Source of the DNA: Melioribacter roseus
GTDB lineage: Bacteria; Bacteroidota; Ignavibacteria; Ignavibacteriales; Melioribacteraceae
Assembly (NCBI GenBank): GCA_020722085.1
Contig: DYLN01000017.1
Location: 1 to 43,113 of the forward strand
Direction of reading: 5' to 3'
Length of the DNA: 43,113 nucleotides
Shown here: positions 1 through 43,113 of the stretch, piece after piece
Numbering within the stretch: position 1 is the stretch's first letter
How the letters are laid out: every line of letters begins with the position of its first letter
Translations under genes and position numbers: made by a program
Notes under the pieces: generated by a model
Told to the model about the DNA's origin: nothing
Seen by the model: the letters and a program-made list of their open reading frames with translations, nothing else
Database searches by the model: none

Positions 1-1828
1 ATTGAAGTTCATATAATCTTTTGTAAATACCGATTTGATCTTTCAACAAATCTTCATGCTTACCGTCCTGAACAATTTTACCTTTATCAAGGACTAAAAT
101 TCTGTCTGCATTACGAATTGTACTCAAACGATGTGCGATAACAAAAGTAGTACGGTCTTTCATTAATCTTTCTATCGCCTCCTGCACAAGAACTTCAGAT
201 TCGTTATCCAGCGATGAAGTCGCTTCATCAAGAATCATTATCGGGGGGTTTTTCAACAGAGCCCGCGCGATTGAAAGCCGCTGCCGTTGTCCGCCGGAAA
301 GTTTTGTCCCTTTTTCACCAATAATTGTATCATATTTATCCGGCAGTTCCATAATAAAATTGTGTGCATTGGCTGCTTTTGCCGCTTCAATTATTTTTTC
401 CATAGGATACTCTTCGTAACCGTAGGCAATATTACTTTTTACTGACTCATTAAAAAGAACCGTTTCCTGCGTCACTATCCCCATTAAAGATCTTAGGTTC
501 TCCAATTTAATTTTCTTGATATCGTTATTGTCTATCGTAATGCTACCTTCAGTAGGGTCAAAAAATCTTGGTATTAAATCGACTAAGGTAGTCTTGCCTG
601 CCCCGCTGCTTCCTACCAAAGCAATTATTTCACCCCGATTTACACTAAAATTAATTTTATCAAGAACCAATTCATCAGAGTCATCATAATGAAATGAAAC
701 ATTTTGAAATTCTATTTTGTTGTTAAAACTATTGATGGCTAAAGGATTACTATTGTTTTTTACTTTGGGTTCGGTGTCCAATATTTCAAAAATTCTGTCT
801 GCAGCAGCACTGGATTCCTGAATCCTGTTGTTGACGCTGCTTAATTCTTTTATTGGGGGCATCATCTGGAAAATAGCAAAAAGAAAACCAAGGAACTCAC
901 CGGCAGAAAGTGATTTTTCTACAAGAACCAACTGTGCACCAAAATAAATAATTGCAGTACCGGCAAGAACGCTGAGAAATTCCGTTGCCGGCGCAGCTGT
1001 ATTTCTGATTCTAACGATTTTAAGTGTGAGTTTGAAAAAGTTTTGAGTTTGCTTTTTGAACTTAGAATTCTCATAATTTTCCATTCCGAATGCTTTCACA
1101 ATTTTTACTCCGGTAATAGTTTCGTGAAGCACAGTAGTTATATCAGCCATTTTTTGCTGCAGCAGTCCGCTGTGTTTTCTCAGTTTAATTCCAATCCAGC
1201 TTATAATTCCGATTGAAAAAGGGAAAACCAAAATTGAAAACAGAGTCAATTTCCAGCTAATTGAGAGTGCGATTCCTAAAAAAACTATAATATTTAGCGG
1301 TTCTCGGAACAAATTGAGAAATACTGCCGAGATACTTGTTTGAACCATATTAACATCATTAGTGATGCGAGAGATTAGATTGCCTGTTTTTTCATTCTTG
1401 AAAAAGCCCATAGGTAATTTATGAATATGCTGGTAAGCATCATTTCGAAGATCTCTCACCACACCCTGCTCAACATAAGCAAGAAAGTAAGCCTGCAGAT
1501 AGCCAAAAATATTTTTCCCTAAAAACGCAATTAAAATTAAAACACATATTCTTGTTAATATTTCGATCACATCACCCGTAAAAATGAGGTTTCTGAACCA
1601 TTCCGAAATACTTTGAATGATCGAATTAAGCCATCCCGTTGCAGCAGGAGAACTTGCAGACGAAGCTGGTTTCACACCGCTTTGCTGAAATAAAGTATCA
1701 AGCAAAGGAATCGAGAGATAAACAGATGCACCGTTTAAAAGAGAGTAAAGAACCGTAAAGATTACAGAGAGTGTAAGATGTTTCCAATAAGGTTTAACGT
1801 ATTTTAATGTTCTTCTATATGTATTCAT
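1..1828 (-). CDS. ABC exporter, MsbA/lipid-exporter type (3' end cut by window)
   Basis: Half-transporter with an N-terminal membrane domain (about residues 1-330) fused to an ATPase domain. The ATG is at 1828 and the frame stays open to base 1, giving 609 codons; the family is usually 580-620, so only a few residues should be missing. Seen in the ATPase part: Walker A GSSGAGKTT near residue 410, a Q-loop, signature LSGGQRQR, Walker B ILDEATSSLD and a switch histidine in IAHRLST. Such proteins act as inner-membrane dimers that flip lipids, lipid A or drugs; the substrate cannot be read from sequence. The start overlaps the stop of the upstream lipoprotein gene by 4 bases (ATGA), so the two are probably translated together. 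A peptide or multidrug exporter remains possible. Confidence 0.93.
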   Translation of the reverse strand, partial: MNTYRRTLKYVKPYWKHLTLSVIFTVLYSLLNGASVYLSIPLLDTLFQQSGVKPASSASSPAATGWLNSIIQSISEWFRNLIFTGDVIEILTRICVLILIAFLGKNIFGYLQAYFLAYVEQGVVRDLRNDAYQHIHKLPMGFFKNEKTGNLISRITNDVNMVQTSISAVFLNLFREPLNIIVFLGIALSISWKLTLFSILVFPFSIGIISWIGIKLRKHSGLLQQKMADITTVLHETITGVKIVKAFGMENYENSKFKKQTQNFFKLTLKIVRIRNTAAPATEFLSVLAGTAIIYFGAQLVLVEKSLSAGEFLGFLFAIFQMMPPIKELSSVNNRIQESSAAADRIFEILDTEPKVKNNSNPLAINSFNNKIEFQNVSFHYDDSDELVLDKINFSVNRGEIIALVGSSGAGKTTLVDLIPRFFDPTEGSITIDNNDIKKIKLENLRSLMGIVTQETVLFNESVKSNIAYGYEEYPMEKIIEAAKAANAHNFIMELPDKYDTIIGEKGTKLSGGQRQRLSIARALLKNPPIMILDEATSSLDNESEVLVQEAIERLMKDRTTFVIAHRLSTIRNADRILVLDKGKIVQDGKHEDLLKDQIGIYKRLYELQ

Positions 1829-3111
1829 CGTTTACTCTGAAAAGGAATATTATTTAAACCGCATCCGCCTGGGACTTTGATCTCACCAACAAATTTATCC
1901 TTCACAAAATTATAAATAATTATTTTTGCTTCCTTATCATTTCTTTGATCAAATAATATCAGATTGCCGTTTATTAAATAGTTTTTGTATCTGTTCCCTT
2001 TAAATACTTTTTCCATCTGTTTTTTACCGGCATTATAAATATAAAATTCGGATGCCCGCCTAATTGAACTTCTAAGATTCTGGCGCTGCCTCCCCTGCAA
2101 AAGAACAAATAAATAATTGCTGTCTTCACTCCAGAAAACATCAAAAAGTATATTCGGAGATTTTGTTATTTCGTACTCTAAACGTGTCTGGATGTCATAC
2201 AAAAAGTAATTGTTTTTAAAATTTGCACGTTCATGTTTCAGCTTATACCGGTGATTGGGAGAAGTTAAAAGTGGTATAAGCGGCGGCGGAAGCGGAAAGC
2301 CGTCAGTCAGCAGACTGAAACTTCTTTCGGTTTCATAAAGTTTCTTGCCTCTGTCATCAAATGCAATAATTTTTTGAATTAATATTGATGTCTGCATTGA
2401 ATCAAGAATTGTGAAATTCACCTTAAAGGTATCCGGCGTCTCCCAATAGGTATAAAGCTGCAAGCCGTTCCCAAGAAAAAAAATTTCTCTTATGTTATTT
2501 GTTAGTCTGTTGTACATATATACTCTTGCATCAAGTATATAAGGGAAACCGCCGCGCCAGCCCATGCCGAGTGCCGTCGTGATAAAACAATTTTCAAGCT
2601 CTTTTGAATTATTCAGATTAATTACTTTTCTGCCCCATCTGCTCCAGATTATTTCGTACTTGCCGCTTACTAAATTATAATTATAAACCGAAGGTCTCTT
2701 CTCGTTTTCCGAATATGCACTAAACGGGATGTTAGAATAAAGATCAAAAACAATAGAATCATTTTTAATAATTTTATAAGCAGTAATTAAAGAATCCTCA
2801 AATAATTCGTATGCATGTTTTCCGGCGGAATAATTAGTCGGGAATTGCCCGATAACCACGCCATATTTATTAGTGCTTAGTTTTCTAACAAACAGAGTAT
2901 CATGGAATTTGCTTTTTTGAAGTAATAAAAGCGAGTCAGCACTTCTTTTGCTGCGATAATCATTTAACAAAATTGAATATGTGGAGCTGATTTTAGGTGT
3001 ATCGGCTCCGACATTTTTCGATATCCTCATTGCATCTTCTTTTTTGCAAGAGAACAAAGACAAAAAAATAATCACTGCAGATAAATTACATGTGTACTTA
3101 CGGTAATTCAT
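1825..3111 (-). CDS. putative lipoprotein, possible beta-propeller, of unknown function
   Basis: 428 residues. The N-terminus is a short basic segment, a hydrophobic stretch (about 10-21) and Cys22 in LFSC, a plausible though non-ideal lipobox, so the protein is probably a lipoprotein. The rest is soluble and rich in beta-strand-like, aromatic segments with recurring patterns around YxYN, LYDIQT and FWSEDSNYLFV. These recall TolB/WD40-like propeller blades, but I do not recognise a named family. It sits between xerD and an ABC exporter and shares an ATGA overlap with the exporter, suggesting an accessory or substrate-linked role. The gap to xerD (56 bp) contains a weak terminator-like hairpin, so it may start its own transcript. 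Confidence 0.75.
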   Translation of the reverse strand: MNYRKYTCNLSAVIIFLSLFSCKKEDAMRISKNVGADTPKISSTYSILLNDYRSKRSADSLLLLQKSKFHDTLFVRKLSTNKYGVVIGQFPTNYSAGKHAYELFEDSLITAYKIIKNDSIVFDLYSNIPFSAYSENEKRPSVYNYNLVSGKYEIIWSRWGRKVINLNNSKELENCFITTALGMGWRGGFPYILDARVYMYNRLTNNIREIFFLGNGLQLYTYWETPDTFKVNFTILDSMQTSILIQKIIAFDDRGKKLYETERSFSLLTDGFPLPPPLIPLLTSPNHRYKLKHERANFKNNYFLYDIQTRLEYEITKSPNILFDVFWSEDSNYLFVLLQGRQRQNLRSSIRRASEFYIYNAGKKQMEKVFKGNRYKNYLINGNLILFDQRNDKEAKIIIYNFVKDKFVGEIKVPGGCGLNNIPFQSKR

Positions 3112-3140
3112 GGCTTAAAGATAATAAATATGAATTCAAG

Positions 3141-3172
3141 AAAATAAAAGATGATTTGAGTTTTAAGTCATC
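3141..3172 (-). terminator. weak terminator-like hairpin after xerD
   Basis: On the minus strand a GATGA...TCATC stem (3168-3172 with 3150-3154) overlaps the xerD stop codon and is followed by TTTTATTTT. The stem is only five pairs plus two more beyond a mismatch and is A/T-rich, so it is at best a leaky terminator. Confidence 0.3.
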
Positions 3173-4058
3173 CTCTCGGGTGATGATCCCGGTGAACCTG
3201 TTTAATATAATTGCGGTCAATATGAGTGTAAATCTGAGTAGTGGAAATATCCGAATGACCAAGCATTTCTTGAACTGCTCTCAAATCTGCGCCGCCTTCT
3301 AATAAATGTGTAGCAAAAGAATGCCTGAAAACGTGCGGATGAATATCTCTTTTAATTCCAGATTCAAGTGCATATCTATTCACAATTTTCCAGACACCCA
3401 TTCTTGTCAATTTAGAACCCCTGCTGTTGAGGAAAAGATAATTTTGACTCCTAATTTTTTTCTCAAGCAAAGGGCGGGATTTAGATAAATATTCGATTAC
3501 CCACTTAACCGCACTTCTGCCGATAGGTACAATCCTTTCTTTGGAGCCTTTTCCGAAAACTCTTATTACCTCTTCCTTAAAAAATAAATCGTTGATTTTA
3601 ACATTGACAAGCTCGGAAACACGCAGCCCGCATGAATAGAAGAGTTCAAGAATTGCTTTGTCGCGCAGCCCGAATTTTTCTTTAGTATCCGGACAGTCTA
3701 GAATTTTTTCTATTTCCTCGACTGATAAAACCGACGGGAGTTTCCTCGATCTCTTTGCAGAGGAAAACTTTTCTGCCGGATTTTTTTGAATGTATCGGTT
3801 ATTGAATAAATACTTAAAAAAACTTTTTATTGCAGAGAGATATCTCGCCGAAGTAGTATTGGTAATCCCCCGTGTCCTCTGAAGCTCAAAATATTTTGCA
3901 ATTAATTTAGAATCAATATCATTCAGATCGGTTATTTCATTTTTTTTCGCGTAAAGAAGAAATTTTTCAATATCACTTGAGTAAGAATTAACTGTGTTTT
4001 CGGAAAGGTTTTTTTCGAACTTAATAACAGATAAATATTCATCTACAAACTGATTCAT
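3168..4058 (-). CDS. xerD: tyrosine recombinase, XerD/XerC type
   Basis: 296 residues, the normal length for Xer recombinases, which resolve chromosome dimers at dif together with FtsK. The N-terminal SAM-like core-binding domain covers about 1-90 and the catalytic domain about 105-290. All catalytic residues are visible: Arg146 (GLRVSEL), Lys170 (FGKGSKER), His242 and Arg245 (HVFRHSFATHLL), His268 (LGHSD) and Tyr277 (IYTHI). The ATG overlaps the stop of the PgpH-like gene by 4 bases (ATGA). XerC and XerD cannot be told apart safely without a tree, and many Bacteroidota-group genomes carry several Xer paralogues. ftsK lies 15 kb away in the same window. No dif-like 28-mer was noticed near the gene. 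Confidence 0.92.
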   Translation of the reverse strand: MNQFVDEYLSVIKFEKNLSENTVNSYSSDIEKFLLYAKKNEITDLNDIDSKLIAKYFELQRTRGITNTTSARYLSAIKSFFKYLFNNRYIQKNPAEKFSSAKRSRKLPSVLSVEEIEKILDCPDTKEKFGLRDKAILELFYSCGLRVSELVNVKINDLFFKEEVIRVFGKGSKERIVPIGRSAVKWVIEYLSKSRPLLEKKIRSQNYLFLNSRGSKLTRMGVWKIVNRYALESGIKRDIHPHVFRHSFATHLLEGGADLRAVQEMLGHSDISTTQIYTHIDRNYIKQVHRDHHPRG

Positions 4059-6289
4059 ACGGATTCATTTTCTCCGTTATCTTTTAATACCTTTTCTTTT
4101 TTACTTTCTATTTCCGACTGATTAGGATATCGAATTCTTTTATGATGCTGCCCGATTAAAATGCTTACAAAAGATTCTTTAATTTTTCTAATATCCTTAA
4201 AAGTAAGAGGAGACTCATCAAGTTGTCCTTCACTGATGCGGCTATCAATTATGTTATTAACCACATTTTCCACTTTTTGCGGATCGGCTTCATTCATAGA
4301 TCTAACAGTTGATTCACATGCATCGGCAAGCATTACAAGCGCTGTTTCTTTTGTGTTTGGTTTCGGTCCTTTATACCGGTAGTCATCTATATCAACATTA
4401 TCTTCGCCGTACAATTTTTTTGCTTTTTCATAAAAGAATGAAATAACAACTGTGCCGTGATGCATCGGTATGAAATCAATAATTTCCTGAGGAAGGTTGT
4501 CTCCTTTTGCCAGTTCGATTCCTTTTTCAACATGTTCTAAAATAATTTGAGCACTTTTTTCCGGCGGAAGATTTTCGTGTACATTTTTATTATCAAGCTG
4601 ATTCTCAACGAAACTTGCCGGATTTAATGTTTTACCAATGTCATGGTAATAAGCCCCTACTCTAGCCAGGGTCGAGTTTGCACCTATTGTTTCGGCAGCA
4701 CTTTCCACAAGTGTGCCCATCGTCATAGAATGAGTAAAGGTACCGGGCGCACTTTTAGCAAGATCGCGCAGCAAAGGTCTGTTAAAATCAGTCAGTTCAA
4801 GAAGTGTTAAATCAGTCGTAATCCCAAAAATTCTTTCTACGAAAATAATAAAACCATAGGTAAAGACCGGACTCATTAAAGCGCTGGAAGCTGCGAAAGC
4901 TGAATTTACAAGCATTGTTTCAATCGAGTCAAATCTTTCTAACCCGAAAGCTATAATTCCAACAACATAGCCGATAAGAATAAACGAAAACGATCTGAAA
5001 ATTTGCGTTCTGTTTTTTATATCGCGCACAGTATATGCCGCAAGTCCACCCGCTATAATATTCATGACGGTAAAAACATAATCGTTTCCTCTTAAACCGC
5101 CGCAAATTAATGCTGTAACAACAGTTCCGTAAAAACCGACTCTCGAATCAAAAATAATGGTTAAAAGCATTGAGGCAACCGGCACAAGAACAAAAAATTC
5201 TACAGGTGCTTTAACGTTAAGCTGATAAATAATAAATGCAAGAAAACTTACAAACGCAATTATTATGGCTATTAACAGAACTTTTAGGTTATTCTGATAT
5301 ATTTTTTTACGGAATAGATAGATATAAATAATGTAAAGAGTAAGGATAATTAAAATATGCAGATACTTTCCCAATCCTTGAGCAAACTTTCCCCAAAAGC
5401 CGATTTCCTCTCCTTTAGCAATCCGGTATGAATCTATTTTTTGTTTTATTTCGGGTGTTATACGATCATGTTTTGCTACTATTCTTTCATTCTCATTTAC
5501 AATTCCTACATTTCTCGAAACTTTATCTGTCGCATTTTTTACGGCTATCTCCGTAAGTTTAACGTCATAAATAATATTCGGCTTAATGAAGTAATCCAAA
5601 TATTCAGTTATTGCACTTACCATCTGTTCATCATTCCCGAAATTATTTCTTATATAAAGATCAACGAAATCATTCAAGGAATTTCTGTCAAGATAAATTC
5701 TTTTAGGTACTAATCTTTCGAACTTACCGTCACGTACTGAAATGCTGTCCTTAGCAATTTGTTCATATGGCTGATCAATATAACCGCGTTGGTAAACTCT
5801 TTTAATAATTTCTTCCATAAAATTAAGAACTTCATGAAGCGACTTTTTCCTTTTTGCTCCAAGAAGATTTTCTCTTCTTCTTAGTTGAGAAAATAACTTA
5901 AAAGAATCTTTACTTAGAAAAGTAGCATTGACATTTTCATCATCTTTCTGCTTAATGCTTTTATCAAGTTCTTTTATCAACTGCTTGTTAAAGTTCCTGG
6001 CAGAATCGAGGGTACTTTCGGCAATACTTTTATAAAACAAAAATATCTGATGAACTCTGCCGGCAGCTTTCTGCTTCTCCTTAGCGTAAGTTTCCGGGTC
6101 TTTTAATATCTCAAAAGTCCTCGAAGCAATAAGATCATCCTGTATCCAAATTGAGCCAACCGTGACATTGGACTCAATAGATTCACCTTTGGGAAACATA
6201 AAAACAATTAATGAAACCAGCATGAAAATAATTAAAACTTTGATGCGCAAGCTGGTTTTCAATTTTGATTTTCTATCGGCATTATTCAT
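4055..6289 (-). CDS. pgpH: 7TM-HD family phosphohydrolase (PgpH/YqfF-like, probable c-di-AMP phosphodiesterase)
   Basis: 744 residues in the typical PgpH layout: an N-terminal membrane anchor (about 16-33), an extracytoplasmic 7TMR-HDED-like region (about 35-300), a block of seven or so membrane helices (about 305-490), and a cytoplasmic HD domain (about 505-700). Metal-binding residues are present: His520 (FTHSMTMG), His549-Asp550 (YYHDIGK), His610-His611 (MHHGT) and Asp656 (LADACES). In Listeria and relatives this family hydrolyses cyclic di-AMP to pApA, which links it to osmotic and wall homeostasis; that function here is by homology. No diadenylate cyclase is in the window. It is translationally coupled to xerD. 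Confidence 0.9.
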   Translation of the reverse strand: MNNADRKSKLKTSLRIKVLIIFMLVSLIVFMFPKGESIESNVTVGSIWIQDDLIASRTFEILKDPETYAKEKQKAAGRVHQIFLFYKSIAESTLDSARNFNKQLIKELDKSIKQKDDENVNATFLSKDSFKLFSQLRRRENLLGAKRKKSLHEVLNFMEEIIKRVYQRGYIDQPYEQIAKDSISVRDGKFERLVPKRIYLDRNSLNDFVDLYIRNNFGNDEQMVSAITEYLDYFIKPNIIYDVKLTEIAVKNATDKVSRNVGIVNENERIVAKHDRITPEIKQKIDSYRIAKGEEIGFWGKFAQGLGKYLHILIILTLYIIYIYLFRKKIYQNNLKVLLIAIIIAFVSFLAFIIYQLNVKAPVEFFVLVPVASMLLTIIFDSRVGFYGTVVTALICGGLRGNDYVFTVMNIIAGGLAAYTVRDIKNRTQIFRSFSFILIGYVVGIIAFGLERFDSIETMLVNSAFAASSALMSPVFTYGFIIFVERIFGITTDLTLLELTDFNRPLLRDLAKSAPGTFTHSMTMGTLVESAAETIGANSTLARVGAYYHDIGKTLNPASFVENQLDNKNVHENLPPEKSAQIILEHVEKGIELAKGDNLPQEIIDFIPMHHGTVVISFFYEKAKKLYGEDNVDIDDYRYKGPKPNTKETALVMLADACESTVRSMNEADPQKVENVVNNIIDSRISEGQLDESPLTFKDIRKIKESFVSILIGQHHKRIRYPNQSEIESKKEKVLKDNGENESV

Positions 6290-6370
6290 GATTGTTATTT
6301 GTTTTTAACAATGCTAAAATGCGAAGACTTCGGAGGACAATATAACAGTTTTGCAAGAATTTTTTAGATG

Positions 6371-6730
6371 CTACACAGATTCAAGGTCTTTAACAGCCTC
6401 ATTAACAGTATTGCAAATTGGAAGCACTCTATTTAATTGGGAAATTTCAATAAGAGTCTTTACGTTCTTAGTAGGCGAAGCCAATCTAATATGACCTTCG
6501 TTTGATTGAAGTATTCTAAATGCTAACAAAATTGCACTTAAACCTGAACTATCGCAATAGTCGATTTCGGAAAGGTCAAAAATTAACTTTTTAACCTCTT
6601 CGGTATGCAGTAAAATAGTTAATTCACCTTTAACAAAGCCTGCAATTGACGAATCAAATTTTTTCTCGTTTAACTTAAATATAGTTACATCGCCGATTTT
6701 CTTTATTTCATAGTTGATATTTTCACTCAT
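6371..6730 (-). CDS. STAS-domain anti-sigma factor antagonist-like protein
   Basis: 119 residues forming one STAS domain, as in SpoIIAA/RsbV. The conserved loop DSSGLSAILLA is present, and Ser61/Ser62 matches the serine phosphorylated by anti-sigma kinases in that family. The ATG at 6730 has an AAGGAA ribosome site and is preceded at a suitable distance by a consensus Bacteroidota-type promoter. No HATPase kinase (RsbW/SpoIIAB) or PP2C phosphatase lies nearby, so its partner is encoded elsewhere or it works in a different partner-switch. It is separated from the pgpH-like gene by about 80 bp. Confidence 0.88.
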   Translation of the reverse strand: MSENINYEIKKIGDVTIFKLNEKKFDSSIAGFVKGELTILLHTEEVKKLIFDLSEIDYCDSSGLSAILLAFRILQSNEGHIRLASPTKNVKTLIEISQLNRVLPICNTVNEAVKDLESV

Positions 6731-6760
6731 TTATTTCCTTATTTTTCTGTAAGCATATTA

Positions 6761-6791
6761 CAAATCTAAGAATTAGGCTTAATTTTACAAA
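6761..6791 (-). promoter_or_regulatory. Bacteroidota-type sigma-A promoter for the STAS gene
   Basis: Minus-strand TTTG (6788-6791), exactly 19 bp, then TAGATTTG (6761-6768). This equals the -33/-7 consensus described for Bacteroides and Flavobacterium (TTTG-N19-TAnnTTTG). The -7 box ends 30 bases before the ATG at 6730, leaving a short leader with an AAGGAA ribosome site. Confidence 0.7.
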
Positions 6792-6801
6792 CATTATATT
6801 T

Positions 6802-7329
6802 TCAAAACATCTGAAGCAAGTTTAATAAATTTCTATATGAAACCTCCGGTTCGTATGTATGATTGGTAAAAATTAAATTATAGTAAGTTTCAGAATTATC
6901 CTTTAGGTAACCTACTTTTAACTTAGCATCAATTATGCTAACTACAGCATAGTAAAATATGTCATCGCTACGATTTAAGTCTAAAAGAACATCGTAATTT
7001 TTTTCTTTTAATAATTCAATTAAACTTTTATCAGGTAAAAATAATCTGGTAACCTGAGGCGGCAAAAAAGAAATATATCTATACTTCTCTTTTTCGGGTA
7101 TCAAATTGTACTTATGGGCAGGTAGAAAAAGAGTTATTCTCTTTTTATGAATAAGGTAATATTTAATAAAAATTAAAGAATGATAAAAATCTTTGTCCTC
7201 TTTTGGGAGAATTATCAATATATCTTTTGAATTCGATATAATCTTATTAAAACAGATCGGATCAGTTTTTTTTAAGTATTTTCTTCTGATTATAAAATAA
7301 GCAAGTTTTTTTTTGATCCGATTGAACAT
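6802..7329 (-). CDS. orphan protein resembling the N-terminal half of GT-B/family 9 glycosyltransferases
   Basis: 175 residues, basic at the N-terminus, no signal peptide. The pattern ILIILPKED near residue 40, YDVLLDLNRSDD near 115-125 and AKLKVGYL near 135-142 is like the first Rossmann half of ADP-heptose:LPS heptosyltransferases, and like short DUF6913-type proteins of Bacteroidota, but the nucleotide-sugar-binding C-terminal half is absent. The gene ends cleanly with a promoter and another gene downstream, so it looks like a short intact family rather than a broken gene. It begins 4 bp after the ligA stop and is likely co-transcribed. I cannot assign a function. Confidence 0.7.
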   Translation of the reverse strand: MFNRIKKKLAYFIIRRKYLKKTDPICFNKIISNSKDILIILPKEDKDFYHSLIFIKYYLIHKKRITLFLPAHKYNLIPEKEKYRYISFLPPQVTRLFLPDKSLIELLKEKNYDVLLDLNRSDDIFYYAVVSIIDAKLKVGYLKDNSETYYNLIFTNHTYEPEVSYRNLLNLLQMF

Positions 7330-7333
7330 ACTA

Positions 7334-10202
<2,869 letters not shown>

Positions 10203-10209
10203 TTTTTAT

Positions 10210-11574
10210 TTAATTTTCTCTTATAATCTTTGCGGCAAAGACACCGTCAATAAAATGATTATGAGGAAAAGTTTGCACACACCCGTAACGGTCAATTAAC
10301 TCTTTTGGAAAGCTGTCCGAAGCATTAACTAATTTGAACTCTTGGTTAAGATCTAAGAATTTTTTAACGATCTCAAAATTTTCCTCCGGTTCTGTGGAAC
10401 TGGTGGTGTAAACTAAAAATCCACCACGTTTCAAAAAACCGGCTCCTCTTTCCAGCAATCCATATTGAATATTAACAATTTTTCTAATATCACCCAAATC
10501 TCGTCTCCATTTAATATCTGGTTTTTTATTCAGCATTCCTAATCCTGTTGAAGGCGCATCGACAAGGACACGGTCAAAATCAGAACCATCATATTCATTT
10601 GGATCCTTTATTTCAATTCTTGCATTTTTTATTCCAAGCCTATCCAGGTTTTTCTTTTGAATTTTTACCCTACTTTCGAATCTATCGAGACAAATTATTT
10701 GTCCCTCGTTATTCATCATAGCGGCAATGTTGGGAGTTTTCCCTTCGGGCGTAGAACAAAGATCGAGGACTTTCATTCCGGGTTTGGGATCTAACAAGTG
10801 AACAGGCAATCCGCAGCTTTCATCCTGAACGGTGAAATAGCCTTTGGCATAGTATTCCCATGCGCTGATGTTAGTTAAGTTTGCAAGCTTGAAAAAATTT
10901 TTCAGATACTTCCCTTCGTTAAATTTCAGATCGACACTCTGTAATAAATTTTTAAATTCTTCAGGTGAGGTTTTCAATGTATTTACATGAAGAGTCATAG
11001 AAGGCTTATTATTGTTTGCTATTAAAAGCTTTTCGGCCTCTTCTTTTCCAAATCTGTTAATCCATCTTTTTACAAGCCAGGATGGGTGAGAATAATAAGC
11101 ACTGTAAAACCCAACAATATCCTCTTCAGGATTCGGATATCGAATTGCATCTTTGTTTCTTGCAATATTCCTAAGCACCATAGCGGTTAATTCTGCTGGC
11201 TTTTGCCCCTGCAATTTCCTGACAAATTCCACAGCTTCACCAATTGCTTCATTATCATGAATTTTATCTACGAAAAGAATTTGATAGAGAGCCACTCTCA
11301 TTGCATTTTTCACATTAGATATACATTTGGAAAACTGTCCTTTATAAAATCCGTTAAGTATCCAGTCAATGCGTCCTAACCAGCGGGTTACGCCGTGAAC
11401 AATTTCAAATAACAAAGCTTTTTCGCTTCCTGTCAATTCGGAATTTTTTATTTCAATATTGAGTAATTTATCAAGATATGCATCGGTTCTATCAACACGG
11501 TTTAAGAGTTTTACTGCGATTCCCCTAACACCCTGGTATAAATTTAATCCGGTTTGTTCAGTTATAGTTTCCAT
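10210..11574 (-). CDS. rsmB: RsmB/NOP2-family rRNA methyltransferase homologue with both active-site cysteines replaced
   Basis: 454 residues with the RsmB plan: NusB-like RNA-binding domain (about 12-145), linker with HPSWLVKRW, and a Rossmann methyltransferase domain (about 235-450). RsmB makes m5C967 in 16S rRNA, using a Cys nucleophile in motif VI (TCS) and a second Cys in motif IV (DAPCSG). Here motif IV is DAPSTG (Ser342) and motif VI is YTTSS (Ser392). I checked both codons (TCA and AGT) on the sequence. Motif I is also altered (CSTPEGKT instead of C-A-A-P-G-G-K-T). The SAM and RNA scaffold is otherwise kept. It may be catalytically dead, with a binding or assembly role, or use other chemistry. 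The gene has its own leader downstream of the rpmE terminator. Confidence 0.88.
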   Translation of the reverse strand: METITEQTGLNLYQGVRGIAVKLLNRVDRTDAYLDKLLNIEIKNSELTGSEKALLFEIVHGVTRWLGRIDWILNGFYKGQFSKCISNVKNAMRVALYQILFVDKIHDNEAIGEAVEFVRKLQGQKPAELTAMVLRNIARNKDAIRYPNPEEDIVGFYSAYYSHPSWLVKRWINRFGKEEAEKLLIANNNKPSMTLHVNTLKTSPEEFKNLLQSVDLKFNEGKYLKNFFKLANLTNISAWEYYAKGYFTVQDESCGLPVHLLDPKPGMKVLDLCSTPEGKTPNIAAMMNNEGQIICLDRFESRVKIQKKNLDRLGIKNARIEIKDPNEYDGSDFDRVLVDAPSTGLGMLNKKPDIKWRRDLGDIRKIVNIQYGLLERGAGFLKRGGFLVYTTSSTEPEENFEIVKKFLDLNQEFKLVNASDSFPKELIDRYGCVQTFPHNHFIDGVFAAKIIREN

Positions 11575-11666
11575 TTCTCTGTTACTTCCTTTTCAGCAAA
11601 AACATTTATATAACTATAAAGTAAAAAAGTGATTGTTGATATAAAATTTTGACGGTCAATTTAAAA

Positions 11667-11698
11667 TAAAAAAGGCTGCAAAAATATGCAGCCCTTTT
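11667..11698 (-). terminator. Rho-independent terminator of rpmE
   Basis: On the minus strand a perfect 7-bp stem GGCTGCA/TGCAGCC (11687-11693 with 11674-11680) encloses a 6-base loop, is preceded by an A-rich stretch and is followed by at least six T. It lies about 20 bp after the rpmE stop and separates rpmE from the rsmB-like gene. Confidence 0.85.
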
Positions 11699-11713
11699 AA
11701 ACTCTTTTCTTTT

Positions 11714-11923
11714 TTATGAGCTGGCTTTTAGTCCATATCTCTTGTTAAACCTTTCTACCCTACCGGTAGAGTCTACAATTTTCTGCTTCCCCGTAAAAAA
11801 TGGGTGGCACTCTGAACATATTTCCAGCTTAATGCTGCTAACAGTTGAACGGGTTATAAAATGATTTCCGCAAACGCATGTAACTTCACAAGTTCTGTAT
11901 TCAGGATGTATTCCTTTTTTCAT
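11714..11923 (-). CDS. rpmE: 50S ribosomal protein L31, zinc-binding form
   Basis: 69 residues, the normal length for bL31, a large-subunit protein at the intersubunit bridge. It begins MKKGIHPEY as in the family and has the CxC (Cys16, Cys18) and CxxC (Cys36, Cys39) pairs of the zinc-containing type, plus the FFTGKQK and VERFNKRYG signatures. It is a single-gene unit: an AT-rich promoter-size gap (64 bp) separates it from the anti-sigma gene and a strong terminator follows. In many bacteria Zur controls a second zinc-free copy; none is seen here. Confidence 0.97.
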
Positions 11924-11987
11924 GATTACCTGTTTTTTTTATAATTTAAGAGTTTTAATATAAGTATATCAAGAGAAAAAACAAAAT

Positions 11988-12704
11988 TTACGGTTCTTTT
12001 AATTTAGAACTTTTTCTCCTTAGTGAATCTTCCTTGGCTTTTGCCTTGTTAATTGAGTCAATTATTGCTCTATATCTTTGGATAGTTTTCTGATCTGGTT
12101 CTTCTCGGACAAGAAAACCATTAAAATCAAAATCAGCATTATCAGTGCTTACCAGGTCCCCTCTTTTTAATGTTTGAGAAGATTTTGTATGCCCCGATAT
12201 ATATTCATCTAAATTTATAGTTTTATCCGAATTGACCGGCACATCACTCTTTTCACGTAAGACAACATCATTTGGTCTGACAACAACACGATAGTCCTCC
12301 AATGATTCTCCGGCAGATGATCTTGTTTGTTTCTGGTTACCTTTGTTATTTCCCATTTTATTGAAACCGTTAAATGCTGCCTGATTATTAACAGCATTAT
12401 TCGTTTTTTCAATAGGCTTAGGTTCCATCATTAATGGATTTTCTGATTCAGATTTAGGAGCGGGAAGTACAAAAAACAAAATTACTGCAACAGCAGCAAC
12501 AACGGCAGCAGGAGTAAAAAATTTAACAGGGCTGAACTGATTATTTTTATATAACCGCTCTTCGAATTCCTTGTTACGAATTTTTAGCATCAGTTTGAAT
12601 TCGAAATCATCAGGTGCCTTTATTCGGGAGAGATTTTTTAATTCAGATATTAATTTGCTAAACTTTGCTTCATTATCATTGTAGTATTTATTTTCCATAG
12701 GCAT
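11988..12704 (-). CDS. putative membrane anti-sigma factor partner of the adjacent ECF sigma factor
   Basis: 238 residues. The cytoplasmic N-terminus (1-60) holds a helix-rich acidic/basic stretch, followed by one membrane helix (about 63-82, Ala/Val-rich) and a low-complexity, Asn/Lys-rich periplasmic tail with no named domain. The start overlaps the sigma stop by one base (TAATG); a second ATG two codons later is equally possible. Position and topology are those of an anti-sigma factor, but the HxxxCxxC zinc anti-sigma motif is absent, so this is inferred from context. A short DUF3379- or RseA-like relation cannot be judged by eye. Confidence 0.65.
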   Translation of the reverse strand: MPMENKYYNDNEAKFSKLISELKNLSRIKAPDDFEFKLMLKIRNKEFEERLYKNNQFSPVKFFTPAAVVAAVAVILFFVLPAPKSESENPLMMEPKPIEKTNNAVNNQAAFNGFNKMGNNKGNQKQTRSSAGESLEDYRVVVRPNDVVLREKSDVPVNSDKTINLDEYISGHTKSSQTLKRGDLVSTDNADFDFNGFLVREEPDQKTIQRYRAIIDSINKAKAKEDSLRRKSSKLKEP

Positions 12705-13294
12705 TACTCTCGATAAATTTTTTCTAATAATTTTTGTAAATGTGTTCTTCCCCTGTTAATTCTTGATTTAACGGTACCGATTGACAAACCGCTGACCTCG
12801 GCAATTTCCTCATAAGATAATCCTTGAATATCACGCAGAATTACAACCTCACGGTAAACTGGTTTAACTTTCATCAAAGCTTTTTGTATGATTTCACCTT
12901 TAATTTCACTATCTGCCGCCCTGTCGGGGGCAAAAAACGATTTGTCTTCGACTTGAATGCTTTTTTCTTCGTCATCGTTATTAAGAGAGAAAATAGTTCT
13001 TCGCCTTCTTCTTTTTAATTCATTCTTAGCAAGGTTACCAGCAATTGTATAAATCCATGTGGAAAATTTTGCAAAAGAACGATACGAATCTTTGTTCAGA
13101 TAAAACTTTATCATAGTATCCTGAACAATATCCGTACATACATCCCGATCACCGACAAATCTAAAGACGAAATTCATCAGCGGGTCTTTATAACGCTTGA
13201 CTAAAATCTCATAAGCTTCAAGTGTGTTATTATCCTGAAACTCTTTGATCAGTTCTTCGTCTGTCAGCGATTCAAGCTGTTTATTTAGTGCCAA
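12704..13294 (-). CDS. ECF RNA polymerase sigma factor (sigma-24/RpoE family)
   Basis: 196 residues. Region 2 (about 20-95) shows EAYEILVKRY, FRFVGDRDVCTDIVQDT and FSTWIYTIAGNLAKNELKRR; region 4 (about 135-190) shows VYREVVILRDIQGLSYEEIAEV and the HTH SIGTVKSRINRGR. These direct RNA polymerase to stress or envelope regulons. The frame starts at a TTG (13294); no in-frame ATG occurs before residue 40, which would cut region 2, so TTG is preferred. A TAGATTTG box ends 30 bases upstream and a 19-bp dyad overlaps its -33 side. The next gene is the likely membrane anti-sigma partner. Confidence 0.92.
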   Translation of the reverse strand: MALNKQLESLTDEELIKEFQDNNTLEAYEILVKRYKDPLMNFVFRFVGDRDVCTDIVQDTMIKFYLNKDSYRSFAKFSTWIYTIAGNLAKNELKRRRRRTIFSLNNDDEEKSIQVEDKSFFAPDRAADSEIKGEIIQKALMKVKPVYREVVILRDIQGLSYEEIAEVSGLSIGTVKSRINRGRTHLQKLLEKIYRE

Positions 13295-13324
13295 TTATAC
13301 TTGCCCATTAATTAAAAAGTTTCA

Positions 13325-13355
13325 CAAATCTAAATTATTTTTCCCCCCGATAAAA
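13325..13355 (-). promoter_or_regulatory. probable promoter of the ECF sigma gene
   Basis: An exact TAnnTTTG -7 box (TAGATTTG, 13325-13332) lies 30 bases before the TTG start, the same spacing as at the STAS gene. At the 19-bp distance the -33 site is TTTT instead of TTTG, so the match is partial. The dyad CCCGAT-N7-ATCGGG (13346-13364) overlaps the -33 side. Confidence 0.45.
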
Positions 13356-13364
13356 TACATCGGG
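13346..13364. promoter_or_regulatory. 19-bp dyad at the sigma-gene promoter
   Basis: Perfect 6-bp arms CCCGAT and ATCGGG separated by 7 bases, GC-rich within an AT-rich gap. It could be an operator for the sigma gene or the hairpin of a poor terminator for holA (on the minus strand it is not followed by a T run, so an operator fits slightly better). Confidence 0.35.
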
Positions 13365-13404
13365 ACATGTTTTTGACCTGTTTTCAGTTTATTAAAATTT
13401 CTAT

Positions 13405-14418
13405 TCAATCCGAAATGATTCTTGAAATAAGTGTTAATAAAATTGTTTTAGGATCTGTGGCTGTAGTTTTTACCTGTACATCTGCTTCTAAAAGTGATAC
13501 AGAAGCTCTAAGCAGTCTTTCGTCGGAAAAAAAGTAATTTGCTTTTTTACAGTTGATATAATATCCCCAGCTAATACCTATTTTTTTTGAAGCTTCATTA
13601 TCGTTAATTTTTTGTTTTATCATTTCGGTTGACTGTGCAATTATACTAATAAATTTCGTCAACATTGTTAAAATATAAACTATATCGTTCCCTCTATCCA
13701 GGAGATTATATCCAATTTCAAGTGCGCGTACTTTATCACCTTTACCAAGAGCATCCTGGAGGTCAAAAATTGAGAATTCCTTTGTGTAAGAAGCCAAATT
13801 CTGAATAATGTCCGATGTAATTTCCGCTCCGTCACCAAGATAGTCATACATTTTTTTCAATTGCATATCCAGCAGAAGTTTATCGGTGCCGACAATATCA
13901 ACTAATGTTCCGGCATTCTCGTAATTAATTTTAATATTATTTTCATTTGCCTGTTCTACAACCCATGCAATTAGGTCCTGTTCATCGGGTTTCTTTGCCT
14001 CAAAAACATAATTATGTTTTAACAAGGAATTAAACGGCTCTTTCGAAAAATCGGCAATTCTATCATGATACGTTAAAACGAGCACAGTAAATTCGGGAGG
14101 AGCTTCAACATAAGCTGCCAATTGTTTTTTGTCAGCAATTTTATCAAAATTTTTTACCACGATTAATTTTTTACCGCCTCCAAAAGGATATGCTAACGCT
14201 CTATCTAAAACTTCCGGTAAGTTTACTCCTTTATCCGCATTTATAATTTCTTTATCAAAATCGGAGAATATAAACGGTTGAACTGACTTTGCAATTTTTT
14301 CAACGGCATCATCCGCCGCATAAAAGTCTTCCCCACAAAGAAAATATACCGGAAGAATTTTATCCTTCTTCAAATATTTTGTTAATTCTTTTATGTGAGG
14401 AAGATTCTGTTTAGCCAT
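13405..14418 (-). CDS. holA: DNA polymerase III subunit delta
   Basis: 337 residues, normal for HolA, the clamp-loader subunit that opens the sliding clamp. The N-terminal AAA+-like domain begins with LPVYFLCGEDFYAADDAVEKI, a typical delta signature in which the P-loop is degenerate, and is followed by KLIVVKNFDKI and the lid and C-terminal collar helices (about 210-335, with SIFDLQDALGKGDK). The ATG at 14418 starts three bases after the stop of the small MetS-like gene, so it is probably in the same transcript as the transporter pair although unrelated in role. A 110-bp gap follows before the sigma gene. Confidence 0.92.
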   Translation of the reverse strand: MAKQNLPHIKELTKYLKKDKILPVYFLCGEDFYAADDAVEKIAKSVQPFIFSDFDKEIINADKGVNLPEVLDRALAYPFGGGKKLIVVKNFDKIADKKQLAAYVEAPPEFTVLVLTYHDRIADFSKEPFNSLLKHNYVFEAKKPDEQDLIAWVVEQANENNIKINYENAGTLVDIVGTDKLLLDMQLKKMYDYLGDGAEITSDIIQNLASYTKEFSIFDLQDALGKGDKVRALEIGYNLLDRGNDIVYILTMLTKFISIIAQSTEMIKQKINDNEASKKIGISWGYYINCKKANYFFSDERLLRASVSLLEADVQVKTTATDPKTILLTLISRIISD

Positions 14419-14421
14419 ACC

Positions 14422-14541
14422 TTATTTTTCTCCCGCTTTTTTTCTGCTTTCGTGTTTTACGGCTTTGCTTAGGAAAAAAGAAAAACCTCCCCACACAATA
14501 CCAACCACAACAATTAAAGTAATAAGAGTTTCCAGGTTCAA
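14422..14541 (-). CDS. small membrane protein, MetS-like subunit of the NSS-type amino-acid symporter
   Basis: 39 codons with a TTG start. The start overlaps the TGA stop of the symporter gene in a TTGA overlap, and a GGAG sits 8 bases upstream, so reading is well supported despite the tiny size. The product has one membrane helix (about residues 6-24, with IVVVGIVWGGFSFFL) and a basic tail ending KKAGEK. This matches the small subunits found next to MetP-like NSS transporters for methionine and alanine uptake in Corynebacterium. The function is by analogy; the gene would be missed by length filters. Confidence 0.75.
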   Translation of the reverse strand: MNLETLITLIVVVGIVWGGFSFFLSKAVKHESRKKAGEK

Positions 14542-16007
14542 CTATACAACTCCGGAATTTTTCCAACTATTTTTTTATTAAACAAAATCAGAAAAAACAA
14601 TACGATTCCCCATTGAAAAATACACGTTCCGGCATTTTCTGTGTGGAATGGATTCCACCATTGTTCATCCCACGTTGTAGAAGATATCAGCCACCACAAA
14701 ATTAAAATAAGAGCTTCCAAAGGGATAATATATTTTATTAAAATATTGTACCATTTACCAACTTTTACATCGCTGCCCAAACTGTTAATCACATCTTCTC
14801 TAAATCTGTTGGCTCCGAATTTGTTAACTGCAAAAGCAATAAATGCTCCGCTAATCAATAATCCGACACCCCAAACCCAGTCCTGGTTTAAAAACACATT
14901 TATATTAAATGCCGAGGGAAGTCCCAACAAAAAACCGAATATTCCGACAAACACAATAGCTTTTTTTCTTGCATATCCGAAATCAATTAATGTACGCGTA
15001 GAAAGTTCAATCATAGATATTAGTGAAGACATTGCAGCAAAGGAAAGTGCAAGAAAAAACGACGACGCAAATAATGTGTTAATAAAATAATTACCCGAGA
15101 ACTTGGAAAATAGAATCGGCAGATAAATAAAAGTAATTCCTGTGTTTGCAGGTCCCGACTGCATTATTTGTTCGATTGCACCTCCCGTACTCAATGCAAA
15201 TACAGTTGAAAAAATAATTATTCCCGCAATTAATGAAACCGAGTTATTGCCGAAACCTATTAAAGCTGCATTCAGCGGCACATCTTCTTTCTGCCTCATA
15301 TAAACCGCATAAGTTAAAATTAATCCCCAGCCTGCGCCGGTATCCCACGCATTCTGTGTTAATGCATTAAGCCAAACTTTATAATCCAAAATATAGCTTA
15401 ACTGCGGAGTGAAAAAATATTTAATGCCTTCAATTGAATTTGGAAGTGTTAATGCACGAATTAATAGAACGACAAGAATTGCAAGCAAAGTGAGCACGAG
15501 TACTTTACTTGTTCTTTCAATTCCTTTCACAATTCCCAGATAAACAACAAGCGAACCAATTGCCATTGAAATGAAATGAAAAACAGCAGGCTGAAAACTA
15601 GAAGAAAAATTATTCCAGCTTTGAAGCTGATCAGTAACATCGAATAAGTTACCGGATACGGCAGAAATTAAATATTTAATACACCAGCCGGTTACAACTG
15701 AATAATAGAACATTATCGCCATCGTTACAAAAGCAACAAAACCACCCATCCATGCAAATTTATTACCGGCAGTTTTTGCAAGTGCACCAACAGGACCAAG
15801 CCGCGCAAATTTACCGATTGCAAATTCCGTAATAATTAACGGAACCGACCAGATAAGCAAAAACACTACCCATGGAATCAGAAATGAACCACCGCCGTTT
15901 TGAGCAACAATACGTGAGAATCTCCAGATATTGCCGGTACCAACGGCTATTCCAAGAGCAGCTAAAATCAATCCCCAGCGTGATGTAAAAAATTCTTGAT
16001 TTTTCAT
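14538..16007 (-). CDS. sodium-dependent symporter of the NSS/SNF family
   Basis: 489 residues with about 11-12 membrane helices. Helix 1 carries the Na+/substrate motif GIAVGTGNIWRFSR, typical of bacterial NSS proteins (LeuT, MhsT, MetP). These take up amino acids with Na+ at the inner membrane. The C-terminus is extended by a helix ending in KKIVGKIPELYS. The gene pairs with the 39-residue partner in a 4-base overlap, which points to a MetP-type system. The gap to the upstream cyclophilin gene is 3 bp. The exact amino acid cannot be told. Confidence 0.93.
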   Translation of the reverse strand: MKNQEFFTSRWGLILAALGIAVGTGNIWRFSRIVAQNGGGSFLIPWVVFLLIWSVPLIITEFAIGKFARLGPVGALAKTAGNKFAWMGGFVAFVTMAIMFYYSVVTGWCIKYLISAVSGNLFDVTDQLQSWNNFSSSFQPAVFHFISMAIGSLVVYLGIVKGIERTSKVLVLTLLAILVVLLIRALTLPNSIEGIKYFFTPQLSYILDYKVWLNALTQNAWDTGAGWGLILTYAVYMRQKEDVPLNAALIGFGNNSVSLIAGIIIFSTVFALSTGGAIEQIMQSGPANTGITFIYLPILFSKFSGNYFINTLFASSFFLALSFAAMSSLISMIELSTRTLIDFGYARKKAIVFVGIFGFLLGLPSAFNINVFLNQDWVWGVGLLISGAFIAFAVNKFGANRFREDVINSLGSDVKVGKWYNILIKYIIPLEALILILWWLISSTTWDEQWWNPFHTENAGTCIFQWGIVLFFLILFNKKIVGKIPELYS

Positions 16008-16010
16008 CCG

Positions 16011-16628
16011 TTATTTTCTTTTTTCTATGGTTATCGAGTCAATAACTACGGGTTCAACAGGCTTATCGTTCGGTCCGGTTCTAACTTTACTAACCGCAAA
16101 AACTACATCCATACCCTTAATTACTTTGCCGAATATTGTGTGTTTACCGTTCAGCCAGGGTGTAGGCACAACTGTTATAAAAAACTGACTCGTATTTGTA
16201 TTCGGTCCCCGATTTGCCATAGATACTACACCTGGAGAATCGTGCATCAACGATGAATTAAATTCATCCTGAAATTCACCGCCGTAAATGCTTTCACCGC
16301 CGGCGCCAGTTCCGGTAGGATCACCGGTTTGTATCATAAAATCTTTTATAACTCTATGAAAGGTCACACCGTCATAATATTTTTTCAAGGCAAGACCAAC
16401 AAAGTTTTTTACGGTAACAGGTGTAAGTTTAGGGTATAGTTCAATCTCGAATTCGCCCACACTGGTTCTTACAGAAGCAATTAGTTTTTCTCCGTTTTTC
16501 ACATCCATCAATTCGTTCAATTTATCCTCTTGTTTATTAACAGATTGTTGATTGTTTTGTGTTTCCTTTTCTTTGCACGCAGATAAGCTTAACGCCAGCG
16601 CTAAGAAAAAAGATAGAATAGCTTTCAT
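16011..16628 (-). CDS. cyclophilin-type peptidyl-prolyl isomerase, lipoprotein
   Basis: 205 residues. A signal peptide with lipobox SLSAC (Cys18) is followed by a short Asn/Gln/Lys linker (to about 50) and a compact cyclophilin domain (about 50-203). The active-site segments are present: [15 protein letters not shown] with the catalytic Arg, [17 protein letters not shown], and [12 protein letters not shown]. It should catalyse proline cis-trans isomerisation during folding in the periplasm, anchored to a membrane. A strong GGAGGG ribosome site precedes the ATG. It lies 8 bp after uppP and 3 bp before the symporter gene. Confidence 0.95.
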
Positions 16629-16636
16629 TTTCCCTC

Positions 16637-17485
16637 CTATAAATTAACTGCACCAAATAATAATAAAATTAAAATTATTATTCCTGCTGCAATTCTATAA
16701 TAAACAAAAATATAAGTGGAGTGTCTGCGTAAATATCTCAGCAAAAATTCAATTGAAAAATAGCCAAAAATAGCCGAAGTAATTGTAGCAGCGATTAAGT
16801 TAACAGCCAAAGAGAAATTTATAAACTTAAGTGATTCATAAAACTCATAAAGTCCGCTTGCAAATACTGCAGGCAGACTAAGAAGAAAAGAAAATCTTGC
16901 AGCGGTTTCTCTCTTAAATCCGATAAGCAAAGCGGCTGTTATTGTTGTGCCCGACCGCGAAGAACCTGGTATCAGTGCAAAACATTGTGCAATCCCAATT
17001 ATTAATGCATCGTGCCATTTTATGTCATTCATTTCTTTTTTGAAAATACCTGTTTTTTCTGCAATTGCAAGAATAACGGCAAGACCAATTAAGCTTAATG
17101 AAATTACAAAAAGATTTTTAGTTAGCGCACCTTCTATTAAATCTTTGTATCCCAATCCTACAATAACTACCGGAATAGTTCCTATTATGAGATACCATCC
17201 GAGTTTGGAGTTCAAATTTTGGTCGGCAAACCTTCTTCGTTCCATCAAATTTTGTTTGAGAAAATCTTTTATAATTACAATGAGATCGTGCCAGAAATAA
17301 ATGAACACTGCAAGCATCGTTCCCAATTGAATAACTGCAATAAAGGCTGTCCATCTTTCGGGATGCGAATCGGAAATAAGATTCATAAATTTACCGGCAA
17401 GTGTTAAATGACCGGTGCTGCTTATGGGTAAAAATTCAGTTAAACCCTGTATGATACCGAGAAAAAAAGATTCTATTATACTCAA
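16637..17485 (-). CDS. uppP: undecaprenyl-diphosphatase
   Basis: 282 residues, normal for UppP/BacA, an inner-membrane enzyme that recycles undecaprenyl pyrophosphate for wall and O-antigen synthesis and gives bacitracin resistance. The two signatures are present: [10 protein letters not shown] (about 17-26) and PGSSRSGTT (about 173-181), with about eight membrane helices. The frame starts at TTG (17485) with AAGGTGA five bases upstream; no nearby ATG keeps the first motif, so TTG is preferred. It follows the small beta-barrel gene by 8 bp. Confidence 0.97.
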
Positions 17486-17493
17486 GAGTCACC

Positions 17494-18135
17494 TTATAAT
17501 GTAAATGAAATGCCGAGTTTTAATCCCACAGAAAGCGAATTTAAATTCATATTTTCATTTGAAACGTTGTTATAAATCTTCCCGTTCCGGTTGGAAGGCT
17601 CACCTGCTAAATCATATCTTAAATCAATTCCAATAACGGCGAAGAAATTACTGCTTAATGCCGTATGTCCTTCGGCCTTCAGAAGGAAACCAATTCCGGC
17701 AGAACTGTAGCTTGAACTGTAATATATTTTTTCATTAAGTACAGCAAACCGCGGTCCTACTCCGCCGCCAAATTTAAACTTATAACCTTCTCCGCTTAAT
17801 ACATAATAGCAGATAATGGCAGGTCTATGAAGGATGTAAGAGATTTCATAAATCCCTCCGGCTCCAACCGGGGTATTATATGAATCGAGCAATAAATTAT
17901 ATTCAACTCCAGCTTGAAATTTATCGTACAACTGGAAATCTGCTTCGCTGAAAAACATTACTGAACTTTTAAATGTAGAGACTTGATTATCCGGCGGGGC
18001 AAAATTTTCATTCACATAATCGCGGTATGAAGAAACATTGTTGAAATCCAGTCCCATTCCTAATGTCATATCTATTTGAGCATAAATATCGGTAGATATT
18101 AACAGAAGTAAGCAGAGTTTAAGTATATTTTTCAT
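17494..18135 (-). CDS. small outer-membrane beta-barrel-like protein
   Basis: 213 residues. A signal peptide (about 1-20, ending in IYAQ) leads into alternating hydrophobic/aromatic beta-strands (FKFGGGVGPRF, FFAVIGIDLRYDL) and a final aromatic-hydrophobic strand ending GLKLGISFTL, which suits an 8-stranded barrel inserted by BamA. I do not recognise a specific family. The ATG shares an ATGA overlap with the upstream flippase-like gene. Confidence 0.8.
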   Translation of the reverse strand: MKNILKLCLLLLISTDIYAQIDMTLGMGLDFNNVSSYRDYVNENFAPPDNQVSTFKSSVMFFSEADFQLYDKFQAGVEYNLLLDSYNTPVGAGGIYEISYILHRPAIICYYVLSGEGYKFKFGGGVGPRFAVLNEKIYYSSSYSSAGIGFLLKAEGHTALSSNFFAVIGIDLRYDLAGEPSNRNGKIYNNVSNENMNLNSLSVGLKLGISFTL

Positions 18136-19205
18136 TTTTCATCCGGATTCAATTTAAAAACGGTAAGAAAATTTTCTTTTGGCACTCCTTTTTTAAAGTT
18201 CCTTTTGTTGATAAAATACAGCAAAATCAAAGATGAAAGAATAAATGAAACATAGGAAATAAAATGTGTAAGCAGGGCATACGCTCCGCTAGACGAAGAA
18301 TCGAACTGGAAGAGCCGTGTCAGAACAAAAATAGCAAGAAAATGATAAGAGCCCGTTCCGCCGGGAGTGGGAATTACGACACCAAACGCACTGATAGTCA
18401 TTAATATCCATGCCATTTCGAAATTGACTGGATACATTTTATTCAGTTCAAGCATGTAAAAACCGATATAAGCATCAACAGCGTACAAAAGCATTATTAT
18501 TACTGTATGAAGAAGAATCAGCATATAACTTTTTATACCGGTAATGCAGTTAAAGCCATCAACAAGAGTACCAAAAATTTTTGCTAAGAATTCACCCTGC
18601 TTCCGGGAAAATTTCCCCACCAGATTTACTATTGAGTTATAAAAATTTTCTTTCTTTATGACGAGCAGATAAATTAAAACAATAAGAAATCCCATCAAAC
18701 CAAAAGCAAAAACTAGAGAAGTTTTCAGCCAGTCTACCTCAACGAGCAAATCACCCGAATAAACATAAACACTAATCAGACAAGAAAAACCTAAAGCAAG
18801 CATATCAATTATTCTTTCGACTATAACCGTACCAAACATTGAAGTTCTCGATAATTTTTCCCATCTGCCTAAAAAGAACCCTCTGTAAACTTCCCCCAGG
18901 CGAGAGACAACGCATCCTACTCCGTAACCAATCATCACCGCACCGAACAAATTTAACAGCGATGTTTCTTTTTTAACTCCGTTTATCATAACTTTCCATC
19001 TTACTGCTCTAACAAAGTGCGAAAGGAAAAAAACAAGGAGAAAAACGCCTACCCAAAAAAATGAGGACTTGGTTATAAGGGAAATGGATTTACTTAAGTC
19101 AACATTTTGAAATGCGAGCAGCAAAAAAATAATTGTTAGAAGAAAAGGAAATAGAACGCCGAGCACTTTTCTTACATGATGTGTATTTGGCTTATCTGAG
19201 ATCAA
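18132..19205 (-). CDS. lysylphosphatidylglycerol synthase-TM/flippase-like membrane protein
   Basis: 357 residues and about eight membrane helices, in the PF03706 (AglD2/MprF-transmembrane-like) family. Characteristic stretches are YGVGCVVSRLGEVYRGFFL in the second cytoplasmic loop and VIPTPGGTGSYHF in the late helix. Relatives flip or synthesise lipid-linked sugars or aminoacyl lipids in the inner membrane; the lack of a catalytic domain suggests a flippase-like role. The start is a TTG at 19205 with GGAG at a fair distance, 14 bases inside the end of lolA. It is followed at once by the small barrel gene. Confidence 0.85.
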   Translation of the reverse strand: MISDKPNTHHVRKVLGVLFPFLLTIIFLLLAFQNVDLSKSISLITKSSFFWVGVFLLVFFLSHFVRAVRWKVMINGVKKETSLLNLFGAVMIGYGVGCVVSRLGEVYRGFFLGRWEKLSRTSMFGTVIVERIIDMLALGFSCLISVYVYSGDLLVEVDWLKTSLVFAFGLMGFLIVLIYLLVIKKENFYNSIVNLVGKFSRKQGEFLAKIFGTLVDGFNCITGIKSYMLILLHTVIIMLLYAVDAYIGFYMLELNKMYPVNFEMAWILMTISAFGVVIPTPGGTGSYHFLAIFVLTRLFQFDSSSSGAYALLTHFISYVSFILSSLILLYFINKRNFKKGVPKENFLTVFKLNPDEK

Positions 19206-19806
19206 TAACTCGGACTCCCTTTGGAGGATTAAAAACGAAATTCATCTTCGTAAAATTTTTATTCAGTTCTATACTAGAAAACTCTATAGAAAAGATCAGA
19301 TCATTCATATTGATCAATTCTAGCTTACGCACCAAATAATTCCTATCGACCCATACTTTTATATTTTTAAAAGGAATATCATCTTTTTTTGGAACTAATC
19401 TCATAATGGTATAATTGGAATCTTTTCCCGATCCTTTTTCAACATTAACTGTGCATTGAGACGGATAATCATATATCAGTCTATCAATTGATAAAAATGG
19501 CGATTCTTCTGCGGCAGAACTTATAATTACCTGTTTGCTTTTTTTGTTATAATTCCAAATTGTATTACCGTCGCTGATGATCGTTTGATTCTCAAATTCA
19601 ACGATGAATTTGTTTTTTTGCTGATAATAAAATTTGCCTTTTACAGTACCTGCTGTGTTTGAGTTCCCGCCGGTACTTTGCTCAAAATCTGCCGAAAGAC
19701 TTTTAACAGTTCTGTATTTTTCACGAACACCATTTAAAAAAGATTCTGCTGATTGAGCAAACAAAACAGATGAAAAAATAAACAGAGCTGCTATTTTAAT
19801 TTTCAT
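19192..19806 (-). CDS. lolA: outer-membrane lipoprotein carrier protein LolA
   Basis: 204 residues. Signal peptide to about residue 18 (ending LFAQ), then a LolA fold: ADFEQSTGG near the start, GKFYYQQKNKFIVEF, NTIWNYNKKSKQVII, SAAEESPFLSIDRL and FKNIKVWVDRNYLVRKLEL. LolA carries lipoproteins across the periplasm between LolCDE and the outer membrane, consistent with the lipoproteins encoded in this window. It is packed after ftsK with a one-base gap and overlaps the flippase-like gene by 14 bases. The next gene is membrane-bound, so this looks like an envelope block. Confidence 0.92.
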   Translation of the reverse strand: MKIKIAALFIFSSVLFAQSAESFLNGVREKYRTVKSLSADFEQSTGGNSNTAGTVKGKFYYQQKNKFIVEFENQTIISDGNTIWNYNKKSKQVIISSAAEESPFLSIDRLIYDYPSQCTVNVEKGSGKDSNYTIMRLVPKKDDIPFKNIKVWVDRNYLVRKLELINMNDLIFSIEFSSIELNKNFTKMNFVFNPPKGVRVIDLR

Positions 19807-19807
19807 T

Positions 19808-22285
19808 TTACAGAGATCTTAAAATTGTTTCCAACTGTTCTTCGTTTTCAACTATTACTTCCCTTGCCTTGCTGCCTTCCGAAGGACCAACAATTCCGGC
19901 TTGTTCAAGCTGATCGACAATTCTTGCAGCTCTTGAGTAACCTAATTTAAGTCTCCTTTGAAGCAGCGAAACCGAACCCTGTTGATGTCTTACCACAACT
20001 CTTGCAGCTTCTTCAAACATTGGGTCGAGATCGGCAAGAAAATCTCCAGCACCTTCTTTTTTCTTTTCAAACATTGAGGGAAGGAAGTAGCGTTTGGAAA
20101 ATCCTTTCTGTGCGTAAATAAAATTGGTAACTCTTTCCACTTCTTCTGTGCTTATGTACGCATTTTGAATTCTTATCGGTTTGGGAGCGCCGCCGGGTAA
20201 AAACAGCATATCGCCGGCACCAAGGAGTTGTTCGGCACCGTTCATATCAAGTATTGTTCTCGAATCAATTTTAGTTGCCACCTGATAAGCCATTCTTGCG
20301 CTGAAGTTGGCTTTAATTGTACCGGTTATTACGTTCACGGAAGGACGTTGTGTAGCAACAATCAAATGTATGCCTACGGCACGTGCAAGCTGTGCAAGAC
20401 GAGCTATCGGCTCTTCAACTTCTTTTCCCGAAGTGATCATTAAATCGGCAAGTTCATCTATAATAATTATTATGTACGGAAGCTTGTAGTGCTTCATATC
20501 GTTGGTATCTTTTGGCTTCGTCTTGGGATTTAGAATTTTTTTGTTGTAGTCAACAATATTTCTAACACCGGCTTTGGCAAGTTTATCGTATCTTTTTTCC
20601 ATTTCATATTCTACAGCTTTCAAAGCCAAGAGAGCATAAGAAGGGGATGTAATTATTTCTTCATCGATATCCGGAGATATAGCCAAAAAATGCTTATTCA
20701 GTCTTTTGTAAAAAGAAAGCTCAATTTTTTTTGGATCCACAATAACAAATTTAACTTCTGAAGGATGTTTGGAATAAATTAGACTGTTTATGATCATGTT
20801 TATACCGACGCTTTTACCCGACCCGGTTGAACCGGCTATCAACAGATGCGGCATTTTTGCCAGATCAGTTATGTAAACTTCTCCAGAAATAGTTTTACCA
20901 AGCGCCAGAGGAAGTTCTGCTTTTGTATCTTTCAGCTTGGTAATTACAGACCTCGCCCGTACAAGCGAGGCTTCTGCATTCGGAATTTCAACACCGATTG
21001 CACTTTTACCGGGAATTGGTGCAATAATTCTAATTCCTCTCGCCGCCAAAGCAAGTGCAATATCGTGTTCAAGGCTTACAATTCTACTTATTTTAACTCC
21101 AGGCGAAGGTACAATTTCATAGAGAGTAACCACAGGACCCGGAGTAACAGTAATATCTTCAATTTGAATATCAAACAAAGACAGTTTTTCTTTTAACAGT
21201 TCAGCATTGCGTTTTAATTCCTCTTCATGAACTTTGACTTCTTCATCTTCAGGCATTACCAGGAGATCGAGTTTGGGAAAAGAATATTCGATTTGTTCTT
21301 CCCATTGTTCAGGTAACTTTTCTTCTTCTTCTCTATCTATCGGAGAGATAATTTCTTCATCTTCTGCCGGCATTTGTTTTTTGGGTTTGAGTTTAGGGCT
21401 TTCTTCAACAGCAGGTTCAATTGTTTTTTCCGGCTCAATGTTTTTTATTATTTTGATTTTAGTTTCCGGTTCTTTTTTAGATCCAATTTCTTCCTGAACT
21501 TCCTTTTCTCTTCTTTCGAATAAAGCCTTCAGTCTGCTTTCTTTTCTCAACTCTTTAATTTTTCCCAGATTTTCTCCGGTTTTTTCATCCACGGGAGCTT
21601 TGATTTTTATTGACTCTTCAGTTTCTTTTTCTTCACCAAACAGGTTTTTCAAAAATTCCCAAATTCTGCTTACCTTAATATCGAAAGCAATAATCAGAGT
21701 AACAAAGATTGCTGCAGAAAGAAAAATTATACTCCCCAATCCTCCAAATAATTTGCCTATTGCTTTTCCCAAGAAAGCACCGGTATTGCCGGAGAGTTCA
21801 AAAACATCGGTAAACAAACCGATTTCCGGAGTAAAACGCAGCATACCGAAAAACGATGCAAGCAAAACACCCATTACAATTAGAAAATTCGAGATGTAAA
21901 TTGCAGCTTTATAGTTTTGTCCGCGAAGAATTGAATACCCCCAGACAAACATAACAACCGGGAAAACCAGAGAGAAATAACCTAATGTTGCATGGATAAA
22001 AAAGTTGGAAATAAAAGCGCCGAAAACACCAAGTAAATTACGTGTTGAACTTGCTTTGGCATTTATTTCGGGATTGGATGAAAATACTTTGAAAAGATCG
22101 GTAAACTTGTAAGAGAAGTTGGCATCATCAAATCTTGAGTAAGACAGTATACTCAAGAAAATTAGGAGCGCAAATACAATTAAAAATATACCCAATATTT
22201 TTTTCTTTTTTTCGATAGAAATAACAAAATAATTACCGTCTTCGGTATTGTTTTTAGCCGTTTTTAATTTTTTCCTTGCTGCCAT
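19808..22285 (-). CDS. ftsK: DNA translocase FtsK/SpoIIIE
   Basis: 825 residues. Four membrane helices lie in the first 200 residues, followed by a charged, low-complexity linker (about 215-335), and then the motor: alpha/beta domains with Walker A GSTGSGKS (485-492) and Walker B IIIIIDE (605-611), and a C-terminal winged-helix gamma domain (about 755-825, with LLQRRLKLGYSRAARIVDQ) that reads orienting DNA sites and activates Xer. FtsK pumps DNA at the septum and works with the XerCD recombinase, a candidate of which is encoded at 3168-4058. lolA follows with a one-base gap. Confidence 0.97.
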   Translation of the reverse strand: MAARKKLKTAKNNTEDGNYFVISIEKKKKILGIFLIVFALLIFLSILSYSRFDDANFSYKFTDLFKVFSSNPEINAKASSTRNLLGVFGAFISNFFIHATLGYFSLVFPVVMFVWGYSILRGQNYKAAIYISNFLIVMGVLLASFFGMLRFTPEIGLFTDVFELSGNTGAFLGKAIGKLFGGLGSIIFLSAAIFVTLIIAFDIKVSRIWEFLKNLFGEEKETEESIKIKAPVDEKTGENLGKIKELRKESRLKALFERREKEVQEEIGSKKEPETKIKIIKNIEPEKTIEPAVEESPKLKPKKQMPAEDEEIISPIDREEEEKLPEQWEEQIEYSFPKLDLLVMPEDEEVKVHEEELKRNAELLKEKLSLFDIQIEDITVTPGPVVTLYEIVPSPGVKISRIVSLEHDIALALAARGIRIIAPIPGKSAIGVEIPNAEASLVRARSVITKLKDTKAELPLALGKTISGEVYITDLAKMPHLLIAGSTGSGKSVGINMIINSLIYSKHPSEVKFVIVDPKKIELSFYKRLNKHFLAISPDIDEEIITSPSYALLALKAVEYEMEKRYDKLAKAGVRNIVDYNKKILNPKTKPKDTNDMKHYKLPYIIIIIDELADLMITSGKEVEEPIARLAQLARAVGIHLIVATQRPSVNVITGTIKANFSARMAYQVATKIDSRTILDMNGAEQLLGAGDMLFLPGGAPKPIRIQNAYISTEEVERVTNFIYAQKGFSKRYFLPSMFEKKKEGAGDFLADLDPMFEEAARVVVRHQQGSVSLLQRRLKLGYSRAARIVDQLEQAGIVGPSEGSKAREVIVENEEQLETILRSL

Positions 22286-22291
22286 TTTTAA

Positions 22292-23038
22292 TTACAGTTC
22301 AATATTTGTTGAACCGTTGTCAAATTTTTTTACTATACCGGAAGTATAATATGGAATAATATTTATAGAATCTACTTTTGAGCAGTAAGAAAGATCGTCC
22401 TTAAAACCATTTTTTATAAGCAATTGTCCGTGCTCGGACTCTTTAAGCATTTTCAAAATACTTTTCCCGAACGTTTTATTCAAAGCAATTGCTGCTCTTG
22501 CCGAATCGGAAAGTTCAATTGAATTATCCATTGAAAGCATTGTAGTAATTAATTTCCCGGCACAGACTGTATCCTCTATTGAAAACGTTCCGGCTGTCCC
22601 GGCACATAAAATTAAAAAATCTTTTCCTAAAGTAACCAGATGTTTGGCAATAGTCGACAAATTATTAAAACAGCAAACGAACAAATTCTCAGAAAATTTA
22701 GCTTTAATAATTGCTTTTGAACCATTTGTTGTGTAGAGAATAATTGACTTGCCGGAAATTACCTCAGGTGTATACTCAAGAGGAGAATTTCCGAGATTAA
22801 ATCCTTCGATCATCTTCGTATTTCTTTCTCCCCCTAATATTGTCTGACCACCAAATGCATTTCCAGATACTTTCATAGCAAAATCGACGGTACTAACCGG
22901 AATAATTTCGCGCGCACCGTTGTTAAGAGCAGTTACAATTACAGAAGTTGCCCTCAATACATCTATTACCACGGTTGTTTTGCCCGTAAAGTATAATTCA
23001 TCAACATTTGCAGGGGATAACAAAATATTTGCTCTCAT
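22292..23038 (-). CDS. comB: ComB-family 2-phosphosulfolactate phosphatase-like protein
   Basis: 248 residues. It shows the ComB signatures VVIDVLRATSVI (about 24-35), LGGERN (about 68-73), GFNLGNSPLEY (about 78-88) and TTNGSKAI (about 103-110). The founding enzyme dephosphorylates 2-phosphosulfolactate in coenzyme M or sulfolactate synthesis, but many bacteria without coenzyme M carry homologues of unproven role. No comA or comC is nearby; its neighbours are gcvT and ftsK. Enzyme class is likely, substrate is not settled. Confidence 0.85.
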   Translation of the reverse strand: MRANILLSPANVDELYFTGKTTVVIDVLRATSVIVTALNNGAREIIPVSTVDFAMKVSGNAFGGQTILGGERNTKMIEGFNLGNSPLEYTPEVISGKSIILYTTNGSKAIIKAKFSENLFVCCFNNLSTIAKHLVTLGKDFLILCAGTAGTFSIEDTVCAGKLITTMLSMDNSIELSDSARAAIALNKTFGKSILKMLKESEHGQLLIKNGFKDDLSYCSKVDSINIIPYYTSGIVKKFDNGSTNIEL

Positions 23039-23039
23039 A

Positions 23040-24122
23040 TTATTTTTTCACAAATGGTAATTTAGTTATTACAGCAGGTATTTCTTTCCCTCTTATTAAA
23101 AAATTAATTTGGTTGCCTTCGTTAGCGTATTCAGTTGAAACATAGCCGAGTGCAATAGCTTTATCAAGAACAGGACTTACAGTACCGCTTGTAATTGTTC
23201 CCACTTTCCGCTTATTTACAGTTAATTCATAACCGTGCCTTGGAAAAGCCTTTTCTTCGGAGATCATTGGTACAAGTCTGCGTTTCAATCCGCTAGATTT
23301 TATTTTCAACAAAGTTTCTTTACCTATAAACTCATTTTTTTTGAATTTAGTTATCCAGCCCAACCCGGCTTCTAGCGGATTTGTAGTCTGGTCGATATCG
23401 TTTCCGTACAAACAAAAACCCATTTCCAATCTTAGGGAATCTCTAGCACCTAAGCCGGCAGGTTTAATATCAAATTTTTCTCCTGCTTCAAAGACTACGT
23501 TCCAAATTTTTTCGGCAGTTGATTCGTTTCCCTTGAAATATAATTCATATCCAAGTTCGCCGGTGTAACCTGTTCTTGAAATAATTGCATCGATGCCAGC
23601 GATTTTGCCCGAGAAAAAGTGATAATATTCCAGCTCAAAAGGTTTATCACAAACAGCTTCTACAACTGCTTTCGAATTTGGACCTTGTACGGCAAGCAGA
23701 GAATAATCATCGCTTTCATCAGTAACCTCAACATCCAGATTGTTATTTTCCTTCATCCAGTTAAAGTCTTTATCCTTGTTTGATGCATTAACAACAAGCA
23801 TAAACTCTTTTTCATTAATACGGTAAACAAGAAGGTCGTCAACAATTCCGCCGTCGGGATAACACATTGCCGAATATTGGACCCTGCCGTCGTAAAGAAC
23901 GGATGCGTCGTTAACAGTTATATGCTGCACAAAATCCAAAGCTTTACTGCCGCGTATAAATATTTCTCCCATATGAGATACATCAAAGACGCCGACAGAA
24001 TTTCTTACAGCCTTATGTTCTGCAATGATTGAAGAATACTGCACGGGCATTTTAAATCCCGCAAAATCAACAATCTTAGCGCCAAGTTTTTCATGAACGG
24101 AATAAAATTTTGTTTTCTTCAT
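23040..24122 (-). CDS. gcvT: aminomethyltransferase (glycine cleavage T protein)
   Basis: 360 residues, normal for GcvT. It transfers the aminomethyl group of glycine from H protein to tetrahydrofolate. Signatures: VGVFDVSHMGEI (about 41-52), YSAMCYPDGGIVDDLLVYR, LLAVQGPNSK, ISRTGYTGELGYELY and GLGARDSLRLEMGF. The other cleavage genes (gcvH, gcvP, lpd) are not present. It starts 5 bp after the transaldolase-like stop and is followed by comB with one spare base. Confidence 0.96.
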   Translation of the reverse strand: MKKTKFYSVHEKLGAKIVDFAGFKMPVQYSSIIAEHKAVRNSVGVFDVSHMGEIFIRGSKALDFVQHITVNDASVLYDGRVQYSAMCYPDGGIVDDLLVYRINEKEFMLVVNASNKDKDFNWMKENNNLDVEVTDESDDYSLLAVQGPNSKAVVEAVCDKPFELEYYHFFSGKIAGIDAIISRTGYTGELGYELYFKGNESTAEKIWNVVFEAGEKFDIKPAGLGARDSLRLEMGFCLYGNDIDQTTNPLEAGLGWITKFKKNEFIGKETLLKIKSSGLKRRLVPMISEEKAFPRHGYELTVNKRKVGTITSGTVSPVLDKAIALGYVSTEYANEGNQINFLIRGKEIPAVITKLPFVKK

Positions 24123-24127
24123 AACAA

Positions 24128-24772
24128 TTATTGCTTTAGCTTATTCCAATCGCTTAAAAATTTATTTAAACCAATATCCGTCAAAGGATGATTAAATAAC
24201 TTCATAATAACATCGTAGGGCATTGTTGCTACGTCTGCACCCATTAAAGCAGCTTCAACAAGATGAAGCGGGTGACGAATGCTGGCAACCAGGACCTGTG
24301 TTTTATAACCGTAATTTTTATATATCCGAACAATCTGTCCCACCAGTTCCATCCCGTTTGTGCTGATATCGTCTAGCCTACCGACAAAGGGACTTATATA
24401 AGCTGCCCCGGCTTTGGCGGCTAAAATTGCCTGGGAGGGCGAGAAGCAGAGTGTAACATTTGTTTTAATACCTTCATCAGAAAGTTTTTTTACGGCTTTA
24501 ATTCCTTCTTTAATTAAGGGCACCTTAACAACAATATTTTTATGAACTTTGGATAACTCAAATGCTTCTTTAAGTATTCCGTCGTAATCGGTTGAGACAA
24601 CTTCTGCACTTATGGGTCCGTCTACAATTTTCACAATTTCATCTAACAATTGTCTAAAATTTTTCCCTTCTTTAGAAACCAACGAAGGATTTGTTGTAAC
24701 TCCGTCTAACAGACCTAATGCAGCAGCTTCCCGTATTTGGTCTAAATTTGCTGTGTCAATAAAAAACTTCAT
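24128..24772 (-). CDS. transaldolase/fructose-6-phosphate aldolase family, short form
   Basis: 214 residues, the length of the short TalC/Fsa subfamily. It begins [13 protein letters not shown] and has the signatures [14 protein letters not shown] (about 23-36), [10 protein letters not shown] with the Schiff-base Lys83, and [11 protein letters not shown] near 127-137. Members act as transaldolase in the pentose phosphate pathway or as fructose-6-phosphate aldolase; sequence by eye cannot decide which. A GGAGGTT ribosome site precedes the ATG. The 49-bp gap after rng is long enough for an internal promoter, but I saw no clear one. Confidence 0.94.
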
Positions 24773-24821
24773 TCCGGGAACCTCCTTTACAATTTAATTT
24801 ATGATTGCAAAAAGTAACTTA

Positions 24822-26480
24822 TTATAAATATTCTTCTGTTAAATTTTCTCCGGTTTTCGTAGAAAATATCTGAAAGACCTGCGGATTAATCTTTTCATCT
24901 TTCTCTAATTTAATCCGAATTAAATATTTAAACTGAAGCTTGGTAATAGTAGAAATTGTTCCGCGCTGCAACACTTCGGCAAATGTAGGATGCACTTTAA
25001 TTGTGAGTGATTTGTACTTTTTCCCTTCAATTTTGTAACGCGTAAGCCACTTTTCTAATTCATGAATTGTATGTGACTTCTTAGTTAAAAGTCCTGTACC
25101 CTGGCAGAAAGGACAAACCTCGAACATAGACTGAATTATGTTTTCTCTGATGCGTTCACGTGTAATCTGCATCAGTCCGAATTCTGTCATGGGAAGAATT
25201 GCAGTTTTCGCACGGTCTTTTTTAAATTCTTTTTTCATCTCGTCATAAATTTTCTTGCGGTTCTTTTCATCTTCAAGGTCGATAAAATCCACAACTATCA
25301 ATCCGCCAATGTCTCTTAACCTAAGTTGTCTTACGATTTCGCGTGCTGCCTCAAGATCTGTTTTAAGAGAATTAAGTTCCTGTTCTTTCTTTGCAGCATA
25401 CCGTCCGCTGTTAACATCAATTACAACCATCGCTTCGGTATGTTCAATTACAATATGCCCTCCGCTGGGCAGCGGTACTTTTCTACCCATCAAAGCCTTT
25501 ATTTGTTCATCTACCTTGAAAGCTTCAAAAATAGGTTCTTCGCTTTTGTATAGTTCAATTCTATCTAAAAGTGCAGGCTGAATAAATTCGACGTAATTTC
25601 TTATTTCTTTGTATAACTTTTTTGAATCAACAAAAACTTTTGATACATCGGGAGTAAAAAGATCACGGATAACACTTATAGTTGTGCTCAAATCTTTGTA
25701 CAGCAAAGCCGGGGGGGTACTTTGCTTTGCTTCCTCTTCAATTTCTTTCCAGCTTTTGACGAGATATTTTAAGTCGCCGGAAAGAGCTTCTTCCGACTGA
25801 TCTTTTGCAGCGGTACGAATTATAAGTCCGCAATTTTCAGGTATAATTCCTCTGGCTATTCTTCGTAATCTTTTTCTTTCTCTTGCATCTACAATTTTTT
25901 TGGAGACTCCAATTTTATTATCAAAAGGCAAAAGAACGCAGAATCTGCCGGGGAGTGAAATTGAAGATGTAACACGCACTCCCTTGTCTTTGACAGGCTC
26001 CTTAATAATCTGAATCAGTAATTCCTGTCCCTTATAAAGTTTGGGAATTTCCTTTTGAGCAGTCTCTGACCTTTCTTTCCGTCTTTCGGCTGTTACAGAT
26101 TCACTCAGAGTTTTCTGGCTCTGACGGAGATTTTCAGTTTTAATTTCTGTATTAACAGCCACTGAGACATTTACTGATGCATTGCCATTGGAGGAATCTT
26201 CAACATCAACATCGGCATCTTCATCTTCGAAAATGCCCTGAAGCGCTTCCATGCGGTCGCCAATATCAGAAAAATGAAGAAATGCATCGTGCTTGAGTCC
26301 AACATCAATAAAAGCTGCTCTTATGCCCGGCAAAACCCTTGCAATTTTTCCAAGGTAAATATCCCCCACCATTCTTTGTTTTTCGGAATGATCAACAAAA
26401 AAGTCGACCAGATTTCCATTTTCTGTAATAGCTACTCGGTTTTGAGTAGTAGACGAATTAATAATAATTTCTTTGTGCAT
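24822..26480 (-). CDS. rng: ribonuclease E/G family protein (RNase G)
   Basis: 552 residues, longer than E. coli RNase G (about 490) because of an insert. An S1 RNA-binding domain (about 35-175) is interrupted at about 77-146 by a low-complexity stretch with an acidic part and an Asn/Ser/Val part. The catalytic DNase-I-like domain follows, with metal-binding Asp355 (VVIDVNSGRY) and Asp398 (LIVVDFIDLED), then the zinc-link CPFC (Cys456, Cys459) that joins subunits. It processes rRNA and degrades mRNA. Coming soon after pnp in the transcript, it groups the two RNA-decay enzymes. It lies 21 bp after dusB. Confidence 0.95.
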   Translation of the reverse strand: MHKEIIINSSTTQNRVAITENGNLVDFFVDHSEKQRMVGDIYLGKIARVLPGIRAAFIDVGLKHDAFLHFSDIGDRMEALQGIFEDEDADVDVEDSSNGNASVNVSVAVNTEIKTENLRQSQKTLSESVTAERRKERSETAQKEIPKLYKGQELLIQIIKEPVKDKGVRVTSSISLPGRFCVLLPFDNKIGVSKKIVDARERKRLRRIARGIIPENCGLIIRTAAKDQSEEALSGDLKYLVKSWKEIEEEAKQSTPPALLYKDLSTTISVIRDLFTPDVSKVFVDSKKLYKEIRNYVEFIQPALLDRIELYKSEEPIFEAFKVDEQIKALMGRKVPLPSGGHIVIEHTEAMVVIDVNSGRYAAKKEQELNSLKTDLEAAREIVRQLRLRDIGGLIVVDFIDLEDEKNRKKIYDEMKKEFKKDRAKTAILPMTEFGLMQITRERIRENIIQSMFEVCPFCQGTGLLTKKSHTIHELEKWLTRYKIEGKKYKSLTIKVHPTFAEVLQRGTISTITKLQFKYLIRIKLEKDEKINPQVFQIFSTKTGENLTEEYL

Positions 26481-26501
26481 TTAAATCTCATTTTTTTGCT
26501 T

Positions 26502-27578
26502 TCAGTTGATTTCAGCTCCAATTTTTTCATCCATTTCGGTCAACCAGAAAAGCACCTTCTTTTTAAACTTTGTATGATTTATTTCTAAATTCTCTTCTCC
26601 GTACCTCTGATTTATTAAATTTTCAGAGTGTTCGTTTATCAAATCTTTTATGCTGCTTACAGACGTTAAACCGAATATTCTATCTAATATAAAATTAACT
26701 CCATTATAATAATGAAAATACCAAATCATATTTTTTTTTGCTCTATCCAGAGACATTATTTCGCCTAGATCGTTTACTAAATAATCTAGATGTTTCAATG
26801 CTGTATCTCTTACAACTGTTACATCCGGCTTGCCGGGATCGATGCCTGATTCAATCAACTTATTGTAACGAGAAAAAATAAACGGATTACCAAGTGCGCC
26901 CCGCGCAACCAACACTGAGTCGGCTCCGGTTTCCTTTATCATTTCTTGAGCATCTTGCGGAGTAAAAACAGAACCGTTGCCAACAATGTTTACATTGAAT
27001 TTTTCTTTGACTTCTTTAATCCACTGCCAGCGCGGTTCGACATTATATTTTTCATTACGTACTCTTGCATGAATAAAGATTACATCAACACCGTTTTCCA
27101 TAGCGGCTTTCACAGTATCAAAAATATTAATATGGTTTTTATCTTTCCCCAGCCGTACTTTTATCGAAACTGGAATCCCGTTAGAATTGTCCTTCATTTT
27201 TCTTACAAGTTTTCCTATTAACTGAGGATCATCTAGTAGAGCAGATCCCATTCTTTTGCCCACAACTTTATCAACCGGGCAGCCTGAATTTAAATCTATT
27301 ATATCGGGATTAAATTTGGAAACTTCGTTTACGGCTTCACCGATAATGGCAGGATCGCGCCCCAGAATTTGAATTCCAATGGGTTTTTCAGATTTATTAA
27401 ACGAAAGCAGTTTTAATGTTTCAAAATTATTTCTGACAACGCCTTCGGCACTTACCATCTGTGTGAAAGTTAGACCGCAGCCAAACTCTTTTGCAATTTT
27501 CCTAAAAGAAGAATCGGTAACCTCTGCCATTGGGGCTAAAATAAGTTTATTTCCTAAATCAAGATTCCCGATTCTCAT
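26502..27578 (-). CDS. dusB: tRNA-dihydrouridine synthase
   Basis: 358 residues, FMN TIM barrel that reduces uridine to dihydrouridine in tRNA. Signatures: KLILAPMAEVTDSSFRKIA near the start, DLNSGCPVDKVVGKRMGSALL with the catalytic Cys100, SIKVRLGKD and VARGALGNPFIF. An upstream in-frame GTG (27587) exists, but it touches the AAGGAA ribosome site, while the ATG at 27578 lies at good spacing from it, so ATG is chosen. It sits between pnp and rng. Confidence 0.93.
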   Translation of the reverse strand: MRIGNLDLGNKLILAPMAEVTDSSFRKIAKEFGCGLTFTQMVSAEGVVRNNFETLKLLSFNKSEKPIGIQILGRDPAIIGEAVNEVSKFNPDIIDLNSGCPVDKVVGKRMGSALLDDPQLIGKLVRKMKDNSNGIPVSIKVRLGKDKNHINIFDTVKAAMENGVDVIFIHARVRNEKYNVEPRWQWIKEVKEKFNVNIVGNGSVFTPQDAQEMIKETGADSVLVARGALGNPFIFSRYNKLIESGIDPGKPDVTVVRDTALKHLDYLVNDLGEIMSLDRAKKNMIWYFHYYNGVNFILDRIFGLTSVSSIKDLINEHSENLINQRYGEENLEINHTKFKKKVLFWLTEMDEKIGAEIN

Positions 27579-27620
27579 AAAAATCACTTCCTTGAAGAAC
27601 TGAAACTACCAAATTACAAA

Positions 27621-29729
27621 CTATATCTGCTTTTCAGCAGTTTCCTTTTCTGCTTTTTCGTTCAACAAAACTTTTCGCGATAAGCTAAACTTCCCGCTGT
27701 CCATGCTTATTAGTTTGACCTTAATCATTTCACCCTCTTTTAGAACATCAGTTACTTTATTTACTCTTTTGGTATCAATTTGTGAAATATGAAGCAGTCC
27801 TTGAATACCCGGAAGAATTTCAACAAAAGCACCAAAGTCAGTTATCTTAACAATTTTTCCTTCGTAAATATGTCCGATTTCAGGATCTGCAGTCAGCCAT
27901 TTTATATATTCACGGGCTTTCTTGGCAAGCGCAGCATCCTGTCCTGAAATATTAACCGTTCCATCTTCGTCAATAACAATTTCAACATTGAAGTCCTTCT
28001 GAATTTTCTGAACAACCTTTCCTCCCGGACCGATTACAGTTCCAATTTTATCTGGATTTATCTTGGTCATCAAAATTGAAGGAGCAAAGCTTGAAATATT
28101 TTCTCTCGGCTGTGAAATAGCCAGGTTCATTATTTTAAGTATGTGCAATCTGCCTTCTTTAGCCTGCTGTAAAGCTTTTTCCATTATTTCATAGGAAATG
28201 CCCTGAATCTTTATATCCATCTGGAAACCGGTAATTCCGTTTTCCGTACCCGCAACTTTGAAATCCATATCGCCAAGATGATCTTCGTTGCCAAGGATAT
28301 CGGAAAGAATTGAGTAGTTGTCTCCTTCTTTAACAAGGCCCATAGCAATTCCAGCAACTGCACATTTAACCGGAACGCCGCCGTCCATTAAAGCCAACGA
28401 GCCGGCACAAACAGTCGCCATGGAAGACGAACCATTTGACTCAAGAATATCCGAATTAACACGAATGATATAAGGGAATTTATCCTCCGGCGGAATAACA
28501 TATTTTAAAGAACGTTCAGCCAAATTTCCGTGTCCGACTTCTCGCCTTCCCGGTCCACTGAATCTTCCGGTTTCCCCGACACTAAAAGGCGGAAAGTTAT
28601 AATGCAGCAAAAATCTTTTCTTGTATTCAGTCTGAAGTCCGTCAATAATTTGTTCATCACCTTTTGTACCGAGAGTAAGCGTTGTTAGGCTTTGTGTTTC
28701 ACCTCTTGTAAAAAGAGCAGTCCCGTGAGGGCGCGGTAGAATTCCAAGTTCAATGCTAATGGGACGGATTTCATTTGGCTTTCTGCCGTCAAGACGCAGA
28801 CCTTTCTCAAGAATTCTCTTGCGCATCATTTCTTTTTCCATATCGTGCAGAATCTCTTTTATTTTCTTTTCCGATTCAGGATATTTTTCAGCCAATGCAT
28901 TAACAACTTCTTCTGTTAATTCTTTATTCTTTCTGCTTCTTTCTTCTTTGCTTAGAACTGCTGAAACTATTGAAATCATTTTTTCCGATGCCAGTTCTTT
29001 TACATCGGCGACTAAATTTTCATCTACTTCCGGCACCGGCACTTCCATTTTCGGTTTACCGCAGAGTTCCCTAAGTTCGTTTTGGACTTTCACTATCTTT
29101 TTTATTTCCGTATGGGCAAATTTTAATGCTTCCAGCATGTCATTTTCCGAAACTTCTTTTGCCTCACCTTCCACCATCATAATTGAACTTTCAGTGCCGG
29201 CAACAACAAGTTCCAGGTCACTTTCCTCAACTTGAGCGTGGGTGGGATTAATTATAAACTGTCCGTTTACCCTTCCAACCCTAACCTCACCGATTGGTTC
29301 CTGGAACGGGATATCCGAAATTGTTAATGCAGCTGATGCCGCACAAGCACCCAAAACATCGGCGTCGTTTTCGTTATCATAAGAATAAACAAATGCAGCA
29401 ACCTGTGTTTCGTTCAAAAAATTATCGGGAAATAAAGGTCTAATTGGTCTGTCTATCAAACGTGCACTGAGAATTTCTTTATCAGTTGGCTTTCCTTCAC
29501 GCTTGAAAAATCCGCCGGGTATTTTACCTGCTGCAAATGATTTTTCTCTGTATTCTACAGACAAAGGGAAAAAATCGACATCTTCTTTTAGCTCGCCTGC
29601 AACAGCTGTAACCAGTATGACGGTTTCTCCGTACTGAACAGTAACTGCGCCGTTAGCTTGCTTTGCCAATTTACCTGTTTCAAAAATCAGCTTTTTTCCG
29701 CCTATTTCAATTTCTTTTCTATACAACAT
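27621..29729 (-). CDS. pnp: polyribonucleotide nucleotidyltransferase (PNPase)
   Basis: 702 residues, full length. Two RNase PH domains (about 1-220 and 300-540) with the linking helical part, KH domain (IGTVIGPGGKVVQKI, about 555-610) and C-terminal S1 domain (GHIYEGKIVKITDFGAFVEI, about 620-690). It degrades RNA 3' to 5' by phosphorolysis and can add tails. It starts 12 bp after the rpsO stop, the widely conserved rpsO-pnp arrangement. Confidence 0.98.
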   Translation of the reverse strand: MLYRKEIEIGGKKLIFETGKLAKQANGAVTVQYGETVILVTAVAGELKEDVDFFPLSVEYREKSFAAGKIPGGFFKREGKPTDKEILSARLIDRPIRPLFPDNFLNETQVAAFVYSYDNENDADVLGACAASAALTISDIPFQEPIGEVRVGRVNGQFIINPTHAQVEESDLELVVAGTESSIMMVEGEAKEVSENDMLEALKFAHTEIKKIVKVQNELRELCGKPKMEVPVPEVDENLVADVKELASEKMISIVSAVLSKEERSRKNKELTEEVVNALAEKYPESEKKIKEILHDMEKEMMRKRILEKGLRLDGRKPNEIRPISIELGILPRPHGTALFTRGETQSLTTLTLGTKGDEQIIDGLQTEYKKRFLLHYNFPPFSVGETGRFSGPGRREVGHGNLAERSLKYVIPPEDKFPYIIRVNSDILESNGSSSMATVCAGSLALMDGGVPVKCAVAGIAMGLVKEGDNYSILSDILGNEDHLGDMDFKVAGTENGITGFQMDIKIQGISYEIMEKALQQAKEGRLHILKIMNLAISQPRENISSFAPSILMTKINPDKIGTVIGPGGKVVQKIQKDFNVEIVIDEDGTVNISGQDAALAKKAREYIKWLTADPEIGHIYEGKIVKITDFGAFVEILPGIQGLLHISQIDTKRVNKVTDVLKEGEMIKVKLISMDSGKFSLSRKVLLNEKAEKETAEKQI

Positions 29730-29741
29730 TAAGTATACCTC

Positions 29742-30011
29742 TTATTTTCTTATATTAAGTTCTTTAATAATTGTTCTGTATCTATTGATATCTTTTCTTG
29801 CAAGATAATCCAATAACCTTCTTCTTTTACCGACGAGCTGCATCAACCCTCTGCGTGATGAATGATCCTTCACGTGAGAATCAAAATGACCGGTAAGTCG
29901 GTTTATTCTTTCAGTAAGAATAGCAATCTGAACTTCTGCAGTTCCGCTGTCTTTTTCATTCTTACCGTATTTTTTAATTAATTGTGTTTTTTCTTCTTTT
30001 GTTAACGACAT
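29742..30011 (-). CDS. rpsO: 30S ribosomal protein S15
   Basis: 89 residues with the ATG at 30011, equal to the usual uS15 length. An upstream in-frame ATG would add 10 residues, but the chosen ATG has an AGGAG site at good spacing, and the next residues SLTKEEK match the family. Signatures: [17 protein letters not shown] and [15 protein letters not shown]15 binds the central domain of 16S rRNA and commonly represses its own mRNA. An A/T-rich 7-bp stem lies in the leader. Confidence 0.97.
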
Positions 30012-30043
30012 TTTACTACTCCTCATTATTTTGTTGTACAATG

Positions 30044-30078
30044 TAATTCCAGAGTTCTTAAAAGATAATCCGGAATTA
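30044..30078 (-). other. possible stem-loop in the rpsO leader
   Basis: Seven-base complementary arms TAATTCC (30072-30078) and GGAATTA (30044-30050) with a 21-base loop lie between the ribF stop and rpsO. They could be part of an S15 autoregulatory structure or chance in AT-rich DNA. There is no T run to make a terminator. Confidence 0.25.
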
Positions 30079-31014
30079 ATTAGTTAAAACGTTTATAAAC
30101 TCCAGTGTTTCTTTTTTATCATGTTGAATTTGATAAATCAATTCCTCTTTAGACTCAAATTTTTTTTCTTCCCGTATTCTTTTTAAGAAATCAATTTTTA
30201 TCTTTTCGCTGTAAATATCCTTATTAAAATTTAGGATATGAACTTCGATAACCAATTCTTTTTTGTTTTCGAAAGTCGGACGCATTCCAATATTCATCAT
30301 ACCAAAGAAACGCTCGGCTGCAAGTTCAACAGACACGGCATAAACGCCGCGTTTTGGTATTGATTTCATTTTGTTATCCAGTTGAATATTTGCGGTAGGA
30401 AATCCGAGAGTTCTACCTCTTTTGACTCCTTCAACCACAATACCCGTAAAAGAATAATTTCTGCCTAAAAGTAAATTTGCTTTTTCAATATCGCCACTGC
30501 TCAGCGCTTCGCGAATAATAGTGCTGCTTATAATTTCGCCGTTTATTTTCTCTGCCAGCACTGGTGTAACCTCAAATCCCCAGAGTCTGCCAAGTTCTCT
30601 AAGTTTATTTACATCGCCATTCCTATCTTTACCAAACTTATGATCATGTCCGATAACCATATGTGAAGCGCCAATTTTCTCAACAATATAACGCTGGATA
30701 AATTGTTCGGATGACAACCGAGAAAATTCGTGCGTAAAATTTACAACTATCAAATTATCTATCCCTACATCTTCCAGCAATTTTTTCTTTTCCTCAAAAG
30801 TTGTGAGCAGTTTCAATTCAAAATTTTTCGAAACTATTAATCTCGGGTGCGGCTCAAAAGTTACGAGCACGGACTGCCCGTTCATCTTTTCCGCTATTTC
30901 AATAACCGAATTAATAATTTTCATATGGCCTGCATGCAGTCCGTCAAAAGTTCCAACCGTAACAGCATATTTAATGTTTTTATTTATTTCATCAGTACCG
31001 GAATATATTTTCAT
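30076..31014 (-). CDS. ribF: bifunctional riboflavin kinase/FAD synthetase
   Basis: 312 residues. The N-terminal FMN adenylyltransferase domain has [14 protein letters not shown] (about 18-31) and [14 protein letters not shown]; the C-terminal flavokinase domain has [17 protein letters not shown] and GVYAVSVEL. It converts riboflavin to FMN and FAD. It overlaps truB in an ATGA. This place between truB and rpsO is common in bacterial chromosomes. Confidence 0.97.
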
Positions 31015-31727
31015 AATTGTATCGGTTCGGTAGTTTGATTAATCATTTTTCGAAATTCATTTATGCTTAATGCATCATCCACAAAGTAGCTGCCTATTTT
31101 TGTTCTTCTTAGACTTTTCAAGTAAGCTCCGCAGCCTAACGCTTTCCCTAAATCATTTGCGATCACCCTGATGTAAGTTCCTTTAGAACAGGTAATCTTA
31201 AAATAAATATCAGGCAAAACAATTTTTTCAATATCAAATTCAGAAACAAAAACTTCTCTTGCTTCTTTCTCTATATTAATTCCTTTTCTTGCAAAATTAT
31301 AAAGCGCTTTCCCTCTATATTTTACCGCAGAATAAAGGGGCGGTTTTTGCTTAATATTTCCAATAAACTTTTTTCTTGCATCTTCAATATTTTTTTCGGT
31401 AATATTTTCTATACTGCTTTCCGAATCGAAGGCGGTTTCCAAATCGTAAGAAGGGGTTGTTTTTCCCAAACTGATTATTCCCGTATAAGTTTTATCTAAA
31501 CCAGAATAAAAGGAAATCTGCTTGGTCATATTACCTGTACAAACAATTAAAAGACCGCTTGCAAGCGGATCAAGCGTTCCAGCATGCCCTGCTTTTTTAA
31601 CACTGGCTGCCTTTCTAATTTTATAGACAACGTCAAAAGAAGTTTTACCCGTTTCTTTATCAATTAAAATAACTTCGCCGGCATTAAAGTCGGGCAGCGT
31701 ATCAATCCTGGTTTTCCTTGTTATCAT
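31011..31727 (-). CDS. truB: tRNA pseudouridine(55) synthase, short form
   Basis: 238 residues, compared with about 310 in E. coli, because the C-terminal PUA domain is absent. The catalytic core is intact: GHAGTLDPLASGLL with nucleophilic Asp53, and KGTYIRVIANDLG. It makes Psi55 in the T loop of tRNA. The ATG lies 26 bases inside the end of rbfA and no later in-frame start fits better. It overlaps ribF by 4 bases. Confidence 0.95.
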   Translation of the reverse strand: MITRKTRIDTLPDFNAGEVILIDKETGKTSFDVVYKIRKAASVKKAGHAGTLDPLASGLLIVCTGNMTKQISFYSGLDKTYTGIISLGKTTPSYDLETAFDSESSIENITEKNIEDARKKFIGNIKQKPPLYSAVKYRGKALYNFARKGINIEKEAREVFVSEFDIEKIVLPDIYFKITCSKGTYIRVIANDLGKALGCGAYLKSLRRTKIGSYFVDDALSINEFRKMINQTTEPIQL

Positions 31728-32061
31728 TCTTATGAATTTCTTTAAAGATTCCTTCTATCTTCTCAACGTAATCATTAGTATCATCTATGAAAAAATTCAA
31801 TTCCGGAACGAATCTAATTGTAATTCTTTGAGCAAGTTCGCTTCTAATCATGCCTTTCATGTCATCAACTTTATCGAGCAATGCCTTTCTATTTGCTTTG
31901 TCATAAACAGAAATATAAACTTTAGCATAACGTAAATCGGGACTAAGTTTAACATTAGTAATTGTAATTACACCCAGCTCAGGGTCCTGAATTTTATGCA
32001 GAAAGATCATGCTAAGTTCTTCTTTTACAAGACTCGCTACTCTATCGACTCTGTGTGTCAT
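31702..32061 (-). CDS. rbfA: ribosome-binding factor A
   Basis: 119 residues with a KH-like fold. Opens [18 protein letters not shown] and has VKLSPDLRYAKVYISV and VPELNFFIDD, all typical. It helps mature the 30S subunit and 5' end of 16S rRNA, particularly in cold. It shares an ATGA overlap with infB and runs 26 bases into truB, in the conserved infB-rbfA-truB order. Confidence 0.96.
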   Translation of the reverse strand: MTHRVDRVASLVKEELSMIFLHKIQDPELGVITITNVKLSPDLRYAKVYISVYDKANRKALLDKVDDMKGMIRSELAQRITIRFVPELNFFIDDTNDYVEKIEGIFKEIHKNDNKENQD

Positions 32062-34703
32062 GACTCAAGTTTCTTTTTTGTTTCAACTAATTTATAAGAT
32101 TCGATTATGTCGCCGACTTTAATATCATTAAATCCTGCAATACTAACGCCACATTCATAACCTTGATCTATTTCTTTGGCATCATCTTTAAAGCGTTTCA
32201 AAGAAGAGAGGTCGCCTTCGTAGATTACAATACCATCTCTAAACAATCTGATTTTATTCGCTCTGTTTATTTTGCCATCTTGAACATAACATCCGGCGAC
32301 AGTACCTACTTTAGGCACCTTAAATGTTTGCCTAACTTCAAGTGTCCCGACCAGTTCCTCGGAAACGACTGGCGAGAGCATTCCTTCAAGAGCAGAGCTG
32401 ACTTCATTAATCGCATCGTAAATTACATTATAAAGTCTTATATCTACCTTTTCAGATTCAGCTAATTTTCTGGCATTTATGTTTGGTCTTACGTGAAAAC
32501 CTATAATCACTGCATTCGAAGCAGCGGCTAAAAGTACATCTCCTTCATTAATAGCACCAACACCTTTATGAATTACCCGCACTTTAACTTCCTGATTAGA
32601 GAGTTTCAGCAATGAATCCGACAGAGCTTCAATGGAACCGTCAACATCACCTTTAACAATAATTGGCAGTTCTTTTACGCCGCCGCGGCTAATTTGACTT
32701 GCAATTTCATCTAATGTAATTAAACGAACCTGGCGATGGTTCTGTTCTCGTTTTAACTGCTGTCTCTTAATAGCAATTTCTCTTGATTCACGTTCGGATT
32801 GAACAACGATGAAACTATCGCCTGCCTGAGGAACGCCTTCAAATCCAAGTACAAGAACAGGGGTAGAAGGTTTTGCTTCAGTTACTTTGTTATTTCTCTC
32901 ATCAAACATTGCGCGGACACGTCCGAATGAAGTACCGGCAATAAACGGGTCGCCAATTCTTAAAGTTCCCTTCTGAACCAGAACGGTAGCTGTTATACCG
33001 CGTCCTTTGTCCAACTGCGATTCAATAATAGTTCCTCTTGCGGCTCTATTCGGGTTAGCCTTCAATTCTAAAATTTCTGCTTCGAGCACAATTTTCTCAA
33101 GGAGCAGGTCTATATTCAATCCTTTTTTTGCAGAAATTTCCACACACTGGTACTTGCCGCCCCAATCCTCCACCAGAATATTTCTTTCGGAAAGCTGCTG
33201 GCGAATTTTTTCGGGATTGGCTCCGGGTTTATCAATTTTATTGATTGCTACTATAATTGGCACATTAGCTGCCTGTGCGTGATTAATTGCTTCAACCGTT
33301 TGAGGCATTACCGCATCGTCTGCCGCAATTATTAAAACCACAATATCCGTTACCTTAGCACCTCTTGCTCTCATAGCGGTAAACGCTTCGTGTCCGGGGG
33401 TATCCAGAAATGTAATTTCTTTTTCGTCATCAAGAACAACTTTATAAGCTCCTATATGCTGTGTGATACCGCCTGCTTCGCCTGCAACTACATTTTCACG
33501 TCTAATATAATCGAGGAGTGAAGTTTTTCCATGGTCAACGTGTCCCATTATAGTTACCACAGGTGGACGCGGCTGAAGTGACAGCTCATCATCTGCTTCG
33601 TCGTTAATGATATCCGATTTATATTCTTCTTCGAGTTCTATTTCGAAACCGAATTCGTCGGCAACGAGTGTAATTGTTTCAACATCCAAACGCTGATTAA
33701 TAGAAACCATCAAGCCAAGTTCAATGCATTTTTGAATTACTTCCGATACCGGTACGCCCATCAAATTAGCCAGTTCACTTACGGCAATGTATTCTGCAAC
33801 TTTTAAAGTTGTCTTCTCTTTGTCTTTTTGTTCTTGAATTTTCTCCTGGATTTCCTGCTTTTCTTTTCTTTTCTTTTTTCTAATTAAAGCCCTTTCGCCT
33901 ATAACAGACTCATCCATACTGAGTAAAGTACGTTTTATCGCATCGTCAACTTCTTTCTTATCAATTTCGAGGCGTCTAATTTTTCTTTTTTTCTTTGAAA
34001 TCAGAGCTTCATCCTTTTCCTCTGCCGATTTCGGTTTTTTCTTTGCTTTAAGAACTTTCTTCTTCTTTTTCTTCCCTTTTTCTTTTTCTTCCTCTTCTGG
34101 TTTTGCAGTTAATTCAGGAGTTTGAATTTCCTTAGCTTTAGCAGCCGGTTCTCGTTCAATTTCCGCAGGTAGTTTTTCCCCTTCTTTTGCAGTCTCTTTA
34201 ACACTTTCTTTTTTCTTTTTATGCAGATCAATTTTCCCGACTATAGTAAGTCCCTTTTTCTTTGCGGCTAACTCAAGTTCGGAATCGGTTTTATAAGAAA
34301 GCGGTTCTTCGGCTGGAGCTTCCTTTGAAGTTTCAACACCTGTTTCCTCCTGAACAGGTTGTTCGTCTTGTACTTCCTTGATTATAATTTCGGGTTTAGA
34401 TTCAGCCTGAACTTCAACCGATTTTTCTGGTTCTTTTTCTCTAATTGAAACTTCTGTACCTGTTATCTCTCCTCTTTTTCTTTGGAATTCGGAGATTTTC
34501 TTGTAATGTTTTTCAGCCTTTTCAATATCTTTCTTGAAATGATCATGAATAGCCGTGACCATTTCATCGGTCAAAAGTGCCATATGGGATTTAACATCGT
34601 ATCCTTTCTTTTGCAAAAACTCTACAAGAGAATCCGTTGAGAGGTTCACCTCTGATGCAAATTTATAAAGTCGTAATTTTTTTTCTTTAGCAACTTCAGC
34701 CAT
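32058..34703 (-). CDS. infB: translation initiation factor IF-2
   Basis: 881 residues. N-terminal IF2N module (about 8-60), a long Lys/Glu-rich low-complexity linker (about 85-295), a second IF2N (about 305-355), then the GTPase with G1 GHVDHGKT (387-394), G3 DTPGH (434-438) and G4 NKID (488-491), and the beta-barrel and C-terminal fMet-tRNA-binding domains. It brings initiator tRNA to the 30S subunit. The linker is strongly lysine-rich, a common feature in this lineage. It ends in an ATGA overlap with rbfA and begins 42 bp after nusA. Confidence 0.98.
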
Positions 34704-34745
34704 AAAAGTTTAACCCGCCTTCTACGAAAGTTATTATAATATTTT

Positions 34746-35993
34746 TTATTCCTCTTCTTCAAACTGATTTTTTATAATCTCAATAATTTCTGTTGCTTTA
34801 GCTTCATCTATTCCCTCTATTTCTTTTAATTTATCAATTCCGGCAGTTAAGACTTCAACTGCGGTGTCATACCGGTTATTGATAAGTAATTCAACCAAAT
34901 CATTGCCCAATTCCTCTCTTAATTCAACCAATTCTATATCTTCCTCATATTCTTCGAACGGTTTCTCTTCGCGGATAACTTCGATATTGTAGCCTGTGAG
35001 TTTCATTGCCAGCCGGATATTTACGCCGTTTCTTCCAACAATAAGGGAAACCTGGTCGCTGTCTGCGGTAACAACACATTTCTTGTTTTCCTCATCGATC
35101 TCAATTTGTTTTAACTTTGCAGGTGAAAGTGCACGCTGAATAAAGACAACAGGGTCATCGGAATAATTTATCACATCGATATTTTCATTGTTAAGTTCGC
35201 GTACTATTGCATGAATCCTAACACCCTTCATGCCTACACATGCTCCAACAGCGTCTATCCGTGAATCCTGAGATTCAACAGCAACTTTTGCTCTTTCGCC
35301 GGGTTCGCGGGCAATACCTTTTATTTCTATCACACCGTCGTATATTTCTGGAATTTCAATTTCAAATAATCTTCTGAGGAACAGATTATCTGCCCGGGAA
35401 ATAATAATAACCGGTCCGTTCGGTGTTTTCTTTACTTCTTTAATAACAGCCCTAACGGTATCACCTTTGCGGTATTTTTCGCGAGGTATCTGTTCGGAAC
35501 GTGGCATCATTAATTCATTTTTATTATGGTTTACAAGCACATCATTTTTTCTAACCTGATAAATATCCCCAACAACAATTTCGCCAAGCATTTCACTATA
35601 TTCGGCATAAACAATATCTTTTTCTATTTCGCGAATTTTCTGATTCAAACTTTGACGAGCAAGATTGATAAGGCGCCTTCCAAACTGATTCAATTCGATC
35701 TTTTCTACATAGTCGTCGCCAACTTCGAGTTCATCGGGGTTTCCTTTTTCATTTAGCTCATCTATGCTTATTTCCAAAGTCGGATCTGTCACTTTTTCAA
35801 CAATAGCTCTTTCATAGAAAATTTCTATATCGCCTTTATCCATGTTGACGACTACATCATACTTAGCTTCCTGTCCGAATTTTTTCTTTACAAGCACACC
35901 AAATATTTCTTCAATTATCCCGGCAAGAACGTCCTTATCTAGATTTTTCTCGCGAACCATTTGAGCAAATGATTCGACTATTTCAGTGTTCAT
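34746..35993 (-). CDS. nusA: transcription termination/antitermination protein NusA
   Basis: 415 residues. NusA N-terminal domain (about 1-125), S1 (about 130-200), KH1 and KH2 (about 205-345, with CVGMKGVRIHAIVREL and LIVGRNGVNIRLAMKLTGYNI) and a short acidic helix-hairpin-helix tail (about 355-415), like the compact NusA of Bacteroidota without extra acidic repeats. It binds RNA polymerase to control pausing and termination. It is 18 bp after rimP, the near-universal order. Confidence 0.98.
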   Translation of the reverse strand: MNTEIVESFAQMVREKNLDKDVLAGIIEEIFGVLVKKKFGQEAKYDVVVNMDKGDIEIFYERAIVEKVTDPTLEISIDELNEKGNPDELEVGDDYVEKIELNQFGRRLINLARQSLNQKIREIEKDIVYAEYSEMLGEIVVGDIYQVRKNDVLVNHNKNELMMPRSEQIPREKYRKGDTVRAVIKEVKKTPNGPVIIISRADNLFLRRLFEIEIPEIYDGVIEIKGIAREPGERAKVAVESQDSRIDAVGACVGMKGVRIHAIVRELNNENIDVINYSDDPVVFIQRALSPAKLKQIEIDEENKKCVVTADSDQVSLIVGRNGVNIRLAMKLTGYNIEVIREEKPFEEYEEDIELVELREELGNDLVELLINNRYDTAVEVLTAGIDKLKEIEGIDEAKATEIIEIIKNQFEEEE

Positions 35994-36011
35994 TTATTTT
36001 TTCCTCCATTC

Positions 36012-36458
36012 TCAAAAACTAATTAAGACTTTAGCTTTTTTTATGTTCTCAAATTTAATTTCTATTTCATTTTTTTTATCCCGGAAAAACAACCGGTCAT
36101 CAACAATGCCGGTTAATCTGCCGCTGAAATTCATAACCTGATTGTTCTTTATATATTCGAGCTCAAATTTTCTGTTTAGATGTTTTTTGTATTGAACCAA
36201 ATATTTCAAAGGACGATCGACACCGGGTGAAGAAACGACCAATCTATAATTTGAGTCGATCAGTTTTTTTGTTTCAATAAGATTGTTAATTTCTCTTGCA
36301 ATAAGCGAGCAGTCATCCGAATTTATACCCACCTCATTATCAACATATAGTTCAATTATTTTCAGATTAGAATCACCCCGAACTATAAAATCGATTAGAA
36401 GGTAACCTAGTAAATTAACCGCATCTTCAAATTTTTGCGATAGATCTTGTTTTTCCAT
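36012..36458 (-). CDS. rimP: ribosome maturation factor RimP
   Basis: 148 residues from the ATG at 36458. An upstream in-frame TTG (36503) would add 15 residues, but those bases form a terminator-like hairpin and the N-terminus then loses alignment with the family, so ATG is preferred. Family signatures: VDNEVGINSDDCSLIAREI and VVSSPGVDRPLK. RimP is needed for 30S maturation. No clear Shine-Dalgarno is seen, which is not unusual for this lineage. Confidence 0.9.
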   Translation of the reverse strand: MEKQDLSQKFEDAVNLLGYLLIDFIVRGDSNLKIIELYVDNEVGINSDDCSLIAREINNLIETKKLIDSNYRLVVSSPGVDRPLKYLVQYKKHLNRKFELEYIKNNQVMNFSGRLTGIVDDRLFFRDKKNEIEIKFENIKKAKVLISF

Positions 36459-36465
36459 TTTACAC

Positions 36466-36491
36466 AAACAAAAATCGCCCACGAGGGGCGA
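36466..36491 (-). terminator. terminator-like leader hairpin before rimP
   Basis: On the minus strand a perfect 6-bp stem TCGCCC/GGGCGA (36486-36491 with 36475-36480) with a 5-base loop is followed by TTTTTGTTTG and, within about 15 bases, the rimP ATG. A conserved terminator-like hairpin with GGGC/GCCC arms in front of rimP-nusA operons is known as the rimP leader and is thought to attenuate the operon. Here it fits by position and shape. Confidence 0.6.
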
Positions 36492-36618
36492 ATTAGTTTC
36501 CAAAATTTATAATAATTAATTAGAATAAGCAAATAATAGGCGTCTATTTAACAACTGGAATGCAGATTAATCTCAAAAGTCTGTGAAATTTCAACAATTT
36601 AGCATGATTAAACATACT

Positions 36619-37350
36619 TTAATTTATCTCGAAAGCTGCGGAAACAACTGCCGTTATATCCTTAACAATAGAAGTGTTATCGTTAACGCCGTAATCTGAA
36701 ATTACATTGGAATTTTTAGGAGTAATTTGAATTACACCCATTCTTGCACTTCTCAACGGACCTAAAGTTCTGTCTGTTGCCTCTGCAATTTTCTCTGCTC
36801 TTTCTTTTGCGTTCTTAGCAGCCTGAGCTTGAATAACAACTTTTAACTCATCAATTTTTGAGTATAAATACTCAGGCATATCCACCAAAATATCAATTCC
36901 CTTTTCTACTAATGAACTTAGAGTTATTGATAACTCTTTAATTTTATTAACGTCATTTGAGGTTACCTGGAATCTCTGCGAATATACATAACGCGAAATG
37001 TTTTGAGTCATTACTCCATTGGGTCCCGTTTCGTAAACCGGATAACCGTTAACAGTAAAAAATTCAATTTGTTCTTTTTTAAAATCTTTGCTTTCCAAAA
37101 ATTTAATTAAGACCGGTACAGCCTCTCGAAGCTGCTGGTATGCAGTTTTTCTATTTTTACTCGTACCTTGTAAAGTCCCTCTTTGAATTCCGAGATCGGA
37201 AATTACTTCCTGCTTTGCAGAACCGGTAACAGTTATAGTTTGCTGAGCACTTTTGGCAGATTTCCATACCAAAGAGAAAATAATAACTGAAAGGACAATT
37301 GCTCCGGATAATATTGAGAGCGGAACTAATAAATTATTTTTTTCTTTCAT
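36619..37350 (-). CDS. SIMPL-domain (DUF541) protein
   Basis: 243 residues. One N-terminal membrane helix (about 8-29), then a SIMPL domain: ITVTGSAKQEVISDLG, a coil with AKNAKERAEKIAEATDR (about 175-191) and a closing VSAAFEIN strand. Members are periplasmic or membrane-tethered proteins such as BP26; the function is poorly known. A TATTTTTG box ends 34 bases before the ATG. It lies between the symporter gene and rimP and probably has its own promoter. Confidence 0.9.
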   Translation of the reverse strand: MKEKNNLLVPLSILSGAIVLSVIIFSLVWKSAKSAQQTITVTGSAKQEVISDLGIQRGTLQGTSKNRKTAYQQLREAVPVLIKFLESKDFKKEQIEFFTVNGYPVYETGPNGVMTQNISRYVYSQRFQVTSNDVNKIKELSITLSSLVEKGIDILVDMPEYLYSKIDELKVVIQAQAAKNAKERAEKIAEATDRTLGPLRSARMGVIQITPKNSNVISDYGVNDNTSIVKDITAVVSAAFEIN

Positions 37351-37383
37351 TGGATTAAACCTTTATTTTAATTTTAAAAATTG

Positions 37384-37411
37384 CAAAAATAGCTTTTACT
37401 TAAACCGCAAA
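37384..37411 (-). promoter_or_regulatory. possible promoter of the SIMPL gene
   Basis: TATTTTTG (37384-37391) is an exact TAnnTTTG -7 box; TTTG lies 16 bp upstream (37408-37411), a few bases shorter than the ideal 19. The distance to the ATG is about 34 bases, like the other two boxes in the window. Confidence 0.35.
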
Positions 37412-37431
37412 GTTTTAACAAAAGTTGATTT

Positions 37432-38655
37432 CTATACTTTTAATTCTTCCCCTTCACTCTTTGCAACTACAACAGCACCGCAACTATCGCTCCAAACATT
37501 TACGGTTGTACGGCACATATCCAGAATTCTATCCACTGCAAGAATAAGTCCAACACCTTCTAACGGTAAACCAACGGCAGAAAGCACAATCGTGATCATT
37601 ACCAATCCAGCCATAGGGATACCGGCAGCTCCGATAGAAGCGAGAAGTGCAGTTACCACAACAATTATCTGCTGCACAAAACCAAGCTGAATTCCATAAG
37701 CCTGGGCAATAAACATTGCAGCGACACATTCGTATAATGCGGTTCCGTCCATATTCACCGTAGCACCCAGCGGCAGCATAAAAGAAGTTATCTTATTTGA
37801 AACGCCAGAATTATTTTCTACCGCTTCCATTGTTAACGGTAATGTTGCATTGGATGATGAAGTTGTAAATGCCGTAAGTAAAGGAGTACTCATTGATTGA
37901 AAATGTTTTAACGGGTTTACCCTGCCAAAAATCTTTAAGATCAACGGCAAAGTAATAAAAGCATGAATAAATAGACCCAATAAAACGGAAATCATATACA
38001 ATCCAAGTCTGCCAACAATATCCAGCAAAGCTGTCGTATCACCGGCTTGTTCGGCTACCACACCGGTAACAATTCCAAAAACACCAAGGGGCGTAAATTT
38101 TATTACAAAAAGCGTAACTTTCATCATTACTTCAAATGTCGAATTAAAAAAATCTGTCAACTGCGATTGATATTTATTTTCCACTTTCGTTATAAAAAAA
38201 CCGAATATTATTGCAAAAAAAATAATTTGCAGCATCTGAGATTCAGTAAAAGCCTGGAATATGTTAGAAGGGATAATATCAATTAGAGTTTTGCCGAAAG
38301 ATTCCTTTGCAACGGAAAGACCCTCTACCTGTTTACTGAACCCTAAATCTGCCCCAACTCCCGGCTGAAAAAGATTGACTAAAAACAAGCCGGTTAATAT
38401 TGCAAACAAACTGGTAGTTAAATAATAAAGGAAAGTTTTAAATCCGAGACGCCCTAAATTTTCTCCGCTGCCAATATTTGAAACCCCCGACACAATCGAA
38501 GTAAAAACTAAAGGAACAATCACCATCTTTAATGCGCGAAGGAAAATATCACCCATCCATGTTACGTATTTTACATTGCCGCCGAGAAACAATCCGCACA
38601 AGACGCCTAAAAATAATCCAATTAAAATTTGCCAATGTAGTTTAATTTTAGTCAC
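37432..38655 (-). CDS. dicarboxylate/amino-acid:cation symporter (DAACS/GltP family)
   Basis: 407 residues with eight membrane helices and two re-entrant hairpins as in GltPh. The serine-rich hairpin TTSSSNATLPLT (about 266-277) and the Na+/substrate motif NMDGTALYE (about 303-311) are present. It takes up glutamate, aspartate or C4-dicarboxylates with Na+ or H+. The frame starts with GTG at 38655, with GGGAG a few bases upstream. hemW lies 15 bp before it. Confidence 0.95.
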   Translation of the reverse strand: MTKIKLHWQILIGLFLGVLCGLFLGGNVKYVTWMGDIFLRALKMVIVPLVFTSIVSGVSNIGSGENLGRLGFKTFLYYLTTSLFAILTGLFLVNLFQPGVGADLGFSKQVEGLSVAKESFGKTLIDIIPSNIFQAFTESQMLQIIFFAIIFGFFITKVENKYQSQLTDFFNSTFEVMMKVTLFVIKFTPLGVFGIVTGVVAEQAGDTTALLDIVGRLGLYMISVLLGLFIHAFITLPLILKIFGRVNPLKHFQSMSTPLLTAFTTSSSNATLPLTMEAVENNSGVSNKITSFMLPLGATVNMDGTALYECVAAMFIAQAYGIQLGFVQQIIVVVTALLASIGAAGIPMAGLVMITIVLSAVGLPLEGVGLILAVDRILDMCRTTVNVWSDSCGAVVVAKSEGEELKV

Positions 38656-38670
38656 TAGACTCCCGTTTAG

Positions 38671-39801
38671 TTATTTAAATTTTGCAAGAATTTCATCACA
38701 AACTGCATATCCTTTTTTTGTCAATTTAATAAAATTTTCAGTCCAAAATAAATAACCATCGTTAATTAATTGATTAAAATATTTCTTGTTGCGTTCGAGC
38801 CACTGTGAGTCAAAATCATTTTTTAATGTACAGAGGTTCAATCCGGTGCTTCTTAATGAAAGCATTACAAACTCATCTGTCTTTTCTTTCTGACTTAATA
38901 TCTCTTCTCCTATTCTAGCATCTCCTTTTATTTTAATTGATTCGTTATAAAAAGTAAGTCCGGAATAATTCCACCATCGTTTCCCATTTACAAAAGAGTG
39001 AGCCGACGTTCCAAAGCCCAAATAATTTTTATAATGCCAGTAAGTATTATTATGAGTACACTGGTAACCCGGTTTAGAGAAGTTTGAAACTTCATACTGT
39101 TCAAACCCTTTTTCGGTAAGAAAATCAATTGTAAGCTCATATAGGTCGGCATCATAATCTGCGTCCCGAAGATCAACCTTCCCATCCAGAACCATTTTGT
39201 TAAGAATTGTTCCTCTTTCAAGGATTAAGCTGTAAGCAGATATATGTTTAACCGGCAGCGAAACTGCTTTCTCAAGATTGTACTTCCATTTCTCTTTGGT
39301 TTGATTCGGCAGATTAAATATCAAATCAAGACTTATATTTTGGAAACCGGATTTTTCAGCATCGATTAAAGTCTGTATAGCTGTATTGCTGTTATGTATC
39401 CTTGTCAAAAATTCAAGCTCATCATTATTAAACGACTGCACACCAATGCTGATTCTGTTTATTCCAATTTCTCTGAATGCTTTTAGTTTTTCTTTATCAA
39501 CAGTTCCCGGGTTTGTTTCCAAAGTAATTTCAGCATCAAATTTTACATTAAATTTTTCATGAGTGAAAGAAATAATTTCTCTTATATATTCCGGTTTCAT
39601 AAATGATGGTGTGCCGCCGCCAAAGTAAATTGATATTACCTCGTGCTCTTTCCTATATAATTTGGAATAAAACTCAATTTCTTTTTTTAAAGAAATAAGA
39701 TATGCCGACACATTCTCGTATGAAATTATAGAGTAAAAATCACAATAAATACACTTGTGATCGCAGAAAGGAATGTGAATATAAATCGATAGTTCTTTCA
39801 T
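38671..39801 (-). CDS. hemW: radical SAM heme chaperone HemW
   Basis: 376 residues. Opens IYIHIPFCDHKCIYCDFYS with the CxxxCxxC cluster ligands and continues with YFGGGTPS, ETNPGT and SIGVQSFN. The late HNNTYWHY and GFGTSAHS signatures are those of HemW rather than of true coproporphyrinogen oxidase HemN (which has CxxxCxxCxC). HemW hands heme to target enzymes. The spacer upstream (39802-40035) carries an inverted repeat and no clear promoter. Confidence 0.93.
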   Translation of the reverse strand: MKELSIYIHIPFCDHKCIYCDFYSIISYENVSAYLISLKKEIEFYSKLYRKEHEVISIYFGGGTPSFMKPEYIREIISFTHEKFNVKFDAEITLETNPGTVDKEKLKAFREIGINRISIGVQSFNNDELEFLTRIHNSNTAIQTLIDAEKSGFQNISLDLIFNLPNQTKEKWKYNLEKAVSLPVKHISAYSLILERGTILNKMVLDGKVDLRDADYDADLYELTIDFLTEKGFEQYEVSNFSKPGYQCTHNNTYWHYKNYLGFGTSAHSFVNGKRWWNYSGLTFYNESIKIKGDARIGEEILSQKEKTDEFVMLSLRSTGLNLCTLKNDFDSQWLERNKKYFNQLINDGYLFWTENFIKLTKKGYAVCDEILAKFK

Positions 39802-39935
39802 TAATGTAAATTACTTTGCAGAAATTACATTTATAGATTTATTCCAGATAAAAAAATAAAATTTATTACACAAAATAAGGAAGGAGAAATAAAAAGAGAT
39901 GATATAACCATTGAAGTTATCGTGAAAATAATTTC

Positions 39936-40010
39936 AATATTTAATGCTCAACACCTCATATTCATTTTTTTGCTTGAACATTGAAAATTGATAGTTGAGC
40001 ATTAAATATT
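39936..40010. repeat. 17-bp perfect inverted repeat in the hemW-DUF6588 spacer
   Basis: Arms AATATTTAATGCTCAAC (39936-39952) and its exact complement (39994-40010) are separated by 41 bases. The spacer between them carries related fragments (TTGAACATT, TTGATAGTTGAGCATT), like a dispersed intergenic repeat. There is no T run, so it is not a typical terminator. The rest of the 234-bp gap (39802-40035) holds no ORF; an AAGGAAGGAG on the plus strand leads only to ATG-ATA-TAA. Confidence 0.85.
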
Positions 40011-40035
40011 CTTCTAATAGAATAAGTGCAAAAAA

Positions 40036-41127
40036 TCACCATCCCAAAGAAATACCTGCACTAACTGTACTTGTATTTGCAGCTTTGTAATCAACATTAA
40101 TATTTACAGCAGCCAGTTTAAACAGTACACCAACCAGAAAACCGACATTGTTATTTCCTTCCAGTTCGAATTTGATAGGCACGTTAATCTGTTCAGGAGT
40201 ATCGTTTACATATACTGTTTCACTGTAATCATATTTAACAGTAGTTTTTGAAGATTCAAATGTAAGTCCGGCATAGGGTTTAACAGCAAATAAAAATCCG
40301 ATAGTTTTACCAACATAAAGTCCAAACTCAGATGCATGACTTTCAAAAATATCGCCCACTTTTAATTGCTGGTAAAAATACCCAACAGCAACATCAAGTG
40401 GCAGTGGATTATTCAGCCATACCCCGGGATTATGCAGTGCACCTACTCCCCAGAAACTGAATTTGCCCAAATCCTGAATGTCAACATTAGGGAAATACCT
40501 AAACGCAACATCAGTCCCGGCAACAGTTCCAAGAGTTAATTGTGCAGCAGCAGTAGGTAAAGCAGGCAATTCATCTAAGAAGCCTTTTACGTCTTGAATG
40601 GCGAACTCATAAGGATTCAGATGATAATTATAACCCTGTGATTGAACATCCCCGCCCGGGAAGTTTATTTTTAAATATTCATTTTTGCTCCCGATAATTG
40701 TCGGACCCGAAAATTGTACACCAAATTCCGTATTTACAATATCCTGTTTAAGTTGGTTATATCTTTGCGGGTCAAGTGTTCGCATTGCCGAAATTCGCGG
40801 GTCGCCTGAGTTTTCGAGAATTTGCTCAGCCTGATTATCCGTAAAATGAAAATTACCCGAAGTAGAAAATCTTTTATCATTTTTGTTAAAGAAAGAGCCC
40901 ATACCCGCTACTTTAAGATCGATATGAAACCCAAGTATTGTTGCTTCAGGAAGCTGGGCTACCCATCCTGAATTCAAGTTCGAGCCAAAAGCAGAAATTA
41001 CCGGTTTGACATAAGCCGCCCCCGCAGTTTGAGATAGATTTGACAAAGTTTTTTCCATTGTCTGAGCTTTTATAAAAGAAAACAATATGAAGAAGAACAA
41101 TAATGCAGCATTAGATTTATATTTCAT
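40036..41127 (-). CDS. secreted DUF6588-like protein, possible outer-membrane barrel
   Basis: 363 residues from the ATG at 41127, chosen because GGAGG lies five bases upstream; an in-frame upstream ATG adds 11 residues and has no such site. A signal peptide (about 1-22, ending in KAQ) is followed by a region with AYVKPVISAFGSNLNSGW and ILGFHIDLKV, which recalls DUF6588 of Bacteroidota. The C-terminus has alternating strands (GFLVGVLFKLAAVNINVDYK) and ends in GISLGW, as in outer-membrane barrels. Function unknown. Confidence 0.75.
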   Translation of the reverse strand: MKYKSNAALLFFFILFSFIKAQTMEKTLSNLSQTAGAAYVKPVISAFGSNLNSGWVAQLPEATILGFHIDLKVAGMGSFFNKNDKRFSTSGNFHFTDNQAEQILENSGDPRISAMRTLDPQRYNQLKQDIVNTEFGVQFSGPTIIGSKNEYLKINFPGGDVQSQGYNYHLNPYEFAIQDVKGFLDELPALPTAAAQLTLGTVAGTDVAFRYFPNVDIQDLGKFSFWGVGALHNPGVWLNNPLPLDVAVGYFYQQLKVGDIFESHASEFGLYVGKTIGFLFAVKPYAGLTFESSKTTVKYDYSETVYVNDTPEQINVPIKFELEGNNNVGFLVGVLFKLAAVNINVDYKAANTSTVSAGISLGW

Positions 41128-41177
41128 TATTCCTCCAAAAAATAGAATTATTGTGTGCAAATTTTGTAAAAATATAA

Positions 41178-41201
41178 AAATAAATTTGTGTTAAAAAACA
41201 C
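41178..41201 (-). terminator. weak A/T-rich terminator after recN
   Basis: Minus-strand hairpin GTGTT-TTTT-AACAC (41188-41201) directly after the recN stop, followed by AAATTTATTTTTATATTTTT. The stem is only five pairs, so activity is uncertain. Confidence 0.35.
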
Positions 41202-41203
41202 TT

Positions 41204-42928
41204 TTAGTTAATTCCCATTAATTCTTTGGCACTTCTTATAGCTGTATCGGTAACATTTTCTCCAGAGAGCAGTCTGGCAACTTCTTTAACTTTTTCATTC
41301 CCTTTTAATTTGTGAATTGTGCTTACTACCCTATCTTGATGCCTAACTTTTTCAACAGTAAAATGCAAGTCGGCAAGTCCTGCTATTTGCGGCAAATGAG
41401 TAATGGCAATAATCTGATGATAAGATGAAAGAGATTTTAAAGCATTACCGACTTTCTGTGCAATTCTTCCGCTCACACCTGTATCGATCTCATCAAAAAT
41501 TAAAATAGGCAGCCGGTCGGATTTTGCAAGAATTAATTTTAATGAAAGCATAATACGGGATACTTCGCCGCCCGAAGCAACTTTTATAAGCGGTTTGGGG
41601 TCTTCGCCCAAATTTGTTGAAATAAAAAATTCGACCTCGTCAATTCCTCTTTCATTATATCCGAACTTTTCTTTACCGATAATGACATAACGGGAATCAA
41701 CCGCATGCCAAGCAGAATTTCCCTCGTATTTCATCTGCGAAATTTTTACTTCAAAATTTGGACTGCTTATACCGAGATTTTTCAATTCATTTTCAATTTG
41801 TATTTTGATTTTCGACGAGACTTTTTTTCTTTCAGCAGATAATGCTGAAGCTGCTTTACCGCATTCGATTCGTACCAAATCAATCTCTTTTCCCAGCTCA
41901 TTAAGTTTCAAAGAGAAATTCTCGGCAAGCTCGTATTCTCTTCCAATTCTCTTACGATGTTCAATCACAGAGTCTATTGTGCCGCCGTATTTTTTCTTCA
42001 GTAAATTGAAAGCTCCGAGTCTTGACCGGATTTCATCAAGTTTTTCCGGCTCAAGATTTATTTTATCTTTGTAAGAACGAACAAACCCGGAAATGTCACT
42101 TAATAAAGTCAACGCCGACTCACATTCTCCTGCTCTGTCCAGAAAAACTTTGTCAATACTGCTTAATTGATTTAAATTATTTTTTATCTCAACAATTCTA
42201 TCATATATGGCATTTTCGTCTTCGTAAAGTGAATTATAAATATTATTGGTCAGTTCGAGAAGCTTTTCTGAATTTTCGAGTATTTTTAATTCATCCTCCA
42301 AACTTTTTTCTTCTCCGGCTTGAGGTGAAACAGCATCAATTTCTTTTATCTGAAATTCATAAATCTCTTTTTTCTCTTTTAGAAGATTTTCTTTCTGTTG
42401 AAGCTCTTTATACTCGTCCAACAATCCATTAAGTTTATTCTTAAGTCTCTCAAATTCAGCAAGATGTTTATCTAAATTAATAAACCCGTCAAGCATTTCG
42501 ATGTGCGTTTCGGATCTGAGAAGGGACTGATGTTCATGCTGACCATGAAGATCAACAAGCAGATCACCAATTTCTTTGATTAAATTAAGAGTTACCGGTG
42601 TGTCGTTAAGAAAACAACGGTTGGAGCCTTTCAGTGAAATTTCTCTTCTTACTATCAGTTCGGAATTATTTTCAATGTTGTTACCCTCTAAAAGTTTTTT
42701 TACTTTTTTATTCGTCTGAACATCAAAAATACCTTCGATAATAGATTTAGAAGCTCCTTTCCGGACAATTTCGGAAGATGCTCTCTCACCGAGCAAAAGT
42801 CCCATTGCATCAATCAAAATCGATTTACCGGCACCCGTTTCACCAGTAATAATATTCAACCCTTTTCCAAATTCTACTTCGATATTCTCGATAAGCGCAT
42901 AGTCTTTAATGAGAAGTGTCTTTAACAT
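41204..42928 (-). CDS. recN: DNA repair protein RecN
   Basis: 574 residues, SMC-like. Walker A GETGAGKS (29-36) starts the N-terminal ATPase half, a long coiled coil spans about 150-380, and the C-terminal half has the ABC signature LKVASGGEVSRIMLSLK-like stretch (KVASGGEVSRIML) and Walker B LPILIFDEIDTGVSGR. It helps in double-strand-break repair by recombination. The 185-bp region upstream contains a possible TTGATA-N17-AATATT promoter and repeats. No clear LexA box was seen. Confidence 0.97.
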   Translation of the reverse strand: MLKTLLIKDYALIENIEVEFGKGLNIITGETGAGKSILIDAMGLLLGERASSEIVRKGASKSIIEGIFDVQTNKKVKKLLEGNNIENNSELIVRREISLKGSNRCFLNDTPVTLNLIKEIGDLLVDLHGQHEHQSLLRSETHIEMLDGFINLDKHLAEFERLKNKLNGLLDEYKELQQKENLLKEKKEIYEFQIKEIDAVSPQAGEEKSLEDELKILENSEKLLELTNNIYNSLYEDENAIYDRIVEIKNNLNQLSSIDKVFLDRAGECESALTLLSDISGFVRSYKDKINLEPEKLDEIRSRLGAFNLLKKKYGGTIDSVIEHRKRIGREYELAENFSLKLNELGKEIDLVRIECGKAASALSAERKKVSSKIKIQIENELKNLGISSPNFEVKISQMKYEGNSAWHAVDSRYVIIGKEKFGYNERGIDEVEFFISTNLGEDPKPLIKVASGGEVSRIMLSLKLILAKSDRLPILIFDEIDTGVSGRIAQKVGNALKSLSSYHQIIAITHLPQIAGLADLHFTVEKVRHQDRVVSTIHKLKGNEKVKEVARLLSGENVTDTAIRSAKELMGIN

Positions 42929-43004
42929 TTTTCGGCGAATTAATTTATCACGAATATTGTGAATGAAATACTAACTATCAAGTTTTAAAAGTGGAAAGTT
43001 AATA

Positions 43005-43034
43005 GCCCGCTCCGCCGATCGGAGTGAGGCGAGT
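43005..43034. repeat. GC-rich palindromic patch upstream of recN
   Basis: CTCCG-CCGAT-CGGAG (43010-43024), with an alternative CGCC/GGCG pairing (43013-43016 with 43028-43031), stands out in AT-rich DNA. A related CCCGCCGAGGG follows near 43053. It resembles a REP-like intergenic repeat; family membership is not proven from one copy. Confidence 0.45.
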
Positions 43035-43096
43035 AAATAGTGAAAAGCTTGTCCCGCCGAGGGTGACCAAAAAGTAATCTTTTTATTTATCTTAGC

Positions 43097-43113
43097 CGCT
43101 AATAACGCTAATA
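43097..43113. repeat. start of a 9-bp tandem phrase at the window edge
   Basis: CGCTAATAA (43097-43105) is followed by CGCTAATA and then the window ends. Such AT-rich phrases often make up scattered intergenic repeats in this group. The remaining upstream bases show no gene. Confidence 0.4.

Follow-up and report, generated by a model that had tools for sequence, protein, structure and literature searches.

An RsmB orthologue of Melioribacter roseus that lacks its catalytic cysteines is under selection and probably serves 16S rRNA assembly

The window analysed here, a 43,113-nucleotide stretch of Melioribacter roseus DNA, encodes an orthologue of the 16S rRNA methyltransferase RsmB in which both catalytic cysteines are replaced and which is still under purifying selection. 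We consider it probable (about 60%) that this protein is unable to make m5C967 and has been retained as a methylation-independent chaperone for the assembly of 16S rRNA helix 31.

The identity of the 454-amino acid protein as a true RsmB by descent was confirmed by equivalog profiles, domain order, the E. coli RsmB/Fmu fold and synteny. The two RsmB equivalog profiles, which carry curated cut-offs, were both matched above these values, NF011494 (NCBIfam) with 378.6 bits (cut-off 319) and TIGR00563 with 305.8 bits (cut-off 269.05), and the top sequence match among solved structures was E. coli Fmu/RsmB (1sqf). The NusB-like, ferredoxin-like and RsmB/F methyltransferase domains follow each other in the arrangement typical of RsmB (Table 1), and a Shine-Dalgarno-like AGGAAG is located immediately 5′ of the start codon. 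The gene order ftsK-lolA-...-holA-sigE-antisigma-rsmB-rodZ-ligA-... is common to 16 relatives, namely the genus-mate G001 and 15 others. The genus is represented here by two species, that of the window (assembly G000; 3.64 Mb, 99.94% complete) and G001, which was assembled independently. The gene of ribosomal protein L31 (69 amino acids, 11923-11714, minus strand) lies between the anti-sigma gene and rsmB and is followed by a hairpin. Because the L31 gene and this terminator-like hairpin are directly upstream, a separate transcription unit probably starts with rsmB and also includes rodZ and ligA. No tRNA or Rfam features were found within the window.

Table 1. Features of the rsmB locus and of its product, with positions in the window.
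Feature	Position	Strand	Description
rsmB coding sequence	10210..11574	-	454 aa, stop included; runs 11574 to 10210
NusB-like domain	11158..11529	-	residues 16-139; Pfam PF01029, 79.1 bits
NusB stretch, residues 102-131	11182..11271	-	L102, P106, A109, V111, K119 and N131, near-invariant in relatives, altered in both genus members
Ferredoxin-like RNA-binding domain	10873..11088	-	residues 163-234; Pfam PF22458, 63.8 bits
RsmB/F methyltransferase domain	10225..10800	-	residues 259-450; Pfam PF01189, 158.4 bits
Motif I (SAM-binding loop) DLCSTPEGKT	10735..10764	-	residues 271-280; G277E at 10746-10744
Motif IV DAPSTG	10543..10560	-	residues 339-344; Ser342 (TCA, 10551-10549) in place of Cys
Motif VI YTTSST	10393..10410	-	residues 389-394; Ser392 (AGT, 10401-10399) in place of Cys
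rodZ-like gene	9336..10202	-	helix-turn-helix and membrane segment; downstream syntenic partner of rsmB
ligA (NAD-dependent DNA ligase)	7334..9352	-	syntenic partner of rsmB; served as rate control
Terminator-like hairpin	11669..11698	-	upstream of rsmB; closes the preceding transcription unit

In RsmB-type m5C chemistry, the cysteine of motif VI acts as the nucleophile and the cysteine of motif IV is required for product release. A first-pass annotation of the window had reported serine at both places and a PEG instead of a PGG in motif I; this was borne out by the codons, by an alignment in which Ser342 and Ser392 both fall on the catalytic cysteine columns of 1sqf, and by the observed G277E exchange. 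Among orthologues from outside the genus but within its family (Melioribacteraceae) and order (Ignavibacteriales), Cys342 was present in 92 of 92 and Cys392 in 91 of 91 sequences. The RsmB of G001 carries serine at position 342 and asparagine at position 392; the loss is thus common to the genus, as the annotation had suggested checking, while the exact serine pair is not. A sequencing error, which the annotation had named as one of the observations that would overturn its reading, is excluded by the independence of the G001 assembly and by the different codons used (TCA/AGT in G000 versus TCT/AAC in G001). Together with 11 near-invariant positions altered in both genus members, seven of them in the NusB domain and four in the methyltransferase domain, these points also speak against a chance effect. 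No near-invariant residue of the linker and the ferredoxin-like domain was lost in both species, and 15 of 15 conserved methyltransferase residues outside the motifs were unaltered in both. The PGG loop of motif I is replaced by PEG in G000, where GKT is retained, and by SEC in G001, whose motif I is more altered (D271N, P276S, G278C). Three hallmarks of an active RsmB are therefore missing: the motif VI cysteine, the motif IV cysteine and the motif I PGG loop. As judged from these alignments, a loss of the catalytic cysteines is strongly supported.

Comparison of rsmB between G000 and G001 revealed saturated synonymous sites, a protein identity of 72% and an uninterrupted frame in both species, and therefore the gene is still under selection. 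A model with omega = 1 was rejected (2ΔlnL 482) in favour of an omega far below 1, exact dN/dS values being unreliable because synonymous sites are saturated. When neutral evolution of rsmB was simulated, 4 of 500 runs still had an intact open reading frame at 0.1 hits per site, and none of 500 did at 0.25. On a fixed species tree, the ratio of genus to remaining branch length was 0.230 for rsmB and 0.068-0.138 for 14 neighbouring genes; rsmB thus evolves about twofold faster than its neighbours in this genus, with a greater excess in G001, which indicates that constraint has been partly relaxed. The speed-up is confined to the methyltransferase and NusB domains (mean ratios from 30 bootstraps of 0.30 and 0.28), with the middle RNA-binding domain at a normal rate (0.13; ligA 0.08, holA 0.10). 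Much of the excess of the NusB domain falls on the genus stem; the methyltransferase domain continues to evolve fast along both tip branches and most so in G001. Such a rate pattern looks like that of a protein whose catalytic constraint is gone and whose other constraints are retained.

An AlphaFold2 model calculated with 70 orthologues as input had a mean pLDDT of 90.8 and a pTM of 0.88, and a Foldseek search with it retrieved the E. coli Fmu-SAM structure 1sqf at TM scores of 0.83/0.89. The chemistry thus appears to be lost and, according to the model, the fold retained, including the NusB-like and SAM folds that the first-pass annotation had expected to be kept and the RNA-binding fold between them.

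The 16S rRNA of G001 retains ...GATGCAACGCG..., in which we take two bases to be G966 and C967 of the E. coli numbering. No 16S rRNA was found in the assembly of G000, and C967 of this genus was thus seen in G001 only; it is also present in the 16S rRNA of G208, a member of another lineage with an inactivated RsmB described below. Loss of the substrate base is thereby ruled out for G001 and G208. RsmD, the methylase of 16S G966, is present in both G000 and G001; a stop flagged in the search sits upstream of the start codon and RsmD is intact. Both genomes also encode an RsmF-like protein with both cysteines, and such genes occur likewise in relatives whose RsmB is intact. Besides rsmB and the RsmF-like gene, the G000 assembly contains a single RsmB-like gene, whose cysteines are intact. 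It is found on contigs C139 and C158 (L186, L187), which are 99.99% identical over 14.8 kb and on which a coaE-like gene and a second coaD are also present. The chromosomal coaD of G000 lies about 4 kb from rsmD on one contig, and coaD and rsmD share a contig in G001 too. Because a second coaD is present while the chromosomal coaD shares a contig with rsmD, C139 and C158 are probably contaminants, and an intact second RsmB of the organism itself was rejected. The search for a second rsmB-like gene with both cysteines, proposed in the first-pass annotation, thus yielded none that appears to belong to the organism. Its suggestion of a pseudo-enzyme gains support from this result, from the cysteine loss common to the genus and from the retained folds.

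A survey that covered part of the class, with 391 genomes sampled out of a larger group, provided 233 full-length RsmB orthologues, 225 of which carry cysteine at both motifs. The eight exceptions comprise the two genus members, four sequences of family f17 and one each of f9 and f10 (family and genus labels are anonymous codes). The four f17 proteins combine serine at motif IV with alanine, serine, alanine and proline at motif VI, and a split ninth copy in G208 of the same family has Ser/Ala; a genus of f9 (g109) has Cys/Arg and one species of f10 (G109) has Cys/Ser, the relatives of the latter being intact. As low-scoring genomes were sampled deliberately, these nine copies do not represent a frequency. 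Outside the genus, the orthologues without nucleophile are L370-L373 and L368 (f17), L374 (G192) and L375 (G109), and in f17 the SAM-binding motifs are eroded too. In f17 the loss concerns the family as a whole, and dead copies persist across three of its genera. The Pfam match there no longer spans the SAM-binding part; matches to the NusB and ferredoxin-like domains persist in this family, and both domains are retained in dead copies generally. The AU test kept both placements of the f9 copy relative to f17, and the sequences point to at least three, probably four, independent losses within the class; the lower number is given because the tree cannot place the f9 copy apart from f17. In every dead copy the motif VI nucleophile is lost, and motif IV is never lost alone. 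This is what the chemistry predicts, because mutation of motif IV alone in this enzyme class leaves the protein covalently bound to RNA (PMC9561284), i.e. traps adducts. Further changes common to dead lineages concern N131 of the NusB domain, S390, T391 and N399; N131 is altered in all of them but the single-site Cys/Ser lineage. One orthologue with both cysteines (L247, G378) already shows V391 and T399, which are typical of dead copies, and may be an intermediate.

Several other explanations of these observations have to be weighed. A decaying pseudogene, which lost its activity, no longer matters and simply has an unbroken frame so far, would account for the faster evolution of the methyltransferase domain, most of all in G001. 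We regard it as quite unlikely, given the full-length frame in both species despite saturated synonymous sites, the strong purifying signal, the rapid loss of frame in neutral simulations, the normal rate of the middle domain and the persistence of dead copies in f17. At the other extreme, the protein might still be an active methyltransferase which uses serine or another cysteine, a reading in line with the SAM fold, with the presence of Cys273 in motif I and with the GKT kept in G000. The nucleophile site is, however, occupied by asparagine in G001 and by alanine, proline or arginine in other lineages, which leaves no common replacement chemistry, and Cys273 is equally common in active orthologues (218 of 225), hence no relocated nucleophile; continued activity is thus very hard to believe.

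It is also conceivable, if unlikely, that another enzyme, such as the RsmF-like protein or an RsmB-like paralogue of f17, methylates C967 and has freed RsmB for a retained or other role. The kept C967, the RsmF-like proteins with both cysteines in G000 and G001 and an additional RsmB-like gene in f17 genomes are consistent with such a replacement, but RsmF-like genes beside intact RsmB in relatives mean that nothing new arose in the genus, and the extra gene of the G000 assembly lies on the likely contaminants. Had the protein been recruited by another partner, RNA or protein, the NusB changes could mark a new interface; this would explain why seven near-invariant NusB residues were exchanged at or close to the stem of the genus, with a slow G000 tip thereafter. 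Such a recruitment also seems improbable to us: the middle RNA-binding domain and all 15 conserved non-motif methyltransferase residues are intact in both species, and the N131 change, shared by all dead lineages except the Cys/Ser one, may simply accompany the loss of catalysis.

We therefore favour retention of RsmB as an assembly chaperone, and infer helix-31 binding, the chaperone role and the absence of activity for these proteins. As it lacks the nucleophile of motif VI and the cysteine of motif IV needed for release, and as its motif I is altered, the protein would form no m5C967. It would most likely still dock on helix 31 of nascent 16S rRNA, using the NusB-like domain, the ferredoxin-like domain and the methyltransferase fold as a remaining shell, and would act there as a folding chaperone of the 30S 3′ domain without methylating it. 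Its RNA binding may have changed, since the near-invariant NusB residues P106, A109 and N131 are altered. With or without SAM, E. coli RsmB and RsmD make nascent 16S rRNA less prone to misfold in the helix 30/31 region (PMC13004024); RsmB was tested jointly with RsmD on E. coli RNA in that study, and the SAM-independent effect may partly be that of RsmD. In addition, 17S precursor accumulates in an E. coli rsmB knockout (PMC7056703).

E. coli RsmB (Fmu/Sun; 1sqf, 1sqg), the 16S m5C967 methyltransferase, shares domains, fold (TM 0.83) and equivalog models with the protein described here, whose orthologous locus is shared within the family of the organism. It differs in that the latter, which is predicted to be inactive, has replacements at both catalytic cysteines as well as at conserved residues of motif I and of the NusB domain. 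The mechanism proposed for E. coli RsmB/RsmD without SAM, in which the loop of helix 31 is bound while the subunit assembles and independently of methylation, would be common to both; the E. coli enzymes are catalytically competent (PMC13004024), whereas here catalysis was apparently lost through evolution. Human NOP2/NSUN1, of the same m5C methyltransferase superfamily, offers a parallel in that an inactive mutant rescues ribosome biogenesis (PMC9561284), but it is a eukaryotic protein with an engineered mutation and box C/D snoRNP partners. Mitochondrial METTL15 is likewise a methyltransferase of small-subunit rRNA with a chaperone-like role independent of catalysis, its inactive form still supporting ribosome biogenesis (PMC11197891), the differences being its m4C chemistry and, again, an engineered mutant.

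It has long been asked, mostly by means of engineered mutants, whether rRNA methyltransferases are retained because of the methyl group they deposit or because of what they do to the ribosome as it folds. For one enzyme, naturally inactive RsmB proteins that selection has preserved in several lineages would answer this from evolution; they would also provide ready-made test proteins and, if the chaperone reading is true, natural separation-of-function proteins. Earlier descriptions of inactive RsmB homologues were not found in the open-access literature. Tentatively, and at somewhat less than even odds, one can extend the argument to bacterial RsmB as such: its selected role would partly or mainly be chaperoning of the 30S 3′ domain, with methylation being dispensable, lost at least three times in one class and leaving a convergent signature of nucleophile loss together with N131 and N399 changes. 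On the practical side, genomes which probably lack m5C967 will be credited with it by annotation pipelines.

Two further observations from the class survey concern other RsmB genes. In L198 (G398), two stops interrupt the RsmB match while both cysteines are present, which may reflect an assembly error or a frame that broke recently. Family f12 (G111, G120, G138, G146, G153; L275) is seemingly without an RsmB orthologue and has only a distant RsmB-like gene of about 30% identity, G120 being without an RsmB-like match above E 1e-25; G146 of this family keeps C967 in its 16S rRNA.
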